From Natronomonas marina (lineage in GTDB: Archaea; Halobacteriota; Halobacteria; Halobacteriales; Haloarculaceae), in NCBI RefSeq assembly GCF_024298905.1, contig NZ_CP101154.1, positions 1,364,001-1,428,000 of the forward strand: a stretch of DNA of 64,000 nucleotides, written 5' to 3'. The notes under the pieces are model-generated. The model was given only the letters and a program-made list of their open reading frames with translations, made no database searches and was not told where the DNA came from. The translations under genes were made by a program, and so were the position numbers. This document shows positions 1 through 64,000 of the stretch, piece by piece (within the stretch, counting starts at the first letter, position 1; every line of letters begins with the position of its first letter).

Positions 1-572
1 CGCCGTCGGGCGGCGTCTGGCTCAGCATCGTCTGTCGGCCCGACCTCCCGCCCGCACAGGTGCCGATATACACGCTCGCGGCCGCCGTCGCCACGACCGA
101 AGCCGTCCGCGAGGTCGGCGTCGACGCCGGAATCAAGTGGCCCAACGACGTCCTGGTCGCCGACGACGACGGCGAGCGGAAACTCGCCGGCATCCTCACC
201 GAGATGGAGGGCGAGGCCGACCGCGTCTCGTGGGTGGTCGTCGGCATCGGTCTCAACGCCAACGTCGACGGCGAGGCGGTGCCCGACACCGCGACGACGA
301 TACGCGAGCAGGTCGGCGACGTCGACCGGGCGGCGCTGACCCGTCGCCTGCTGGAGCGGTTCGACGAGTTGCGCGCCGACACCGAGGCGGTGCTGCCGGC
401 CTGGCGGGACCTCTCCTCGACGCTCGGGCGGCGCGTCCGCGTCGAGACGCCCGGCGGTGACGTCGTCGGGACGGCCGTCGACGTGGAGTTTCCCGGAAGC
501 CTGGTCGTCGAGACGGACGAGGGAGAGAAACGCGTGTCAGCGGGCGACTGCGAGCACCTGCGGCCGGTCTGA
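1..572 (+). CDS. birA: Biotin--[acetyl-CoA-carboxylase] ligase (BirA), C-terminal part
   Basis: The reading frame is open from the left edge, so the 5' end is outside the window. The visible part starts around PSGGVWLSIVCRP and runs through IKWPNDVLV and KLAGILTE to VVGIGLNAN, which are biotin protein ligase catalytic-core signatures. A small SH3-like C-terminal domain (LGRRVRVETPGGDVVGTA) follows. The family activates biotin as biotinyl-AMP and transfers it to a lysine of biotin carrier proteins. No N-terminal DNA-binding domain can be judged because that end is missing. It ends next to the convergent UspA gene with no spacer. A GTG at 60 is internal to the conserved core and is not the start. 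Confidence 0.93.
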   Translation, partial: PSGGVWLSIVCRPDLPPAQVPIYTLAAAVATTEAVREVGVDAGIKWPNDVLVADDDGERKLAGILTEMEGEADRVSWVVVGIGLNANVDGEAVPDTATTIREQVGDVDRAALTRRLLERFDELRADTEAVLPAWRDLSSTLGRRVRVETPGGDVVGTAVDVEFPGSLVVETDEGEKRVSAGDCEHLRPV

Positions 573-1076
573 TTACTCCAGCGCCTCCGAAATCGAGGGG
601 TCGGCGGTGGTGGGCTGTTCGTCGGAGGGTGCCTCCCGCGAGCGGCCGTCCTCGCCGACGCGGACGGTCAGGACGGGCACCTCCGAGGCGCGGACGACGC
701 GCTCGGCGACGCTGCCGAGGATGAGGCGGTTGAGCCCGCCCCGCCCGTGGGTGCCCATGACGACGAGGTCGCAGTCGTTCTCGCGGGCATAGTCGACGAT
801 TTCGCGGCTGGGGGGCCCCTCCGTTATCGAGGTGACGACCCCGTCGACGACCGCCCGGTCCTCGGCGGCCGCCAGCGCCGTCTCGCCCTCCTCGCGGAGC
901 ATCGACGTGACGCTCTCCCAGGACGTCTCCATCGGCAGGTTGGCGAAACTGGCCGTGTTGACGACGTAGAGGAAGTGCAACTCGGCTCCGTGGGCCCGCG
1001 CGAGGTCCGACGCGTGGTCGATCACCCGGGTCATGCCCGCCGAACCGTCCGTCGGAACGAGGATTCGCTTGTACAT
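573..1076 (-). CDS. Universal stress protein, single UspA domain
   Basis: This 167-residue protein starts MYKRILVPTDGS. It carries the nucleotide-binding signature G-x2-G-x9-GS in GTHGRGGLNRLILGS, so it is of the ATP-binding UspA type. A charged, disordered tail of about 25 residues follows the domain. I chose the ATG at 1076 because the conserved strand begins there; an in-frame start nine bases upstream is possible. It is one of four UspA-family genes in the window. Its exact role is unknown, although the family is linked to stress and energy sensing. Confidence 0.92.
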   Translation of the reverse strand: MYKRILVPTDGSAGMTRVIDHASDLARAHGAELHFLYVVNTASFANLPMETSWESVTSMLREEGETALAAAEDRAVVDGVVTSITEGPPSREIVDYARENDCDLVVMGTHGRGGLNRLILGSVAERVVRASEVPVLTVRVGEDGRSREAPSDEQPTTADPSISEALE

Positions 1077-1140
1077 TGTCACCACGTCACAGAAAACGTT
1101 GCCGGTACTCCTACAAACCCCTTTCGACGGTTCACGGCGG

Positions 1141-2157
1141 TTACGGCAGCAGGACCCGTTTTACGTCGTCGACGCCGGCCCGTCGAACGACGGCCCGGAC
1201 TGGGTCCCGGACGCCGGCCAGGTTGTCGGAGTCGCCGTCCAGCACGACCAGTCGGGCCGGCCGTCCGGGTTCGACGACGCCGCAGTCCAGCCCCGCTATC
1301 TCGGCGCCGGCCGCCGTCGCCATCCGGAGCACCTCGGGGGCCTCGACGTCGAACAGTTTCGCCGCGAACTCCATCTCGCGGAACATCGAGGGACTGTTGA
1401 GGAAGACGTTGTCCGTCCCCAGCGCGACCGTCGTCCGCTCCGCGAGCGCCTCGACGGGCGGCAGGCCGACGCCGGTGACGAGGTTCGACCGCGGGCAGAC
1501 GACGACCGGCGTGTCGCTGTCGGCGACCCGGTCGAGGTGCATCGACTCGGCGTGGACCATGTGGACGAGAAACGCCGGGTCCAGATCCAGCGCCGGGTCG
1601 ATGTCGTCGGGACCGACCTCCCCGGCGTGGATGGCGAACGGCTTGCCGGCCTCCCGCGCGGCGACGCGTTCGGCCGTGAAGTCGTCGTCGTGGGCGCCGC
1701 TGGCGCCGAACCCGTCGGCAACCTCGAGGACGTCGACCGTCTCCCGACCGAAGACGACGGGTTCGACGTCCAGCCCCGCGGCGGCGTCGTCCAGCGCCTC
1801 GACGCCCTCGACGCCGCCCTCGCGGAACTCGAGGAAGGCGGCGGTCCCGGCCGACTCCATGAACGACAAAGAGCGGGCCATCGCTTCGACCTTCTCCTCG
1901 CGGCTGGTCTCCCGGAGCAGGCGGTGCTTCAGGCCGTCGGGGGGCCCGACCAGTTCCTCCAGCGTGAGACCGCGACCCGCCTCCTTGGCGATGGAGTCGC
2001 CGACGTGCGTGTGGGCGTTGACGAACGCCGGACAGACGATGTCGGTCGACTCGGTTTCGGTCTCCTCGACGGCCGCTATCTCGCCGTCCTCGACGACGAC
2101 GCGGCCCTCCAGCGGCTCGTACTCCGGGCCGGCCAGCACGGTACCGGTGAGTTCCAT
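1141..2157 (-). CDS. Amidohydrolase family protein (cytosolic metal-dependent hydrolase)
   Basis: About 338 residues with an N-terminal strand domain (MELTGTVLAGPEYEPLEG) and a TIM-barrel metal site. The metal ligands are seen as NAHTHVGD (HxH), FAIHAGE, HMVHAES and a late LGTDN aspartate. This layout matches the cytosine-deaminase/chlorohydrolase branch of the amidohydrolase superfamily. The substrate cannot be told from sequence. The ATG at 2157 is preferred over one 27 bases upstream because the beta-strand typical of the family begins there. It is transcribed in the same direction as the HD-domain gene upstream, with a gap of about 120 bases. Confidence 0.85.
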   Translation of the reverse strand: MELTGTVLAGPEYEPLEGRVVVEDGEIAAVEETETESTDIVCPAFVNAHTHVGDSIAKEAGRGLTLEELVGPPDGLKHRLLRETSREEKVEAMARSLSFMESAGTAAFLEFREGGVEGVEALDDAAAGLDVEPVVFGRETVDVLEVADGFGASGAHDDDFTAERVAAREAGKPFAIHAGEVGPDDIDPALDLDPAFLVHMVHAESMHLDRVADSDTPVVVCPRSNLVTGVGLPPVEALAERTTVALGTDNVFLNSPSMFREMEFAAKLFDVEAPEVLRMATAAGAEIAGLDCGVVEPGRPARLVVLDGDSDNLAGVRDPVRAVVRRAGVDDVKRVLLP

Positions 2158-2277
2158 GCCCGTCCCGAGGCGCTCCGGCCCCAAACGCGTTTACCTTCCA
2201 GCACGGCCTGGTCCGCTCCGGGTCCTGCGACGGCCCGGGCGGAGCCCGAACGACGACCGAACGGGTTCAGACGGCTC

Positions 2278-3495
2278 TCAAAACTCGTCCAGCGTCGTGT
2301 TGATGCCCTGCTGGACGTCGACGACCAGCGCATCGAGGTCGAGTCCGAGGACGTTCTCGGCGGCGCCGCCGACCCGATCTGTGAGAGGGTCGGGCGCGTA
2401 GACGCCGAGGCGCCACTGCTCGCGGCCCGCCCGCCGCAGCGCCTTCACGAGCGTCGACTGCGAGCCCAGTTTCCGCACCTCGCCGTTGACGACGACGCGG
2501 CTGGTCGATTCGCGCATCTTCGGCCGGGAGGGGACGTCGAGGATGACGTCGTCGGCGTCGACGCCGGCGTGGTCGGCGATGTCGCGCTCGAACTCCCGAA
2601 CCGTCTCGTGGTCGGCGTCGACGATGTCGTCGGGCACGTCGGCCAACTCGGCCCACACCGCCCGCTTGTAGAGGTCGCGGGTGTCCAGCGCGCGGGCGAA
2701 CTCGGCGGTGGCCGCACACTCCCGGAGCGCGACGGTCAAATCGCGGTCGTCCATCCGGCGGACCTCCTCGGCCGTCGCCGCCGACGCCTCCAGCAGCGTC
2801 TCGGTCGCCCGCCGCAGCATCGCCTTCGAGATGCGGGCGACGTGGTGGTTGTAGACGACGGGGTTCATCAGGCCGCGCGCCAAGAGCAGCGACTCGGCGG
2901 TCTGGACGTTGCCCTCCGCCAGCACGAGGTCGCCGCCCACGAACCGCAGCGCCCGGACGAACCGTCCGGTGTCGATGGTGCCGTAGGGGACGCCGGTGTG
3001 GTGGGCGTCCCGCACCAGGTAGTCCATGCGGTCGACGTCGAGTTCGCCGGAGACCAGTTGGCCGAGTTCGCCCTCGCCGGCGACGAGGCCGGCGACCCTG
3101 CCGGGGTCGATGTCGTGCAGCGCCAGGGCGCGTGCGACCTCGCCGCTCTCCAGCAGGTCGCCGACCTCGTCGTGCATCCTGCCGGTCCGGCGGGCGACCA
3201 GCCCCTCGATGTTGTGGCTGAACGGGCTGTGACCGATGTCGTGGAGGATGGCGGCGGCCCGGACCCGCTCGGCCTGCTGGCCTCCGATGCCGAGATGCTC
3301 CAGGGCCCGCGTCGCGAGGTGGTAGACGCCCAGCGAGTGCTCGAAGCGGGTGTGGTTGGCGCTGGGGTAGACGAGTTCGGCGGTGCCGAGTTGCTTGATG
3401 CGCCGGAGTCGCTGGACCGCCGGGGTGTCGAGCAGGTCCTCGGCGACCCCCTCGACCGCGATGTGGTCGTGAACGCTGTCCTTTATGGTCGCCAT
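2278..3495 (-). CDS. HD-domain phosphohydrolase (dGTPase-like), copy 1
   Basis: This 405-residue protein starts MATIKDSVHDHI. It carries the HD-superfamily metal site: HTRFEHSLGVYHLA, then ILHDIGHSPFSHNIE, and a later DVDRMDYLVRDAHHTG. It resembles the SAMHD1/dGTPase-like family that hydrolyses dNTPs or related phosphoesters; the substrate here is unknown. It is a clear paralogue of the protein at 5132-6283, with long shared stretches such as GELGQLVSGELDVDRMDY. The two lie in the same orientation with a histidine kinase between them. The start is set by a good ATG exactly at the conserved N-terminus. Confidence 0.88.
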   Translation of the reverse strand: MATIKDSVHDHIAVEGVAEDLLDTPAVQRLRRIKQLGTAELVYPSANHTRFEHSLGVYHLATRALEHLGIGGQQAERVRAAAILHDIGHSPFSHNIEGLVARRTGRMHDEVGDLLESGEVARALALHDIDPGRVAGLVAGEGELGQLVSGELDVDRMDYLVRDAHHTGVPYGTIDTGRFVRALRFVGGDLVLAEGNVQTAESLLLARGLMNPVVYNHHVARISKAMLRRATETLLEASAATAEEVRRMDDRDLTVALRECAATAEFARALDTRDLYKRAVWAELADVPDDIVDADHETVREFERDIADHAGVDADDVILDVPSRPKMRESTSRVVVNGEVRKLGSQSTLVKALRRAGREQWRLGVYAPDPLTDRVGGAAENVLGLDLDALVVDVQQGINTTLDEF

Positions 3496-3593
3496 TGCCC
3501 CCGCGTTCGGCGGCCTCGAATAAAAACCGTCGCCGGAATCCCCGGACCGAGGGCGGCCGGTCGGAGGTCCCGGCGCCGACCCGGAGCCTCCGT

Positions 3594-4991
3594 TCACTCC
3601 CTGGCGATATCGACGCCGGTGAACTCGAAGCGTGCGCCGCCGTCTTCCCCGTCGACGATTTCGACGTTCCAGCCGTGCGCCTCCGCGATTCGCCTGACTA
3701 TCGTCAGCCCGAACCCGGTGCCGTCCTCCGCCGACGAGTGGCCGGGTTCGAAGACCGTCTCCCTGTCGCCCTCCGGGATTCCCGGTCCGGTGTCCTCGAC
3801 GTAGATGCCCCGGTCGCCGATGCGTCCGACGCGGACGGTCACGTCGGGTCCGCCGTGTTCGACGGCGTTCCGAAAGAGGTTCTCGAAGACGTTCTGGAGC
3901 CGGCTCCGGTCGCCGTGGATGGTGACCTCGTCCTCGATTTCGATGGTCGCCTCGTCCGTCGACACGCCCTTCCAGCACGACCCGACGATGTTGACGAGCG
4001 CTATCGGCTCGGTGTCCGCGACGACCTCGCCCTGTCTGGCGAGGGTGAGCGTGTCCGAGATGATCTCCGCCATCCGGTCGAGGGACTGCCTGATGGCTGG
4101 CAGGTGCTCGCTGTCGTACTCCTCGGCCAGAAGCTCCGTCCGTCCCTGCGCGACGGTGAGCGGGCTCCGCAGGTCGTGGGAGACGACGCTTGCGAACTCC
4201 TCGAGCCGTTCCGTCTGGTTTTCGAGCCGTCGTTCCCGCTCGACGCGCTCGGTGACGTTCCGCGTGATGCCGACGATTCGGGTCACCTCCCCGTCCGTGA
4301 GGACCGGTGCGAGGTTCGTCTGCCAGAACCGCGCGCCCGTCTCGACGGGGACCTCCTCCTGGTAGGTGATCGGCTCGCGGGCCACGGCGCACCGGTGATA
4401 GTTCGATTGCAGTTCTCCCCCGAGGTCCTCGCCGAACACCTCGACCGGGGTTCTCCCCTCCATGTCCTCGGCATCGATGCCGGTCTGTTCCTCGTAGGCC
4501 CTGTTTACGCGCTCGAACCGGAAGGTGTGGCCCGCCTCGGAGGACTCGACGTCGAGGAAGAAGATACCGTCCTCGACGGTCTCGAGGAGCGTCTCGTACT
4601 CCCTGGCGACCTCCTGGTATCGCCGTTCCTGTCGCTTCCGTTCGGAGATGTCGCGACTGCTCACGAGGATTCCGCCGATGTCCTCGTCGTCGAGCCGGTT
4701 CTTCAGCGTCGACTCGATCCAGCACCACGAACCGTCGGCGCGACGAAACCGTGTTTCGACTATCGTCGTCTCCTCGGGGTTCGTCGTGACTTCCGCTATC
4801 GCATCGGCGACGTTCTCCCGGTGGTCCGGATGCTGGAGTTCGAATCCGTCCTCGCCGACGAGTTCCTCGGGCTCGTAGCCGAGCGTCCGTCGGACCGACG
4901 GACTCATGTAGGTAATCGTCCCCTCGGCGTCGATGATCGTAGCTATGTCTGGCGATTCCTCGACTATCCCGCGGTACAACTCCTCCCCCAT
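3594..4991 (-). CDS. PAS-domain sensor histidine kinase
   Basis: 465 residues with no membrane segment, so probably a cytoplasmic sensor. Two PAS domains come first (about 1-125 and 130-255, the first opening with IVEESPDIATIIDAEG). A HisKA domain follows with phospho-acceptor His272 in VVSHDLRSPLTV, then a HATPase domain with N box NLFRNAVEH, G1 VEDTGPGIP and G2 GTGFGLTIV. All kinase boxes are intact. No response regulator is encoded beside it, which is common in haloarchaea. Its C-terminal kinase half closely resembles that of the kinase at 36307-38154, suggesting duplication with different sensors. Confidence 0.9.
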   Translation of the reverse strand: MGEELYRGIVEESPDIATIIDAEGTITYMSPSVRRTLGYEPEELVGEDGFELQHPDHRENVADAIAEVTTNPEETTIVETRFRRADGSWCWIESTLKNRLDDEDIGGILVSSRDISERKRQERRYQEVAREYETLLETVEDGIFFLDVESSEAGHTFRFERVNRAYEEQTGIDAEDMEGRTPVEVFGEDLGGELQSNYHRCAVAREPITYQEEVPVETGARFWQTNLAPVLTDGEVTRIVGITRNVTERVERERRLENQTERLEEFASVVSHDLRSPLTVAQGRTELLAEEYDSEHLPAIRQSLDRMAEIISDTLTLARQGEVVADTEPIALVNIVGSCWKGVSTDEATIEIEDEVTIHGDRSRLQNVFENLFRNAVEHGGPDVTVRVGRIGDRGIYVEDTGPGIPEGDRETVFEPGHSSAEDGTGFGLTIVRRIAEAHGWNVEIVDGEDGGARFEFTGVDIARE

Positions 4992-5131
4992 GCCGGTGCT
5001 ACGTCTTCGGGCCGCTTAAGCGGACACGTTGGACACAGAGCGTGCCACCTCCTCCGGTCCGTTCGGGTCGAACGGCTCGGCGGACGGGTGATTGATACGC
5101 CTCCGCCGCCGGCACGCGACCCCCGACAGCG

Positions 5132-6283
5132 TCAGGCAACGCCCAGAACGTCCTCGGCGGCCGTCTCGACCGCTTCCAGCGCCGATTCGGGACAGTAGAC
5201 GCCCAGGCACCACTGGGCGCGCCGGGCCCGCCGGAGGGCCGCGACCAGTTCGGAGGCTCCCTCGAGGCGCTGGACGACGTCGTCGACGACGACCCGGGTC
5301 CGGGACTCCTTCAGCGCCGGCCGCGGCGGGATGTCGACCAGCACCGACTGGCGGGCGACCCCGGCGGCGTCGGCGATCTCGCGGGCCGCCGCCCGCTCGT
5401 CGTCGCGGTCCATCCGGGTCACCGCCTCGGGAACGCGACCGAGGTCGGCCCACACCGCCCGCTTGTAGAGGTCGCGGCGCTCGAGGCGCTCGCCGAGGGC
5501 CGGCACCGACTCGTCGAGCGCGACCAGCAGGTCGTGGTCGGCCATCCGGCGGAACCGCTCGACGGAAACGTCGCCGTCGAGCAGTCGCTCGCAGGCCCGC
5601 TCCAGCATCGACCCCGCGATGCGGGAGACGTGGTGGCGGTAGACCGTCCCGTCCATCAGCGCCCGCGCCAGCAGCAGCGACTCGGCGGTCGGGACGTTGC
5701 CCTCCGCCAGCACGAGCCGGCCGTCCCGGTACCGCAGCGCTCGCAGCAGGCGGCCGTGGTCGATGGTGCCGTAGGGGACGCCGGTGTGGTGGGCATCCCG
5801 GACGAGGTAGTCCATGCGGTCGACGTCGAGTTCGCCGGAGACGAGTTGGCCGAGTTCGCCCTCGCCGGCCACGAGGTCGGCGACGCGGTCGGGGTCGAGT
5901 CCGTGCGATTCGAGGACACCGGCCAGCTCCGTCTCGTGGAGCAACTGCCCGATCTCGTCGTGGTCGCGGCCGGTCCGTCTCCGGATGACGTCCTCGGTCT
6001 GGTGGCCGTAGGGGCCGTGACCGACGTCGTGCAGGAGTGCGGCCGCCCGGACGTGGTCGGCGCGGTCGCCGTCGACCCCGAGGAACCGCAGCGCCTCGCG
6101 GGCCAGGTGATAGACGCCAAGCGAGTGCTCGAAGCGGGTGTGGGAAGCGGAGGGGTAGACCAGCCGGACCGTCGAGAGCTGCTTGATGTGCCGGAGTCGC
6201 TGGAGCGCCGGCGTGTCCACCAGGTCGGCGGCGACCGGCCCCAGCGGTATCCAGTCGTGGACGGAGTCCTTGATCGCGTTCAT
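5132..6283 (-). CDS. HD-domain phosphohydrolase (dGTPase-like), copy 2
   Basis: 383 residues starting MNAIKDSVHDWIPL, paralogous to the product of 2278-3495. It keeps the metal-binding pattern HTRFEHSLGVYHLA, LLHDVGHGPYGHQTE and DVDRMDYLVRDAHHTG. The first residues, IKDSVHDxI, are nearly the same as in copy 1, which supports the start. It is slightly shorter at both ends. The family hydrolyses nucleoside triphosphates or other phosphoesters; which one cannot be said. The two copies probably arose by local duplication, with the kinase gene now lying between them. Confidence 0.87.
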   Translation of the reverse strand: MNAIKDSVHDWIPLGPVAADLVDTPALQRLRHIKQLSTVRLVYPSASHTRFEHSLGVYHLAREALRFLGVDGDRADHVRAAALLHDVGHGPYGHQTEDVIRRRTGRDHDEIGQLLHETELAGVLESHGLDPDRVADLVAGEGELGQLVSGELDVDRMDYLVRDAHHTGVPYGTIDHGRLLRALRYRDGRLVLAEGNVPTAESLLLARALMDGTVYRHHVSRIAGSMLERACERLLDGDVSVERFRRMADHDLLVALDESVPALGERLERRDLYKRAVWADLGRVPEAVTRMDRDDERAAAREIADAAGVARQSVLVDIPPRPALKESRTRVVVDDVVQRLEGASELVAALRRARRAQWCLGVYCPESALEAVETAAEDVLGVA

Positions 6284-6428
6284 GCCGGCGCTTCGGCGGT
6301 CGACGGGAAAAACGGCCCGGGCTCCGGCCCGCCGGTAGCCGCTCGGTCCACCGCGACGATCCACTCTCTCGACGCGACCACCGGGACGAGTAGTTCGATT
6401 TAATAGCCGTCTGGGCCGATGGTTCGGC

Positions 6429-7742
6429 GTGCCCCTCCCTGTGTCCGTTCTGCGAGGTGGGGTAGTCGCCGTCGTCGCTACCAACCTCGTTCCGGTCGTC
6501 GGCGTCGTCGCTGCCGGGTGGCAGCCGGCAGTCGTCCTGCTGGTGTATCTCGCGGAGCTCGCTGCTATCTGTCTGTGGGCCGCCGTGCAGACGCTGTTCG
6601 CCCGAAAGCGCCCGAACAACTACCTCAGGCGAGCGGTAGCCGGCGACCGACGACGGTTCGAACTGGTCGGCCCGCTGCAGACGAAGCGCGGTGCGAGCGC
6701 GCTCCCCGGACCCCTCCCGCCCGTGTATCTGCGGAACGTGCCCACGTTTCTCGCCGCGGTCGTAATCGCGCCGCTGGTCGTCGGCATCGGGTTCGTTCTC
6801 GTCGCGCTCACCCGGCCGACTATCACGCGGTCGGTCGCGTCGTCGTTCCTGCTCGGCGGCGGCGCCGTGTTCGTCGGACGTTCGATAACAGTCTTGGGTC
6901 GGTTCTTCCGGGACGGTGGCTACCGGGACCACTCGGCCCGGTCGATCCTCCTGACGCCGTTCAGGTATCTCCTGGTCCTGGGTGTGCTCTTCGTCGTCTT
7001 TCTGGGTCTCGAATCGGGGATCGGTGGCGGACCGCTCGTCGATCCGCGCACTGCCGTCGTCGGGATCGCGGTGGCCAAACTGGGATACGACGTTCGGGCG
7101 CTTCGGATCGACCGGGACCCCGAACGCCGAAGCTGGACCGCGAAACTGTACGGCAGTCGGGCGACGGAAATCGAGCCGGAGCCGGTCCCCACGCCGACCA
7201 CCTCGCCGAGCGCGCGCTTCTCGGCGGATCGATCGGCCGCAGTCGCCGACGCCCTCCGTGCGGGTCTGCGATACGTCTGCTGGAACGGCGCCCCGACGGC
7301 GATGGTGGCTTTGCTCGTCGGCATCGGTCTCATCGCCGGTAACCGCGGCATCGTTCTCGCCGCCGTGGGCCTGGCCGTCCTGCTGGGTGGCGTCCGGTCG
7401 GTGACGCGGTATCTCCGCTACGGGACGGTCGAGTACCACTGTTATACCGATCGGCTCGTCGCGTTCGATCGGCTCCTCGGGGAGCCGCAGGCGAAAATGG
7501 CGACCGACGCAGTGACCGACGTAACCGTCGGACACGACCGGATCGACACCCGCCTCGGAACCGAGACGCTCGATTTCGAGGTGATCGACCCGCCCGAACC
7601 GCCGGAGACGAAGCTGTTCGTCCCGGACCCGGAGGAGGTCGAGACCGGCGATATCGCCGATCGGGACGTTCCGCTGACGCTCCGCCACGTACGTGACGCC
7701 GAGGCAGTACTCGACTGTCTCGGCCTCTCCGAGGGCACGTAG
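6429..7742 (+). CDS. Multi-pass membrane protein, DUF6498-like with PH-like C-terminal region
   Basis: 437 residues from a GTG start. The N-terminal NLVPVVGV...WQPAVVLLVYLAE stretch is typical of the haloarchaeal DUF6498 family. About seven or eight hydrophobic segments follow: residues 5-50, 98-125, 138-150, 175-200, and a second cluster around 285-325. The last 100 residues are soluble and read like a small PH-type domain with YHCYTDRLVAFD and VTDVTVGHDRID. The function of the family is not known. Base and codon use match the neighbours. It ends six bases before the convergent Tat-exported protein gene. Confidence 0.75.
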   Translation: MPLPVSVLRGGVVAVVATNLVPVVGVVAAGWQPAVVLLVYLAELAAICLWAAVQTLFARKRPNNYLRRAVAGDRRRFELVGPLQTKRGASALPGPLPPVYLRNVPTFLAAVVIAPLVVGIGFVLVALTRPTITRSVASSFLLGGGAVFVGRSITVLGRFFRDGGYRDHSARSILLTPFRYLLVLGVLFVVFLGLESGIGGGPLVDPRTAVVGIAVAKLGYDVRALRIDRDPERRSWTAKLYGSRATEIEPEPVPTPTTSPSARFSADRSAAVADALRAGLRYVCWNGAPTAMVALLVGIGLIAGNRGIVLAAVGLAVLLGGVRSVTRYLRYGTVEYHCYTDRLVAFDRLLGEPQAKMATDAVTDVTVGHDRIDTRLGTETLDFEVIDPPEPPETKLFVPDPEEVETGDIADRDVPLTLRHVRDAEAVLDCLGLSEGT

Positions 7743-7748
7743 CGGCCG

Positions 7749-8342
7749 TCAGGTCCGAAACAGTAGTCGCTCGAAGAGTTCGAGGATGTCCGAATCGGTC
7801 GGTTCCGCGCCGTAGAGCCTGAGCGGTCCGACACCCGAATAACCGTGTTCGCCGGAGTCGTCCCGTTCCCAGTAGAGCCAGCCGGTCTCCTCGTGGCCGT
7901 CGAATCCAGCCTCCCCAACCGGGAACTCCAGGCGGAGGGCCTCCCGCTGTTCCCCGTGGCCGTCGTCGACCTCGGTCACCTCGCCGTCCTCGAGGGGACG
8001 GGCGCCGGCGCCGTCGGCCAGGGCGTGGCGGGAGCCGAACCGGTAACGGACCGCCCGCTCGGTCGGGTCGAACGTCGTCCGTTCGCCGTCGCCGTCCAGG
8101 AAGGTCGTCGGATAGACGGCGACCGGCACGGTCTCGTGTCGCTGCAGGTCGATGAAGGTCTCTGCGTTCGCCGGCTGAATCCCGATGTCCAGTTGTGTCG
8201 GGAAGTGCGCCGAGGCGACGCCGCCCAGCGCCGGTAGTCCGACCGTCGCGGCCGCGACTCCCAGCGATCCCTTGATCACGCTTCGACGCGAGCGGCTTGG
8301 ACCCGTGCTCTCGTCGGCCGAGGGCTGCAGGTTCGTGTTCAT
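7749..8342 (-). CDS. Tat-exported hypothetical protein
   Basis: 197 residues with a twin-arginine signal: SRRSVIKGS followed by a hydrophobic stretch and a likely cut after GGVASA near residue 45. The mature part is acidic and rich in beta-strand patterns. It includes TVPVAVYPTTFLDGDGER and a C-terminal GYSGVGPLRLYGAE, but I do not recognise a named domain. It should act outside the cytoplasmic membrane as a folded protein. The gene stands alone, convergent with the DUF6498-like membrane protein gene. Confidence 0.8.
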   Translation of the reverse strand: MNTNLQPSADESTGPSRSRRSVIKGSLGVAAATVGLPALGGVASAHFPTQLDIGIQPANAETFIDLQRHETVPVAVYPTTFLDGDGERTTFDPTERAVRYRFGSRHALADGAGARPLEDGEVTEVDDGHGEQREALRLEFPVGEAGFDGHEETGWLYWERDDSGEHGYSGVGPLRLYGAEPTDSDILELFERLLFRT

Positions 8343-8509
8343 GCGTCGACGTGTACGGCGACCGATCGGAGTAAGTGGGTTCTGGTACGTTCGACGAATG
8401 ACATGTATATCCAGGTGACAGGATAGCCCTGCCGGGGCTCCCCCGGACGGGTGCCCGGTGTCGGCGTCCCCCTCGTCAGATTCAAACCCGTCGGCGCGAA
8501 ACCCCGTCC

Positions 8510-9514
8510 ATGGTCACGTTCCTCGCCGGCGGGACGGGGACGCCGAAGCTCCTCTACGGGGGGGAGTCGGTCTTCGCCCCGGCGGAGACGCCCGTCGTCT
8601 GCAACACCGGCGACGACGTCGAGATGGGCGGGCTGTTCGTCTCTCCAGACGTCGATACGGTGCTGTTCTCCGAGGCCGACCGGCTGGACCGCGAGCGGTG
8701 GTGGGGCATCGAGGGGGACACGACGGAGACGCACGACGCCGTCCACGCGCTGGCCGACGCCGCCGATCTCGAATCGGGACCGCGCTATCTGCCAGACGAC
8801 GCCCAGACCGCGGGCCGCGACATCGCCCGCTGGCGGCGCTTCTCGGGCGTGGCGGAGTTCATGGAACTGGGCGACCGCGACCGCGCCGTCCACGTCACCC
8901 GGACGGGGCTGCTCGACGAGGGCCAGACGCTGACCGAGGCGACCCGGACGCTGGCCGACGCCCTCGGCGTCGAGCGGCCCGTCCTGCCGATGAGCGACGA
9001 CCCCGTGGCGACCATCGTCCACACCGACGAGGGGCCGATGCACTTCCAGGCGTTCTGGGTCCACCGCCGCGCCGAACCCGCCATTGAGGGCGTCGAGTTC
9101 CGCGGCGTCGAGCGCGCGAGTCCGACCGACGCGGTGCTGACCGCGCTGGAAGAGCCGGTCGTGATCGGGCCCTCCAACCCCGTCACGAGCCTCGGGCCGA
9201 TGCTCGGGATGGACGCCTTTCGGGACGCCCTCGAGACGACGACGGTCGTCGCCGTCTCGCCGTTCGTCGAGGACCGCGTCTTCTCCGGGCCGGCCGCGAA
9301 GCTGATGGCGGCGACCGACCGCGAGGCCTCGACGGCCGGCGTCGCCGCGTCGTACCCCTTCGCGGACGCGTTCGTCCTCGATGCGGCCGACGGCACCGAC
9401 CTCGACCGACCGGTCGTCCGGACCGACACCGAACTGGGGCGCCGCGAGGACGGGCGTCGCGTCTGTCGGGCGGTCCGGGAGGCCCTCGTTCGGGCCGGTG
9501 CGGAGGTGCCGTGA
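8510..9514 (+). CDS. cofD: 2-phospho-L-lactate transferase CofD (F420 biosynthesis)
   Basis: 334 residues beginning [15 protein letters not shown], the glycine-rich N-terminus of the CofD/UPF0052 fold. It also has [16 protein letters not shown] and [14 protein letters not shown], which are typical of CofD. The enzyme joins the activated 2-phospholactate (or phosphoenolpyruvate) guanylyl moiety to the deazaflavin Fo, making F420-0. The stop codon overlaps the next start in a GTGA arrangement, so this is the first gene of a translationally coupled set that runs to 11670. Confidence 0.95.
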
Positions 9515-10275
9515 GGATGTTCGCCCCGCGACTCGCGGTAGCGTCGCTGTCCGGCGAAGCCGGCGCGGAGTGGGCCACGCGCGCCGCGCCGTACGTCGGG
9601 TGTGCCTTCCTCGGCGGCATCGCAATCGACGGAGCAACCCGGAACGCGGCCCGCGAGATGGTCGCCCGCGACCGCGAGGAGTTCCTGCCGCCCGACCCCG
9701 TCGCCTTCGTCGACGCCCAGTTCGCGGCCCTGGAGTCGGTCGACGTCCGGCCGGCGGTCAACGTCCGGAGCCGGACGCTTCCGCCCATCTCCGAGGTCGG
9801 GGCCGTCTGTGCGGCCCGCGGTGCGGTGCTGGAGATCAACGCACACTGCCGGCAGGACGAAATGTGTGCGGCCGGCGCGGGCCAGCGCCTCCTCCGGGAA
9901 CCGGAGCGGCTCTGCGAGCAGGTCGAGGCGGCCGCCGAGAGCGGTGCGGCCGTCAGCGTCAAGGTCCGCACCGAGGTCGACGGTGTCGACCTGCCGGCGC
10001 TGGCCGGTCGCCTCGATTCGGCGGGGGCCGACGCCCTCCACGTCGACGCCATGGACAGCGAGGGCGTCGTCGGCGAGGTCGTCGAGGCCGCGCCCGGCGC
10101 CTTCGTCGTCGCCAACAACGGCGTCCGGGACCGCGAGACGGCCGTCGAGTACCTCGAGTTCGGCGCCGACGCCGTCTCGGTCGGCCGCCCCTCCGACGAC
10201 CCGGCGGTCCTCGACCGGGTCGAGCGGGCGGTCTCGGAGTGGTTCGCCCGGGAGGAGGCGGTCACGGATGCGTGA
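9511..10275 (+). CDS. TIM-barrel protein related to tRNA-dihydrouridine synthase
   Basis: 254 residues from a GTG that overlaps the cofD stop by four bases. The sequence follows a Dus-like FMN-binding TIM barrel: [13 protein letters not shown] at the start, [16 protein letters not shown] in the middle, [15 protein letters not shown], then [29 protein letters not shown] at the phosphate-binding end. It lacks the long C-terminal RNA-binding domain of true tRNA-dihydrouridine synthases, so a tRNA role is doubtful. Its tight coupling to cofD and the CitG-like gene suggests a cofactor-related role, which is inference. Confidence 0.8.
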
Positions 10276-11101
10276 CGCCGCCGAGAACGGGCAGTTGGCC
10301 CTGCTCTTGGAGGTGACCGGCACGCCGAAACCGGGCAACGTCGACCGGCACCGCGACTACGAGGGGTTGCGGTTCGAACACTTCGCCGCGGGCGCGGTCG
10401 GCGCGCTTTCGGGGCTCCGGCTGGCCGCCGAGGGCGCACCCGTCGGTCGGGCCTTCGAGCGCGCCGTCGCCGGCATGAGCCAGCAGTCCGGCGGCAACAC
10501 CCAGTTCGGCGCGCTGTTGCTGCTGACGCCGCTGGTGGCGGCCGCCGGGACCGACCGCCTCTCGCCGGAGGGGGTCACCGAACTCGTCGAGGCGACGACC
10601 GTCGAGGACGCCTGCGATTTCTACCGGGCCTTCGACCACGTCGACGTGGCGGTCGAGGCCCCGCCCGATGACCTCGACGCCCTCGACGTCCGCCGGGGAA
10701 GCGACGCCACCGACGCGCTCGAGGCGCGGGGGACGACGCTGTACGACGTGATGGAACTGTCGGCCGACCGGGACGGCGTCGCCGCCGAGTGGACGAACGG
10801 GTTAGCCCGGAGCTTCGAGGCCGCCGAGTGGCTCCTGGCCGACGAGGGACCGGTCTACCGTCGCGCCTCGCGGGTCTTCCTGCGACTGCTGGCCGACGAG
10901 GAGGACACCTTCGTCGTCACGCGGAACGGTCCCGAGGCGGCCGCCGAGGCGACCCGGCGGGCGCGGGCGGTGCTGGACGGCGAGGAGGACGCCGAGGCGC
11001 TGGCCGAGGAGTTCGTCGCCCGCGACATCAACCCCGGAACGACCGCGGACCTGACGGCGGCGGCGCTGTTCGTCGCCCTCCAGCGGGGGCTGGAGGTGTA
11101 A
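10268..11101 (+). CDS. CitG/MdcB-like triphosphoribosyl-dephospho-CoA synthase family protein
   Basis: 277 residues starting [27 protein letters not shown], where TPKPGNVDR is the family signature. It continues with SQQSGGNTQFGALLLL and ARDINPGTTADLTAAALFVAL. In bacteria CitG makes the prosthetic-group precursor of citrate or malonate lyase, but no lyase genes are near, so the archaeal member likely does another transfer reaction. It overlaps the upstream gene by eight bases and is followed after two bases by the DUF447 gene. Family assignment is firm; the substrate is unknown. Confidence 0.85.
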   Translation: MRDAAENGQLALLLEVTGTPKPGNVDRHRDYEGLRFEHFAAGAVGALSGLRLAAEGAPVGRAFERAVAGMSQQSGGNTQFGALLLLTPLVAAAGTDRLSPEGVTELVEATTVEDACDFYRAFDHVDVAVEAPPDDLDALDVRRGSDATDALEARGTTLYDVMELSADRDGVAAEWTNGLARSFEAAEWLLADEGPVYRRASRVFLRLLADEEDTFVVTRNGPEAAAEATRRARAVLDGEEDAEALAEEFVARDINPGTTADLTAAALFVALQRGLEV

Positions 11102-11103
11102 TC

Positions 11104-11670
11104 GTGACGGACGGCTGGCCCGTCGAGTTGCGCGGCGTCACGGAATCGGTCGTGACGACGCTCGGCCCGAACGACCGCTGGAACGTCGCCGCCCTGGGGC
11201 TGTTCGCGGGCGACCCCGTCACCGCCCGGACCTGGGGCCGGACCCGGACCCGGCGGAACTTCCGCGAGCGCGGCGGCGGCTACGTCCAGTTCACCCGCGA
11301 TCCCGTCGAGTTCGTCGACGCAGCCTGCTCGGTCCGTGAACGGGACGACCCCGTCCTCGACGGCGCCGACGCCTGGGTGCGCGTCGACGTCGAGGCCACG
11401 GCCGAGGGCACCGAGGGCGGGACCGGCTGGGTGGACTGGGAACTGACGGCCGTCGAGTCGGCCGTCGAGCGCCGGGTCGTCCCGACGACGAACCGGGGGT
11501 ACAACGCCGTCGTCGAGGCCACCGTCGCGGCTTCGCGGCTCGACGTGCCCGGCTACGACGCCGAGGAACTCCGCGAGCGGATCGCCTACTTCGCGGACGT
11601 GGCCGAGCGCTGTGGCGGCGAACGGGAACGGGAGGCGTTCCGACGACTCCGGGAGCACGCCGACCTGTAG
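11104..11670 (+). CDS. DUF447 family protein (flavin-reductase-like split barrel)
   Basis: 188 residues from a GTG two bases after the CitG-like gene. The opening WPVELRGVTESVVTTLGPNDRWNVAALGL and the later GGYVQFTRDPVEFVDAA match the DUF447 family, which is predicted to have an FMN-binding split-barrel fold. A helical C-terminal part of about 60 residues follows (TTNRGYNAVVEATVAASRL). Members are often next to CitG-like genes in archaea, as here. The biochemical role is not established. It is the last gene of the cofD operon. Confidence 0.82.
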   Translation: MTDGWPVELRGVTESVVTTLGPNDRWNVAALGLFAGDPVTARTWGRTRTRRNFRERGGGYVQFTRDPVEFVDAACSVRERDDPVLDGADAWVRVDVEATAEGTEGGTGWVDWELTAVESAVERRVVPTTNRGYNAVVEATVAASRLDVPGYDAEELRERIAYFADVAERCGGEREREAFRRLREHADL

Positions 11671-11736
11671 CCGAATCCCGGGGCGACCGGCCTTTCGAAC
11701 CTTTTTTCAGGGCCACTCCAGTAGAGACGGGTACCA

Positions 11737-11928
11737 ATGGCCATCAAGCCCGCCTACGTCAAGAAGACCGCGAAACTCCTCATGGAACGGTATCCGGACG
11801 CCTTCGGCGACGACTTCGAGCACAACAAGGAGCTGGTCACGGAGCTGACGAACGTCGAGTCGAAGGGCGTCCGGAACCGAATCGCCGGCTACATCACCCG
11901 CAAGCAGCGCCCAGTCCAGCCTGCCTGA
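11737..11928 (+). CDS. rps17e: 30S ribosomal protein S17e
   Basis: A 63-residue basic protein with the S17e family pattern: Gxxx[16 protein letters not shown], then [27 protein letters not shown]. Length is normal for archaeal S17e. It binds the small ribosomal subunit and is restricted to archaea and eukaryotes. It stands alone on the plus strand between the cofD operon and asd, with about 65 bases upstream and 117 downstream. The TTTTTT run just upstream at 11702 may mark the end of the preceding operon. Confidence 0.97.
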
Positions 11929-12045
11929 CCGGATTTCTGCGCTCGTTCTCGACGACGCCGCAGCCTCGCCGCAACCGAACACCGCCGTCGGCCACGCCTG
12001 CACCATTCACAACCGTTTTCCACCGGCTCGCCGTACCCGGGGACA

Positions 12046-13080
12046 ATGTCAACTCGCGTAGCCGTCCTGGGCGCGACCGGCGCCGTCGGACAGCGACTCA
12101 TCCAGCTCCTCGACCCGCACCCGGACTTCGAGATCGCGGCGCTGACCGCCTCCTCGAACAGTGCCGGCCGACCCTACCGGGAGGCCGCCAAGTGGCGCGT
12201 CGACACGCCGATTCCCGAGGGGGTCGCCGACGTCACCGTCACCGAGACCGACCCCGGTGCCGTCCCCGAGGACGTCGACCTGTGTTTCTCGTCGCTACCC
12301 TCCAGCGTCGGCGCGGCGGTCGAACCCGGGTTCGTCGAGGCCGGCTACGTCGTCTCCTCGAACTCCTCGAACGCCCGGATGGACGACGACGTCCCGCTGA
12401 CCATCCCGGAGGTCAATCCCGACCACCTCGGCCTCATCGAGGTCCAGCGCGAGGAGCGTGGCTGGGACGGCGCCCTCGTGAAGAACCCCAACTGCTCGAC
12501 GATAACGATGGTGCCGACGCTGGCCGCGCTCGACGGGTTCGGTGTCGAGCGGGTCAACGTCTCGACGCTGCAGGCCGTCTCCGGGGCCGGCTACTCCGGC
12601 GTCACATCGATGGAGATACTCGACAACGTGCTGCCCCACATCGGCGGCGAGACCGAGAAGATGGAGACCGAGTCCCGGAAGCTACTGGGCACCTTCGACG
12701 GGGCCGAGGTCCACGACCACGGCGCCGAGGTCTCGGCGTCCTGCAACCGGGTGCCGACCCTGGACGGCCACCTCGAGAACGTCTGGGCTGACCTGGCCGA
12801 CGACCCCACGCCCGAGGAGGTCGCGGCCGCAATGGGGGAGTTCCCGAGCCTCGATCTACACTCCTCGCCGGACCCGCTCATCGAGGTGTTCGAGGCGCCG
12901 GACCGCCCACAGCCGCGGATGGACCGGATGCTGGGCGACGGGATGGCCGTCGCGGCGGGCGGCATCGAGTCGACGCCGAACGGCGTTCAGTACAACTGTC
13001 TCGCGCACAACACCATCCGCGGGGCCGCCGGCGCGAGCGTCCTCAACGGCGAGTTGCTGCTCGAAGAAGGCTACATCTGA
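12046..13080 (+). CDS. asd: Aspartate-semialdehyde dehydrogenase
   Basis: 344 residues with an NADP-binding Rossmann start (RVAVLGATGAVGQRLIQLL), the active-site cysteine in KNPNCSTITM, and ASCNRVPTLDGH. This is the archaeal/fungal type of ASA dehydrogenase. It reduces aspartyl phosphate to aspartate semialdehyde for threonine, methionine and lysine synthesis. The start is fixed by the Rossmann strand directly after MSTR. It is not in an obvious operon. Confidence 0.96.
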   Translation: MSTRVAVLGATGAVGQRLIQLLDPHPDFEIAALTASSNSAGRPYREAAKWRVDTPIPEGVADVTVTETDPGAVPEDVDLCFSSLPSSVGAAVEPGFVEAGYVVSSNSSNARMDDDVPLTIPEVNPDHLGLIEVQREERGWDGALVKNPNCSTITMVPTLAALDGFGVERVNVSTLQAVSGAGYSGVTSMEILDNVLPHIGGETEKMETESRKLLGTFDGAEVHDHGAEVSASCNRVPTLDGHLENVWADLADDPTPEEVAAAMGEFPSLDLHSSPDPLIEVFEAPDRPQPRMDRMLGDGMAVAAGGIESTPNGVQYNCLAHNTIRGAAGASVLNGELLLEEGYI

Positions 13081-13268
13081 GGCGTGTCCGAGGGTTCAAG
13101 TACCGGAACGGGACCACCGGTCGTGTGCGCTGAGCGACGCCGGCGGTCCGCCGAGGCGGGTGCGCGGCAGACGGACCGTCGACTGCGTGGCGTGCCGCCT
13201 GCTCGCCATACCACCAGCGGCGCGTGCCACACCACAAGCCACGTATGTACCGACGCGAACCTGGGCGT

Positions 13269-13760
13269 ATGCGCGAACATCTCCTCGGCCGGCGCCCCAG
13301 GTTCACGGCCTACGTTGCGGGTTTGGCCGTCGGGCTGTCGCTACTCGCCGTCGGCGTCGAGGCGGCCCGCGTTCGGCTCGTCGGCCCGCTGTCGCCCGCC
13401 GTCTTCGCGGGCTACGCCGGGATCGGCCTCCTCGGGGGACTCCTCCTTGCGTACGTGGTCGCCTACCTCAACGGGAGCCTCGTCGCCGCCTGGACGACGG
13501 GGACGATTCCCGCTGCCGGACGGTTCGGTGCGAGGGTCATCGAAGGGTCGGTCCCCGACGTGTTCGCCGGCGCTGTCGGGACCGCTGGCGTCGGGTTCCT
13601 GGTCGGCGGACTCGGCTTCCTCGCCGCCACGGAGAAGCATCGCCGGGACGCCCGCACGGCCGAGTTGCCGCCGCCACCGTCGCAGGCGTCGTCGCTCGGA
13701 CTCGTCGTCGCCTCCCTCGTCGTCGGTGCCGGCTGTCTCGCGGTAGCGATGCTCATCTGA
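13269..13760 (+). CDS. Small multi-pass membrane protein
   Basis: About 163 residues starting MREHLLGRRPRF, with four hydrophobic segments near residues 15-33, 40-65, 95-120 and 145-163. I do not recognise a named family. Two in-frame starts lie upstream (13224 and 13245). I prefer 13269 because a TATA-like ACGTATGTA at 13242-13250 lies close to the usual distance for a leaderless start. The protein has a short charged loop (EKHRRDARTAELPPPPS) before the last segment. It is convergent with the UspA gene at 13808. Confidence 0.6.
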   Translation: MREHLLGRRPRFTAYVAGLAVGLSLLAVGVEAARVRLVGPLSPAVFAGYAGIGLLGGLLLAYVVAYLNGSLVAAWTTGTIPAAGRFGARVIEGSVPDVFAGAVGTAGVGFLVGGLGFLAATEKHRRDARTAELPPPPSQASSLGLVVASLVVGAGCLAVAMLI

Positions 13761-13807
13761 GCGGTACGAGCGCCGACCCCCGTCGCGGAGCCGCCGCGCC
13801 ACCTCGC

Positions 13808-14179
13808 TCAGGGCCGGTCCGCCGGTAGCACGAACACCGGCTTGTCGACGTTGGTGAGGACCTCCCTGGTGGTCGAACCGATGGTCGAGATACCACCGCC
13901 TCTGGCCGGTCCCATGATTATCTCCTCGATTTCGTTCTCCCGGACGAACGCGACGATCTCCCGCCCCGGCGTCCCCGACCGGCGGATGGTCCGTACCTCT
14001 CCCACGTCGGCGAGGCTGACCTGTGCGGTGTCCAGTGCGGCCTGGCTGTCGTCGCGCTCGTCGGGGACGTCCACGGTCAGCACGTAGACCGAATCGTCGT
14101 CGTCGAGCTTCTCGTTGAGGTACTCGCAGGCCGCCTCGGTCGTCGCGGCCGAGGCCGTCGCCACGAGATACCGGGTCAT
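13808..14179 (-). CDS. UspA-family universal stress protein (short, divergent)
   Basis: 123 residues starting MTRYLVATASAATTEAACEYL. The fold pattern fits UspA, with EEIIMGPARGGGISTIGSTTREVL in the place of the nucleotide-binding loop. The spacing is close to the G-x2-G-x9-GS motif but the second glycine is altered, so ATP binding is uncertain. The C-terminal DKPVFVLPA strand is typical. It is shorter and more divergent than the other three UspA genes here and lies downstream of the hydroxyacid dehydrogenase on the same strand. Confidence 0.8.
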   Translation of the reverse strand: MTRYLVATASAATTEAACEYLNEKLDDDDSVYVLTVDVPDERDDSQAALDTAQVSLADVGEVRTIRRSGTPGREIVAFVRENEIEEIIMGPARGGGISTIGSTTREVLTNVDKPVFVLPADRP

Positions 14180-14203
14180 CGTCTCGCCATTGGCGACCTG
14201 TGG

Positions 14204-15148
14204 TTAATCGCTTTCGGCCGGGACTGCCAGGTTCCTGAGCGGTCGGTCGTCGGCGAGCCGACGGACGTTGTCCGCGACGATGTCGGCGAGCCGTTCGTAG
14301 TATTCGGGGGTCGCACCCGCGGTGTGTGGCGTCACGACCACGTCGTCAAGGCCCCAGATGGGGTGGTCGTCCGGTAGCGGTTCCGGGTCGGTGACGTCCA
14401 GCACCGCCCCGCCGAGCCGTCCACGCCGGAGCGTCCGGACGAGTGCGTCGGTGTCGACCACGGCCCCGCGAGCGACGTTGACGAGGACGGCCTCCGGGGG
14501 TAAAGTGCCGAACTCGCGGTCCCCGACGAGTCCGCGCGTGTCCTCGGTCAGCGGACAACAGAGGACGAGAAAGTCCGTGCGTGCGAGCGCGTCGTGGAAC
14601 TCCTCGGGCCCGAACACCTCGTCGGTCGGCCCGCCTTCGGAGGGGTGCCGTCGAACGCCGAGCGTCGTCACGTCGAACGGCTCCAGCCGTTCGGCTATCG
14701 CCGTTCCGATGGCACCGAGGCCGACCACCGTGACGGTCGACCCGGCGAGCTCTCCGGGGTCGACGGGCTGCCATCGGTCGGCGCGTGCGGCCTCGTGGAA
14801 CCGCCGCGAAAACGACAGGATAGCACCGACGGCGTGTTCGGCGGCGTTCGGCGCGTGGACGCCCGTCGCGCTCGTCACGGCGATGTCGGCCTCCGCCAGT
14901 TCGTCCACCGGGAGGTGTCCGTAACCGGCGTACGCGCAGGCGAACAGCCGGATTTCCTCTGCGTCCTCCAGTAGCGAGGCGTCGATCCGTGGCCCGGTGA
15001 CCACGTCGGCGGTGCGGACGTGTTCGCGCTCCTCGGCCGGCGTGCGGGCGTGGACGACCGTGTGTTCGGGGAGTCGTTCCCGCAAAGCGTCGGCGTATTC
15101 CGCCGTGGGAAGTCTGTGGACTCCGTCCCGCAAGACGAGCAGTTCCAT
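14204..15148 (-). CDS. D-2-hydroxyacid dehydrogenase family protein
   Basis: 314 residues with the two-domain D-isomer dehydrogenase layout. The NAD-binding motif is VTVVGLGAIGTAIAERL near residue 140. The catalytic region includes NVARGAVVDTDAL (Arg), the Glu-containing segment DPEPLPDDHPIW, and the catalytic His in VVVTPHTAG. The family reduces 2-keto acids such as glyoxylate, phosphoglycerate precursors or phenylpyruvate; the substrate is not clear. It lacks an ACT domain, so it is not a standard SerA. The small UspA gene follows after 24 bases. Confidence 0.9.
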   Translation of the reverse strand: MELLVLRDGVHRLPTAEYADALRERLPEHTVVHARTPAEEREHVRTADVVTGPRIDASLLEDAEEIRLFACAYAGYGHLPVDELAEADIAVTSATGVHAPNAAEHAVGAILSFSRRFHEAARADRWQPVDPGELAGSTVTVVGLGAIGTAIAERLEPFDVTTLGVRRHPSEGGPTDEVFGPEEFHDALARTDFLVLCCPLTEDTRGLVGDREFGTLPPEAVLVNVARGAVVDTDALVRTLRRGRLGGAVLDVTDPEPLPDDHPIWGLDDVVVTPHTAGATPEYYERLADIVADNVRRLADDRPLRNLAVPAESD

Positions 15149-15284
15149 GTCCGCCCTTCGATGCGGGGGCTATTCAACCGTCGTGTGTGTGGCACTCTCA
15201 CGCCACCGGGCTGGCGCCGATCAGGGCAGCCCCGTGGCCGGGCCGAACCGCGGCCCTTACGGACGACGCTACCGACCGTCCGGT

Positions 15285-16529
15285 ATGACGAGTCGTCGGC
15301 AGTGGGCTGCCCTGAGTCTCGCGACCTTCACGCGGTTCGCCGGCGCCATCCTCATGGGGACGGCGCTGGCGGTCGTCGTCGAGTCGCGGACCTCGGCCTT
15401 CGCGGCCGGCGTGGTCGGCACGGCCTACTACGCCGGGCTGATGTTCCTCTCACCGTTCTGGGGCGCACTCGCCGACATCACCGGCCGTCGGCGTCTGGTG
15501 TTGCTCGTGACGGGTATCGGCGGCGTGCTGGCGGCGCTGCCGCTTGTCGTCGCCGACACGGTCCCGGTCGCCGTCGGGTCTCGGGGGCTGTACGCCGCCT
15601 TCCTCGCCGGGTTCGCGCCGGTCGCGCTCGCCATCGCCAGCCACCACGGCGGAACCACGGGCCGTGGTCGCTCCATCGGCATCTTCAACAGCGCCCGCTC
15701 CGGCGGGTTCGCGGTCGGCTACGTCGTCGCGGGCGGGCTACTCGAGTACGTCACCCCTGTCGACATCTACTGGGCCGTCGCGGGGCTGACCTTCCTCTCG
15801 ACGGTCGCGGTCGTCGCCGTCGCCGACCCGACGCCGACGCCCGACAGCGAGCCGACCGTCCGGGAGGTGCTGGCGGAGACCCGCCGGCGGCTGTTTCCGG
15901 CGCCCGACGACCGAGGTCACCTCACGACGAACGGTCTGCTGTGGCTCTACGTCGCCGTCGCGCTCCGCAACGTGGCGGTACTCGGCATCATGGCCATCAT
16001 GGCGCCGTTCCTTGTTTCGGTCGTCGGCGTCACGCAACTCCTCATGGGCGTGTTGCTCGCTTTCAACCACGGTTCGCAGGTCGTTTTCATGTACGCCCTC
16101 GGCGTCGTCGCCGACCGGGTCGGCCGCAAGCCGCTCGTCGTCGTCGGGATGGTCGGCAGCGCCATCTTCGCGGTGATGGCCGCCGGCCTCACGGTCGCCC
16201 CACCGGGGCCGCTCCGCCTCGGCTTCGGCGTCGCCACCTTCGTCGTGCTCGGGGGCTCGTTCTCGGCGATGACCATCGGCGGCCTGGCGTTCATAAGCGA
16301 CGTGGCGCCGGCCGACCGCGAGTCGGAGCTGATGGGCATCCGGGAGACGGCCAAGGGCGTCGGCGGTGTCGTGGGACCGGCGGCCGTTGGCGGGCTGGCG
16401 ACGCTGACCAGCTACGAACTCGCCTTCGCGGCCGCGAGTCTCGTCGGGTTCCTCGCGGCGGGGCTGGTCGCGTGGGGGCTCGTCGAGACCTACGACACCG
16501 AGCGGATGCGGGTCGTCATCGAGGGGTGA
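15285..16529 (+). CDS. MFS transporter
   Basis: 414 residues with about 12 hydrophobic segments. The first (MTSRRQWAALSLATFTRFAGA) is followed by the loop-2/3 motif GALADITGRRRLVLL, repeated in the second half as GVVADRVGRKPLVVVGM. These are the hallmark loops of the major facilitator superfamily. A soluble central loop (DPTPTPDSEPTVREVLAET) separates the halves. The substrate cannot be told. The start is the ATG just before the first membrane segment. The stop lies seven bases before the convergent crotonase stop. Confidence 0.88.
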   Translation: MTSRRQWAALSLATFTRFAGAILMGTALAVVVESRTSAFAAGVVGTAYYAGLMFLSPFWGALADITGRRRLVLLVTGIGGVLAALPLVVADTVPVAVGSRGLYAAFLAGFAPVALAIASHHGGTTGRGRSIGIFNSARSGGFAVGYVVAGGLLEYVTPVDIYWAVAGLTFLSTVAVVAVADPTPTPDSEPTVREVLAETRRRLFPAPDDRGHLTTNGLLWLYVAVALRNVAVLGIMAIMAPFLVSVVGVTQLLMGVLLAFNHGSQVVFMYALGVVADRVGRKPLVVVGMVGSAIFAVMAAGLTVAPPGPLRLGFGVATFVVLGGSFSAMTIGGLAFISDVAPADRESELMGIRETAKGVGGVVGPAAVGGLATLTSYELAFAAASLVGFLAAGLVAWGLVETYDTERMRVVIEG

Positions 16530-16536
16530 GCGTCAC

Positions 16537-17325
16537 TCACTCGCCGACGAAGTCGGGCTCGTCGCCGCCGCCGAAGGCCGCGTGGCCGCGCGCGAAGTCC
16601 TCGCTGTTCGTCAGCTCGGAGATGGCCTCCGCCTCGGCGCCGAGGTGGCCGTCCAGCGAGTTGTCGAAGCTCTCGACGAGGAGCCGTTTGGTCGCGGCGT
16701 AGGCTCGCGTCGGCCCGTCTGCCAGCCGCTCGGCCTCCGCGGTGAGTCGCTCGTCGAGGGCGTCGTCGTCGACGACTTCGGTCGCCAGGCCCATCTCGAC
16801 GGCCGCCTCGGCGTCGACCGGCTCGTCGCGGAAGGTCAGCTCCTGGGCGCGCCGGAGGCCGACCAGTCGGGGCAAGAGGTACGTCGACCCGCCGTCGCCC
16901 GATAGCCCGATCCGCGGGTAGGCGAACTCGAAGCGGGCCGACTCGGCGACGAGTACGATGTCGCCACAGATCGCGGGTCCGAGCCCGCCGCCGGCGGCGA
17001 CGCCGTTGACACCCGTGACGACCGGCTTCGGCGCGCGCACGAGCTGGCTCACGAACTCGTGGAGGTCGGCGGTGAGCGAACGCAACCGAGGTTCGTCGCT
17101 GCCGTCGCCCGCAAGCGCGGTCAGATCCGCGCCGCTGTTGAAGACTGGGCCGTTGGCTGTGACCGCGATGCACCGCACGTCGTCGTCGCTGGCCAGTTTC
17201 TGGGCCGCTGTGGCGATCTCCTCGGCCATCCGCTCGTTCAGCGCGTTGTGCGCGTCGGGCCGATCGAAGGCGAGTCGAGCGACGGAACCCTCCCGACGCA
17301 CGTCGATGGTACGGTAATCGGACAT
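16537..17325 (-). CDS. Enoyl-CoA hydratase/isomerase (crotonase), PaaG-like
   Basis: 262 residues with crotonase oxyanion-hole motifs FNSGADLTAL and GVNGVAAGGGLGPAICGD. The second catalytic region reads FAYPRIGLSGDGGSTYLLPRLVG. A standard hydratase has a glutamate in the FGxPE position; here it is Arg, and an aspartate is present in GLSGDGG. That pattern matches PaaG-type 1,2-epoxyphenylacetyl-CoA isomerases more than hydratases. The paa operon lies at 54.8-58.8 kb in this window, which fits, but other isomerase roles are open. Confidence 0.85.
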   Translation of the reverse strand: MSDYRTIDVRREGSVARLAFDRPDAHNALNERMAEEIATAAQKLASDDDVRCIAVTANGPVFNSGADLTALAGDGSDEPRLRSLTADLHEFVSQLVRAPKPVVTGVNGVAAGGGLGPAICGDIVLVAESARFEFAYPRIGLSGDGGSTYLLPRLVGLRRAQELTFRDEPVDAEAAVEMGLATEVVDDDALDERLTAEAERLADGPTRAYAATKRLLVESFDNSLDGHLGAEAEAISELTNSEDFARGHAAFGGGDEPDFVGE

Positions 17326-17373
17326 AGCTCCGGCGACGTGGCGGGAGCTATTAAGCCCGGGTGACTCGGACGA

Positions 17374-18651
17374 TCACTCGCCGTCGTCGAAGCGGCGCTC
17401 GACGCTCTCGGCGTGGGCCTCCAGCCCCTCCGCGCGGGCCAGCGTCGTCACCGTCTCCCGGAGGTCAGCCAGCGCCCCGGCGTCGAGTCGCTGGACCGTA
17501 CTCGACCGGAGGAAGTGGTCCACCGAGAGGCCGCCGGCGACCCGTGCCAGCCCGCCCGTCGGCAGGACGTGGTTCGGGCCGCTGGCGTAGTCGCCGGCGG
17601 CGACCGGCGAGTGCGCGCCAAGGAAGACGCTGCCCGCCGAGTCGATGCGGTCCAGGACGGCCTCGTCGTCGTCGGTGACGATGGAGAGGTGCTCTGCGGC
17701 GTACTCCTCGGCGAACAGGACGGCCTCCGAAATCGAGCGCGCGAGGAAGACGCCGGAGGCGTCCTGATCGAGCGCCGCCCGGATGATGTCCTCCCGTTCT
17801 CGCTTTCCCGCCTGGCGGTCGCAGGCGTCGGCGACCGCCTCGGCGGTCGCCTCGTCGTCGGTGACGCAGGCGACGGCCGCGTTCGTGTCGTGTTCGGCCT
17901 GGGCGACCATGTCGGCGGCGACGAGTTCGGGGTCGGCGGTGTCGTCACAGACGACGAGCAACTCCGACGGTCCGGCCAGGAAGTCGATCTCCACGTCGCC
18001 GCGGACCGCCGCCTTCGCCGCGGTGACCCAGCGGTTGCCGGGGCCGACCACCTTCTGGACCGCCGAGACCGTCTCGGTGCCGTAGGCGAGCGCCGCGACC
18101 GCCTGGGCACCGCCGACCTGGTAGACGGCGTCGGCGCCCGCGACGTGGATGGCCGCGAGCGTTGCCTCGTTCAACTCCTCGGCTGGCGGCGTGGCGACGG
18201 CGACGTGGTCGACGCCCGCGACCTTCGCCGGGACGACGCCCATCAGCGCACTGGAGGGGTACGCCGCGGTCCCGCCGGGCGCGTAGACGCCGACCCGCTC
18301 CAGCGGGCGGAACCGGCGACCGAGTTCTCGCCCGTCGAAGCGCTCGCGCCAGTCGTCGGGGACCTGCCGCTCGTGGAAGGCGCGGACGTTCTCGGCGGCC
18401 GTCTCGATGGCCTCTCGAACGTCGTCGTCGACGGTCCCGTACGCCCGCTCGGCCTCGTCGGTGATGTCGAGGTTGCCGACCTCGACGTCGTCGAACTCGC
18501 TGGCGAAGTCCCGGAGCGCGACGTCGCCCTCGGTGCGGACCCGGTCGACGATGTCCGCGACGTCCTCGCGGACCGCGCCGACGCCGGCGTCCCGCTCGAA
18601 CAGCGCGGCCCGCTCGTCGGGCGTGAGGTCCGCGACGGTGCTGACGTTCAT
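17374..18651 (-). CDS. hisD: Histidinol dehydrogenase
   Basis: 425 residues starting MNVSTVADLTPDERAAL. Signatures include GVYAPGGTAAYPSSALMG, VVGPGNRWVTAAKAAVRG, IDFLAGPSELLVV and QAEHDTNAA, where the metal-binding Gln/His lie. A late HVLPTGG segment matches the family. The zinc enzyme oxidises histidinol to histidine in two NAD-dependent steps. An in-frame open region continues upstream, but the conserved protein begins at the ATG at 18651. No other his gene is near. Confidence 0.95.
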   Translation of the reverse strand: MNVSTVADLTPDERAALFERDAGVGAVREDVADIVDRVRTEGDVALRDFASEFDDVEVGNLDITDEAERAYGTVDDDVREAIETAAENVRAFHERQVPDDWRERFDGRELGRRFRPLERVGVYAPGGTAAYPSSALMGVVPAKVAGVDHVAVATPPAEELNEATLAAIHVAGADAVYQVGGAQAVAALAYGTETVSAVQKVVGPGNRWVTAAKAAVRGDVEIDFLAGPSELLVVCDDTADPELVAADMVAQAEHDTNAAVACVTDDEATAEAVADACDRQAGKREREDIIRAALDQDASGVFLARSISEAVLFAEEYAAEHLSIVTDDDEAVLDRIDSAGSVFLGAHSPVAAGDYASGPNHVLPTGGLARVAGGLSVDHFLRSSTVQRLDAGALADLRETVTTLARAEGLEAHAESVERRFDDGE

Positions 18652-18729
18652 GTCTCGGGTGTCGGTCGCGTCGACAAAAGCGGTTTCCATCGGCGACACG
18701 CTCATCCCCCGGCGCGGCCTGGTCGCCGT

Positions 18730-19014
18730 ATGGACGACTCCGACGCCGACGAGGTCCGCGTGTGGCTCGTCGAGCGGACGTACGGCGACGACGAACTCAA
18801 CCTCGTCATCATCACGTACGCGACGCTCGACGGCGAACGGTACTTCCGGAAGGAGCGGGCCCTGACGAGTTTCACCGGCCCGGCCCGCGAGACGACGGCG
18901 GCCCTCGACGTTGACCCCGGTGACCTCGGCCGGACGCCCGAGAGCGACCGGGAGTACTACGCCGACGCCGCCCGGCGGACGGCCGAGCGGCACGCGCCCG
19001 ACGACGCCATCTGA
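18730..19014 (+). CDS. Small haloarchaeal hypothetical protein
   Basis: 94 residues starting MDDSDADEVRVWLVERTYGDDE, strongly acidic. A central beta-strand region (NLVIITYATLDGERYFRKERALTSF) and a helical tail (EYYADAARRTAERHAPDDAI) can be seen. I do not recognise a named family. It diverges from hisD with about 78 bases between, and the DtxR-family gene follows 76 bases downstream. The ATG at 18730 is the only good start in frame near the promoter region. Confidence 0.7.
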   Translation: MDDSDADEVRVWLVERTYGDDELNLVIITYATLDGERYFRKERALTSFTGPARETTAALDVDPGDLGRTPESDREYYADAARRTAERHAPDDAI

Positions 19015-19090
19015 ACGGGTCTCGGGACACGACATCCGGGGGGACCTCCGACGGAAAACCATATGCCCGGGGGACGCCTTGCTTCGAACG

Positions 19091-19762
19091 ATGCTGAGCG
19101 CCGTCATGGAGGATTACATCAAGGCGATATACTCCATTCAGGACGAGGGCGACGAGCGAGTGGCCACCTCGGAACTGGCCGACTACCTGGACGTGACCTC
19201 CCCGACGGTTTCGAGCATGCTGAACAAACTCGAGGAGCGCGGCCTCATCGACCGCGAGGAGTACCGCGGCGTCACCCTCACCGAGGAGGGCGAGGTCGTC
19301 GCCCTCGAGATTCTGCGGCACCACCGACTCTTGGAGGCGTTTCTGACGGAACATCTCGACTACGACTGGGCCGACGTCCACGAGGAGGCCGACCGCCTCG
19401 AACACCACGTCTCCGAGGAACTCACCGAGCGCATCGCGGAGACGCTGGACAACCCCGGCGTCGACCCGCACGGCGACCCGATCCCGGACGCCGACCTGGA
19501 GTTGCCGGACTCGGGGTCGACGGCGCGGCTCTCGATGGCCGAGGAGGGCGACCGCGTGGTCGTCCAGCGCATCCGCCACCAGGGCGACGAGGAGCTACGC
19601 TACCTCTCGAAGGCGGGCATCGAACCCGGCGTCGAACTGGAGGTGCTGGAGATAGCGCCGTTCGGTCTGGTGACCGTCGAGACGCCGGCCGGCGAACAGG
19701 GCCTGCCCGAGGAGATAGCCGGTATCATCGAGACGGCGCCAGCGACCGAAGCCGAGGCCTGA
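19091..19762 (+). CDS. Metal-dependent transcriptional regulator, DtxR/MntR family
   Basis: 223 residues. The N-terminal winged helix (MEDYIKAIYSIQDE, then VTSPTVSSMLNKLEERGLI) is followed by the metal-binding dimerisation domain with ILRHHRLLEAFLTEHL and EADRLEHHVSEELTERI, and a C-terminal FeoA/SH3-like domain (about 150-215). These are the features of DtxR, IdeR and MntR regulators, which repress iron or manganese uptake genes when metal is bound. The first residues before MEDYIK are short, supporting the ATG at 19091. The 3' end overlaps the convergent HTH gene by 38 bases. Confidence 0.92.
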   Translation: MLSAVMEDYIKAIYSIQDEGDERVATSELADYLDVTSPTVSSMLNKLEERGLIDREEYRGVTLTEEGEVVALEILRHHRLLEAFLTEHLDYDWADVHEEADRLEHHVSEELTERIAETLDNPGVDPHGDPIPDADLELPDSGSTARLSMAEEGDRVVVQRIRHQGDEELRYLSKAGIEPGVELEVLEIAPFGLVTVETPAGEQGLPEEIAGIIETAPATEAEA

Positions 19763-20357
19763 GCAGCCACCAGACGGCCAGTACCGCCACCACCGCACAG
19801 CCCCCGAGGAAGAACGCGACCACGGGGTCGACTGCGGCCGCGGCGTCGGCGGCGCTCTGGGCGGGCGCGTCGGCCGTCCGCATTCCGACGTCGTCGGTCG
19901 TCTCCGGCCCGGACGAGGGTGCCAGCCAGTCGGTCACGACCGAGAAGACGGCCGTCGCCAGTCCGACGACGAGGGCGAGTCCGAAGAGACTCTTCAGCCG
20001 TTCGCGCAGCCGCGACCCGTCGCCCTCCTCGCCGGCGAAGAGCACGACGGCCTCGCTCGCGGGCGCGTAGACGGTCACCTCGTTGCCCTTCTCCGAGTAG
20101 CCGGTGCCGGCCGGTTCGATGAGGCCCGCGCTCTCGAGGTTGTCGAGGTGGTAGTGGACGTTCTGCAGGGAGGTGCCGACCTCCTCGCGTATCTCGGCGG
20201 GCGTCCGGGGCTCCTCGTAGGTGGCGCCGAGGACGTGGCGGGCGGTGTCGGAGCCGAGCGCGTCGAATGCGGCGTCGGCGTCCTCCCCGTCGATGTCGAG
20301 GACGCGCGGTTCGTCGGGCGACGGCGACACGTCCAGACGGCTCGGTAACAGACTCAT
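19725..20357 (-). CDS. Membrane-anchored winged-helix (ArsR-like) regulator
   Basis: 210 residues. Residues about 25-110 form an ArsR-type winged helix (ALGSDTARHVLGATYEEPRTPAEI, then TSLQNVHYHLDNLESAGLI). Two hydrophobic segments follow near 125-145 and 182-200, so the DNA-binding domain is likely tethered to the membrane. This layout is frequent in haloarchaea; targets are unknown. The 3' end lies antisense over the last 38 bases of the DtxR-type gene, so the two transcripts can interfere. Confidence 0.82.
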   Translation of the reverse strand: MSLLPSRLDVSPSPDEPRVLDIDGEDADAAFDALGSDTARHVLGATYEEPRTPAEIREEVGTSLQNVHYHLDNLESAGLIEPAGTGYSEKGNEVTVYAPASEAVVLFAGEEGDGSRLRERLKSLFGLALVVGLATAVFSVVTDWLAPSSGPETTDDVGMRTADAPAQSAADAAAAVDPVVAFFLGGCAVVAVLAVWWLLRPRLRSLAPSR

Positions 20358-20413
20358 TACCCGTCGGTAGCGGGCCCCACACGATAGCCGTTGTGTAATG
20401 TGAAACGCCGGTT

Positions 20414-20626
20414 TTACTCTTCGAGCGGGCGGACGCCGGTGACGGCCAGCACCGACTGCCCGGTGAGGAAGACGACGAGCACGCCGGCGGTCAGCATCGT
20501 CGGCGCCGAGAGGAGCCGCGCCGTATCCGCCGACACGACCAGCCGCGACAGCCCCATGAGCACGAAGCTGAAGAGTACCAGCCCCAGCGCGAGCACGGCG
20601 AGTTTGCCGAAGGTGTTTCGTCGCAT
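20414..20626 (-). CDS. Small two-pass membrane protein
   Basis: 70 residues starting MRRNTFGKLAVLALGLVLFSFVLMG, with two hydrophobic segments (about 8-28 and 42-63) and a short charged tail GVRPLEE. No family is recognised. It lies upstream of the membrane-anchored regulator gene in the same direction, with a gap of 56 bases, so they may be co-transcribed. Confidence 0.55.
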   Translation of the reverse strand: MRRNTFGKLAVLALGLVLFSFVLMGLSRLVVSADTARLLSAPTMLTAGVLVVFLTGQSVLAVTGVRPLEE

Positions 20627-20681
20627 CAGCCGTCGCTGGTCGCTCCGTCCCCCGCGAATAAAAGCGTGTTTCCGGGACCGA

Positions 20682-20936
20682 CTAGATGTAGTCCTGGTCC
20701 TCGAGGCCGTTCATGATGTCGTCGACGAGGTCGTCGACGTCCTCGTAGGGGAACTCCTGCTCCCCGCCGGCCTTGGTGTTGAGCTCCATCGCGGTCATCG
20801 AGAAGTCACCCGACTCGAACGTCGTGCCGGGACCCTGCGGCAGCGCCGGGACCAGGTCCATCGGGCTGTTGACGGGGTAGTCGGCGCCTTCGAACGCTTC
20901 GGTGAACTGCTCGCGGAGGTCTTCTTTGTCGACCAT
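20682..20936 (-). CDS. MTH865-like family protein
   Basis: 84 residues starting MVDKEDLREQFTEAFEGADYPVNSPMDL. The pattern of GADYPV..PMDLVPALPxGPxTxFESGD..MTAMEL and a helical acidic tail matches the MTH865-like family, small four-helix proteins of unknown function found in archaea. An in-frame region upstream has no archaeal-like start signal. The start at 20936 directly precedes the conserved helix. Confidence 0.8.
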   Translation of the reverse strand: MVDKEDLREQFTEAFEGADYPVNSPMDLVPALPQGPGTTFESGDFSMTAMELNTKAGGEQEFPYEDVDDLVDDIMNGLEDQDYI

Positions 20937-21160
20937 TGCATGCAAAGGTGAAACACACACCCAATTGAATGTTGTGCTACGCATCGCCGGCCACGTCGTT
21001 CCGCGATTCCATCCCCCGTTCTGCCGCGGTATCGCCGTCGGACCGACGCGCGAGGACGGTCGGCGTCCTCCCCGGGACGGCAGCGAGACGGCACCGGGCT
21101 ACTGCCGGGCGGGAATCGGCGCCCACCTTGATGTGACTGCGCGACGAATCTCTACGCCAG

Positions 21161-22015
21161 ATGTTCGACGATATCCTCGTCCCGACCGACGACAGCGAGT
21201 CCGCACGGGCGGCCGTCGACTACGCCGAGAACCTGGCCTCCCGATTCGACGCGAGGGTACACGCGCTGTGTGTCGTCGATTCCAGGTCCCTGGAGAACGC
21301 CCCACGGTACGACCAACTCAAAGCGGACCGCACGGAACTGGTCGAGCGAACCTGCGAGGAACTCGCCGAGGGTATCGCGGCCGAATCGGCTGTCAGGACC
21401 GACGTTCCCCACGAGGCGATCCTGCAGTACGCGACCGAACACGGAATCGATCTGGTCGTGATGGGCACCCACGGGCGGACCGGCGTCGAACGGTATCTCC
21501 TCGGCAGCGTCACCGAGAAGGTCGTCCGACTGTCGGACGTGCCGGTCCTGACGGTGAAGGCGACGGACGACGGCGGGGTCACGTACCCCTACGACGACGT
21601 CCTGGTGCCGACCGACGGCAGCGCGGGCGCGGAGGCGGCCGTCGCCCCGGCCGTCGCCGTCGCCAGCGCGTACGGCGCCCGCGTGCACGCACTCTCGGTC
21701 ATCGACACGATGTCGATGGGCGTGGACGTTCGTTCCAGCGCCATCCTCGACGCGCTCGAGGAGTCGGCACGGGCGGCGGTGGAACTCGTCGACGAGCGCG
21801 CGACCGAGGCGTCCGTTCCCGGCGTCGAAACCGCGATAGAGCACGGAAGCCCCTATCGAGCGATCCGCTCCTACGTCGAGGACCACGGCGTGGACCTGGT
21901 CGTGATGGGCACCCACGGCCGGAGCGGTATCGAGCGGTACCTCCTCGGCAGCGTCGCTGAGAAGACGGTTCGGACGTCGCCGGTCCCCGTGATGACGGTT
22001 CGGCAATCGGAGTGA
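21161..22015 (+). CDS. Tandem-UspA universal stress protein
   Basis: 284 residues made of two UspA domains (about 1-140 and 145-284). Both keep the ATP-binding loop: GTHGRTGVERYLLGS and GTHGRSGIERYLLGS. Each begins with DDxLVPTDxS. Tandem UspA proteins act as internal dimers. A TATA box was not clear. It is convergent with another tandem UspA gene at 22049. Confidence 0.92.
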   Translation: MFDDILVPTDDSESARAAVDYAENLASRFDARVHALCVVDSRSLENAPRYDQLKADRTELVERTCEELAEGIAAESAVRTDVPHEAILQYATEHGIDLVVMGTHGRTGVERYLLGSVTEKVVRLSDVPVLTVKATDDGGVTYPYDDVLVPTDGSAGAEAAVAPAVAVASAYGARVHALSVIDTMSMGVDVRSSAILDALEESARAAVELVDERATEASVPGVETAIEHGSPYRAIRSYVEDHGVDLVVMGTHGRSGIERYLLGSVAEKTVRTSPVPVMTVRQSE

Positions 22016-22048
22016 GTCGACAGCCAGGGGCGCGGCCGTCGGAACCTT

Positions 22049-22909
22049 TCAACGAACCCACATCACCGGCACCGGCGACGTTCGGACGATCTTCGCGCTC
22101 ACGCCGCCCATCACGTAGCGGCTGAAATCGGTCTCTCCCTGCGTCCCGAGGACGGCGAGGTCGATGGCGTTGGCCTCGCTGTAGCGCCGTATCTCCTTCG
22201 AGGGCACGCCGAACTCGACGGCGCTCTCGACGGCGTCGAGCGATTCGGCCCGCGCCGCTTCGACCGCTCCGGCCACGATCTCGTCGGCCCGTTCCGTGAG
22301 TGCCGCTTCGTCCAGGACGGCGCGGGCGTCGGGTCCGAGTCGCCCCGTCTCGACGACGTGCAGCAGGTGCAGCGTCGCCCCGGTCGCCCTCGTCACCGCG
22401 ATGGCTTCCGACAGCGCGCGCTCGGCGCCCGCGCTGCCGTCGGTCGGCACGAGGACGTTCGCCGGCGGGTACCGCAGCGGGCGCTCCCGGTCGGGGTTGA
22501 CCGCGACGACCGGCACGTCGGCGGTGTTGATGACGCGCTCGGTGACGCTGCCGAGCAGGAACCGCTTCAGGCCGTGTCGGCCGTGGGTCGGCATCACGAC
22601 CAACTCGACGCCGGAGGCGTCGCCGTACTCGACGATAGCGGCCGACGGGTCGCCCTCCCGCACCGCAGAGACGACGGAGACGCCGCCCTCTCTCGCACGA
22701 CTGGCGGCATCGTCGACGATCTCCTGGGCTGCCAGTCTCGGCGCGTCCATCGCCTCCTCACCGGCCCGTCCGACGTCCTCCCGACTCGCGTCCGCGACGC
22801 TGAGGACGTGGAGCGTCGCCCCGTGTTCCGACGCCACGTCGACGGCGTACTCGAGGACTGACCCCGCCGGCTCACTCCCGTCGGTGGGAAAGAGGATGCT
22901 GTCGTACAT
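22049..22909 (-). CDS. Tandem-UspA universal stress protein, partly degenerate nucleotide sites
   Basis: 286 residues starting MYDSILFPTDGSEPAG. Two UspA domains are present. The first loop is PTHGRHGLKRFLLGS (first Gly replaced by Pro). The second is GTQGETDFSRYVMGG, which lacks the second GS. So ATP binding may be lost in the second half. The ATG at 22909 fits the first strand better than one nine bases upstream. An amphi-Trp-domain gene lies just upstream on the same strand, 24 bases away. Confidence 0.9.
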   Translation of the reverse strand: MYDSILFPTDGSEPAGSVLEYAVDVASEHGATLHVLSVADASREDVGRAGEEAMDAPRLAAQEIVDDAASRAREGGVSVVSAVREGDPSAAIVEYGDASGVELVVMPTHGRHGLKRFLLGSVTERVINTADVPVVAVNPDRERPLRYPPANVLVPTDGSAGAERALSEAIAVTRATGATLHLLHVVETGRLGPDARAVLDEAALTERADEIVAGAVEAARAESLDAVESAVEFGVPSKEIRRYSEANAIDLAVLGTQGETDFSRYVMGGVSAKIVRTSPVPVMWVR

Positions 22910-22933
22910 GCGGAGCACGGGCGAACGGGGCCG

Positions 22934-23221
22934 TTACGCTCCCTCGGGACCGACGTCCAGTCGTCCCTCCTCCGGGGTCTCGGCCTCGCGCCGCCACACC
23001 AACTCGAGTTCGATGCTCTGTTTGGCCTCGGTGTCCCCCTCCGACCAGTCGGACTCGCCCTCCAGTTTCAACGTCACCGGGTCGGTCGGGGTCAGCCGCA
23101 CCTCCCGACCCGCGAGGTCGAGCGTCACCTCCCCGTCGCCGTCCAGCTGGTCGGCCAGTCCGCGCAGGTACGTGGCGACTTCGGCCCGGGTCTTCTCGGC
23201 TTCGGTTTCGAGTTCGCTCAT
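22934..23221 (-). CDS. Amphi-Trp domain-containing protein
   Basis: 95 residues starting MSELETEAEKTRAEVATYLRGLADQLDGDG. The helix at the start followed by beta strands with a patterned DWSEGDTEAKQSIELELVWRR fits the amphi-Trp domain, a small domain with alternating acidic and aromatic residues found in haloarchaea and some bacteria. Function is unknown. It is followed by the tandem UspA gene and may be co-transcribed with it. Confidence 0.75.
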   Translation of the reverse strand: MSELETEAEKTRAEVATYLRGLADQLDGDGEVTLDLAGREVRLTPTDPVTLKLEGESDWSEGDTEAKQSIELELVWRREAETPEEGRLDVGPEGA

Positions 23222-23642
23222 ACCGGGTGAGACGCACCGACCTCCCTAAAACGAGGAGGGCAGTTCCCGGAGTCGGGGAATCGGGGAGCAGTCGTCCTTC
23301 CCGGTCGATTCGCTCGCCCCGTCGCGGGGTCGAGTCACCGGCCGTCCGTCGACGGGGTAGTGGAGACGTATCTGCGATGAGTCGGAATGGGCGCCCGGAA
23401 CACTAACGTCCGACCTCACTCCAGGCGGCGTGCCGTGGTCGGTCGGCTAACCCTCGTGCCGGGCGGGGGCCGTCGTGCGGCCCCGAGTGCCGAGACGGCG
23501 CGAGCCGTCGAACCGATGTCTGACGCACCCGGGTTCTCCGCGCGGTCATCGCTGCCCTGACGGGCGACTCGGGCGGGGACTGAAGGTGCGTGGGCGGTGG
23601 TAGGGCGGCGACGGCTAATCCTCTTTCGGCTCGCCCCGGGGG
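23222..23642. other. 421-base intergenic region with no supported gene
   Basis: High-GC sequence between the amphi-Trp gene and the reductase gene. I looked on both strands for RNase P RNA, SRP RNA and tRNA signatures and found none. It contains GC-rich hairpin potential, such as GGGCCGTCGTGCGGCCCC near 23466, but no repeat and no coding signal. It may hold promoters or untranslated sequence. Confidence 0.5.
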
Positions 23643-25004
23643 TCAGCGGGCGAGGTCCGCGTACTCGGATTCCCGGACCTGCGCGTAGCCGCCGTTCCGG
23701 TAGCCGAACTTCCGCCAGAGGTACTCGCCGAACAACTTCGCGCCGGTGAGTCCGGCGTAGACGGTCTGGTACGGTTCGAATCCGTCCCGGCCCTTGACGC
23801 GGTTGACCAGCCCGAAGACGGTGTCCCAGTCGTCCGGTTCGTAGCCGCGGACGACGTCGGCGAAGACGCAGTTCCGTCGGATCTCGTCGCCGACGGCGGC
23901 CTGCCACTCGGCGTTGTACGCGGAGAGGCGGTCGCGGGCCGCCAACCGGCCGGCGATCTGGCCCGTCCGGATCGCGACGTGGTCGCCGCCCTCGTGGAAC
24001 GCCGACGTCGCGCCCATCGCGCCGCCGACGACGGCGACGTTTGCGGCCGTCGGCGACTCGATGGGGCGCGTCGAGGAGATGGGGTACGTCTCGGTGCCGC
24101 CGGACTTGCCGCGGTCCTCGAGCAGGGGGAAGTCCGCGAGGTCGTAGCCGTCGTAGACCTCCTCGAGGAGCCGCCGGATGTAGGTCGACCCCTGGGGGAC
24201 CCGCTCGTCCTCCGGGCGGAGCAGGCCGTAGGCATCGCGGTTCTCGACCGCCTCCAGATCCATCCCGATGGGCATCGTCAGCCCGATCCGGGCGACGGGG
24301 TCGTCGTTCGGGAACACCCACGGGTAGGCGGTGTGGCCGGGCATGTACCCCCACCAGAACTTGATGCGGTCGCCCTCGAACAGTTCCTCTGGCATCCGGC
24401 GGTACTCCTGGTAGGCGATGTGGTTGGCCCGGCGGGAGGCGAGGCGGTCCATCGCCTCCTCGGGCAGCCAGTTCTCGAGGACGGTTCCGGTGACGGTGCG
24501 CTGGGGACCGTCGGCCAGCACCAGGTGGTCGGTCTCGATTTCGGTGCCGTCACGGAGGGTGAGGACGTGCGTCGGCGCGCCCGTCAGGTCCGTCTCGACG
24601 TCGGCGACGGCGGTGCCGACGCGATACTCGGCACCCGCTCGCTCGGCGCGTTCCCGGAGCCAGTCGTCGAAGCGGGCCCGGTGGACGGTGAACCCGAAGT
24701 TCGGGTACGACGACTCCATGTTCGTGTTCGTCAACTCCAGGGTCGCGTTTGGACTGACGAACTCGGCGGCGTCCAGTTCCTGATGTTTGACCCGCTCGGG
24801 GATGGGTTCGTCGAGGTTCATCAGGTCGACCCAGTAGTCGAGGATTCCGGCGGCATCCGTCGAGTCCGGGCCGAGTTCCTCCCGGTCGGCCCGCGGGACG
24901 CCCTTCTCGACGACGACGGCGTCGGCACCCTCGCTGGCGGCCGCGTGACCGGCCGAGGCGCCGGCCGGCCCGCCACCGACGATGGCGACGTCTACCTGTT
25001 GCAT
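23643..25004 (-). CDS. Geranylgeranyl reductase family flavoprotein
   Basis: 453 residues. The FAD-binding dinucleotide fold VDVAIVGGGPAGASAGHAAA is at the N-terminus. The middle has YPWVFPNDDPVARIGL, the YxWxFP-type motif of geranylgeranyl reductases, and a late NVAVVGGAMGATSAFHEGGDHVAIRTG gives the second flavin contact. Such enzymes reduce isoprenoid double bonds in archaeal lipids or quinone tails. This is longer than the classic digeranylgeranylglycerophospholipid reductase, so the substrate is open. No membrane segments were seen. Confidence 0.82.
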   Translation of the reverse strand: MQQVDVAIVGGGPAGASAGHAAASEGADAVVVEKGVPRADREELGPDSTDAAGILDYWVDLMNLDEPIPERVKHQELDAAEFVSPNATLELTNTNMESSYPNFGFTVHRARFDDWLRERAERAGAEYRVGTAVADVETDLTGAPTHVLTLRDGTEIETDHLVLADGPQRTVTGTVLENWLPEEAMDRLASRRANHIAYQEYRRMPEELFEGDRIKFWWGYMPGHTAYPWVFPNDDPVARIGLTMPIGMDLEAVENRDAYGLLRPEDERVPQGSTYIRRLLEEVYDGYDLADFPLLEDRGKSGGTETYPISSTRPIESPTAANVAVVGGAMGATSAFHEGGDHVAIRTGQIAGRLAARDRLSAYNAEWQAAVGDEIRRNCVFADVVRGYEPDDWDTVFGLVNRVKGRDGFEPYQTVYAGLTGAKLFGEYLWRKFGYRNGGYAQVRESEYADLAR

Positions 25005-25091
25005 ACAGGCGTTCGGGACCCCGCGGGGCTTAAATCGGTTGACCCGTTCCGGTCGCCGCGTCCGACGGCAGTCGCCGTCGCCCGCGCCGCG

Positions 25092-25628
25092 TCAGTACTC
25101 CGGGGGTTCCTCGCGGACGCCCTCGCGCTTGTTGACGACGCGGGCCCACACGAACAGCGCGTCCGACAGGCGGTTCAGGTAGGCGACGGCGGCGTCGTTG
25201 ACTGGTTCGTCGGAGGCCAGCGCGACCGCGCGGCGCTCGGCCCGCCGGCAGACCGACCGGGCGTGGTGGAGTTTCGACCCGACGTCGCTGCCGCCGGGCA
25301 GGATGAAGTTCTCCAGCGGGTCGAGTTCGTCGTCGAAGGCGTCCATCCACTCCTCGAGCCGTTCGACGTGTTCCGCCCGGACGTGGGGGCTGTCCTCGTC
25401 GTCTTTGTCGGGATTGGCGAAGTCCGCCTGGATGATGTGGAGGTGGTTCTGGACGGCGGCCAGTTTCTCGTCGACGTCGTCGTAGCCCGACGGCCGGACC
25501 CGCCCGACGAGGCTGTTGACCTCGTCGACGGTCCCGTAGGCCTCGATTCGCGGGCTGGTCTTCGAGACGCGCGACATGTCCCGCAGGTCGGTCCTCCCCT
25601 CGTCGCCGCGGCCGGTGTATATCTTCAT
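25092..25628 (-). CDS. Cob(I)yrinic acid a,c-diamide adenosyltransferase, PduO type
   Basis: 178 residues starting MKIYTGRGDEGRTDL. The family features are the ATP-binding N-terminus (TGRGDEG), IEAYGTVDEVNSLVG, and near the end ARSVCRRAERRAVAL and LNRLSDALFVWAR. The enzyme moves the adenosyl group of ATP to cob(I)alamin, giving adenosylcobalamin. Acidic insertions are as expected for halophiles. It is divergent from the permease gene at 25742. No other cobalamin gene is nearby. Confidence 0.93.
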   Translation of the reverse strand: MKIYTGRGDEGRTDLRDMSRVSKTSPRIEAYGTVDEVNSLVGRVRPSGYDDVDEKLAAVQNHLHIIQADFANPDKDDEDSPHVRAEHVERLEEWMDAFDDELDPLENFILPGGSDVGSKLHHARSVCRRAERRAVALASDEPVNDAAVAYLNRLSDALFVWARVVNKREGVREEPPEY

Positions 25629-25741
25629 GTGCCGGCGTTCGCACCGCGGGGGCTTATACGGTGGGCAACCGGCGGCCGGCCGGACAGTCAGTTTACACGA
25701 GGGGGGTGGAACTAATTGGGAACCCTCCCTCAACCGATAGC

Positions 25742-27190
25742 GTGAGCAGCCAGACCCGTTCTCCGAACGCCGAACTCGGACTGCTGGACGCGACGATGAT
25801 CGGCATGGGCGCGATGATAGGGGCCGGCATCTTCGTGCTGACGGGGCTGGCGGCCCAGATCGCCGGCCCGGCGGCCATCGTCGTCTTCGCGTTGAACGGC
25901 GTCGTCACCGCCTTCACGGGGCTGTCGTACGCCGAACTCGCCGCCTCGATTCCCAAGAGCGGGGGCGGCTACGCCTTCGTCCGCGAGATATTCGACGACC
26001 TCTCGTCGTTCATCATGGGGTGGATGCTCTGGTTCGCCTACATGATAGCCGGCGCGCTGTACGCGCTGGGCTTCGCGCCGAACTTCCTGGAGTTGCTCCA
26101 CGTCTACGGGGTCGTCGCCCCGCCGGACCAGGTGGGCGCGCTCGCCGTGCCGGTCGTCGACGCCGCCGTGCCGGTCGCGTTCCTCCTCGCGTTCGTCGCC
26201 GTGCTCGCGCTGGTGGCGCTCAACGCGGTGTCGACGGCCGCGAGCGGCAGCGCCGAGACGGTGTTCACCATCGTCAAGGTGTCCATCCTGGTCGTGTTCG
26301 TCGCTTTCGGGCTGACGTCGCCGATGTTCTCCGGTGCGGAGTTCCAGCCGCTGTTCTCCGAGGCCGGCGGCGCCGCGGCGGTGCTCCCGGCGATGGGACT
26401 CACGTTCATCGCCTTCGAGGGGTACGACCTCATCACGACGGTCACCGAGGAGGTCCAGAACCCCCGCGAGAACATCCCGAAGGCCATCTTCATCAGCCTC
26501 GCCGCGACGGTGGTCGTCTACCTGGCGGTGGTCACCGTCGCCATCGGCACCCTCGGCGCCGAGGGCCTGGCCGACGCCGGCGAGGCGGGCATCGCCGCCG
26601 CGGCAACCTCCTTCATGCCGACCGGGCTCCCCGTCATCCGGAACGGCGGCGCACTCATCGTCTTCGGCGCCGTCTTCTCGACGCTGACCGCGCTCAACGC
26701 CGTGGTCATCGCCTCCTCGCGCGTCGCGTTCTCGATGGGCCGCGAGGAGCAGTTGCTGCCCTCCTTTGGACAGCTACACCACCGCTACGGGACGCCGTTC
26801 GTCGCGATTCTCGCCAGCGCCGTCGTCATGCTCGGCTCCGTGGCGCTACCGACCCAGAGCGCCGGCAACATGTCGAGTCTGTTCTTCCTCCTGTCGTTCG
26901 TCATCGTCAACGTGGCCGTCATCCGCCTCCGCCGGGAGCGGCCGGACATGAATCGCCCCTACGAGATGCCGCTGTACCCCGTCCCGCCGCTGGTCGGCAT
27001 CGGGCTGAACCTCGTCCTGACGGTGGTACTCGTCGAGTACCTGATTCGGACGGACCCGCTGGCGCTGGGACTCAGCGTCGGCTGGATACTGCTCGGCGGC
27101 GTCGCCTACCTCCTGCTGGACCGCGCGGGCAACCGCCCCGAGCCGGGGCCGTCGACCGGTAGCGAAATGACGCCAGGGGGTGAAGACTGA
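25742..27190 (+). CDS. APC-superfamily amino acid/cation permease
   Basis: About 482 residues from a GTG start, with 12 hydrophobic segments. The first (MIGMGAMIGAGIFVLTGLAA) carries the GAGIF-type glycine-rich substrate motif. TVTEEVQNPRENIPKAI and SRVAFSMGREEQLLP are typical APC loops. The family carries amino acids, and some members take up potassium. I prefer the start at 25742 because the first membrane segment follows shortly; in-frame starts at 25661 and 25706 exist. The RCK-type gene follows after three bases, so they form an operon. Confidence 0.87.
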   Translation: MSSQTRSPNAELGLLDATMIGMGAMIGAGIFVLTGLAAQIAGPAAIVVFALNGVVTAFTGLSYAELAASIPKSGGGYAFVREIFDDLSSFIMGWMLWFAYMIAGALYALGFAPNFLELLHVYGVVAPPDQVGALAVPVVDAAVPVAFLLAFVAVLALVALNAVSTAASGSAETVFTIVKVSILVVFVAFGLTSPMFSGAEFQPLFSEAGGAAAVLPAMGLTFIAFEGYDLITTVTEEVQNPRENIPKAIFISLAATVVVYLAVVTVAIGTLGAEGLADAGEAGIAAAATSFMPTGLPVIRNGGALIVFGAVFSTLTALNAVVIASSRVAFSMGREEQLLPSFGQLHHRYGTPFVAILASAVVMLGSVALPTQSAGNMSSLFFLLSFVIVNVAVIRLRRERPDMNRPYEMPLYPVPPLVGIGLNLVLTVVLVEYLIRTDPLALGLSVGWILLGGVAYLLLDRAGNRPEPGPSTGSEMTPGGED

Positions 27191-27193
27191 CCC

Positions 27194-27847
27194 ATGCCCA
27201 GTGATCTCGACGTAATCATCGCTGGCGGCGGGCGAGTCGGCTTCCAGACGGCGACGATACTGGCGGACCGGGGCCACGACGTGACCATCGTCGAGCGCGA
27301 CGAGCGGGTCGTCGACGGGATAGCCGACGAGTGGGTCGCGACGGTCATCGAGGGCGACGCGACCGACCCCGGCATCGTCGAACAGGCGGGCATCGAGCGG
27401 GCCGACGTGGTCGCGGCGCTCACCGGCGAGAGCGGCCTGAACCTCGCGGTGTGTCTGGCGGCCGCGGAACTGAACCCCGAGATACGGACGGTCGCCCGAA
27501 TCGACAGCGCGTCGGACGAGGCGTACACGCGGTTCGTCGATGCGGTCCTGTTCCCCGAGCGCGCCGGCGCGCGCCTGGCCGCAAACCAGATAATCGGCAG
27601 CGACGTCCAGACCCTGGCGGACACGACGGGCGACCTCGACATCATGCTCGTCCGGGTCGCCGAGGGCGCGCCGGCCGCCGGGAAGCAACTCACCGAGGTG
27701 CGGTTCCCCGCCGGAACGCTCGTCATCTCCGACGAGGAGGGCAACAGCATCTCCCGGCCGGACACCGAACTCGCGGCCGGAAGCCGGTATCTCGTCGCCG
27801 TCGAACCCGACGTCGTCGACGAGGTGATGAACCTGTTGCAGGGATAG
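27194..27847 (+). CDS. RCK (TrkA_N + TrkA_C) nucleotide-binding regulatory protein
   Basis: 217 residues. The N-terminal Rossmann fold (VIIAGGGRVGFQTATILADRG, then VIEGDATDPGIVEQAGIERADVVAALTG) is the NAD-binding TrkA_N domain. The C-terminal 75 residues (DIMLVRVAEGAPAAGKQLTEVRFP...AAGSRYLVAVEP) form a TrkA_C/RCK_C domain. RCK proteins gate ion transporters; RCK_C domains in other organisms bind c-di-AMP. It is co-transcribed with the permease, so it probably regulates it. Confidence 0.9.
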   Translation: MPSDLDVIIAGGGRVGFQTATILADRGHDVTIVERDERVVDGIADEWVATVIEGDATDPGIVEQAGIERADVVAALTGESGLNLAVCLAAAELNPEIRTVARIDSASDEAYTRFVDAVLFPERAGARLAANQIIGSDVQTLADTTGDLDIMLVRVAEGAPAAGKQLTEVRFPAGTLVISDEEGNSISRPDTELAAGSRYLVAVEPDVVDEVMNLLQG

Positions 27848-27874
27848 GCGACCGTCCGACGTTCCGGTGGGGGT

Positions 27875-28090
27875 TCACTCCCCGTCGGACGGCGGGTCCC
27901 CGCCGTCTGCTCCGGCCGTCGGGACGAGAAAGAAGTACGCGAAGACGCCGAACGCGACTCCGAGCGGGACCCCCCACTGGATGCCAAGGCGGAGGTCGCC
28001 CAGCACGAACCCCCCGACCGTCGAGACGCCGAAGGCGAGGACGAAGAACGACGCCGCCCGCGTGACGTCGTCCTGTACGAGCGTTCGCAT
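27875..28090 (-). CDS. Small two-pass membrane protein
   Basis: 71 residues starting MRTLVQDDVTRAASFFVLAFGVS, with two hydrophobic segments (about 12-32 and 36-54) and an acidic, glycine-rich tail ADGGDPPSDGE. No named family is recognised. It lies antisense to the RCK and permease genes and is convergent with them. Coding is supported by the membrane pattern and codon use. Confidence 0.6.
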   Translation of the reverse strand: MRTLVQDDVTRAASFFVLAFGVSTVGGFVLGDLRLGIQWGVPLGVAFGVFAYFFLVPTAGADGGDPPSDGE

Positions 28091-28292
28091 CGACGGGGGT
28101 AGACGCCGGCGCAGCCTAAAGGGTGTGCTTCGGACCGCCCCTCGCGGTCAGACGGCGTCCGCTCGGCGCCCTCGTGGGGCTGGCGTCCGCTCGCGGCCCC
28201 GTCGAAACCGTACCGAACGGCTAGCTCGGCGTGTGGGATGCGACGTGCGAGATTTCGAAGAGCAGTTGTAATATAAAAAGCGAAGGTGAAGT

Positions 28293-28457
28293 ATGCCTTC
28301 CGACGGGACGAGCGACCGAATCGCGCTCGCTCTCACCGCCGTATTCGTCGTCGGCGTCCTCCTCTACGGCGCCTTGGTCGTCCAGCAACTCCTTCTCGCC
28401 GCTCTCGTCGCGCTCTTCGGCGTGCTGGCGTACACCGCGTGGCGGTACCTGCGATAG
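28293..28457 (+). CDS. 54-residue single/two-pass membrane protein (small ORF)
   Basis: An ATG-started ORF of 54 codons: MPSDGTSDRIALALTAVFVV, then a hydrophobic run to ALVALFGVLAYTAWRYLR. Two membrane segments (about 9-27 and 31-48) with a positive C-terminus are clear. A TATA-like TATAAAAA lies at 28272-28279 and a GGTGA ribosome-binding sequence at 28285-28289, three bases from the ATG. The TATA is closer than usual for a leaderless start, so the GGTGA may matter. Function unknown. Confidence 0.55.
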   Translation: MPSDGTSDRIALALTAVFVVGVLLYGALVVQQLLLAALVALFGVLAYTAWRYLR

Positions 28458-28517
28458 CCCCGGCGCTCGGGAGACGTTCCCGCGGCGTGGCTCGTGTGTC
28501 CCCCCGGTGTCGAGGTG

Positions 28518-28952
28518 TCACTCCCACTCGCCGTCGACGATGTCGGGTTCGGCCTGATGGGCCATGTTGACCTGGAAGTTCGGCAGGTGCAGCGCGAGGT
28601 CGGTGGTCGTGATGATACCGATTGCGGCGCCGTCCTCGACGACGGGGAGCTTCTTGACGCCGTTGTGGCCCATCCGTTCTGCGGCCGCCCGGAGCGTCTC
28701 GGTTCGGCGAATCGTCACGACCGGATCGGTCATGAGCGCCGAGACCGGTGTCGAGGGGTCCAGTTCCTCGCCGACCGCGGCGACGACGTCGGACTCGGTG
28801 ATGATGCCGTCCAGGCGGTCCTCTCCGACGACGAGCGAGCCGATACCCTTCGCGTTGAGGGTTCGAGCGGCCGCCGCCAGCGTCGCGTCCGGCGACACAG
28901 TCTCCACGGGAGCGGTCATCAGCTCCTCGACAGTGTTGTCTGGCTCGGTCAT
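28518..28952 (-). CDS. CBS-pair domain protein
   Basis: 144 residues starting MTEPDNTVEELMTAPVETVSPDATLAAAARTLN. Two CBS motifs form a Bateman module (residues about 12-65 and 75-130), with IGSLVV and GIITESD in the first and VKKLPVVEDGAAIGIITTTDLA in the second. CBS pairs bind adenine nucleotides, and some bind c-di-AMP. It follows mscS on the same strand with a gap of 66 bases, downstream of dacZ. Its partner is unknown. Confidence 0.88.
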   Translation of the reverse strand: MTEPDNTVEELMTAPVETVSPDATLAAAARTLNAKGIGSLVVGEDRLDGIITESDVVAAVGEELDPSTPVSALMTDPVVTIRRTETLRAAAERMGHNGVKKLPVVEDGAAIGIITTTDLALHLPNFQVNMAHQAEPDIVDGEWE

Positions 28953-29018
28953 ACGACCATGTGCGACCGGACGCTCATAAGACTGTATGCTCCGACGACA
29001 TTTCACGCTTCCAGGCGG

Positions 29019-29804
29019 TCAGTTCCGGACTCGCATCGCGCCGTCCCGGAGGACGATCCGGTTCGGGATCACGTACTCCTCGCCGTCGCTCTCGACGTGC
29101 GTGACGAAGACGTCCATCTCCTGAACGATACCGCGTTTGCCGTCGATTTCGACTTCGTCGCCGATGCTGTACGGCTCGGTCAACAGGAGGTAGATACCAC
29201 CGGCGGCCGACGAGAGGAGGTCCTTGAACGCCAGCCCGCCGAGAAAGAAGAGCCCGAAGGCGTACGCCGCAAGCAGGATCAGGAGCGCGCCGGTCGCCAC
29301 ACCCAGTTGCGACAGCGCGATCAGGGTCGCCACGTAGAGGATCGAGTACTTCACGAGCCGCGGAATCACGGTCACCTCGGGGAGTTTGATGCTCCGGAGG
29401 CGCTCGCCGACGACGATCTCGGCTTTGTCGCCGAGGAGGACGCCGACGATGACGACGAGCACCGCGACGAAAAGCTGGGGGAGGAACTCGCTTATCCCGC
29501 GGACGACCTGCTCGGAGGGGACGAACTCCAGGGTCTCGAAGGCGTACAGCGCCGCGATGAGGAAGACGAAGAACCCGAAAAGCTGCGAGAGGAGTCCGAC
29601 CGTCGACGTGCCGAGGCTCCGTGCGGTGCGTTCGAAGGCCGTCCCCTCTACTACCTCGTTGACGTCGAAGGCCAGCAGGACCCGGCGGATGAGCCAGGCG
29701 GTGACGCCGCCGAGTATCAGCCCGACGACGACGAGGGCGACGGCGACGACGAAGTTCTGCTCGCCCGCTGCGAGACCGTCGAACCACTCCCGGATTACCT
29801 GCAT
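29019..29804 (-). CDS. Small-conductance mechanosensitive channel (MscS family)
   Basis: 261 residues with four or five hydrophobic segments (about 18-42, 72-92, 105-130, 145-190). The pore-side helix with AYAFGLFFLGGLAFKDLLSSAAGGIYLL is followed by a beta domain (YSIGDEVEIDGKRGIVQEM, then VIPNRIVL), the core of the MscS family. Such channels release solutes after osmotic downshock. The start is two bases from the stop of the upstream dacZ, so both are one operon. Confidence 0.9.
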   Translation of the reverse strand: MQVIREWFDGLAAGEQNFVVAVALVVVGLILGGVTAWLIRRVLLAFDVNEVVEGTAFERTARSLGTSTVGLLSQLFGFFVFLIAALYAFETLEFVPSEQVVRGISEFLPQLFVAVLVVIVGVLLGDKAEIVVGERLRSIKLPEVTVIPRLVKYSILYVATLIALSQLGVATGALLILLAAYAFGLFFLGGLAFKDLLSSAAGGIYLLLTEPYSIGDEVEIDGKRGIVQEMDVFVTHVESDGEEYVIPNRIVLRDGAMRVRN

Positions 29805-29805
29805 C

Positions 29806-30615
29806 TCAGTACTCCTCCGGGTCGAGTTCGAGGACTATCTCACCGCCCGAGAACGCCCGGATGAGTCCGTCGGACTCGGACAGCACCACCGCGACGGCGT
29901 TCGTGTCCCGCGTGATGGCGCCGGCGGCCATGTGGCGGGTGCCCAGCCCCTTCGGGATGTCGACGCCCTCCGCGGAGGGTTCGAGGTACCGGTAGGCGGA
30001 GACGATCTTCCCCGAGTCGCTGATGACGAAGGCGCCGTCCAGCCGGGAGAACTCCTTGAGCATCACGTTCACGATGGGGTCGCCGACGTGGACGTGGCTC
30101 TTCTCGAAGGGGTTGTACGACAGCGGCCGGGACTTGTTCATCACCTTGCCGGCGTCACCGACGACGAACAGCGCGCCGACGCGCTTGCCCTTCTGACCCT
30201 TCTTGCCGAGTTCGATGGCCACCTCGAGGACGTTCCGGATGACCTCCGGTTCGGCGCGGCTGTTGACGAAGAGGTCGTAGACGCCGGAGCGGTCGAAGTC
30301 GCCGGCCCGGACCCGCGTCACCGTGTCGATGTCGTCGGCGAACAGTTTCGCCGCACAGGCGACCTGGTCGCCCTCCTCGAGGTAGTCGCTGTCGAGACCG
30401 CCCTCGACCCCGAACCGGATGCGCTCCCGGAGGCTCTGGAACTCCAGGGGCAACTCCACGTACTGCTCGGCGTCGACGGAGTTTTCGGGCGCGACGACGA
30501 CGACCGGCACGTCGGCCTCTGCGAACGACTCGTGAAGCGAGGCGCTCGGGGAGAAGAGAAACACGCTATCGACGTCGGCGACGATGTCGTCCAGGAGGTC
30601 CCCGAGTTCGCTCAT
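29806..30615 (-). CDS. dacZ: Diadenylate cyclase DacZ (c-di-AMP synthase)
   Basis: 269 residues. The DisA_N/DAC domain lies in the second half: the DGA motif in RLDGAFVISDSG (Asp about residue 193) and the GTRH motif in GLGTRHMAAGAI. The N-terminal part, with MSELGDLLDDIVADVDSVFLFSP, is typical of the archaeal DacZ type. The enzyme makes c-di-AMP from two ATP. In haloarchaea c-di-AMP is linked to osmotic adaptation and essentiality has been reported for Haloferax. The start at 30615 is the first ATG before the conserved N-terminus; the mscS gene follows after one base. Confidence 0.94.
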   Translation of the reverse strand: MSELGDLLDDIVADVDSVFLFSPSASLHESFAEADVPVVVVAPENSVDAEQYVELPLEFQSLRERIRFGVEGGLDSDYLEEGDQVACAAKLFADDIDTVTRVRAGDFDRSGVYDLFVNSRAEPEVIRNVLEVAIELGKKGQKGKRVGALFVVGDAGKVMNKSRPLSYNPFEKSHVHVGDPIVNVMLKEFSRLDGAFVISDSGKIVSAYRYLEPSAEGVDIPKGLGTRHMAAGAITRDTNAVAVVLSESDGLIRAFSGGEIVLELDPEEY

Positions 30616-30743
30616 CGTTCGTCTATCACAACAGACACGAAAAAGGTTTGTGGAGGGTCGTACGGGCGACTGACGACTATCACGTATCGGACACGTCTCT
30701 CCAGGGCCGCAGCTATAAGTCGCTGGGGTCCCCCGGACGTGGC

Positions 30744-31556
30744 ATGGCACCATCCGACGATCGCTCGGTGCAGCGGTACCGTGCTCGGCCCGACACCGTG
30801 GCGACCGACCGGGGGTCGGGCCCGCCGCTGGTCCTCTGTCACGGGACGCTGATGGACCGGACGATGTTCGCCCCGCAGGTCGAGGCCCTGGCCGACGACT
30901 ACCGCGTCGTCGCCTACGACACCCGGGCACGGACCGACCGCTACGTCGGGCCCTACGACCTCTACAACCTCGCCGACGACTGTGCGGCGCTTCTGGACGC
31001 GAAGGGCATCGACTCCTGCGTCCTCGGCGGGATGTCGATGGGCGGGTTCATGGCGCTCCGGTTCGCCGAACGGTACCCCGACCGCGTCGACGGTCTCGTA
31101 CTCGTCGACACGACCGCTGGCCCCCACCAGGAGGCCGAAATCGAACGCTACGGCGAGATGATAGAGACGACCCGCGCCGAGGGGGAGGTCCCCGAACAGC
31201 TGGCCGGCGTCGTCAAGCACATCCTCTTCGGCGAGACCACCATCGAACAGCGGCCCGACCTCGTCGACTCGTGGGTCGACCGGTGGCTCACCTACCCCGG
31301 CGACGCCGTCTACTACGAGGTCGACTCCTGGCTGGAGCGCCCGGACTTCACCGACGAACTCGCGGGCATCGACGTTCCCGCCCTCGTCGTCCACGGCGAG
31401 GAGGACGTCGCCCTGGAGCCCGAGCGCTCGGACTCGCTCGTCGCGGAACTGGACGCCCGCCGGGAGATGGTTTCCGACGCGGGCCACTCATCGAACCTCG
31501 AGAACCCCGAGCCGGTCAACGAGGCCATCCGGGCGTTCCTCGGGGACGTGTACTAG
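30744..31556 (+). CDS. Alpha/beta hydrolase
   Basis: 270 residues. The fold is seen as PLVLCHGTLMDRTMF (oxyanion HG), the nucleophile elbow GGMSMGGFMA (Ser), and AGHSSNLENPE with the catalytic His near residue 245. The Asp comes after VVHGEEDVALEP. The family includes esterases and 3-oxoadipate enol-lactonases; the latter is possible given the fold, but the substrate is open. The stop codon TAG shares the CTAG palindrome with the stop of the convergent pilin-like gene. Confidence 0.86.
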   Translation: MAPSDDRSVQRYRARPDTVATDRGSGPPLVLCHGTLMDRTMFAPQVEALADDYRVVAYDTRARTDRYVGPYDLYNLADDCAALLDAKGIDSCVLGGMSMGGFMALRFAERYPDRVDGLVLVDTTAGPHQEAEIERYGEMIETTRAEGEVPEQLAGVVKHILFGETTIEQRPDLVDSWVDRWLTYPGDAVYYEVDSWLERPDFTDELAGIDVPALVVHGEEDVALEPERSDSLVAELDARREMVSDAGHSSNLENPEPVNEAIRAFLGDVY

Positions 31557-33493
31557 GGCCAGGTCGCCGTCGCCTCGTCGGACTCGCCGGCGTCGGTATC
31601 GACCGCCGTCACGCTCCCCTCGCTCGCGCCACAGTAGCTCGGGTCGGAGGGGTTGCCCTTGCATGTGAAGCTCGTGGTGTCGGCCGGCGTGGTTTCGTCT
31701 ATCGTCCCGTCGTCGTCGAAGTCCCACCTGTACTCGTCGATGTCCCCGTCGGGGGTCGACCCGGAGGCATCGAAGGTGTATTCGGTCTTCCCGCCGCCTG
31801 CGTCGCTTTTCGTGATCGTGAGGGAGGCCGACACCGACGACGTCGGCGTTGCCGTCGGTCCCCCCGGGGTCGGTGTCGGCGTCGTGGGCGTCGGTGTCGG
31901 GCCGGTCGGCGTCGGGGTCGGGGTTCCGGTACTGCCGCTCACGTAGTCGTCCACGTCGACATCGGTCGTCGAGCTCTCGCTGGCCGGGGGGCCGCTCACC
32001 CGCAGTTCGTTCACGGAGACGTGGAGATACGTCAGCGGCGGCGGGAGGTCGACCTCCGGGGGCAGCGACGGGTCGACGGCCGCGAGGTCCGCATCGTACG
32101 AAAAGTCGGCGCTCTGGGCGACCTCGACCGGTCCGGCGATGATGGCGCCCGTTATCGACGGGTTGCCGGTTCCGAGACAGACGTCGACGTCGGCGGCACA
32201 GTTGATGCTGCTGGCGCTTATCATGTCGACGGCCTCGTTGTCGCCCTCGGCGGGTTCGTCGCGGGGCGCGTAGACGCCGCCGGTGAAGTCGCCCTGGCCG
32301 ATACCGAAGTGCATCTCCGAGGTGCCGTAAATCTGGACGCCGGTCGCGTCGTCGGACGTCGAGATCTCGCCGTTGCCGTTCGCCAGCGCGAAGTCCCCGA
32401 GGGTGTATATCTGCAGGGCGTTCCCGCTGGCGTCGCCGACGACCTCGATGCCGCCGTTGCCCTCGATGCCGATGTTCCCCTCGACGAAGATGGTCACGTT
32501 CCCCCCGCTGACATCGACGGTCAGGGTGCCGCCGTCCAGGTGTATCTTCTCGGCGTAGTAGCTCCCCGGACCGAGCGTCCCACCGGTCGTGAGGTCGACG
32601 TGGGGGTCGTCGTCCTCGGAGTTGTTCACGAGTCGCTCGAGCCCGCTGTCGAGTTCGTTCAGGTCGATGTCCGCGTTCTCCTCGACGTCGTCGAAGTCGC
32701 CCGACGCCGTACCGCTCGTCAGGACGTCGGTGTCGGTGGTCGCCGCCGGGTGGCTGGCGTCGACGTCCCCCTGTGCGACGATGCCGGTGTCGAAGTCCCC
32801 GTCGATGGTGAGCTGGCCGAGGTCGATGACGGCGACGTTTTCGTCGTGGTCCAGTTCGGTCACCGACCCCTCGGCACGGGACTCCATGTAGTCGGCCCAC
32901 CCCTGGTAGAACTCGCTGTGGACGACCAGCGACACCTGGGTGCCCTCGACGAACCCCGGACCGAGGTCGAACTCCCTGTTCCCCGTCTCCAGCCGAATCT
33001 TGCCGGGCGACGCCGACTCGCCGCCGTCGACGACCGTTATCAGGGGGAACGTGAGCGTGCCCTCCCGGAAGTGGATCTCCGGCCGGGAGACGGCCCGTGT
33101 CTCGGTGCCCGTCCCTCGCCAGACGCCGCCGCCCTGGTAGGCGATGGTGGTCCGGTCGCCCTCGTAGACGACGGCACCGAGCGACTCGTTCAGTATCTCC
33201 GTTCCGTCGTCCGTGACGAGCCAGACCTGTCCGGCGTCGGTCACGCTCATGTCCCCACTGTAGGTCTCCTCGAGGTTCACGACCTGCGAGTCGCTATCGC
33301 CCAGCGCGACGTGTGCCGCCTGCGAATCGATGTACGTCAACTCGGCCTCTATCCGGGAGGTTTCGGCGTCACCCTGAACACCCGACAGCGCGGGCCCGCC
33401 AACGAGGACGACGGCCGAGGCGCCGCTCAAGACGAGTCCGATGAGGAGGACCCTCCCCAGCACCTGCGACTGCCCCCGGTCGCGCCCACCCAT
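31553..33493 (-). CDS. Pilin-like exported protein with PT-rich linker and PKD-like domain
   Basis: 646 residues. The N-terminus (RGQSQVLGRVLLIGLVLSGA) resembles archaeal type IV pilin-like class III signals or their haloarchaeal relatives. A long beta-rich region follows, with glycine-rich repeats near 300-400 (GNGGIEVVGDASGNALQI). A threonine/proline linker (about 545-575, TPTPTGPTPTPTT) joins a C-terminal PKD-type region (LTITKSDAGGGKTEYTFDASGSTPDGDIDEYRWDFDDDG). It is likely surface exposed. Gene-family names such as DUF7289 are possible but I am not sure. Confidence 0.78.
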   Translation of the reverse strand: MGGRDRGQSQVLGRVLLIGLVLSGASAVVLVGGPALSGVQGDAETSRIEAELTYIDSQAAHVALGDSDSQVVNLEETYSGDMSVTDAGQVWLVTDDGTEILNESLGAVVYEGDRTTIAYQGGGVWRGTGTETRAVSRPEIHFREGTLTFPLITVVDGGESASPGKIRLETGNREFDLGPGFVEGTQVSLVVHSEFYQGWADYMESRAEGSVTELDHDENVAVIDLGQLTIDGDFDTGIVAQGDVDASHPAATTDTDVLTSGTASGDFDDVEENADIDLNELDSGLERLVNNSEDDDPHVDLTTGGTLGPGSYYAEKIHLDGGTLTVDVSGGNVTIFVEGNIGIEGNGGIEVVGDASGNALQIYTLGDFALANGNGEISTSDDATGVQIYGTSEMHFGIGQGDFTGGVYAPRDEPAEGDNEAVDMISASSINCAADVDVCLGTGNPSITGAIIAGPVEVAQSADFSYDADLAAVDPSLPPEVDLPPPLTYLHVSVNELRVSGPPASESSTTDVDVDDYVSGSTGTPTPTPTGPTPTPTTPTPTPGGPTATPTSSVSASLTITKSDAGGGKTEYTFDASGSTPDGDIDEYRWDFDDDGTIDETTPADTTSFTCKGNPSDPSYCGASEGSVTAVDTDAGESDEATATWP

Positions 33494-33640
33494 AGTCTGA
33501 ACTCCCCTGGGCCTCTCCTCGTATTAAACCCCCACCGAATCGGAAAAAGAGTCGACGGTGTCCCGGTGTCGCTTCTCGCGGCCCGGACCTCCGTTCGACC
33601 GCCCCGGAGGGACTATACGAACACCGACCGAAGGACGTGT

Positions 33641-35098
33641 ATGCGCGTCGCAGTACTCGGTGCCGGTTACGCCGGACTGACGGTCGCCCGCCGTCTCGAA
33701 CGGCGACTCCCCGACGACGTCGAGTTGGTCGTCGTCGACGAGTCCGAGGACCACCTCGTCCAGCACGAACTCCACCGCGTCGTCCGGTTTCCCGACCTCG
33801 CCGAGACCATCACGGTCCCGCTCTCGGAGGTGCTCTCGCGTGCGGACCTCAGGCAAGCACGGGTCACGGACGTCGACGCCGAGGCCGGCGTTGCGACGCT
33901 TTCGCCCGTCGATGGCGCCGGAACCGAGGAACTGGACTACGACGCGGCGGCGGTCTGTCTGGGCGCCGAGACGGCCTTCTACGACCTGCCCGGCGTCGAG
34001 GAACACGCCACGCCGCTGAAGCGACTCCCCCACGCCGAGGCGATTCGGGCCGATGCGATGGCCGCCCCCGGTGGCGACGCCGTCGTCGGCGGGGCGGGTC
34101 TCTCTGGGGTCCAAGTCGCCGGCGAACTGGCCGAACTCTCCGCGGCGGAGGACCTCGATCTCGGGGTGACGGTGCTGGAGATGGCCGACCGCATCGCGCC
34201 GGGGTTCGACGGGACGTTCGCCGGGGCGATCCGTGAGGAACTCGAGGCCAGAGAGGTGGCCGTCGAGACGGGCGCGACCGTCGAGTCAGCCGACGACGAG
34301 GCGGTCACCCTCGGGGACGGTCGGACGTTCCCCCACGACGTGTTCGTGTGGGCGGGGGGCATCCGCGGGCCGGCGGCGCTGGACGGCGAACGACAGCGGA
34401 CCGGCGGCGACCTCCGGGTCGGCGAGGCCACCTTCGTCGTCGGCGACGCCGCGGCCGTCGTCGACGAGGCCGGCGCCGAGGTCCCCGCCAGCGCACAGAC
34501 GGCCGTCCGGGAGGCCAGGACCGCCGCCTCGAACCTGCTGCGCGTGGTCAACGCCGCCCGCGTCACCGACGAGACCGACGAGGACCCGCGATTCGACGCC
34601 TACCGGTACGAGGAGGCCGGCTGGGTCGTCAGCGTCGGCAACGGCGCCGTCGCCGAGGTCGGGCCAGCCGTCGTCAGCGGCGACCTCGCGAAGGCCGTCA
34701 AGGCCGTCATCGGCGCCGGCCACCTCGGGTCCGTCGGCGCCATCGAGGAGGCGACCGACCTGGTCCGGGAGGAACTCGGCTGGCCCGGCGCCGAGGCGTT
34801 CGATTTCTCGCCGCTCGCGGCCCACCTCGAGGGGTACGTCGCCACCGACGCCACGGATCCCTCGAGCCTCGGCGAGTTCGAGCGCCGGTTCGTCGGGCCG
34901 CTCTTGGGGCTCTCGGAACTGGGTGCGACGGAGCCCGTCGACCTGACCGACCTGACGCGGGCGACCGACCGCGATCACCCCGGCAGTCCCGCGAACCTCC
35001 TCTTCAGGACCCTGTTCGGTCCCGCGGAGGCGGCAGCCGATTTCGAGACCGTGACGATTTCCACGAAAGCCGACGACGCTGACGAAACCGAAGAATAG
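33641..35098 (+). CDS. NADH dehydrogenase-like FAD/NAD(P)-dependent oxidoreductase
   Basis: 485 residues. The FAD-binding start is RVAVLGAGYAGLTVARRL. A second nucleotide fold is GDAVVGGAGLSGVQVAGELAEL. DVFVWAGGIRG and TFVVGDAAAVVDEAGAEVPASAQTAVREA complete the type II NADH dehydrogenase-like pattern. A C-terminal extension of about 120 residues, rich in acidic residues, is unusual. The ATG at 33641 is fixed by the Rossmann start. It may link NADH or NADPH to the quinone pool, but the acceptor is inferred. Confidence 0.85.
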   Translation: MRVAVLGAGYAGLTVARRLERRLPDDVELVVVDESEDHLVQHELHRVVRFPDLAETITVPLSEVLSRADLRQARVTDVDAEAGVATLSPVDGAGTEELDYDAAAVCLGAETAFYDLPGVEEHATPLKRLPHAEAIRADAMAAPGGDAVVGGAGLSGVQVAGELAELSAAEDLDLGVTVLEMADRIAPGFDGTFAGAIREELEAREVAVETGATVESADDEAVTLGDGRTFPHDVFVWAGGIRGPAALDGERQRTGGDLRVGEATFVVGDAAAVVDEAGAEVPASAQTAVREARTAASNLLRVVNAARVTDETDEDPRFDAYRYEEAGWVVSVGNGAVAEVGPAVVSGDLAKAVKAVIGAGHLGSVGAIEEATDLVREELGWPGAEAFDFSPLAAHLEGYVATDATDPSSLGEFERRFVGPLLGLSELGATEPVDLTDLTRATDRDHPGSPANLLFRTLFGPAEAAADFETVTISTKADDADETEE

Positions 35099-35193
35099 CT
35101 CGTTCGGTGGCGAGGGGGCGTCGTCCGGCAGCCTCACTCCGAGGCGTCGACGACGTCGAGGCGCTCGTCGACGACACCGACAGTTCGTCGCCG

Positions 35194-35439
35194 TCAGCAC
35201 TCCCGGCCGTAGCAGTGCCCGGCGAGTATCCCGAGGACGTTGGCCAGGAAGACGCCGCCCGCGAGCGGCACCCAGCCGGTGGGCTGGACGATGAGCAGGA
35301 GAACCGCGACGAACGGCAGGACGACCGCACTCCAGAAGCCCGCGCCTTCGAGGAGTCGTCTGAGCCCGCGGCCGACGACGGCGGCCAGCGGGGCCGACCG
35401 TGCGCCGTCGGCGTCGATGGAGCGGTTCGCCCGTGACAT
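35194..35439 (-). CDS. Small membrane protein next to the 385-bp element
   Basis: 81 residues starting MSRANRSIDADGARSAPLAAVVGR. Two hydrophobic segments are near 35-55 and 58-75. No named family is recognised. The 385-bp structured repeat starts 21 bases upstream of its start codon, so the element probably replaces or forms the promoter region. Coding is supported by the membrane pattern and by length. Confidence 0.55.
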   Translation of the reverse strand: MSRANRSIDADGARSAPLAAVVGRGLRRLLEGAGFWSAVVLPFVAVLLLIVQPTGWVPLAGGVFLANVLGILAGHCYGREC

Positions 35440-35460
35440 ACCGTTAGGTGTCGCTACCCA

Positions 35461-35845
35461 GTAACCGACCCCGCCCTACTTCGCTCGGTCTTGCGACCTC
35501 GCTCGTTGAGGGAGGGGCTTTGATGTGGGACTCGCCGTCAGTTGTCGCCGGGGAGGAAGGTCGTTCCTCACCCGTACCGAACGACCGTCGGGGTCAACAT
35601 CCCCACCATTCGGGGGCCGGGCTACTGCGGCCCGTGATACCGGCGACGTGTGCGCAGCGGTATCACTAGGCACTGGTATGGTTGCCCCCCGAAAAAGTGT
35701 ATCGGGTGGCGAGTCGAACAGCAGCAACAACGGCACCTGCTTCCCAGCGTGTCGGCTTCCTCCCCGGCCTACTCGCGTCGTCCTTCCGACTGGTGTCGGA
35801 AGTCCTCGCTTCTTGAGGCCGGAGGCTCCGCCTCGAAACCGCTGA
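35461..35845. repeat. 385-bp structured element, left copy (plus orientation)
   Basis: Nearly the same as 47156-47540 in inverted orientation; I count five differences (near 35541, 35690, 35734, 35794, 35818). It has no terminal inverted repeats. It is dense in hairpins: CCCCGCCCT/AGGGAGGGG at 35469-35517, GAGGAA/TTCCTC at 35553-35569, GTGATACCG/CGGTATCAC at 35634-35666, CTTCCGAC/GTCGGAAG at 35783-35802, and GAGGC(C)GGA/TCCGCCTC at 35815-35834. End hairpins without inverted ends recall non-autonomous IS200/IS605 derivatives, but a structured RNA gene is also possible. Open frames inside it are not convincing. Confidence 0.85.
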
Positions 35846-35893
35846 AGTAGGTTTTTCAGACCTGGTTCGGACTCTCACCCAATTTCGGGGGCG

Positions 35894-36070
35894 TTACCTG
35901 GCGTCCCGCAGCGACCGGACGGTGTCGGACATGAGCCACCGGTCCTCGTCGTCGGGGTCCTCGATGCAGAGCGCGTAAAACGAGTCGCGCCCCTCGTCGA
36001 CGGAGATGCGGTAGCCGCTGCTGGTCAGACCGGCGCCGTCACGGACTGATTCCGGCGTCGAATCGCTCAC
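35894..36070 (-). CDS. Small haloarchaeal hypothetical protein
   Basis: 58 residues from a GTG at 36070: MSDSTPESVRDGAGLTSSG, then YRISVDEGRDSFYALCIED and RWLMSDTVRSLRDAR. The pattern of a charged strand-helix unit is common in haloarchaeal small proteins. A longer frame to 36196 exists, but GTG at 36070 is preferred because a TATA-like TTATCTT lies about 25 bases upstream on the minus strand. No family is recognised. Confidence 0.55.
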   Translation of the reverse strand: MSDSTPESVRDGAGLTSSGYRISVDEGRDSFYALCIEDPDDEDRWLMSDTVRSLRDAR

Positions 36071-36161
36071 GACCGAGCTAGGGGATTCGAGAAGATAACC
36101 CGCACGGTTCCCGACGAGCGGGCCGGAAGCCGCCGTTCCGGCGGCCGTTCCGAAACCCCCA

Positions 36162-36167
36162 TTTATA
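36162..36167 (+). promoter_or_regulatory. TATA box for the kinase operon
   Basis: TTTATA in the context ATTTATACC. The expected start of transcription is about 26 bases downstream, which falls on the ATG at 36191 of the short upstream ORF. This suggests a leaderless transcript for the uORF-kinase pair. Confidence 0.6.
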
Positions 36168-36190
36168 CCTCGGGAGACACTACGACGCGT

Positions 36191-36310
36191 ATGCACCCGT
36201 TCGCCGGCGACGGCGCGTCGACTCGTTCCTCGACGGCCGCCGTCCTCCCGTCCCGTTCGACCCGGGGCGGCGACGGCCGACCGGCGGCGGCCGGCGTGGG
36301 TTCACGATGA
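36191..36310 (+). CDS. 39-residue upstream ORF overlapping the kinase start (ATGA)
   Basis: An ORF of 39 codons begins MHPFAGDGASTRSSTAAV at the predicted transcription start and ends with TGA overlapping the ATG of the kinase gene in the sequence ATGA at 36307-36310. The protein is arginine and alanine rich and not of a known family. The arrangement suits translational coupling, where ribosomes ending the short ORF re-start on the kinase. Coding is plausible but not proven. Confidence 0.45.
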   Translation: MHPFAGDGASTRSSTAAVLPSRSTRGGDGRPAAAGVGSR

Positions 36311-38154
36311 GCGAGGAGTCCGATTACGCGACGAACGAGGCGTATCTCGCGGTGGACGACGAGTGGCGTCTCACGCGGAGCAACGCCGCCGCCCGCCTGC
36401 TCGACCGACCGGCTGCGGAACTGTCCGGCAGCCGGCTCTGGGAAGCCTTCCCCGAAATCGAGGGGACACCGTTCGCCGAGGCGCTCCGGCGTGCGATGGC
36501 CGACAGCGAGGCGGTCTCCCGGGAGGCGCCCCTCCCCGACCGGGACGCGTGGTTCGAACTTCGGGCGTATCCCGACGACGGTGGCCTCTCGATGTACCTC
36601 CGGGACGTCACCGACCGCCGGGAGCGAACCCGGGCACTCGAGGCCACGCGAGCCCGGTTCAGCGCCCTGACGAGCAACACCGATCAGGTCGTCCTCACCA
36701 TCGACGACGACAGCGTCGTCCGGTACGCAAACGAGGCGACAGAAGCGGTGTTCGGCTACGCGCCCGACGAACTCGTCGGTCGGTCGCTGCTGACGCTCGT
36801 CCCCGAGCGGTTCCACGACGCCCACGAGGCGGCCATCGACCGCTACCTGGAGACGGGCGAGCGAAGCCTCGAGTGGGACTGGATCGAACTGCCCGGCCTC
36901 CACAGGGACGGCCACGAGGTACCGCTGGGCATCTCCTTCGGCGAGGCCGAGGTCGGCGGCGCCCATCGGTTCACCGCCACGGTTCGGGACATCAGCGACC
37001 GGAAGCGACGCGAGCGGCGCCGGGAGGCCACCCTCGAGAGCCTCCGGGAACTGTACGACGTGACGACCGATCCGGAACTGGCCTTCGAGGAGAAGATCGA
37101 CCGCACGCTGGAACTCGGCTGCGAACGGCTCGAACTGCCCTACGGCTTCCTCTCTCGCGTCGATACCGACGAGACCGGCGACGGGCGACAGACCATCGTC
37201 CACGCCTGCGGCGACCACCCGCTGCTCCAGTCCGAGGAGTCCTGCCCGCTCTCGGAGGCGTACTGCCGTCGCGCCATCGAGACCGACGGTCTGCTGGCCA
37301 TCCAGGACGCCGTCGCCGCCGGCTTCGAGGACGACCCCGCCTATCGGACGTTCGAACTCGGCGCCTACATCGGCGGGAAGGTCGTCGTCGACGGTGACCT
37401 CTACGGGACGCTCTGCTTCGCCGCGACCGAGCCCCGCGAGGAGCCGTTCAGCGACGCCGCCCGGATGCTGGTTCGCGTGACGAGCAAGTGGATGAGCTAC
37501 GAACTGGAGCGAACCCAGCGGACGGCGGAGCTAAAGCGGACCAACGAGCGCCTCGAGGAGTTCGCAAGCGTCGTCTCCCACGACCTCCGGAACCCCCTGA
37601 CGGTCGCCGACGGCCACCTCGAGTTGGCCCGCGAGGAAGCCGACAGCGAGGACCTCGCGGCGGTCGCCGAGGCGCTGGAACGCATGGAGGCGCTCGTCGA
37701 CGACCTGCTCGCCCTGGCACGGGACGGCGAGTCGGCCGCCGAAATCGAGGCCGTCGACCTCGCACGGGTCAGTACCGACTGCTTCGAAACCGTCGAAACC
37801 GCCGACGCCGAACTGGTCGTCGGGGAGACGAGCGCGCTCCGGGCCGACGCCGGCCGCCTGAAGCAACTGCTCGAGAACCTCTTTCGGAACGCGGTTGAGC
37901 ACGCCGGCGAGGACGTGACCATCACCGTCGGTGACCTCGACCGCGGCTTCTACGTCGAAGACGACGGTCCCGGCATCCCCGCCGACGACGGCGAGGCCGT
38001 CTTCGAGAGCGGGTTCACCACCGCCGAGTCGGGAACCGGGTTCGGCCTCGCCATCGTCGAGGAGATAGCCACCGCCCACGGCTGGAGCGTGACCGCGACG
38101 GAGAGCGCCGACGGCGGCGCCCGATTCGAGATCACCGGCGTCGAACGGCCGTGA
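36307..38154 (+). CDS. PAS-PAS-GAF sensor histidine kinase
   Basis: 615 residues. Two PAS regions come first (about 10-110 and 118-235, with the second reading TSNTDQVVLTIDDDS and VRYANEATEAVFGY). A GAF domain follows (about 250-400, with CGDHPLLQSEESCPLSEAYCRRAI). The HisKA domain has phospho-acceptor His425 in VVSHDLRNPLTV, and the HATPase has NLFRNAVEH, VEDDGPGIP and GTGFGLAIV. No membrane segment was seen. The ATG overlaps the upstream short ORF in ATGA. The C-terminal half is a paralogue of the kinase at 3594-4991. Confidence 0.9.
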   Translation: MSEESDYATNEAYLAVDDEWRLTRSNAAARLLDRPAAELSGSRLWEAFPEIEGTPFAEALRRAMADSEAVSREAPLPDRDAWFELRAYPDDGGLSMYLRDVTDRRERTRALEATRARFSALTSNTDQVVLTIDDDSVVRYANEATEAVFGYAPDELVGRSLLTLVPERFHDAHEAAIDRYLETGERSLEWDWIELPGLHRDGHEVPLGISFGEAEVGGAHRFTATVRDISDRKRRERRREATLESLRELYDVTTDPELAFEEKIDRTLELGCERLELPYGFLSRVDTDETGDGRQTIVHACGDHPLLQSEESCPLSEAYCRRAIETDGLLAIQDAVAAGFEDDPAYRTFELGAYIGGKVVVDGDLYGTLCFAATEPREEPFSDAARMLVRVTSKWMSYELERTQRTAELKRTNERLEEFASVVSHDLRNPLTVADGHLELAREEADSEDLAAVAEALERMEALVDDLLALARDGESAAEIEAVDLARVSTDCFETVETADAELVVGETSALRADAGRLKQLLENLFRNAVEHAGEDVTITVGDLDRGFYVEDDGPGIPADDGEAVFESGFTTAESGTGFGLAIVEEIATAHGWSVTATESADGGARFEITGVERP

Positions 38155-38292
38155 TCGGCCCCTACTGAGCGTCCCGCCGGTCGCCGTCGACCCCACCGGG
38201 TCCGGCCGCCGGGAGGGTCGACCTGCACTGAAACCGCTGGCGTTCCGCGAGTTCGACCGCACCCGCACCGGCGGCGTCGAGCGCCACCCGTC

Positions 38293-38844
38293 TCAGCCCA
38301 GCCGTTTCTCGAAGTGTACGAGCTCGTACTCGACCGCCGTCGACTCGCCGACCACCGTGTAGCCCGCGTCGGCGTAGAACTCGACGGCCGCTCGCTGTCT
38401 GCGGGCGGTCGTCGCCAGCACCGGGTCGTAGCCGGCCGCCTCGACGGCCGCCTCCAGCGCCCCGAGCAACCGCCGGCCGTAGCCGCGGCGCTGACAGGCG
38501 GGCGCGACCCGCATCCGGTGCAGTTCCGCCGCCCCCTCGACGTGCCGCTCGTCGTCGTGACCCGCCCCGCTCGGCAGGAACCCGCCCATCGCCACCAGCG
38601 CGCCGTCGTGGACCCGCGGCACCTCCGGGGGCGCCGACGGGACTGTGCCTACCAGGAAGCCACCGCCCGACTCGATGTAGGTCCCCCGCACGTCCCGGAG
38701 GTCGTCGGTCCCCGGGATGTCCGCCGGGTCCGTCTCGATGTCACGGAACGCCAGTTCGTGCAACCGCCACACCGCCCCGGCGTCCCGCTCGTCGTACGCC
38801 CGCAGCGAGAGCGTCGGTACCTCCCCCTCGTCGACGTCCGTCAT
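38293..38844 (-). CDS. GNAT-family N-acetyltransferase
   Basis: 183 residues. The acetyl-CoA-binding motif A is LHRMRVAPACQRRGYGRRLLGALE, followed by a typical C-terminal segment (AVEFYADAGYTVVGE). Residues 1-40 carry the strand-helix start (LSLRAYDERDAGAVWRLHELAF). The substrate is not known. It lies downstream of tRNA-Leu and its repeats on the same strand, with its start about 55 bases from the repeat array. Confidence 0.86.
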   Translation of the reverse strand: MTDVDEGEVPTLSLRAYDERDAGAVWRLHELAFRDIETDPADIPGTDDLRDVRGTYIESGGGFLVGTVPSAPPEVPRVHDGALVAMGGFLPSGAGHDDERHVEGAAELHRMRVAPACQRRGYGRRLLGALEAAVEAAGYDPVLATTARRQRAAVEFYADAGYTVVGESTAVEYELVHFEKRLG

Positions 38845-38898
38845 CGTTCTCGGGGACGGCTCCCGCCCTGTTCAGTTTTGGCACTGCTGGAGAATCGG

Positions 38899-39154
38899 TG
38901 CGCGGGGTCGGATTCGAACCGGACCCAGACGTGCTCGCTCCGCTGCGCGCGTCTGGTAGGGCTCGAATCCGGTCCTGCTCTTCGCTCGCTACGCTTGCTC
39001 ATGTGCGGGACCGGATTCGAACCGGGCGGCCTCGGTCGCTCGTGCGCGGGACCGGATTCGAACCGGAGGAAGACTCGCTACCGCTCGTCTTCCAGGGTTC
39101 GAATCGGTCCTGCTCCTTCCTTCGTTTTCTCGCTTCGCTCGAAAACTCAGTCAG
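38899..39154. repeat. Tandem T-arm-derived palindromes beside tRNA-Leu
   Basis: At least three partial copies of the tRNA 3' end (T-arm plus acceptor strand) occur: 38899-38922, 39002-39025 and 39043-39066, read on the plus strand as a variant of GCGGGACCGGATTCGAACC. Two of these face reversed copies (around 38959-38976 and 39102-39116), so each pair makes a long imperfect hairpin, for example 39048-39116 with GGAAGAC/GTCTTCC arms inside. The unit is repeated with different inner arms. It has no coding signal. Confidence 0.75.
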
Positions 39155-39239
39155 TGCGCGGGACCGGATTCGAACCGGCGGACCCCTACGGGACAGCGTC
39201 CTAAGCGCTGCGCCTTTGGCCTGGCTCGGCAACCCGCGC
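39155..39239 (-). tRNA. tRNA-Leu (anticodon UAG)
   Basis: 85 bases, minus strand. Acceptor stem GCGCGGG pairs with CCCGCGC, followed by discriminator A; CCA is not encoded. The anticodon stem-loop is CAGCG-CTTAGGA-CGCTG, giving anticodon TAG. A long variable arm and a T-loop GGTTCGAATCC are present, as in class II leucine tRNAs. No intron is seen. It reads CUA codons. Confidence 0.96.
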
Positions 39240-39263
39240 GCACCGAGTCGTACCGCCGTCGCC

Positions 39264-39271
39264 AAAAAATA
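39264..39271 (-). promoter_or_regulatory. TATA box of tRNA-Leu
   Basis: On the minus strand TATTTTTT ends 25 bases before the tRNA 5' end, the expected TATA distance in archaea. It lies in the short gap after the MOSC gene stop. Confidence 0.55.
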
Positions 39272-39278
39272 CCTGTCG

Positions 39279-39788
39279 CTACCGACCGACCCGGTCCCGG
39301 ATGCTGGCGACCAGCCCCTCGAAGTTCCCCATCTCCTCGACGTCGCCAACCTCGTCGCCGACGCGCAACTCGCCGGGGTCGGCCACCCGGGCACAGATGC
39401 CGCCGCGGCCGTCCCCGAGCGCGCGGGCGACGCCGTCCTCGCCCGCCACCTCCTCGACGTGCCGGCAGGGCGGCCGGGGACGGGTCCCCTCGAACGTCGC
39501 CGCCCCGAGTTCGAACCGGCAGTTCAAGAGGTCGTGGACGTCGCCGCCCCGGACGACGAGGTTGCGGCGGTGGCGACCGTCCGCGAGGTCGATGCCGGTC
39601 GTCTCGCGTATCTCCTCGATGGCCTCAGCCTGCACGAACGTGGTCTCGCAGACGTCGAACGGCGAGTAGTAGCCGCGGCCGGTGCAGTAACGGTCCCCCG
39701 CCAGTCCGCCGTGGACGGCCTCGACGGACTCGCGGGTCTCCATCGGCTCGCCGCCGGCCTCGGCGACGAAGATGGCTTCCAGGCGCAT
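39279..39788 (-). CDS. MOSC domain protein
   Basis: 169 residues. The MOSC pattern is VHGGLAGDRYCTG, RRNLVVRGGDVHDL and the cysteine-bearing PRPPCRHVEEV near residue 110. MOSC domains act in molybdenum cofactor sulphuration or in moving activated sulphur; stand-alone forms like this have mostly unproven roles. Length is normal for the short family. It is divergent from the TFB-like gene with a TATA-bearing spacer of about 70 bases. Confidence 0.9.
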   Translation of the reverse strand: MRLEAIFVAEAGGEPMETRESVEAVHGGLAGDRYCTGRGYYSPFDVCETTFVQAEAIEEIRETTGIDLADGRHRRNLVVRGGDVHDLLNCRFELGAATFEGTRPRPPCRHVEEVAGEDGVARALGDGRGGICARVADPGELRVGDEVGDVEEMGNFEGLVASIRDRVGR

Positions 39789-39861
39789 ACCGTCCCTGGG
39801 GGCGCCGGCGGTTTAGCTCCGCTGCCGACTGTTTAAGTTTCTGGCCCACCGACCCTGTGGC

Positions 39862-40170
39862 GTGTACCGGGCCACCGATCAGGTCGAAAACGAGGAGTGG
39901 CTGGCCGCCATCGACGACGCGGCCGAGCGGCTCGATTTGGGCAGCGACGCGAAGTCGCGGGCGGTCGACCTCTTCCTGTCGACGGTGCCCGATTCCGAGC
40001 GCTCGAAGCGGGCGACGGTGGCCGCCAGTCTCTACGCGGGCGCGCTCATCGCCGGCGAGCGCCGCTCGCAGTCGGCGGTCGCCGATGCGGTCGGCGTCGC
40101 CCGGCTGACCGTCCAGAAGCGCTGGAAGGACCTGATGGAGGAGGCGGGGCTGGAGCCGCCGGCGTGGTGA
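39862..40170 (+). CDS. TFIIB-like cyclin-fold protein, single repeat
   Basis: 102 residues from a GTG. It has one cyclin-like repeat: SRAVDLFLSTVPDSERSKRATVAASLYAGALIAGERRSQSAVADAVGVARLTVQKRWKDL. Full archaeal TFBs have a zinc ribbon and two repeats, which are missing here. A TATA-like TTTAAG at 39832-39837 places transcription start at the GTG, so it is likely leaderless. It may be a TFB-derived regulator. Confidence 0.8.
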   Translation: MYRATDQVENEEWLAAIDDAAERLDLGSDAKSRAVDLFLSTVPDSERSKRATVAASLYAGALIAGERRSQSAVADAVGVARLTVQKRWKDLMEEAGLEPPAW

Positions 40171-40173
40171 GGG

Positions 40174-40665
40174 TCAGTCCCGGCTGGCCGGCCGGCCGTC
40201 CCGTTCGGGCGTGAGGTTGCCGTGGTCGTCGATTTCGCCGGCGACGATGCGGGTCGAGGAGATCACGTCGCCGTCCTCGGCGTAGACGTGGTCGACGACC
40301 TCGATTTCCAGCGGATCGAGTCCCTTCCGCTCGCGTTTCTCGTTGACCTGCTCGGCGCCCTCGACGGTCTCGGGAGAGGCGATGAGTACGTCGAAGCCCG
40401 GTTCGTCGGCGACGCCGGTCGGTTCCTCGAGTCGCCGCACCTCGAACTCGCGGTCGTGGTCGGCCGCCAGCGCCGCGAGCTCCCGCTCGAGGTCGGCCTT
40501 CCGCTCGTCGAACGGGCGGACGTAGCGGTCCACGTTGCGGGTCTTCGGGGCGAGGTCGTCGCTGGTCAGGCCGACGGTCAGGTCCCCCAGCTCGAAGGCA
40601 CGCTCGAACAGCGCCCGGTGGCCGTCGTGGACCGGGTCGAAGGTCCCGCCCAGTACGACGTTCAT
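40174..40665 (-). CDS. coaD: Phosphopantetheine adenylyltransferase, archaeal type
   Basis: 163 residues. The nucleotidyltransferase start is VVLGGTFDPVHDGHRALF (HxGH as HDGH), and ISSTRIVAGEI is the ISSTxI-like motif. The archaeal enzyme adenylates 4'-phosphopantetheine to dephospho-CoA. Its stop lies three bases from the TFB-like gene end, convergent. The winged-helix gene lies about 55 bases upstream on the same strand. Confidence 0.93.
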   Translation of the reverse strand: MNVVLGGTFDPVHDGHRALFERAFELGDLTVGLTSDDLAPKTRNVDRYVRPFDERKADLERELAALAADHDREFEVRRLEEPTGVADEPGFDVLIASPETVEGAEQVNEKRERKGLDPLEIEVVDHVYAEDGDVISSTRIVAGEIDDHGNLTPERDGRPASRD

Positions 40666-40720
40666 GCGGGCCGAAAGGCGGGGCCCCGATTTAGCTCCTG
40701 TGATGCGGGACGCTGCCGTG

Positions 40721-41227
40721 TCACTCGTCGCCGTCGTCGGAGTTGTCGGTCCCGACCGTGATATTCACCGGCTCCCGTTCGTCGTCCGACCGGACGCCGA
40801 GGTGCGAATCCAGGTTGAAGACGGTGTTCAGTTCGTCCTGCACCTCGCCGACGATGTCGCCGACGAGGTCGCTGGGCGCCATCGCGGTGTACTCGTAGGG
40901 GTTGTTGCCGGCACCGCTGGCCTCCCGCTTGCGGCGCCCGACCTTCTCCTCGTCGTTCAACTCGGCCAGCGCCTCCCGGACGGTGCTGGGGTACAGCCCC
41001 GTCCCCTCGGCTATCTCCTCGCTCGTGCTGCCGGGGTTCTGTCGCAGATAGACGTAGATTCTGGCCCGCGTCTCGGTGTCCAGCACCCACGAGAGCAGGT
41101 CGACGATGCTCTCGTCGAACTGCTCGGCTGCCTTTCCCGCCTCCTGTTCCAGTTTGCCCCGTACGCTCCCCTCCTCCGTGTCGACGGGCTCTCCCGACCC
41201 GTCGTCCGCCTTTTCGTCCGTAGACAT
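40721..41227 (-). CDS. Winged-helix transcriptional regulator
   Basis: 168 residues. A coiled acidic N-terminus (about 1-50) is followed by a winged helix: SWVLDTETRARIYVYLRQNPGSTSEEIAEGTGLYPSTVREALAELNDEEKV. The C-terminal third is acidic with VQDELNTVFNLDSHL. The family is near the haloarchaeal ArsR/MarR-type regulators. Targets are not known. It is on the same strand as coaD and gshA. Confidence 0.85.
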   Translation of the reverse strand: MSTDEKADDGSGEPVDTEEGSVRGKLEQEAGKAAEQFDESIVDLLSWVLDTETRARIYVYLRQNPGSTSEEIAEGTGLYPSTVREALAELNDEEKVGRRKREASGAGNNPYEYTAMAPSDLVGDIVGEVQDELNTVFNLDSHLGVRSDDEREPVNITVGTDNSDDGDE

Positions 41228-41270
41228 AGGTGCTCTTCAGCCGGACACATGGAATACCGGCAAATAAAAC

Positions 41271-42359
41271 TCACGGCACCTCGCTGCCCACCAGCAGCGC
41301 CGCACACAGCGCCTCCAGGCCCTCTTCCTCGAGGAGGCGGCGCTGCCGTCGCGTCCCGCTCTCGGCCTCGTACAGCGACCGAATCCCCGACACGCCGAGG
41401 CGACTGGCCTCCCGGTCGACGACCTCACCCAGCCCGACCGTCCCGTCCCACTCGGGGGTCAGTAGCTCGGCGTCGTGCCCGTACCGCAGCGCCCGCCACT
41501 TGTTCTCGTCGAGCGGCTCCCGGCGGTGCTCGCGGCCCGTCTCGCCGTCCTCGTAGCGGGCCGCCAGGTCCTCGACCAGCGCGGCCGTGTACTCGACGAA
41601 CGCCAGCACCCGCTCGGGGTCGGCCTGCCCGTCCGGCGTCCGCACCTCGACGGTGCCGTGCTCGGAGTGGGGCCGCACGTCGTACCACAGCTCGCCGCGG
41701 TCGTTGATCGAGTCCGTCTCGACCATCGTCCGCTCGAAATGCTGGAACGCCTCGAAGTCCTCGAAGGCCGTCGGCATCCCCGTGTTCGGCAGCCCCTCGA
41801 ATATCTTGGCCCGCGCGGAGGCCAGCCCCGTGTCGAAGCCGTTCCAGAACGGCGAGTTCGCCGACAGCGCGAGCATGACCGGCAGGTACCACCGCAGTTC
41901 GTTGGCGACCCACACCGCCTTGTCGGCGTCGTCGACCCCGACGTGGACGTGCAGGCCCGCCGTCGTGTTGCGGTGCTGTGGGTACCGGATGCGGTCCAGC
42001 TGGGCCCGGTACCGCGGCTTCTCGGCGTGTTCGAGCCGTCGCCACTCCGCTGCCGGGTGCAGCCCCGCCGCCGCCACGTCGAAGCCGTGCTCGCGGGCGT
42101 GCTCGACCAGCGCAGTCCGGACTGACTCCAGCGCGTCCTCGGCTTCCCCCAGCGACTCGACGGTGGGTGTCTGCGTCTCGATGACGCACTTGAACAGTTC
42201 GTGGTCCAGGCGGTCCGCCAGAATCGCGGGCGGCTCCGAGTCGTAGACCAGTTCGTCGGTTCCCGCCGTCGGGCGCCCGGTCTCGTCGACGACGAAGAAC
42301 TCCTCTTCGATGCCGAGCGTGCCCATCCGGTCGAAGGCCTCGCGGGAGCCCAACTCCAT
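41271..42359 (-). CDS. gshA: Glutamate--cysteine ligase (GshA, GCS2 type)
   Basis: 362 residues. [18 protein letters not shown] is the GCS2 N-terminal signature; [19 protein letters not shown] and [16 protein letters not shown] follow. The enzyme makes gamma-glutamylcysteine, the main low-molecular thiol of haloarchaea, and no glutathione synthetase is needed. The ATG at 42359 is chosen because the conserved protein begins at MELGSREAF; upstream codons are GC-rich spacer. The neighbouring mobile element begins about 110 bases away. Confidence 0.93.
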
Positions 42360-42540
42360 CGCCGTCACGTTGGCCGGGGGTGGATAAATAGCATGTGACC
42401 TGTTGCGGCCCGGACGCACACCGCCACCGAGGCCGGCCCCGTCGCTCGCCTCGGCCGGTGCTACCTTTCAACAGCGAGAGAGTCCCGCCGTTTACGGCGG
42501 GCGTGAATCGTGTAAGCCCGGTAACAGCACCGTCGCCTTA

Positions 42541-42681
42541 TCACTGATCTTGAGTCTCCAACGCTTCCAGACCGGCTTCCAACACCTCTGAATATGCTTC
42601 CGAGAGGGTCACGCCGTTTGCTTCTGCGTAGTCCTTGATTCGCCCGTGGATTGCCCAGTCAATATCGATGTTTGGCCTCAT
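42541..42681 (-). CDS. Small ribbon-helix-helix-like protein divergent from tnpB
   Basis: A 46-codon ORF: MRPNIDIDWAIHGRIKDYAE, then ANGVTLSEAYSEVLEAGLEAL. The pattern of a short strand followed by two helices matches CopG/Arc-type ribbon-helix-helix proteins. It is divergent from tnpB with about 40 bases between, inside the same element. A regulatory role over the element or TnpB is possible, by inference. Confidence 0.6.
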   Translation of the reverse strand: MRPNIDIDWAIHGRIKDYAEANGVTLSEAYSEVLEAGLEALETQDQ

Positions 42682-42720
42682 CAACAGACTTATTAGACAG
42701 CGAGACTCATTATACTTCGG

Positions 42721-44058
42721 ATGAAGCGTGCCAACACGTTCGCCGTGCGGCCGCTCACCGACACCGATGAGCGGGTGCTACGGGACCTGTTGGACGCTTC
42801 CGCCGCTCTCTGGAACGAAGTCAACTTCCAGCGCCTCATGCGGTACAACGACGAAGACGGCTTCGAGGGCGACGTCTGGGACGCCGATACCGGCGATCTG
42901 GAAGGTCGATACAAAGGCGTCCTCGGGGCGTCTACCGCCCAGCAGGTAATCCGGAAAAACAGCGAAGCGTGGCGGGCGTTCTTCCGCCTGAAAGACCAGT
43001 ACTACGACGAGTCGGACACGTCGGTTACGGACCACCCGGACCCACCGGACTTCCGTGGCAACGAGGACGATGGGCGACAACTCAAGACCGTCATTCGCAA
43101 CACGTCGTACACCGTCGAATGGGGCGACTGCTCCCGGCTTGAGATACTGGTCGGGCGCGAGTTGAAAGACCGATACGACCACACCGGGCGTCTCCGGCTG
43201 GAAATCGCTGGCGACCCGAATTGGCCCGACTACGAGAAACAGGGCCGGTTAGACCTGTGGTACGACGAGACTGATAGCACCTTCCGAGCTTCGCAACCCG
43301 TGACTGTTTCTGATGATGCACGGGACACTCCACTGGCCGACGAGAAGGCCGCTCTGGATATTGGTGCGAACAATCTCGTTGCCTGTACCACGACGACCGG
43401 CGAGCAATATCTGTACGAAGGCTGAGAGTTGTTCGACCACTTCCGTGAGACGACGCGAGAAATTGCCCGGTTGCAGTCGAAACTCGAAGAAGGCCGATAC
43501 AGTAGCGAGCGTATCCGGCGGCTGTACCGGAGGCGAACCCGTCGCCGCGACCACGCCCAAGAAGCACTGTGTCGTGACTTGCTCGAACGACTTTACGAGG
43601 ACGGCGTGGATACGGTGTATGTCGGTGGGTTGACCGACGTGCTGGACACGCACTGGTCGGTCGAAACCAACGCGAAGACGCACAACTTCTGGGCGTTCAA
43701 GAAATTCACCGAACGACTGGTCTGTACGGCAGAGGAATACGGTATCTCGGTCGAAGTCCGGTCAGAGGCGTGGACGAGTCAAGAGTGCCCGCAGTGCGGG
43801 TCAACAGAGCGAACCACCCGGCAGCAGGACACGCTCACCTGTCCGTGTGGGTTCGAGGGCCACGCCGACCTCACGGCGTCAGAAACGTTCCTGAGACGGC
43901 ACACAGAGAAGGCAGTCAGGCCGATGGCACGGCCCGTGCGGTTCGAGTGGGACGACCACAACTGGTCGGAGTCACCACGCTCTCACCGTCCCAAAGAACG
44001 GCGCACAGACCCGAGTACCGTCCCTCGTGGCAGGAATGTTGCCTCCGGCGAGTCGTAG
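42721..44058 (+). pseudogene. tnpB: TnpB (RNA-guided nuclease family), interrupted by a nonsense codon
   Basis: The reading frame is open from 42721 to 44058 except for one TGA at 43423-43425, after QYLYEG and before ELFDHF; a single C-to-T change of CGA would explain it. Otherwise the protein of about 445 residues is complete: RuvC-I in [17 protein letters not shown], zinc finger [10 protein letters not shown]...CPCGF and RuvC-III in [11 protein letters not shown]. At the RuvC-II place the sequence reads VYVGGLTDV without the usual acidic residue, while [13 protein letters not shown] has a glutamate near the zinc finger. The gene may still give two fragments or be read through. Confidence 0.88.
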
Positions 44059-44084
44059 ACCGGCCGAGACTCCCACGGAGGAAA

Positions 44085-44104
44085 CCCCGGCGTTCACGCC
44101 GGGG
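44085..44104. other. Right-end hairpin of the TnpB element
   Basis: CCCCGGCG-TTCA-CGCCGGGG, eight perfect pairs, directly before GAGGATGTCA. It is likely part of the guide-RNA scaffold end and of the transposition end. Confidence 0.7.
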
Positions 44105-44110
44105 AGGATG

Positions 44111-45406
44111 TCATACGGGGTCGGGACGTGCCTGCAGTTCGAGCGGGTCCAGCGAGAGCGTCGGCCCGGCGCTCACCGACAGGTCGCCCGGCAGTCGCAA
44201 CGCCCGTCGCCGACAGACGACCGACACCACGGTTCGAATCGTCCGCTCGGCCAGCCGTCGACCGAGGCAGTACCGTGGACCGCCGCCGTACGGGAAGTAC
44301 GCGAACCTCGGTCGGTCCCGTTCGGAGAGCCACCGCTCCGGCCGGAACTGCGCCGGCGCATCCCAGTGGGCCCCGTCCCGCCCGCACAGCCACGGCGAGA
44401 GCACGACCGTCGTGCCCGCCTCGACGCGGTAGCCGCCCAGCGTGACGGCCTCGCTCGGTTCCCGGAACAGGAGGTACTGCGGCGGGTACAGGCGGAGACT
44501 CTCCCGGACGACGGCGTCGAGATACGGGCGGTCCCCCGCACCGATCGACTCGGGGCCACCCTCGTCGGGCGCCTCGGCCAGTTCCTCCCGGAGGCGCGCC
44601 TGCACGTCCGGGTGGTCACCGACGAGCGCGAGCGTCACCGCCAGCGCCGTCGCGGTGGAATCGTAGCCCGCGAACAGCAGCGCTATCAGTTCGTCACGGA
44701 TTCGCTCCGGTGCCACGCCGGCCGAGAGCATCGTTCCGAGCAGGTCGTCGCGAGCGGGGTCGGCCCCGGCGACGAGGCCGTCGATGCGGTCGTGCAGCGT
44801 CCGCACCGCGGCTCGAAACCGGTAGTTCGTCGGTGTCGGGACCCACTCCGGGAGGAATGCCGAGAGGCTACGCGGGTCCATCCGTGCGAGGACGTCGTCG
44901 GCCGCCTCGTCTATCGGCGTCCGGCCACCGCGGAGGTCGAGTCCGAACAGGACGCGAGCCAGCACCGAAAGCGACAGCGACCGCATCCGCTCGTCGACCC
45001 GTACCTCGTCCGGCCAGCTATCGACCGCGTCCGCCGCGTACCGGGCCGTCACCGACCCCGCGGCCCGCGCCTGCTTGTCCCCGAACCCCGACCGGAGGAG
45101 CCGTCGCCGCTCGCGCCACTCCTCGCCCTCCAGCAGGACCAGACTGCCCCCCTGTAGCGTCTCGAGGTTCTCGCGGACGATGTCGGCCTTCCGGTAGGCG
45201 TCGGCGTCCGTCGTGAGCACCCGCTCGGTCGGCCCGGGCGCCGAGACCAGACAGAACGTCCGTCCCCCTACCCTGGCCTGGAGAACGTCCTCGTCGGCCC
45301 GGCCCCACCGACGGAGCGACCCGAGCGGGTCCGAGAGGAACGGGAGCGTCTGGCCGAGCAGCGGGTGTCCGCCGGACGGGGCCGGCGGTCCTCCGGTCGT
45401 CGTCAC
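44111..45406 (-). CDS. Cytochrome P450
   Basis: 431 residues from a GTG. The heme-binding loop FPYGGGPRYCLGRRLAE carries the ligand Cys near residue 372. The I-helix is LLFAGYDSTATALAV and the ExxR pair is ESLRLYP. No membrane anchor is seen, so it is probably soluble. The substrate cannot be told. Its stop codon lies at the end of the adjoining TnpB element. The reading frame stays open further upstream, but the P450 begins after DVTTTGGPP. Confidence 0.88.
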   Translation of the reverse strand: MTTTGGPPAPSGGHPLLGQTLPFLSDPLGSLRRWGRADEDVLQARVGGRTFCLVSAPGPTERVLTTDADAYRKADIVRENLETLQGGSLVLLEGEEWRERRRLLRSGFGDKQARAAGSVTARYAADAVDSWPDEVRVDERMRSLSLSVLARVLFGLDLRGGRTPIDEAADDVLARMDPRSLSAFLPEWVPTPTNYRFRAAVRTLHDRIDGLVAGADPARDDLLGTMLSAGVAPERIRDELIALLFAGYDSTATALAVTLALVGDHPDVQARLREELAEAPDEGGPESIGAGDRPYLDAVVRESLRLYPPQYLLFREPSEAVTLGGYRVEAGTTVVLSPWLCGRDGAHWDAPAQFRPERWLSERDRPRFAYFPYGGGPRYCLGRRLAERTIRTVVSVVCRRRALRLPGDLSVSAGPTLSLDPLELQARPDPV

Positions 45407-45498
45407 GTCCGTGGCCTCGTGGCGGAGGGACTTGAATCGGGCGCGGACGCGTCCGGGGCCGCCACACCCGCCCGGGACGGGCGCCGACACTGCCGTCG

Positions 45499-46125
45499 CT
45501 ACTTCGGCCGTGCGACCACGGCCAGGTGGTCGTCGTGGAACGGCTCCAGTCCCCGCGCCGACAGCACCTCGTACCCCTCGGCGAGCGAATCGAGGACCTC
45601 GTCGAACACCGCGTCGGGGTCGCCGGTGACGTCCTCGCTTCTGGCCTTCACCGACAGCAGCAGTCGGCCGTCGTCCCGGAGGAACCGTCGGTTGGCCAGC
45701 GCCACCCGCGCCTGGCCCCGCGTGGCGACGTCCTGCACCACGACGTCGACCGGCTCGACGACGTGGGCGTACGTCTCCGGCTTGCGGGCGTCCTTCAGGA
45801 GCGGAAAGAGGTTCCCTCGCGGTTCCGCCGCGTCGAGCAGGTCCCGCGCCGGCCGTGCGGCGAACTCGACGGCGTAGGTCGGTCCCGCGAAATCGGCGAC
45901 ATGGCTGACCGTCGTCCCGGCCGCGGCACCGAGGTACAGCACCGTCTCGCCGCCCGCCAGGCCGGTGTCGACGTCCATCTCGAGCATCGCACCGAGCTTC
46001 GACCGCCGGAGATCCCACCGCCGCCACTCGCCGTCGGTTCCCTCGCCGTACACCGGTTCGCCGCGGGTCGCAAGCGCCTCCTCGCCGTCGATGGCGCGGC
46101 GCTGGACGCCGTCGGGCAGGCTCAC
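45499..46125 (-). CDS. flpA: Fibrillarin-like rRNA/tRNA 2'-O-methyltransferase
   Basis: 208 residues from a GTG that overlaps the nop5 stop (GTGA). The SAM-binding motif is VLYLGAAAGTTVSHVAD, with AVEFAARPARDLLDAA and VVVQDVATRGQARVALANRRFL after it. It is the catalytic subunit of box C/D sRNPs, which methylate ribose in rRNA and tRNA guided by sRNAs. The gene is coupled to its partner nop5, as in most archaea. Confidence 0.95.
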   Translation of the reverse strand: MSLPDGVQRRAIDGEEALATRGEPVYGEGTDGEWRRWDLRRSKLGAMLEMDVDTGLAGGETVLYLGAAAGTTVSHVADFAGPTYAVEFAARPARDLLDAAEPRGNLFPLLKDARKPETYAHVVEPVDVVVQDVATRGQARVALANRRFLRDDGRLLLSVKARSEDVTGDPDAVFDEVLDSLAEGYEVLSARGLEPFHDDHLAVVARPK

Positions 46126-46949
46126 TCGACATCACGCTCCTGGATGCGCTCGATGCGGTCTTCGAGTTCGGCGTCCAGTTCCGGCTTCCGCTCGCCGGAG
46201 TAGTGGTCGACTCGCACCGCGATGGTCAGTTTGCCCGCCAGCGCCCGCGCGGCCGACCCCCGGTGGTCGGGGTGGGTCCCTCGAACCGCCTCGTGGGCGT
46301 AGATGACGCCGTGTTTCGGGGAGGGAGCGTGGCCCCGCAGGTGCGCGAACAGCGCCTCCTCGGCGCCGAGCACCTGCACCGTCCCCGCCGGCTTGCGGGC
46401 CAACTCCTCCAGTCCGCCCGCCAGCGCGACGAGTCGCGCCGCCAGTACTGGCCCCGCCATCGCGGCGAGGTTCGGCGCCACCTCCGGGGTCGTCCGCTCG
46501 ACGTGGCTCCGGAGGTCGGCGGCCTCGTCGTCGAGGTCCCGGACCCGGCCGGCCAGCGAGACCAGCGGCCCGTCGTCGTCCGCCTCGGCCAGTTCCCGGG
46601 CGTACTCGACGCCCGTGCCGGCGTCCTCGCGGCTGCTGCCGGCCCACTCGGCGACCCGTTCGGCCAGTTCGTTGGCGACGCGCAGGCAGTCGTCCATCGC
46701 GCGCACGGCGTGAATCAACTGCTGGTCGTCGGCCCGTTCCCGCTCGCGGACCGCCTGCCGGGTCGCGGCCATCGTCGCCGCGTGGAGCGCCTCGTAGTAG
46801 TCGTCCTCGGTGTCGGCGAAGCCGGACTCGACCGCGAGGGACGGCCAGTCACGAGGGTCGTCGCTCTCGCCGCTCCTGATGGCGTCGGCTGCTGCGCCGA
46901 TGTCGTCGCGGTCGGTCCCGGCGAACCAGCCCGCGTCACTGGAGTCCAT
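46122..46949 (-). CDS. nop5: NOP5/NOP56-family core protein of box C/D sRNP
   Basis: 275 residues, somewhat short for the family. The central coiled-coil (ADDQQLIHAVRAMDDCLRVANELAERV...) and the NOP domain (VAPNLAAMAGPVLAARLVALAGGLEELARKPAGTVQVLGAEEALFAHL, with GVIYAH) are clear. It bridges L7Ae-bound guide sRNA and fibrillarin. The start at 46949 fits with the TATA box 26 bases upstream. The frame stays open far upstream into the 385-bp element, but that part is not coding-like. Confidence 0.93.
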   Translation of the reverse strand: MDSSDAGWFAGTDRDDIGAAADAIRSGESDDPRDWPSLAVESGFADTEDDYYEALHAATMAATRQAVRERERADDQQLIHAVRAMDDCLRVANELAERVAEWAGSSREDAGTGVEYARELAEADDDGPLVSLAGRVRDLDDEAADLRSHVERTTPEVAPNLAAMAGPVLAARLVALAGGLEELARKPAGTVQVLGAEEALFAHLRGHAPSPKHGVIYAHEAVRGTHPDHRGSAARALAGKLTIAVRVDHYSGERKPELDAELEDRIERIQERDVE

Positions 46950-46974
46950 CGATACTCGGATTTCCCGCCGGAGG

Positions 46975-46983
46975 TGTATAAGT
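46975..46983 (-). promoter_or_regulatory. TATA box of the nop5-flpA operon
   Basis: ACTTATACA on the minus strand, ending 26 bases before the nop5 ATG. Distance fits a leaderless transcript. Confidence 0.65.
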
Positions 46984-47155
46984 CCCGATGGCGTCCGCTG
47001 GTGCGGCTGCCGTTCCCCGTGGACGACGTCGCCGGCCTCGTTCAGTAGTGCCAGGACGCCTGCCGCATGCGACGTCAGATTCCGGTGACCGCGGACCGTC
47101 CAGACGTCCCACGAGAACACTCCTTCTCGGCGGCGTTGCTGTGAGGGTGGGGGCC

Positions 47156-47540
47156 TCAGCGGTTTCGAGGCGGAGCCTCCGGTCTCAAGAAGCGAGGACT
47201 TCCGACGCCAGTCGGAAGGACGACGCGAGTAGGCCGGGGAGGAAGCCGACACGCTGGGAAGCAGGTACCGTTGTTGCTGCTGTTCGACTCGCCACCCGAT
47301 ACACTTTTTCCGGGGGCAACCATACCAGTGCCTAGTGATACCGCTGCGCACACGTCGCCGGTATCACGGGCCGCAGTAGCCCGGCCCCCGAATGGTGGGG
47401 ATGTTGACCCCGACGGTCGTTCGGTACGGGTGAGGAACGACCTTCCTCCCCGGCGACAATTGACGGCGAGTCCCACATCAAAGCCCCTCCCTCAACGAGC
47501 GAGGTCGCAAGACCGAGCGAAGTAGGGCGGGGTCGGTTAC
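47156..47540. repeat. 385-bp structured element, right copy (minus orientation)
   Basis: Inverted copy of 35461-35845, of the same length with five substitutions. The hairpins are all preserved; one change falls in a tetraloop (TGGT to TGGC) and one weakens a stem near the right end. Its outer end (in element orientation, the first bases GTAACC) forms the last codon and the TAA stop of the lipoprotein gene. The 206 bases between it and nop5 (46950-47155) hold the nop5 promoter and no other recognised feature. Confidence 0.85.
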
Positions 47541-48652
47541 AACCGTCCGATGCTCGTCGAGAACAGCACGCCGCCGTCCGGTGCGCGGACAGTGACGGTG
47601 ACCTCGGTGTCGAGTGGCCGCGCGTCGTCGGCCGGCCGTTCGGCGGTCGCCCGGAGCCGCCCGTCGGCGTCGACCCAGAGGTAGCGGCTGCCGTCGCCGA
47701 ACGGCGCCTCGAGAGTCGTCTCGTACAGTGTGCCGTTCGAGACGACGGTCACGAGAGAACCCGCCGGAGCGGCGTCGCCGTGGGTGTGGACCAGTTCGAT
47801 GCTCGATGCGTCGAACTCGAAGATGTCGAGTCCCACGTCGAGGGCGGCGCTGGGCGGAACGCCGTCGAGCCAGTCCGGAGGCTCGGGCTCGGCGCCGAGT
47901 TCGATCACCTCGTAGGTCGTGCTGTAGACGGTGCCCTCGTCGTAGCTGACGTTCATCTCCGCACGGTGGATGACGCCCCGCTCGTCGACGAGCAGCGTCC
48001 CGACGGCGTCGTCGACGCCGTCGTTGCCGACTCGGTCGTAACTGACCGCGAGGGTCACGAACCGGACGCCGTCGCGGCGCTCGACGGCCGTCACCTCGTA
48101 GGCGTCGGCGGCGAACTGGATGTCGCGCTGGACGGTCCCGAACCAGACCAGCGACTCCGGTGGGGACAGCCGCTCGTGGACGTCGTAGGTGACCTCTCCG
48201 CCCTCGAAGTGTCGGGAGACCTGGGCGGTCGTGTTCAGCCAGATGTCGTTGCTGGTGACGACCTCGGTGCCGTTGGCGTCGGCCGCCGTCGACGTGCCGT
48301 TCCGGAAAGCGACCTCGCCGCCGGGGCCGACGACGGTCCGCAGGGCCAGCCGGCTTTCGACCGTACCCTCGTAGGTGGTCACGACCCGCTGGTCGACGGC
48401 GAAGCCGTCCTCCAGTAGGACCCGCTGGTGGGCGTTCATCAGCGCGACGGGATTGGTGATACCCTCGCGGGTGATGCCGGGTGCGAGTTCCGTCCCAGTG
48501 CCGGGCGTCGCGGTCGGCGTCGAGGTCGTTGCTGACGTCGGGGTCGGTGTCGACGTCGTCGTCGGCGTCTGGTCGTCGGTCGCTGGCGCACCGAACGAAC
48601 AGCCGGCAAGGAGGACCAGTGACACGACCAGAAGCGTCTGCAGGGTACGCAT
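47537..48652 (-). CDS. Haloarchaeal lipoprotein
   Basis: 371 residues. The signal peptide MRTLQTLLVVSLVLLAGC ends in a lipobox LAGC. A threonine/proline-rich linker (about 28-55) follows, then two beta-rich halves with LWFGTVQRDIQFAAD-like motifs (VWFGTVQRDIQFAADAYEV) and a C-terminal VTVTVRAPDGGVLFSTSIGRL. It resembles haloarchaeal DUF7537-type lipoproteins, but I am not sure of the name. The stop lies in the first bases of the right 385-bp element. Confidence 0.78.
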   Translation of the reverse strand: MRTLQTLLVVSLVLLAGCSFGAPATDDQTPTTTSTPTPTSATTSTPTATPGTGTELAPGITREGITNPVALMNAHQRVLLEDGFAVDQRVVTTYEGTVESRLALRTVVGPGGEVAFRNGTSTAADANGTEVVTSNDIWLNTTAQVSRHFEGGEVTYDVHERLSPPESLVWFGTVQRDIQFAADAYEVTAVERRDGVRFVTLAVSYDRVGNDGVDDAVGTLLVDERGVIHRAEMNVSYDEGTVYSTTYEVIELGAEPEPPDWLDGVPPSAALDVGLDIFEFDASSIELVHTHGDAAPAGSLVTVVSNGTLYETTLEAPFGDGSRYLWVDADGRLRATAERPADDARPLDTEVTVTVRAPDGGVLFSTSIGRL

Positions 48653-48771
48653 AATCTCACGTCGCTCGACGCGAGAATGTAATCTGTGGTCGGTTCCAGA
48701 TCGCTGGGAATCGCCGGATCGACCGAGACTGGCCGAGCGACTTATCTCCGCCGAGCGCGAACTACCGTCGA

Positions 48772-49719
48772 ATGTTCGTCGGTCACGGCCTCGTCGCGTT
48801 CGCCATCGTCGCCGGTCTCGCCGCCCTCGCAGGCTGGGACAGGGAGCGAGCGCTGGCTGTGGGCCTGCTGGCCGGCGCCTTCGGCCTCTCGCCGGACGTG
48901 GACATCCTCTACGCTCCCGTGGGACTCGTCGGCGTCGACGGCCTTCTGGAGGCGGAAGCAGCCTTCTGGGCCGCCGGCAACGTCGTCCACCGGGCGGTGA
49001 CCCACTCGCTCGTCGTCGGGGCACTCGGAGCGGTCGGGGCGGCGCTGTGGGCCGCCCGGACGAAGGCGACCAGGGCACTCGCAGTCACCGTCGGTACCGG
49101 GCTCGTCGCGGTAGGCGCGACCGACGGCGCGCTGTCGGCGGTCGTCATGGCCGCCTTCGTCGTCGTCGTCTTCGGCGTCGCCAGTGCCGGCACCCGGTGG
49201 GGAATCGACGCGCCGCACGTCGGGGCCGCCGCCGTGGTCGGCCTGCTGGCTCACCCCTTCGGCGACCTGTTCACCGGGGCGCCGCCGGAGCTTCTGTACC
49301 CCTTCGACGTCACGCTCGTCGCCGAGCGACTCCTCCTCCACCCGGATCCGACGATGCACCTGCTCGGCGCCTTCGGCCTCGAGATAGCGACGATGTGGGC
49401 GGCCGCACTGGTGTACCTCCACGTCACCGACCGGCGACTGACCGACCACGTCCGACCGCACGCGACGCTTGGGGTCGGGTTCGCCGGCGCCGTCCTCCTG
49501 TTGCCGCCGCCGTCGCTGGAGGCGCCGTACCGCTTCGTCTTCGGCGCGCTTGGCGTCGGGATGGTCTCCGGCGTCGGCGTCCACCCCCGGAACTGGTGGC
49601 GGCTGCTGACCCCCGACGCCGACCGTCGCCCGCTGACGCCGCTCGGCGTCGCGTTGACCGGCCTTGCCGCGCTGTCGGCCGCACTCCTGGCGTACGGGAC
49701 GCTGTATACCTGGCTGTAG
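48772..49719 (+). CDS. Membrane-bound metal-dependent hydrolase (DUF457/YdjM-like)
   Basis: 315 residues with about eight hydrophobic segments. The N-terminal VGHGLVAFAI, the LSPDVDILYAP loop and NVVHRAVTHSLVV give the conserved His and Asp residues of the YdjM/DUF457 family, related to phospholipase-like metal sites. A second part carries LLAHPFGDLFTGAPPELLYPF. Function is not settled. The start at 48772 follows the divergent lipoprotein promoter region. Confidence 0.82.
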   Translation: MFVGHGLVAFAIVAGLAALAGWDRERALAVGLLAGAFGLSPDVDILYAPVGLVGVDGLLEAEAAFWAAGNVVHRAVTHSLVVGALGAVGAALWAARTKATRALAVTVGTGLVAVGATDGALSAVVMAAFVVVVFGVASAGTRWGIDAPHVGAAAVVGLLAHPFGDLFTGAPPELLYPFDVTLVAERLLLHPDPTMHLLGAFGLEIATMWAAALVYLHVTDRRLTDHVRPHATLGVGFAGAVLLLPPPSLEAPYRFVFGALGVGMVSGVGVHPRNWWRLLTPDADRRPLTPLGVALTGLAALSAALLAYGTLYTWL

Positions 49720-49824
49720 GTTTTTACAGAATTGCAAGGCGAATGCCACGGGGCTTGACCCCGTGGATGAAGCCGACACGTAATGGCACAAGCCATTAAG
49801 TTGCAAGATGCTGAATGATGGAGT

Positions 49825-50028
49825 GTGACGGCACAACGTGCCTCCGGCTTCAAGTCCAAAAACACGGACGGTCGGACGCGCCGCCGTCGCCACCAAGTAG
49901 GTCTGGGAGAGGCCGAATCCACGCTTGCGGAGACTGCGCTCCCTGTGGATTCCGCCGTGGAATCTGCAAAGTGCGTCGTGGAAACAGGAAGCCTCGGGGT
50001 CGTTCGAGAGAGCGGAGCTCTCTCGTGA
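49825..50028 (+). pseudogene. TnpB C-terminal tail remnant
   Basis: 67 codons: RASGFKSKNTDGRTRRRRHQ, VGLGEAESTLAETALPVDS, then CVVETGSLGVVRESGALS. This is the typical variable tail after the zinc finger in haloarchaeal IS1341-type TnpB proteins. The RuvC and zinc-finger parts are missing, so it is inactive as protein. It overlaps the guide-RNA-like hairpins. Confidence 0.75.
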
Positions 50029-50069
50029 TGACGAGAATCTTCGATTCTCGAACCACTTGACCCCGAAGC
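49991..50069 (+). ncRNA. OmegaRNA/reRNA-like 3' scaffold of the remnant
   Basis: Outer stem GCCTCGGGGTC (49991-50001) with GACCCCGAAGC (50059-50069), 10 of 11 pairs. Inside are CGAGAGAGC-GGA-GCTCTCTCG (50005-50025) and CGAGAATC-TTC-GATTCTCG (50032-50050), both perfect. The tnpB-tail stop lies between the inner hairpins. This three-hairpin end is what TnpB-associated guide RNAs look like. Whether it is still transcribed is unknown. Confidence 0.65.
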
Positions 50070-50098
50070 ACTTCACGTTGCCGCCCGAAGGAGACGGT

Positions 50099-50737
50099 AT
50101 GGAGGAGTCGGTACTCGCGCAGATACTCACCGACACGCGGCTGAACGCGATCATCGCGTGGTTCCTGGTGGGCCTGGTCGCGCTGCTGGCCGCCGGCAGC
50201 GCCCTGGAGGGCGAACTGCTGTCTGCCGGCTTCGCGGTCGCCATCGTCGCCCTGGCGCTCGTGCCGCCCGTCGGCTTGCGGACCGTCCGTGCGATGCTGC
50301 CCTGGGAGGTACTGGCGGTCGCGTCGCTGCCGGTCCTGAGCCGGGCGTTCGTCGTCCTCGCCGGGCTGGGAACCGGCCGAATCGCCAACTACGTCGCGGT
50401 CGCGGCTATCGCGCTCATCGTGGCCGTCGAACTGCACGTCTTCACGCCGGTCCGGATGGACCACCGCTTCGCCGTCGTGTTCGTCGTTCTCACGACGATG
50501 GCGGCCGCCGGCGTCTGGGCCGTCGCCCGCTGGATTCCCGACGTCCTGCTCGGGACGACGCTTCTCCTCAAACCGGGCGTCGAGGAGTCCGTCATCGAGC
50601 ACAACCTGATGCTGGACTTCGTGGCCTCGACCGTCGCCGGCGTCGGCGCCGGCATCGTCTTCCAGTTTTACTTCCGCCGGCACGCCCCGCTGGACGACCG
50701 CATCACCGACGACGTCGAACTGGAGGAGTTCCCGTGA
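50099..50737 (+). CDS. Multi-pass membrane protein, first of a pair
   Basis: 212 residues with about six hydrophobic segments. Unusually for this window it has a good ribosome-binding site AAGGAG (50088-50093), five bases before the ATG. The C-terminal part has IEHNLMLDFVASTVAGVGAGIVFQFYFRRHA. No named family. The stop overlaps the next start (GTGA). The upstream region is made by the IS200/IS605 remnant, which may supply the leader. Confidence 0.7.
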   Translation: MEESVLAQILTDTRLNAIIAWFLVGLVALLAAGSALEGELLSAGFAVAIVALALVPPVGLRTVRAMLPWEVLAVASLPVLSRAFVVLAGLGTGRIANYVAVAAIALIVAVELHVFTPVRMDHRFAVVFVVLTTMAAAGVWAVARWIPDVLLGTTLLLKPGVEESVIEHNLMLDFVASTVAGVGAGIVFQFYFRRHAPLDDRITDDVELEEFP

Positions 50738-51405
50738 GCCTCCGGGACCGCCTCGCGCTCGGCAGACGGTGGCAGCTCCGACTCACACGCGGGATGCAGG
50801 TCGCTATGGTCGGGCTGTTCGTCGTCGGTTTCGTCCGCGGCAACACCGGCATCCTCGTCAACACGGCGGTCGCGTTCGGCGTCTCGCTGCTTCCCGCCCT
50901 CCTCGAGCGGGACTACGACATCCCGCTGGACACCGGCCTGACGCTGTGGATCACGACCGCCGTCTTCCTCCACGCGCTCGGGACGGTCGGGATTCCGGGC
51001 ACCGAGGGCACCTTCTACAACTCCATTCCGTGGTGGGACAACCTCACACACACCCTCTCGTCGAGTATCGTCGCCGCGGCGGGCTACACCACCGCCCGCG
51101 CGTTCGACGAACACTCCGATGCCGTCCGCCTCCCGCCGCGGTTCATGTTCGTCTTCATCCTCGTCGTCGTGCTGGCGTTCGGTGTGTTCTGGGAGGTCAT
51201 CGAGTTCGCTATCGGCGAGGTGGCTGCACTCACCGGCAGCCGGGCCGTCCTGACACAGTACGGACTCGGCGACACGATGATGGACCTGGTGTTCGACACC
51301 GTGGGCGCGGTCATCGTCGCCGTCTGGGGGACCGCCTACCTCACCGACATCGTCGGCACGCTCACGGATCGACTGAACGATCGGACGTCCGGATCGAGCC
51401 GGTAG
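50734..51405 (+). CDS. Multi-pass membrane protein, second of a pair
   Basis: 223 residues from a GTG that overlaps the upstream stop. About six hydrophobic segments. WWDNLTHTLSSSIVAAAGYTTARAF and VLAFGVFWEVIEFAIGE, with GLGDTMMDLVFDTVGAVI, resemble the YjdF/DUF2238 membrane family, where a conserved DxxxH and ExxEF are also seen. Function is not known. It is translationally coupled to the gene before, so the two probably form a complex. Confidence 0.72.
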   Translation: MSLRDRLALGRRWQLRLTRGMQVAMVGLFVVGFVRGNTGILVNTAVAFGVSLLPALLERDYDIPLDTGLTLWITTAVFLHALGTVGIPGTEGTFYNSIPWWDNLTHTLSSSIVAAAGYTTARAFDEHSDAVRLPPRFMFVFILVVVLAFGVFWEVIEFAIGEVAALTGSRAVLTQYGLGDTMMDLVFDTVGAVIVAVWGTAYLTDIVGTLTDRLNDRTSGSSR

Positions 51406-51528
51406 TGGTACAGCGGCAGGATCCCGGGGACGATTCCGGAAACCATTCGGATCGGCGGACGAGAAACGACCCTCCGAGATCGTGCCTCGATCCGTCTTCC
51501 GGTTCGAGGCCAGCGGTTCGAACCTTCC

Positions 51529-52155
51529 TCAACAGACCGGCTTCGGGTTGACGCCCATCCCCTCGAGCCGTTCGGTGTACTCCGCGTAGGCGGCCTGGAT
51601 GGCGCCGCTTGCGGCCGTCTCCGCTCGCTCCCAGCACTCGTCGTTGTCCCCGCACAGCGACTCGAGCAGGTCGGTCGCGCGTTCGAGCTGGGCGTCGAGG
51701 TCGTCGCCCATCCCGCGGAACAGCCGTGCGGTCTGTGGGTCGGCATCGCCGACGAAGAAGCCTGTCACCTGTTCCTTGGACTTCTCGGCAGCCAGCGTCC
51801 GGCCGACGAACCCGCCGACGCGCTCGACGTCGCCCTCCAGGTCCCGCAGGTACGCCTGGATGGCCGGCACCTCGCCCGGGTCGTGGTCGTCGAGTTCGCC
51901 GGCGACCGTCTCGTAGTGGTCCCGCTCCTCGTCGGCGGTCGTCTCGAAGGCCGCCGCGACCTCGTCCTCCGAGAATCCGGCCCACGCCGCGTAGGTCTCG
52001 GCAGCGTGGTGTTCGGCCGTCGCAGCCGCGGTCAGCACCTCCCCGGCGTCCATCTCGCCCATCGTGTCGGCGTACAGCGCCTTCGAGGACCCGAGCCGCG
52101 AGAGAGCGGTCTTGTTCGCCTCGCGAACCTCTTCGAGGAACTCCTCGGGTGTCAT
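51529..52155 (-). CDS. Ferritin-like/rubrerythrin-like protein
   Basis: 208 residues, all helical, starting MTPEEFLEEVREANKTAL. The ferritin-type ligands appear as AEHHAAETYAAWAGF and DEERDHYETVAGEL, giving the E-x2-H pairs. The C-terminus has a CGDNDECWERAE segment and ends VNPKPVC. It may bind two metal ions and detoxify peroxide, or be a helical protein of other use. The start at 52155 is the nearest ATG to the first helix. Confidence 0.68.
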   Translation of the reverse strand: MTPEEFLEEVREANKTALSRLGSSKALYADTMGEMDAGEVLTAAATAEHHAAETYAAWAGFSEDEVAAAFETTADEERDHYETVAGELDDHDPGEVPAIQAYLRDLEGDVERVGGFVGRTLAAEKSKEQVTGFFVGDADPQTARLFRGMGDDLDAQLERATDLLESLCGDNDECWERAETAASGAIQAAYAEYTERLEGMGVNPKPVC

Positions 52156-52247
52156 GGGCGTCGGTAGGCCCGCCGCGCGCTTGTAACCAGCGGTCGGCGG
52201 CAACGCTGCCCGGTCGAAAGAACGGAGAAGTTATCGGTGGAGAGTGG

Positions 52248-53114
52248 TCAGTCGCCGCTGCCGCGTTCGATGGGCGCGCCGACGAGGTTGCCCCACTCCG
52301 TCCAGGAGCCGTCGTAGTTGGAGGTGTCCTCGTAGCCAAGCAGTTCGTGGAGCGCGAACCACGCGACCGAGGAGCGCTCGGCGATGCGGCAGTAGGCGAT
52401 GGTGGTCTCCTCGCCCTCGATGCCGTGTCCGGCGTACAGCTCCTCGAGTTCGTCGCGGGTCTTGAACGTGCCGTCGTCGTTGGTCACGTCGGCCCACGAG
52501 ATGTTCTTGGCGCCGGGGACGTGGCCGCCGCGCTGGGCGGTCTCCTGGAGTCCCGGCGGGGCGAGGATCTCGCCGCTGAACTCCTCGGGCGAGCGGACGT
52601 CCACGAGCGGCAGGCCGCGGTCGATGGCCTTCTCGACGTCCTCGCGGTAGGCGCGGATGGACTCGTGGGGACCGCTGGCCTCGTACTCCGTCGAGGGGAA
52701 CTCCGGCACCTCGTCGGTCAGCGGGTAGTCGTTGGCCACCCAGTAGTCGCGGCCGCCGTCCAGCAGTCGGACGTCGTCGTGGCCGTAGTACTTGAACTCC
52801 CAGTAGGTGTAGGCCGCAAACCAGTTTGCGTTGTCGCCGTACAGGACGACGGTGGTGTCCTCGGTGATGCCGAGGTCCTCCATCAGCGCCTCGAAGGCGT
52901 CCTTCGAGAGCAGGTCGCGCTGGACCTGGTCGCGGAGGTCCTTCTCCCAGTCGAGACCGATGGCGCCGGGTGCGTGGCCCTCCTCGTCGTAGACCTCGGT
53001 GTCGACGTCGACCTCCAGCAGTCGATAGTCCGGGGCGTCGCTCTGGAAGTGGTCCAGGTGGTCCTCCACCCAGTCCGCCGATACGAGTACGTCCTCTTTC
53101 GCGTAGTCGCTCAT
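52248..53114 (-). CDS. Thiosulfate sulfurtransferase, tandem rhodanese (type A)
   Basis: 288 residues with two rhodanese domains (about 10-130 and 150-280). The first ends with an inactive loop. The second has the active cysteine in AYCRIAERSSVAWFAL. EEGHAPGAIGLDWEKD and GGHVPGAKNISWADV mark the rhodanese strands. The enzyme moves sulfane sulphur from thiosulfate or 3-mercaptopyruvate. It is divergent from its paralogue at 53371 with about 256 bases between. Confidence 0.9.
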   Translation of the reverse strand: MSDYAKEDVLVSADWVEDHLDHFQSDAPDYRLLEVDVDTEVYDEEGHAPGAIGLDWEKDLRDQVQRDLLSKDAFEALMEDLGITEDTTVVLYGDNANWFAAYTYWEFKYYGHDDVRLLDGGRDYWVANDYPLTDEVPEFPSTEYEASGPHESIRAYREDVEKAIDRGLPLVDVRSPEEFSGEILAPPGLQETAQRGGHVPGAKNISWADVTNDDGTFKTRDELEELYAGHGIEGEETTIAYCRIAERSSVAWFALHELLGYEDTSNYDGSWTEWGNLVGAPIERGSGD

Positions 53115-53370
53115 GGTTCGGGTAGGTATACCTCCACTACCCATATAGTACTACGACTCTCGGCACGTTCGGCCAGCCCTCACGAGCTACGGATAATGTT
53201 ACCGGTAACTGGTCGCAGTCCGTCGGCGGGTTTCGACCTCCGACCCCGCCGAAACGGGTCGAATCGGCGGCGTGACGACCGCCGTTCGAGCCCGGAAGGG
53301 GCAATAAGCTCCGGTAACTGCGACCGCGCCGGATTACAAGCTTCAAGCCGCCCCGCGCCGAGTGGCCCGT

Positions 53371-54156
53371 ATGAGCGAGGTAGTGGTCCCGGCGTCGTGG
53401 CTGGCAGAGCGGCTCGGGGCGGTCCGGGTCGTCGACGTCCGCGACGCCTGGGAGTACGACGGCATCGGGCACGTCCCCGGCGCGGTGAACGTGCCCTTCG
53501 ACAGCTTCCGCGCCGAGGACGAAGGCGAGGCGGGGATGCTCCCCGGCGCGGACCGCTTCGCCGAACTGATGGCCGAGGCGGGCGTCGGCACCGACGACGA
53601 ACTCGTCGCCTACGACGACACCCACGGCGTCTTCGCGGCCCGCCTGCTCGTCACCGCGGAACTGTACGGTCACGACCCCGCGAAACTCCACCTGCTGGAC
53701 GGGGACTTCTCGGCCTGGAAACTGGCCCACGAGACGAGCGACGAGACGCCCGACCCGGAACCGGCCGACTACGAGGCGTCGTTCCAGCGCGACGGCCCGC
53801 TCGTCGAACTCGATACCGTCGAGGCGGCCATCGACGACCCCGACACGGTCATCGTCGACACCCGCGAGGAGTGGGAGTACGAGGAGGGCCACATCCCCGG
53901 ATCGGTCCGGCTGGACTGGCGGGAACTCGTCGACGACGATACGCGGGGGCTCGACCCCGAACCGGAGCTGCGACGGCTGCTGGAGGAGCGCGGCATCACC
54001 CCCGACCGGCGGGTGCTGCTGTACTGCAACACCGCCCGTCGCATCAGCCACACCTACACCGTCCTCCGGCACCTCGGCTACCCCGACCTCGCGTTCTACG
54101 AGGGCAGCCTCACCGAGTGGGAACGGGAGGGCGGCGACCTCGAGACGGGCGCCTGA
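53371..54156 (+). CDS. Sulfurtransferase, tandem rhodanese (type B)
   Basis: 261 residues with two rhodanese domains. The first carries VVDVRDAWEYDGIGHVPGAVNVP; the second has VIVDTREEWEYEEGHIPGSVRLDW and the active cysteine in LLYCNTARRISHTY. It is a paralogue of the divergent gene at 52248. The ATG at 53371 is preferred over one nine bases upstream. A TATA-like TTACAAG lies about 30 bases before it. Confidence 0.9.
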   Translation: MSEVVVPASWLAERLGAVRVVDVRDAWEYDGIGHVPGAVNVPFDSFRAEDEGEAGMLPGADRFAELMAEAGVGTDDELVAYDDTHGVFAARLLVTAELYGHDPAKLHLLDGDFSAWKLAHETSDETPDPEPADYEASFQRDGPLVELDTVEAAIDDPDTVIVDTREEWEYEEGHIPGSVRLDWRELVDDDTRGLDPEPELRRLLEERGITPDRRVLLYCNTARRISHTYTVLRHLGYPDLAFYEGSLTEWEREGGDLETGA

Positions 54157-54190
54157 CGACGGGTCGGGCGCCCGCCTCGCCCGACGCCGG

Positions 54191-54700
54191 CTACCAGCAC
54201 TCCATCGTCCGGGCGTTCTCGAGACTGGGGTCGGCATCGTATCCCCCTTCAGCCGCCCGACGAAGCCGGTCGTCGGCGACCAGGTAGACTACCCCGTAGT
54301 CGGGGCTGTCGGCGTGAACCTCGCCGTCGTCGGTCGCCTCGTTGTAGTAGAAGTTCGTTCGCATCTCGACGCGGTAGCCGCGGTCGACCTCGCGTAGCAC
54401 CTCGACCGTCTCGCTGTGGCCGAACGAGGTCGTGTCCTCGGTCAGTACCCGACGCTGCCGGTAGGCGGCCTCGTACTCGCGGACGAACCGCTCGACCGAC
54501 TCCTCGGTCCACTCGTCGGGGCGCTCGGGCAACTCGCGGGGGTCGAGTTCGCCGCCGGGGTCGTTCGGTGGCTCCCGGTCGCGTTCGCAGGGCTCGGTCG
54601 TTCCGGTCGGCGTCCCGTCGGAGAGCCGTCCCTCGCCGGTACAGCCGGCGAGGGCGGCGCCCGTCGCGCTCGCGGCCGCGATGAGCGTGCGGCGTCGCAT
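54191..54700 (-). CDS. Tat-exported lipoprotein
   Basis: 169 residues. MRRRTLIAAASATGAALAGC has a twin-arginine motif and a lipobox LAGC, so it is exported by Tat and lipid-anchored. The mature part has FVREYEAAYRQRRVLTEDTTSFGHS and a strand GVVYLVADDRLRRA. No named domain is recognised. It stands between the second sulfurtransferase and the zinc-ribbon gene. Confidence 0.8.
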   Translation of the reverse strand: MRRRTLIAAASATGAALAGCTGEGRLSDGTPTGTTEPCERDREPPNDPGGELDPRELPERPDEWTEESVERFVREYEAAYRQRRVLTEDTTSFGHSETVEVLREVDRGYRVEMRTNFYYNEATDDGEVHADSPDYGVVYLVADDRLRRAAEGGYDADPSLENARTMECW

Positions 54701-54759
54701 GGGCGCCGCTACCGGCGCGACGTATAAGGCCCTTCAGGAATGTCAAACGGTCCTTTCAG

Positions 54760-54927
54760 TCACCCGAACGCTTCGAAGGGCTCGTTGCACTCGTTGCAGT
54801 AGTGCATCGAGCGGCACAGCGACGGGCCCTTCGGGTGCTCCCGTTCGGTGTCCGTCGACCCGCAGTAGGGACACTCCGCAGGGTCGTCGCCGTCGACGTC
54901 CGTCGAGGGGTCCGGCCGGTTCCTCAT
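54760..54927 (-). CDS. PaaD-type zinc ribbon protein (paa operon, separated by an IS)
   Basis: 55 residues. CPYCGSTDTE, then SLCRSMHYCNECNEPFEAFG give the four-cysteine zinc ribbon seen at the C-terminus of bacterial PaaD (the CxxCxS...CxxCxEPF form). The ATG at 54927 is just outside the TnpB element. The bacterial protein has this ribbon fused after the MIP18-like domain; here paaD (56314-56748) lacks it. So it was next to paaD, as a separate gene or as a fused domain, before the element inserted. Confidence 0.75.
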   Translation of the reverse strand: MRNRPDPSTDVDGDDPAECPYCGSTDTEREHPKGPSLCRSMHYCNECNEPFEAFG

Positions 54928-54934
54928 AGATACC

Positions 54935-56310
54935 ACAGCGCGGAAACCCACCCCTTCAGGGGTGGGAGGAAGCGCGTTCGCTTGATTACACTACTGCCGT
55001 TGCCGGTGGCAGGTTGACTCCCCCACCGGGATATATTAATACTTTTAACCATGATTCTTGTTGTGATTAGTATGGAGGTCCGCCGAACCGTCCCGGTCAA
55101 ACTCGACGTGACCGACGAACAGGCGGACCTGCTTCACGAGACGATTGACGAGTTCCTGTGGGCCGCTAACTACGTCGTAGACGCCGCGTGGGACGGCGAG
55201 TGGGTCGAAACCCGCTCGTCGGTCCTCCACGACATAACCTACGACGAGGTACGCGAGCAGACGCGGCTCCATAGCAACCACGTCCAATCGGCTCGTGACC
55301 GTGCTGTCGATGCGCTCGATAGTGTGGTCGCCAAGTGGTCGAAGGGCGAACACGCCTCGTTGCCGACGTTCACGACGCCGTTTTGCGAATACAACCAGCG
55401 CAACGCCACGTTCTACGACGACCACGCTTCGCTGTCCACCGTTGATGGCCGCGTCACCGCCGAGTACGTCTTGCCCGACGAAAACCGTGACACGCCCCAC
55501 TCGAAGTATCTGCACTCCGAGGAGTGGGAGACGACCGGCGCGACACTCCACTACCGCCGTGGCGATTTCTACCTTCACGTCCGAACAAAGGCGGACGTGG
55601 ACGACCCCGAACCAGTCGAGAACGGAACGGTTCTCGGCGTGGACCTCGGAGTCGAGAACATCGCCGTTACTTCGACCGGCGTGTTCTGGTCTGCCGACGA
55701 ATTTAACCATTGGCGGACGGAGTACGTCGAGCGCCGCAAATCCCTCCAAGAGTGCGGGTCGCGGTGGGCACACCAAAACGTCCAAGCGGTCGGACGCAAG
55801 GAGACGGGCCGCTTCGAGCAGTACCTTCACCGCGTGGCGAACGAACTCGTCGCGGAAGCCGCCGAGAGCGGCTGTACGGTGATAGCCTTCGAGGACTTGA
55901 CGGACATCCGCGACCGGATGCCCAACGCCCGGCGATTCCACGAGTGGGCGTTCCGTCGCCTGTACGAGTACGTCTCGTACAAGGCTAAAGAGCGCGGCAT
56001 CCGGGTCGAGCAGGTGAACCCGAAGAACACGTCCCGGCGGTGTTCGTCGTGTGGATTCACCCACGAAGACAACCGCCCCGTACAGGACACGTTTTGCTGT
56101 CAGGCCTGTGGGTACGAGAACCACGCGGACTACAACGCGGCCAAGAACATCGGCTACAGGCTCCTTCGCAACCAAATTGGTGGCGAAGGAGGCGCACCCG
56201 TAGGTGTGCGCTTGAACACCGGGATGTTGAACGCGAACGGGGTCAAACCCCTGCCGGATTCGGCCAGAGCGGGAGTCCATGGTGAAAGCTCACGGCTTTA
56301 GCCGTGGGTT
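54935..56310 (+). mobile_element. IS200/IS605-type TnpB element within the paa operon
   Basis: Left-end hairpin CCCACCCC-TTCA-GGGGTGGG at 54947-54966; right-end hairpin CACGGC-TTTA-GCCGTG at 56291-56306. Only tnpB is inside and no tnpA is present. The element points against the paa operon and separates paaD from the zinc-ribbon gene. The intact reading frame suggests it is a younger copy than the one at 42.5 kb. Ends are uncertain by about 10 bases. Confidence 0.88.
55072..56301 (+). CDS. tnpB: TnpB, canonical RuvC nuclease
   Basis: 409 residues. RuvC-I is [13 protein letters not shown], Ruv[16 protein letters not shown], the zinc finger [13 protein letters not shown]...CCQACGY and Ruv[19 protein letters not shown], so all three acidic residues are present. 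TnpB proteins are RNA-guided DNA nucleases of the IS200/IS605 family. A TATA-like TATATTAAT at 55032-55040 supports the start at 55072 over 55051. The stop TAG lies in the right-end hairpin, so the guide RNA overlaps the gene end. Confidence 0.92.
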
Positions 56311-56313
56311 AAC

Positions 56314-56748
56314 TTACACCGACACCCCGAACTCCCGGAGGTCGGCCTTGCCCGCCTCGGTCACCATCTCGAGGCTCCACTCGGGGCTCCACACGAGTTC
56401 GACCTCGGCGTCGTCGACGCCCTCCGCACGGGCGGCGGCCTGCCGGACGTCTTCGGTCAGGTAGTCGCGGGCCGGACAGCCCGTGTAGGTCAGCGTCATC
56501 GTCACCGTCGCCGTCCCGTCCTCGACGGTCACGTCGTATATCAGCCCCAGGTCGACCACCGAGACGGGCATCTCGGGGTCCTCGACCTCGTAGAGATGTT
56601 CCCAGACGGCGGCATCGAGGCCCTCGGCGTCGGCGCCCGTCGCCGGCAACGCCTCGACGTCGACGCCGTGTTCGTACTCCGTGTATGCGCAGTAGCTCGG
56701 TCCCGCCTCGATGTCCTCGACGTCGACCTCGGGGACGTCCTCAGACAT
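56314..56748 (-). CDS. paaD: PaaD-like protein (MIP18/DUF59 domain)
   Basis: 144 residues. The DUF59 domain is VSVVDLGLIYDVTVEDGTATVTMTLTYTGCPARDYL, followed by VELVWSPEWSLEMVTEAGKADLREFG. Bacterial PaaD helps mature the phenylacetyl-CoA epoxidase complex and carries a further zinc ribbon. Here the protein stops at EFGVSV, three codons before the TnpB element, and the ribbon lies on the other side. It overlaps paaC by eight bases. Confidence 0.9.
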   Translation of the reverse strand: MSEDVPEVDVEDIEAGPSYCAYTEYEHGVDVEALPATGADAEGLDAAVWEHLYEVEDPEMPVSVVDLGLIYDVTVEDGTATVTMTLTYTGCPARDYLTEDVRQAAARAEGVDDAEVELVWSPEWSLEMVTEAGKADLREFGVSV

Positions 56749-57574
56749 CGGCCTCGTCGGGGTCGGGCATCAGTGCGGGCGCCTCCGAGCGCCCGAGCTG
56801 TTCGTAGGTGAACGTGAACTCGTTGTACAGCGACGCCCAGTCGTCGGTGTGGCTCCCGTCGCGGCCGCGGGCCGCCGGCAGCAGGTCCTCGTGGTCGGCG
56901 ACCGGCACGTCGAGACCGAGCCCGCCCAGCACCGGCGTGACCATGTCGCGCCACTCCGCCCGCAACTCCGAGAGGGGGTCCGGCCGCACGCCGAGGTCGA
57001 CGATGGCCTCCTCGTGGTCGGTCGGCTCGAACAGCGTCAGTGCGTGCGGAAAGAGGCGGTCGAGGGCGGCCTGAAGGCGCCGTCGCCCCTCGGCGTCCTC
57101 GGCGAGTCGCTCCAGCCAGTTGTGGGCGTGTTCGCGGTGGTACTCCTCCTCGCCGAGCACCTTCCCGACGCGGTCGGCGATTCGGGGGTAGGTGGTCTCC
57201 TCCAGCGACTCCAGCCGGAGCCGTTCGAAGGTGTCGTAGAGGTAGCCCCGGACGATGCAGTCGGCCCAGTCGCCCTCAGCGAAGCCCTGCTCGAGGAGCG
57301 TCGCGTGCCGGAAGTCCGCCGGGTCGCGTTCCCAGATGAGGTCGACCTGGTCGTGGCCGAAGTCCTCCAGCAGGTCGTACCACAGGCGGGCGTGACCCAA
57401 CTCGTCCTGTGCGATGTTGGCGACGGCGACGTCGGCCTCCAGCGTCGGCCCGCGGACCTGCCACTCGGTATAGCGCTCGGCGGCGACGAACTCGTCGTCG
57501 GCGAGACACCGCAACTCGGCCTCGACGGCCGCCCGCTCGCGGTCGTTCAGTTCGTCGGCGGCGCCCAGCGTCAT
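56741..57574 (-). CDS. paaC: Phenylacetyl-CoA epoxidase subunit PaaC
   Basis: 277 residues, helical, with LADDEFVAAERYTEWQVRGPTLEADVAVANIAQDELGHARL and LGEEEYHREHAHNWLERLA, the ferritin-like pattern of PaaC. It is the structural partner of the catalytic PaaA. Its ATG overlaps the paaB stop (ATGA) and its end overlaps paaD by eight bases. Confidence 0.94.
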   Translation of the reverse strand: MTLGAADELNDRERAAVEAELRCLADDEFVAAERYTEWQVRGPTLEADVAVANIAQDELGHARLWYDLLEDFGHDQVDLIWERDPADFRHATLLEQGFAEGDWADCIVRGYLYDTFERLRLESLEETTYPRIADRVGKVLGEEEYHREHAHNWLERLAEDAEGRRRLQAALDRLFPHALTLFEPTDHEEAIVDLGVRPDPLSELRAEWRDMVTPVLGGLGLDVPVADHEDLLPAARGRDGSHTDDWASLYNEFTFTYEQLGRSEAPALMPDPDEADV

Positions 57575-57900
57575 CGGTCCGCCTCCGCGAGGTCCCGTTC
57601 TGCGGCCTCCTGTTCGCGCTGGCTGTCCTCGATCTCCTCGGCGAACGTCTCGTCGGTGTTGTAGTTCGTCGCCCAGCGGTACTCCTTCTGGGTGGTGCCG
57701 CCCATCTCGACGCCCCGTTCGTCGGCGTGGACCTCCTCGATTTCCTCCTTCGGAACGACCCAGAGGCTGTTGGCCGGCTTCCGGCGGGCGTGCATGATCT
57801 GGGCGTACTGCTTGGCCATCTCGGCGTTCGGCGCGTGGACGTTCCCGACGTGGGTGTGGTAGTCCTTCGTCTTCTCCTGGCGGAACACTTCCCACTTCAT
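57571..57900 (-). CDS. paaB: Phenylacetyl-CoA epoxidase subunit PaaB
   Basis: 109 residues starting MKWEVFRQEKTKDYHTHVGNVHA. APNAEMAKQYAQIMHARRKPANSLWVVP is typical of PaaB. It joins PaaA and PaaC in the complex. The stop overlaps the paaC start. It follows paaA after two bases. Confidence 0.93.
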   Translation of the reverse strand: MKWEVFRQEKTKDYHTHVGNVHAPNAEMAKQYAQIMHARRKPANSLWVVPKEEIEEVHADERGVEMGGTTQKEYRWATNYNTDETFAEEIEDSQREQEAAERDLAEADR

Positions 57901-57902
57901 GG

Positions 57903-58844
57903 TCAGTCGTCGGCGGCCGCAGGGGTTGCCCCGCCCTGCCCGGGTGATTCGATGGCGTCGCGGACCCACTCGACGGCCGCCTGCGAGCGCCGGCGTTTTT
58001 CGATCTGTCCGGCGCCGGTCGGCAACTCGTTTCTGGCGACGGTGAAGAACTCCGACCAGTCGAGATCCTCCTCGTAGACCTCGTAGTAGTCGTCGCTCTC
58101 GTGGTACTCGACGCGGGGGTACTCCGGCAACTCGAGGCCGTACTTCTTCGCCTTCGGGACGTAGGCGTTCAGGAAGGCGTTCCGCAGGTCGTCGTTGCTC
58201 ATCGTCTTGAGGCCGACCTCCATGGCGAACTCCCCGTGCGTGGAGTCGTCGTCGGTCGGCCCGAAGAACTGCAGGATGCGGGGCCACCACTTCTCGAAGG
58301 CTGCCTGGAGGCGCTGTTGATCCTTCCGGCTCCCAGTGGCGATGGTCCGGAGGATGTCCTCGCCGTGCTTGATGTGGAAGCCCTCCTCGAAGCAAATCTT
58401 GTCGATGGCGTGGGCGTACGGCTCCCAGGAGGTCCGCTTCAGCGTCGCCTGGCGACGCATCGCGGCGCCGTCGACGAAGAACATGATCATCGGCAGTTCG
58501 TACCAGTCGTCCAGCGGGTAGTGAAAGCAGTTGAGGAACTTCCCCTCGCCGCTGGCCAGTTCCTCGAGCATCCGCTCGCGGCTCTTGACGCCGAGTTCCT
58601 CGGCGGCCCGGTAGAGCAGTTGCCCGTGACCGATCTCGTCCTGTACCTGCGCGCTCACGGCGAGCTTGCGGTCCAGCGACGGCGCCTGCCGGATGAACGG
58701 CCGCTCGATGTAGGCGCCCATGATCTCGCTGTTGGCGTGGAACTGTATCATCCGGGTCGCCGCCTCCCGGTACTCCTCGGGCATCTCGTCGCCGGGACCG
58801 AACTCCCGCGGCCCGGCTCGCTCTGTGACCGTTTCGAGATCCAT
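57903..58844 (-). CDS. paaA: Phenylacetyl-CoA epoxidase catalytic subunit PaaA
   Basis: 313 residues with a di-iron site: MIQFHANSEIMGAYIERPFI, AQVQDEIGHGQLLYRAAEE and EGFHIKHGEDILRTI. The complex turns phenylacetyl-CoA into its 1,2-epoxide, the key step of aerobic phenylacetate breakdown. It is the first gene of the operon. The promoter lies in the 88-base divergent gap with the HTH-10 gene. Confidence 0.95.
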   Translation of the reverse strand: MDLETVTERAGPREFGPGDEMPEEYREAATRMIQFHANSEIMGAYIERPFIRQAPSLDRKLAVSAQVQDEIGHGQLLYRAAEELGVKSRERMLEELASGEGKFLNCFHYPLDDWYELPMIMFFVDGAAMRRQATLKRTSWEPYAHAIDKICFEEGFHIKHGEDILRTIATGSRKDQQRLQAAFEKWWPRILQFFGPTDDDSTHGEFAMEVGLKTMSNDDLRNAFLNAYVPKAKKYGLELPEYPRVEYHESDDYYEVYEEDLDWSEFFTVARNELPTGAGQIEKRRRSQAAVEWVRDAIESPGQGGATPAAADD

Positions 58845-58932
58845 CGTTACACCTAACTAGGGGGAGCCTCCCACATACTGATTCACCCGTTCATGTGGCT
58901 GTTTTAAGTACTCGGCGACCCCAACGTCCGGC

Positions 58933-59568
58933 GTGATTTCGGAGTGTCTGGTCGTCGAGTTCCGCGTCACCGGCGACGGCTGTCCGCTGGCGGAGGCCTC
59001 CCGGGCGGCGGAGGCGACCGTCGAGGCCGCCCCGCCGTTGCGGCGCGGCGACGGCTACACGCTGCTGCGGTTCTCCAGTCCGGACCCCGAACTGGCCGAG
59101 GTTCTCGAGGCCGACGACCGGATCAGGTACCTCCACCGGGCGGAGACGGGCGGGGAGTACACCTACCGGTGTCTCTCCAAGGAACGGTGCGTGGTCCACC
59201 GGCTCATCGACGAGGGTTTTCTGGTCGAGTCGGTCGGCTACCGGGAGGGCACCGAGCGCCACGTCGGCGCCGTCGTCGGCCAGGACGTCCTGAGCGGCGT
59301 GCTCGAGGCCGCCGGCGAGACCGTCGGCGTCCGCCTCGAACGGATCTCCCCGCTTCGGGAGGAAGGTGAGGGCGGCGTCGACGCCCGCTGGGACCTGACG
59401 CCCGCCCAGACCGAGGCGCTCGAAGCCGCATACGGGATGGGCTACTTCGAGGTCCCGAAGGCCGTCACCGCCGCCGACGTCGCGGCCGAACTCGGTGTCT
59501 CGAAGTCCGCCTTCCTCGAACGACTCCGGCGAGGGCAGGCGACGCTCCTCCGGCAGGTCCTCGACTGA
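58933..59568 (+). CDS. HTH-10 (Bat-type) regulator, probable paa regulator
   Basis: 211 residues from a GTG. The C-terminal helix-turn-helix is LTPAQTEALEAAYGMGYFEVP...VTAADVAAELGVSKSAFLERLRRGQATLL, the HTH-10 family of haloarchaea. The N-terminal half is a ligand- or sensor-like domain with CRCLSKERCVVHRL-like cysteines (TYRCLSKERCVVHRL). A TATA-like TTTTAAGTA at 58902-58910 fits a leaderless start. Its divergence from paaA suggests it controls the paa operon. Confidence 0.88.
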   Translation: MISECLVVEFRVTGDGCPLAEASRAAEATVEAAPPLRRGDGYTLLRFSSPDPELAEVLEADDRIRYLHRAETGGEYTYRCLSKERCVVHRLIDEGFLVESVGYREGTERHVGAVVGQDVLSGVLEAAGETVGVRLERISPLREEGEGGVDARWDLTPAQTEALEAAYGMGYFEVPKAVTAADVAAELGVSKSAFLERLRRGQATLLRQVLD

Positions 59569-59598
59569 AGCCGCCCTTATCGTTCCTGTGTCGGGCAG

Positions 59599-59606
59599 TA
59601 TATTTA
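59599..59606 (+). promoter_or_regulatory. TATA box of the large sensor kinase
   Basis: TATATTTA about 30 bases before the GTG at 59636. Distance is near the usual one for a short or absent leader. Confidence 0.6.
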
Positions 59607-59635
59607 TCTCCGTACGGGCGGTCTACACCCGACGA

Positions 59636-62600
59636 GTGACTGCCGAATTCGAGCGGAGCGTTCGCGTGGCGTGCGTCGGGAATTTCGACGACGGCATCGC
59701 GGCGCTACCCGACTTCGACGGAGTGGTACGGCGGGTCTCGACGGTCGACGCAGTCGTCCCCGAACGGGTCGACTGCGCGGTCGTCGTGCCCCACGAAGGG
59801 TGGGAATCCGCGGTCGAGTCGCTGCGCCGGCGCCGGCCGTCGCTGCCGGTCGTGGTCGCGGGGCGGGCCGACCCAGAGGTCGGCGCCGCCGTGTCCCGTC
59901 TCGGCGTCGAGTACGCACCGATCGGGGCCTTCGAGGGCAGCGAGGGGTCGCTGACCGCGCGGATACGGGCCATCGCCGACGATTCCGCGAGCGGGGGACC
60001 GCCGGCGGTTCGCGCCGACGGTGGCGAGGCCGAGACGCGACACGAGCGGGCGCTGCGGGACCTCCACCGCGTCTCGACGGCCGACCACGACGGCTTCGAG
60101 GCGCTGGCCGAGGAACTGCTCGCCGTCGGCTGTGAGTACCTCGACCTCGACATCGGGTTCCTGGCGTCCGTCGACGAGGCTGACGACCGTTTCGAGGTCG
60201 TCAGCGCGCGCGGCGACCACCCGAAAATCCAGCCCGGCGGCGTCGCGTCGCTGTCGACGACGTACTGTCGGCGGGCCATCGACGCCGAGAGTCCCTTGAC
60301 CGTGACCGACGCCGCCAGCGACCCCGAGTGGCGCGCGGACCCAGCCGTCGAGAAGTACGGCCTGGGCTGTTACGTCGGCGGGACGATAACCGTCGACGGC
60401 GAGACCGTCGGCACCCTGTGTTTCGCCGACGAGGCCGCCCGGGAGGTGGATTTCTCCGCGGTCGAGCGCTCCTTCGTCGAGTTGCTCGTCGAGCGGGTGA
60501 GCCACGAACTCGAGCGAGAGGACCGCGAGGCCGAACTGCGGGCGACCCGCGACCGTCTTAATACGGTCCTCGAGCGAATCGACGACGGCTTCTTCGCGCT
60601 CGACGCCGACTGGGAGTTCACCTATCTCAACGAGTTCGGCGCCGAAATAATCCGTTCGGCCGCCGCCTCCGAGGTCGAGGAGGTGGTCGGACGGAACCTC
60701 TGGGAGGCGGTCCCCAGCGCCGAGGGGACGGTCTTCGAGCGGAACTACCGGCGGGCGATGGAGAACCAGGAGTCCGTCGATTTCGAGGCCTACTACGAAC
60801 CGCTCGAGACGTGGTTCGGGGTCAGCGCCTACCCCTCCGAGGAGGGGCTGTCGGTGCTCTTCCAGGACATCACCCGACGGAAGCGCCGCGAGGAGGCGCT
60901 GAACGCGTTGCTGTCGACGACCGGCGAACTGATGACCGCCCACGACCGGGAGGCCATCGCCGCCATCGGCCGCGACGCTGCCGAGAACGTCCTCGGCCTG
61001 GAGTACGTTCTCGTTCGCCTCTACGACGAGGAGGCCGACGTCCTCTACCCCGCCGCCAGGAGCGATGCCGTCGCCACCGAGATGGACGAGCGACCCCGCT
61101 ACGCGCCGGGCGAGGGCCTCCCGGGCCGGGCGTTCCAGCGCGGCGAGATACTGGCCTACGACGGCACCGAAGCCGAACTCCCCGGCGAGGCCGGGGCGAT
61201 CGCGGCGGCGTACTGTCTCCCGCTCGGCGACCACGGGACCGTCACCGTCGGGACGCGGGCCGACACCCAGTTCGAGGACGACCAGCGCGCGCTGGCGGAG
61301 ATCCTGGCGGCCAACGTCCGGGCGGCGCTCGACCGCGCCCGCCGGGAGCGACGGCTCGACCAGTACCGCGCCATCCACGAGAACGTCGAGCAGATGGTGT
61401 TCGTCCTCGACGCCGACGGCGCTGTCCGACTGCTGACGGAGCCGCTGGCGACCGTCCTGGGGGTCGATCCCGAGACGGCCCGGGGAACGTCCGCCGAGGC
61501 GTTCCTCGCTGCCGGGGCGTCCGGTCCCGAGGGCGTCCTCGATGAGCTTCGCGGGACCGCCCCGGACACTTCCCGGACCTTCGAGGCGGCGCTGCGGACG
61601 CCCGACGGCGAGTTACCCGTCGAAATCGAGCTGTCGTCGCTGCCGGGTGACCGCTTCGACGGCGCCGTCGGCGTCGTCCGCGACTGCAGCGAACTCGAGA
61701 CCGAGCGGGCCCGCTTTTCGAGCCTCTTCGAGCGGTCGCCGGACCCCATCACCGACGCCGTGCTGACCGACCACGGCCCGCTGCTCCGGGAGGTCAACCC
61801 CGCCTTCGCGGAGACGTTCGGTGTCGACCGCGAGACTGCACGCGGCCGCTCGACGAACGACCTCATCGTCCCCGACGACCACAGGGAAGAGGCCGAACGG
61901 CTCGACGTCCTCGACCCCTCGGACCTCCTCGAACCGACCGAGGTGGTCCGGGAGACGGCCGACGGCCAGGGGACCTTCCTCTTCCGGGGCGTCCACTACG
62001 CCGAAAGCGAGGAGGGACCCCGCGCGTTCGGCATCTACACCGACATCACCGACCGGAAACTCAACGAGCGCCGAATCGGGATGTTGAACCGCGTCCTGCG
62101 GCACAACCTCCGCAACTCCGGGACCGTCGTGGAGGGGTACCTCGAGTTGCTCGCGGCCGAACTCGACGGTGAGACCGAAGAGTACGCCGACCGCGCGCTC
62201 GACGCCATCGACCGCATCATCGCCCTCGCCGAACGGGTCCGGGACATCGAGCGGGCCCTGTCGGTCGACCGGGGCGACCGGCGTGTCGTCGACCTCGGGC
62301 GGGCCGTCGAGGAGGCCGTGGCAGCGGCCGGCGAGCGGAACGCGGCGGCGACCTTCGAGGTCGATGTCGAGGATGCGAGCGTCGACGGCGGGGACCTCTT
62401 CGAGAAGGCCGTCGCCGAACTCGTCGAGAACGCCGCGGTCCACGGCGGAGAGGCTCCGACAGTGACGGTGACCGGCTCCGTCGACGCCGAGACGATTCGG
62501 CTGGCGATCCTCGACGACGGCCCCGGCATCCCCGACCGCGAACGGGCGGTCGTCACCGGGGAGACGGACATCACGCAACTGAACCACAGCCGCGGCCTCG

Positions 62601-62707
62601 GCCTGTGGCTGGCCTGGTACGCCACCACCGCGCTCGGGGGCACCCTCTCGTTCGACGACGACCACGACGGGGGCGCCGTCGTCCTGACGCTCCCGCGGGA
62701 GGAGTAG
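59636..62707 (+). CDS. Large multi-sensor histidine kinase (receiver-like, GAF, PAS, GAF, PAS, PAS)
   Basis: 1023 residues from a GTG. A receiver-like N-terminus (about 1-120, VRVACVGNFDDGIAALPDF) lacks clear phosphorylation residues. Next are a GAF (about 140-295, GCEYLDLDIGFL, CYVGGTITVDG), a PAS (about 305-425, VLERIDDGFFALDADWEF), a second GAF (about 430-575) and two PAS regions to 810. The kinase core has His823 in LRHNLRNSGTVVEGYLELL, N box ELVENAAVHGG and DDGPGIPDRE. The G2 box reads LNHSRGLGLWL. No membrane segment was seen. The stop abuts the convergent amidohydrolase stop. Confidence 0.88.
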   Translation: MTAEFERSVRVACVGNFDDGIAALPDFDGVVRRVSTVDAVVPERVDCAVVVPHEGWESAVESLRRRRPSLPVVVAGRADPEVGAAVSRLGVEYAPIGAFEGSEGSLTARIRAIADDSASGGPPAVRADGGEAETRHERALRDLHRVSTADHDGFEALAEELLAVGCEYLDLDIGFLASVDEADDRFEVVSARGDHPKIQPGGVASLSTTYCRRAIDAESPLTVTDAASDPEWRADPAVEKYGLGCYVGGTITVDGETVGTLCFADEAAREVDFSAVERSFVELLVERVSHELEREDREAELRATRDRLNTVLERIDDGFFALDADWEFTYLNEFGAEIIRSAAASEVEEVVGRNLWEAVPSAEGTVFERNYRRAMENQESVDFEAYYEPLETWFGVSAYPSEEGLSVLFQDITRRKRREEALNALLSTTGELMTAHDREAIAAIGRDAAENVLGLEYVLVRLYDEEADVLYPAARSDAVATEMDERPRYAPGEGLPGRAFQRGEILAYDGTEAELPGEAGAIAAAYCLPLGDHGTVTVGTRADTQFEDDQRALAEILAANVRAALDRARRERRLDQYRAIHENVEQMVFVLDADGAVRLLTEPLATVLGVDPETARGTSAEAFLAAGASGPEGVLDELRGTAPDTSRTFEAALRTPDGELPVEIELSSLPGDRFDGAVGVVRDCSELETERARFSSLFERSPDPITDAVLTDHGPLLREVNPAFAETFGVDRETARGRSTNDLIVPDDHREEAERLDVLDPSDLLEPTEVVRETADGQGTFLFRGVHYAESEEGPRAFGIYTDITDRKLNERRIGMLNRVLRHNLRNSGTVVEGYLELLAAELDGETEEYADRALDAIDRIIALAERVRDIERALSVDRGDRRVVDLGRAVEEAVAAAGERNAAATFEVDVEDASVDGGDLFEKAVAELVENAAVHGGEAPTVTVTGSVDAETIRLAILDDGPGIPDRERAVVTGETDITQLNHSRGLGLWLAWYATTALGGTLSFDDDHDGGAVVLTLPREE

Positions 62708-63577
62708 CTACAGCCCCAGGAACGCCTCGGCGTTCTCCCACAGCAGCTTCCGCTGGACCTCGGGCGGGTAGTCGGTGTGGTCCGCGAAGTCGGCGAGCCA
62801 CGCCTCGGGCTCTATCATCGGGTAGTCGGTGCCGAACATCACCTTGTCCTGCAGGACCGAGCCGGCGTACTGCAGCACCTGATCGTCGATGTAGCGCGGC
62901 AGCCACCCCGAGAGGTCCATGTAGACGTTGCCCTTCTGCTGGCAGACGGCCAGTTGCTCCTTCTCCCAGGGGAAGGCGGGGTGGGCGAGCAGGATGTCCA
63001 GCTCGGGGTGTTCGGCGGCCACGTCGTCGACCATGAGGGGGTCGCCGTACTTCACTCGCAGGCCGCGGCCGCCGGGCGCGCCCGCACCCAGCGTCGAGTT
63101 GCCGCCGTGGAAGACGACCGGCACGCCCAACTCCTCGATGGTGTCGAACAGTTCGCGGTGCTGGGGGTCGTTCGGCGCGAAGCCCTGGGCTATCTGCTGG
63201 AACTTGAACCCCGAGAGGTCCAGGTCCTCCACACAGCGGCGGGCTTCCTCGACGGGGTCGTCCTTCAGCGGGTCGACGGAGCCGAACCCGACGAAGAAGT
63301 CGGGGTACTCGTCGCGCACCTCGGCGACGTGGTCGTTCGGCACCGGCGGGTTCCCCGTGTTCGTCTCGGCGTCCCAGCCGAGCAGTACCGTCCGGTCGAC
63401 GCCGGCCTCGCGGTACTCGGCGACCATCTCCCCGTAGCTCTTCGTCTCCATCTCGGCGCCGAACTTCCGGGCGGCGTCCTGCAGTATCTCGCCGCCGGCG
63501 TCCTCGAGGAAGACGCTCGTCGGCTGGTGGGCGTGGGTGTCGACCGCGCGGGGTTCGCCCTCGAAGACCTCCAGCAT
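62708..63577 (-). CDS. Amidohydrolase_2 family protein (ACMSD-like)
   Basis: 289 residues. VDTHAHQPT gives the HxH metal ligands, FHGGNSTLG and LLAHPAFPWE further ligands, and FGTDYPMIEPEAWL the last Asp. The TIM-barrel type matches the ACMSD-related decarboxylases/hydrolases. The substrate is unknown; aromatic-acid pathways are common in this family, which suits the nearby paa genes. The ATG at 63577 lies two bases after the MaoC stop. Confidence 0.86.
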   Translation of the reverse strand: MLEVFEGEPRAVDTHAHQPTSVFLEDAGGEILQDAARKFGAEMETKSYGEMVAEYREAGVDRTVLLGWDAETNTGNPPVPNDHVAEVRDEYPDFFVGFGSVDPLKDDPVEEARRCVEDLDLSGFKFQQIAQGFAPNDPQHRELFDTIEELGVPVVFHGGNSTLGAGAPGGRGLRVKYGDPLMVDDVAAEHPELDILLAHPAFPWEKEQLAVCQQKGNVYMDLSGWLPRYIDDQVLQYAGSVLQDKVMFGTDYPMIEPEAWLADFADHTDYPPEVQRKLLWENAEAFLGL

Positions 63578-63579
63578 GG

Positions 63580-64000
63580 CTACTCGGCGTCCCGCCGCTT
63601 GAAGAGGAACTTCATGTCGCCCTCGAAGACGGACTCGCCGTCCTGGTTGGTCATGTGGGTGTCGATCTCGACGTAGCCGGCGTCGTCGCGGCTGTCGAGT
63701 TCCCGCTTCTCGGCGCACTCGTAGACCGCGCTGACGGTGTCGTCGATGAACACCGGGTTCGGGACGTCCATGTAATTCATCCCGAGGAAGGCGACGACGG
63801 TCCGCTCGACGATGCCGGTTCGCTGGAACAGCCCCGTCGCAATGATGAACGTCATCGGGCCGTGGCCGATCCGGGCGCCGAACGGCCCCTGCTCGGCGTA
63901 CTCCTTGTTCGTGTGCAGTTCCGTCCAGTCGCCGGTGAACATCGAGTGCATCCGGAAATCCGTCTCCGTGATCGTCCGTCCGGCGCTCTCGAAGGTCTTG
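63580..64000 (-). CDS. MaoC-like dehydratase, N-terminus cut by the window edge
   Basis: The frame is open to the right edge: KTFESAGRTITETDFRMHSMFTGDW, then ARIGHGPMTFIIATGLFQRTGIVERT. This is the MaoC hot-dog fold with the G-x-HG-type loop (GARIGHG) as catalytic region. MaoC enzymes hydrate enoyl-CoAs. It precedes the amidohydrolase in one operon. Since the 5' end is missing, full length and start are unknown. Confidence 0.85.
   Translation of the reverse strand, partial: KTFESAGRTITETDFRMHSMFTGDWTELHTNKEYAEQGPFGARIGHGPMTFIIATGLFQRTGIVERTVVAFLGMNYMDVPNPVFIDDTVSAVYECAEKRELDSRDDAGYVEIDTHMTNQDGESVFEGDMKFLFKRRDAE

Follow-up and report, generated by a model that had tools for sequence, protein, structure and literature searches.

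The tRNA-Leu(UAG) gene in the Natronomonas marina window (the whole 64,000-nt stretch analysed) is followed by a tail of palindromic units, and these belong to a repeat family that is conserved across Halobacteriales and whose hairpin is under structural constraint. Our best explanation, to which we give about an even chance, is that the tail represents palindromic recombination sites arrayed at a tRNA anchor and working like integron cassettes, a mechanism that we infer. The family is abundant beside essential genes in most Halobacteriales sampled and is apparently undescribed so far; no description of such tRNA tails was found in the full-text literature, including the accessible part of PMC11078007, though subscription journals are scarcely covered there and absence is not proof.

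The tRNA-Leu(UAG) tail

The first-pass annotation described copies of the T-arm and acceptor sequence beyond tRNA-Leu(UAG), and while the repeats and hairpins are real, its layout needed correction, as the tRNA lies on the minus strand and the tail runs leftwards on the plus strand. Direct repeats confirmed its three extra copies, and two of these are indeed paired with inverted partners as long hairpins whose inner arms differ (Table 1). Within the inverted arms, the T-arm matches well and the acceptor part poorly; the arms of unit 2 were returned by the repeat search as pair I1 (38902-38925 with 38955-38978). The leader type of unit 1 was seen again behind tRNA-Leu(TAG) in three genomes (G012, G017 and G005). 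The variant carried by copy 3 is the sequence of the tRNA itself in G014 and G016, which is expected if an incoming unit supplies the tRNA end and the old end is displaced outwards, although a later mutation is also possible.

Table 1. Features of the tRNA-Leu(UAG) tail, in window coordinates.
Feature	Position	Strand	Description
tRNA-Leu(UAG) gene	39154..39239	-	repeats correspond to its 3′ end, from T-loop to discriminator base
tRNA-Leu 3′-end repeat inside the gene itself	39157-39179	-	direct repeat
Unit 1 leader	39113..39153	-	contains small hairpin with loop GAGCGAAGCGAG at 39129-39140
Unit 1 hairpin	39048..39112	-	inverted T-arm, inner stem GGAAGAC/GTCTTCC, T-arm copy; covariance model 55.4 bits
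Copy 1 of tRNA 3′ end	39045..39067	-	right arm of unit 1; direct-repeat family D2
Copy 2 of tRNA 3′ end	39004..39026	-	41 bases past copy 1; without an inverted partner of its own
Unit 2 leader	38977..39003	-	type TGAGCxAxCGxAGxGAGCGAAGAGCAGG, common to tRNA-Leu(TAG) units in other genomes
Unit 2 hairpin	38904..38976	-	inverted T-arm, inner stem CCAGACG/CGTCTGG, T-arm copy; covariance model 76 bits
Copy 3 of tRNA 3′ end	38901..38923	-	right arm of unit 2; variant TCCGACCCCGCG in place of TCCGGTCCCGCG

The 360 nt tail folds at -175.7 kcal/mol, against -145.0 (sd 6.2) in 100 shuffles (z = -5.0), and since the same architecture stands behind seven other tRNAs of the same genome, the structure is not a product of chance. 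An Rfam scan of the window stretch and nine loci gave only tRNA (RF00005) above the gathering score. About 3.5 kb from tRNA-Leu, a TnpB-like (IS1341-type) protein was noticed by eye in two overlapping frames (window 42721-44058).

Anatomy of a unit and its structural constraint

Each unit opens with a tRNA-specific leader of about 40 nt, often with a small hairpin, followed by an inverted T-arm (GATTYGAACCC), CTG, two free base pairs, AGACG and a variable inner part. The second half reads CGTCT, the two complementary bases, CTCC, GGTTCRAATCC and the remainder of the tRNA 3′ end; the direct copy that closes each unit spans the host tRNA from T-loop to discriminator base. There are two conserved helices per unit and an inner part of very different length, and units stand in tandem at about 110-150 bp each.

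Eight units of the N. marina genome, belonging to seven tRNAs, served to build a covariance model (R1), and covariation was examined in an alignment of 148 model matches, 141 of them distinct. Pairing was found in 89.1% of cells as opposed to 78.5% in shuffles, and two-sided changes in 16 of the 22 base pairs, though pair counts on R1's own hits lean towards the R1 structure because the model comes from units of this genome. The covariation score was 0.305 against 0.131 in shuffles, a value reached by none of 500, and it falls to about 0.1 when the partner is slid by one column; these figures are indicative, since the alignment rows are related and the alignment was fitted to the model. The strongest covariation evidence lies in the free pairs and the T-loop pair. 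Between them, the two free pairs of the inner stem take all Watson-Crick forms, with 58 and 64 cells changed on both sides, and the T-loop base agrees with its inverted partner in 128 of 142 readable cases (61/6/8/67; 22 of 164 unreadable).

On the tRNA-sense strand, G.T exceeds A.C in the core columns (91/1231 versus 21/1154, OR 4.3). Without two columns the odds ratio is 2.1, and the badly paired outer columns likewise give 2.1. It seems that one strand does the folding, an asymmetry compatible with either folded single-stranded DNA or RNA.

Units at other tRNA genes of the same genome

Using the tail DNA as a query we found similar tails behind tRNA-Lys(TTT), tRNA-Val(TAC) and tRNA-Gly(GCC), the arms matching their own tRNA each time. 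With Leu(TAG), Asp(GTC), Leu(CAA), Arg(GCG) and Arg(CCT) this makes 8 unit-bearing tails among 43 tRNA loci, these being the loci from the Rfam tRNA model, a set from which tRNA-Pro and tRNA-Trp are absent. At E <= 0.01, R1 matched the genome 12 times, which makes 10 places once two mirror-strand duplicates are subtracted, nine of them behind the eight tRNA genes and one an orphan. The orphan carries the 3′ end of tRNA-Val(CAC) and lies 85 kb from that tRNA, which is itself without a tail, and the two look as if they had been parted by an insertion; no integrase was recognised within 1.5 kb of tRNA-Val(CAC) among open frames judged by eye. T-run terminators around units showed no difference, and the position of T-runs was uninformative.

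We rejected the loop motif GAGCGNAGCGA as a signature of tRNA tails, with 85 sites genome-wide compared to 68 for the reversed control and many of them in other hairpins. The motif AGCGNAGCGA is present in 12 of the 43 tRNA tails. The 85 GAGCGNAGCGA sites form hairpins with a conserved loop, GARCGNAGYGA, and stems unrelated in sequence, also away from tRNAs; this loop is a GNA mini-hairpin, and such DNA loops are stable. A second, shorter tail palindrome consists of an inverted acceptor strand, ACC, a hairpin such as TCGCGAACCCTGCGGGTTCGC, GGT and a copy from the T-stem onward, and was seen in the tails of L019, L016 and L011 and at tRNA-Ala(CGC), Ala(GGC) and Arg(CCT) of this genome. Gly and Arg tails have a recurrent AATCCCGAGAGACGCC...GGCGTCTCTCG after the T-loop. 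Directly upstream of the intact tRNA-Arg(TCT) gene lies a damaged copy of it (genome positions 100222-100493, L007/L049), in which a hairpin with loop GAGCGAAGCGAG takes the place of the acceptor end from the T-loop onward.

Distribution across archaea

A search for such tails at other haloarchaeal tRNA genes had been suggested earlier, and they were found across Halobacteriales. R1 matched all 20 genomes of the genus (E <= 0.001), and in an even draw from the phylum at E <= 1e-6 it matched 40 of 43 Halobacteriales genomes (6 of 7 families) and none of 203 others. The pattern GTCTNNCTCCGGTTCRAATCC matched at least 120 stretches of named genomes; among the 80 matches listed, 78 were haloarchaeal and 77 also had an R1 match. 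Two bacterial contigs from the same scan (L183 and L201) gave no model match and were taken as chance. Neither the viral contigs nor the phages that we searched for units gave a match.

Unit ends follow the host tRNA and cores are mosaic

To compare units with their hosts, 180 places were taken by hand from the model and pattern scans, setting aside mirror-strand matches, 13 weaker places and the loci of already sampled records (L155, L169, L196, L199, L211, L213, L221, L223 and L224). In this sample 164 units lie within 700 nt downstream of a tRNA on the same strand, typically beginning about 35-45 nt behind it, and 29 isoacceptors are represented. Over 17 nt, the right end of a unit shares 95% identity with the host tRNA and 67% with other types, and the host is the best match in 147 of the 164, with no other type equal. 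The left arm follows the host modestly in its T-arm half (84% versus 78%) and weakly in its acceptor half (46% versus 31%). The tRNA-Lys of G003 has a mutant T-loop (TTCAACTCC), and the change is present in all tail copies and in the matching inverted arm of three of its four units.

Cores were compared in 179 units with the right ends removed. High-identity pairs on the same tRNA type (n = 30) match through the leader, starting at a median of 52 nt ahead of the left T-arm, whereas pairs on different types (n = 25, 88% or more over 60 nt or more) begin to match at the T-arm, at a median of 3 nt before it and between -9 and +3 in 24 of the 25, and end at or near the right T-loop. Core identity reaches 88-97% on different tRNA types in different genera, and for 124 of 178 units the best partner sits on another tRNA type or is a unit without an assigned tRNA. 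Since matches between types begin and end at the T-arms, the T-arm-to-T-arm core is the part common to the tRNA families; with unrelated leaders a match must end near the T-arm, however, so this demonstrates a mosaic and not yet a mechanism.

Arrays and the genes between units

Across the genus tRNA-Leu(TAG) is followed by 0 to 3 hairpin units, with leader types in differing combinations and an order that varies by genome, and the longest array read has five units (tRNA-Ser(TGA) of G079). In an unselected sample, 63 of the 67 intervals between neighbouring units of one array measured 18-234 nt and 4 exceeded 1 kb. Two of the four are behind tRNA-Thr in G016 (L121), and there is one each behind tRNA-Trp in G016 (L131) and G015 (L115), the two Trp intervals representing one insertion present in both genomes. 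A targeted fetch of five places where units on one strand lie a few kb from each other added two gene-bearing arrays, at tRNA-Val(CAC) of G016 (L308, about 5.4 kb) and tRNA-Phe of G005 (L307, about 3.6 kb); the other three (L304, L305 and L306) were dropped as their units came from different tRNAs.

One set of enclosed genes, HicA/HicB-like, encodes HicA with a DUF7387 and a helix-turn-helix protein. Others encode a weak PIN match (below the Pfam cut-off) with a TrmB-like protein, TumE with HVO_A0114, a XhoI restriction enzyme with N6/N4 methylase, SIR2-like and GmrSD_N proteins, and a DUF234 ATPase matching the PADLOC candidate PDC-S27 with a GTPase and a small protein. The units flanking these genes are 98.1% identical over 107 nt (Phe), 94.2% over 171 nt (Val, first versus fourth unit), 91.6% over 119 nt (Thr) and 84.8% over 125 nt (Trp). 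Such near-identical flanks are what would be left by the joining of a gene circle with one unit, through either site-specific or homologous recombination. Scanning 14 proteins from four gene-bearing arrays gave no Phage_integrase match, and no cas match was found among the array proteins scanned.

Integrase elements and an interrupted tRNA-Cys

In G005 a tyrosine integrase gene (Phage_integrase) directly follows tRNA-Leu(TAG), and about 68 kb away a 58-nt partial tRNA-Leu precedes an intact unit. The 58-nt att of this element starts near the anticodon and lies outside the unit; the element has simply pushed the intact unit behind its right end. An integrase gene also adjoins tRNA-Leu(TAG) in G008. 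Inspected by eye, the right end of the G005 element (L301, about 1500-1643) holds a second, inverted partial tRNA-Leu with a tail unit that points towards the att copy, as though units were picked up by mobile elements. In Halosimplex salinum (L163, 3720-3800, also by eye) the 3′ half of tRNA-Thr(GGT) and its unit array are severed near the anticodon from the 5′ half.

A plasmid of Haloarcula halophila carries a further tRNA-Cys that is interrupted at the T-loop, reading ...GTCGGT, leader hairpin and core, GGTTCGAATCC... R1 scores it at 49.8 bits, and the Rfam tRNA model covers the whole as a single tRNA containing an insertion. When its flanks were joined a tRNA-Cys was called, with a poor predicted T-stem as the join is a few bases off. 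Only GGT is doubled at the insertion, which indicates the T-loop as the junction; the alternatives are a deletion of the doubled 3′ end or an intron. The plasmid (NZ_CP119561) also has a tRNA array (L316, 1858-4993), with 23 predicted tRNAs in the 8-kb stretch, sitting between genes for a B-family DNA polymerase and a TROVE-domain (Ro-like) protein, and a similar array was seen on a Natribaculum breve plasmid (L317).

Interpretation of the arrays

In the explanation that we favour, small palindromic cassettes would form an array whose anchor is the 3′ end of a tRNA gene. A putative site-specific recombinase would act on one folded strand, cutting at the T-loop (GG^TTC), and circular cassettes, either a unit alone or genes with one unit, would be joined to the tRNA or to a resident unit. 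Most cassettes would be empty and a few would carry toxin-antitoxin or restriction genes; in integron terms, the tRNA would correspond to attI and the hairpin to attC, with tRNA sequence serving as the site. Each incoming cassette would supply a matching 3′ end and shift the old one outwards, which would leave the tRNA intact. Of the origins proposed by the first-pass annotation, repeated integrations fit best, though not by way of ordinary tRNA integrases, given the intact unit displaced in G005. Several observations sit less comfortably with recombination of cassettes: neither a recombinase nor a circular cassette was observed, nor any gain or loss among strains of one species; the enclosed genes may simply be ordinary islands that homologous recombination between units brought in; few intervals contain genes (4 of 67); the left arm tracks the host modestly or weakly; the strand asymmetry shrinks to OR 2.1 without two columns; and units were without a match in the viral contigs or phages.

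We also entertain, tentatively, a broader proposal of an archaeal gene-capture platform, in which a recombinase would join circular cassettes at tRNA anchors via T-arm palindromes and parallel integron-like arrays in most haloarchaea would store and shuffle toxin-antitoxin and defence genes. If the cassette explanation is true, this would be a new kind of gene-capture system based on tRNA sequence. The units offer a possible route for defence and toxin-antitoxin genes to gather at tRNAs without an integrase of their own, and each unit is a searchable, strand-specific structural marker.

The main rival is an RNA element of the pre-tRNA trailer, a hairpin co-transcribed with the tRNA that could serve in 3′ processing, in stability or as a processed small RNA. 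The strong structural covariation, the weak wobble asymmetry of G.T over A.C on the tRNA-sense strand, the typical position about 35-45 nt behind the tRNA on its own strand and the fold of the window tail (z = -5.0) would all suit it, but we think it unlikely. Units are patchy, occurring at 8 of 43 tRNA loci in their own genome and in numbers from 0 to 3 at a single tRNA, some of them are separated by 1-5 kb of genes, orphan units lie far from any tRNA, and T-run position gave no help. It is this patchy presence, together with the mosaic cores, the rows, the enclosed genes and the orphans, that leads us to favour a recombination module over a plain RNA gene.

We judge it improbable that the tails are a passive by-product, with template switching making tRNA-end palindromes and unequal crossing-over and gene conversion between direct repeats multiplying them. 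This would explain why arms track the local tRNA, even the mutant T-loop of the G003 tRNA-Lys, and the tandem duplications of 135 bp (Asp) and 152 bp (Lys). Template switching alone, another suggestion of the first-pass annotation, does not account for cores that are 88-97% identical across tRNA types and genera. Likewise, the fixed mismatch beside the inner stem (CTG on the left, CTC on the right) should have gone under palindrome correction, and the inner-stem base doublet is variable yet nearly always complementary.

Scars (attR copies) of ordinary tRNA-targeting tyrosine integrases are very doubtful. The first-pass annotation's view that the tail is not a simple att-site duplication is upheld by inverted partners conserved across Halobacteriales. 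The repeated part is the classical att segment and integrase genes adjoin tRNA-Leu(TAG) in G005 and G008, but simple scars are without an inverted partner or core, the 58-nt att of G005 begins near the anticodon outside the intact unit, and there was no integrase among the proteins tested between units.

Comparison with known systems

Integron cassette arrays comprise attI, attC and IntI, and attC has the core GTTRRRY / RYYYAAC and works as folded single-stranded DNA. The tRNA-anchored units resemble them in forming rows of palindromic sites at one anchor, with conserved arms, an asymmetric inner stem and a variable terminal loop, and in that some cassettes carry toxin-antitoxin genes. The attC core is not found in the units, where the T-loop reads GGTTCRAA. 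They also differ in that the sites are made of tRNA sequence, at least 29 tRNA types can serve as anchor, most units are empty and no IntI was found among the 14 proteins of four gene-bearing arrays.

Archaeal tyrosine recombinases use tRNA att sites, as described in the accessible part of PMC8371274, and share with the units the tRNA 3′ end as repeated segment. A classical att site was rejected as an identity for the units; the direct repeat is present, but the units add an inverted T-arm and a core and stand in tandem, no int gene was found in them, and real integrase elements lie outside and displace them. Bacterial REP/BIME and CGTC-tagged palindromes are, from what is available of PMC3733652 and PMC12306157, likewise short and without a transposase of their own, but they are scattered extragenic elements with fixed ends, while 164 of the 180 sampled units stand behind tRNAs and take their ends from the neighbouring tRNA. 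The PATE and SMR elements of Haloquadratum walsbyi (SMR-A about 110 bp) are also haloarchaeal, short, transposase-free and palindromic, and they are set apart by their description, the available portion of PMC3119063 stating no tie to tRNA genes or tRNA-derived arms. MITE/SMR elements in general end in inverted repeats whose sequence is fixed and may or may not show a target duplication of fixed length, whereas the inverted repeats of the units are tRNA-specific and the plasmid tRNA-Cys insertion doubles only GGT. Nor are the arrays CRISPRs, which have identical repeats, unique spacers and cas genes; the spacers between unit repeats are related leaders and cores. Haloferax volcanii has tRNA-like elements that are reportedly processed by RNase Z. 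The units are similar in mimicking the T-arm and acceptor, but their T-loop is fully paired with the inverted copy, so that the hairpin form presents no free T-arm.
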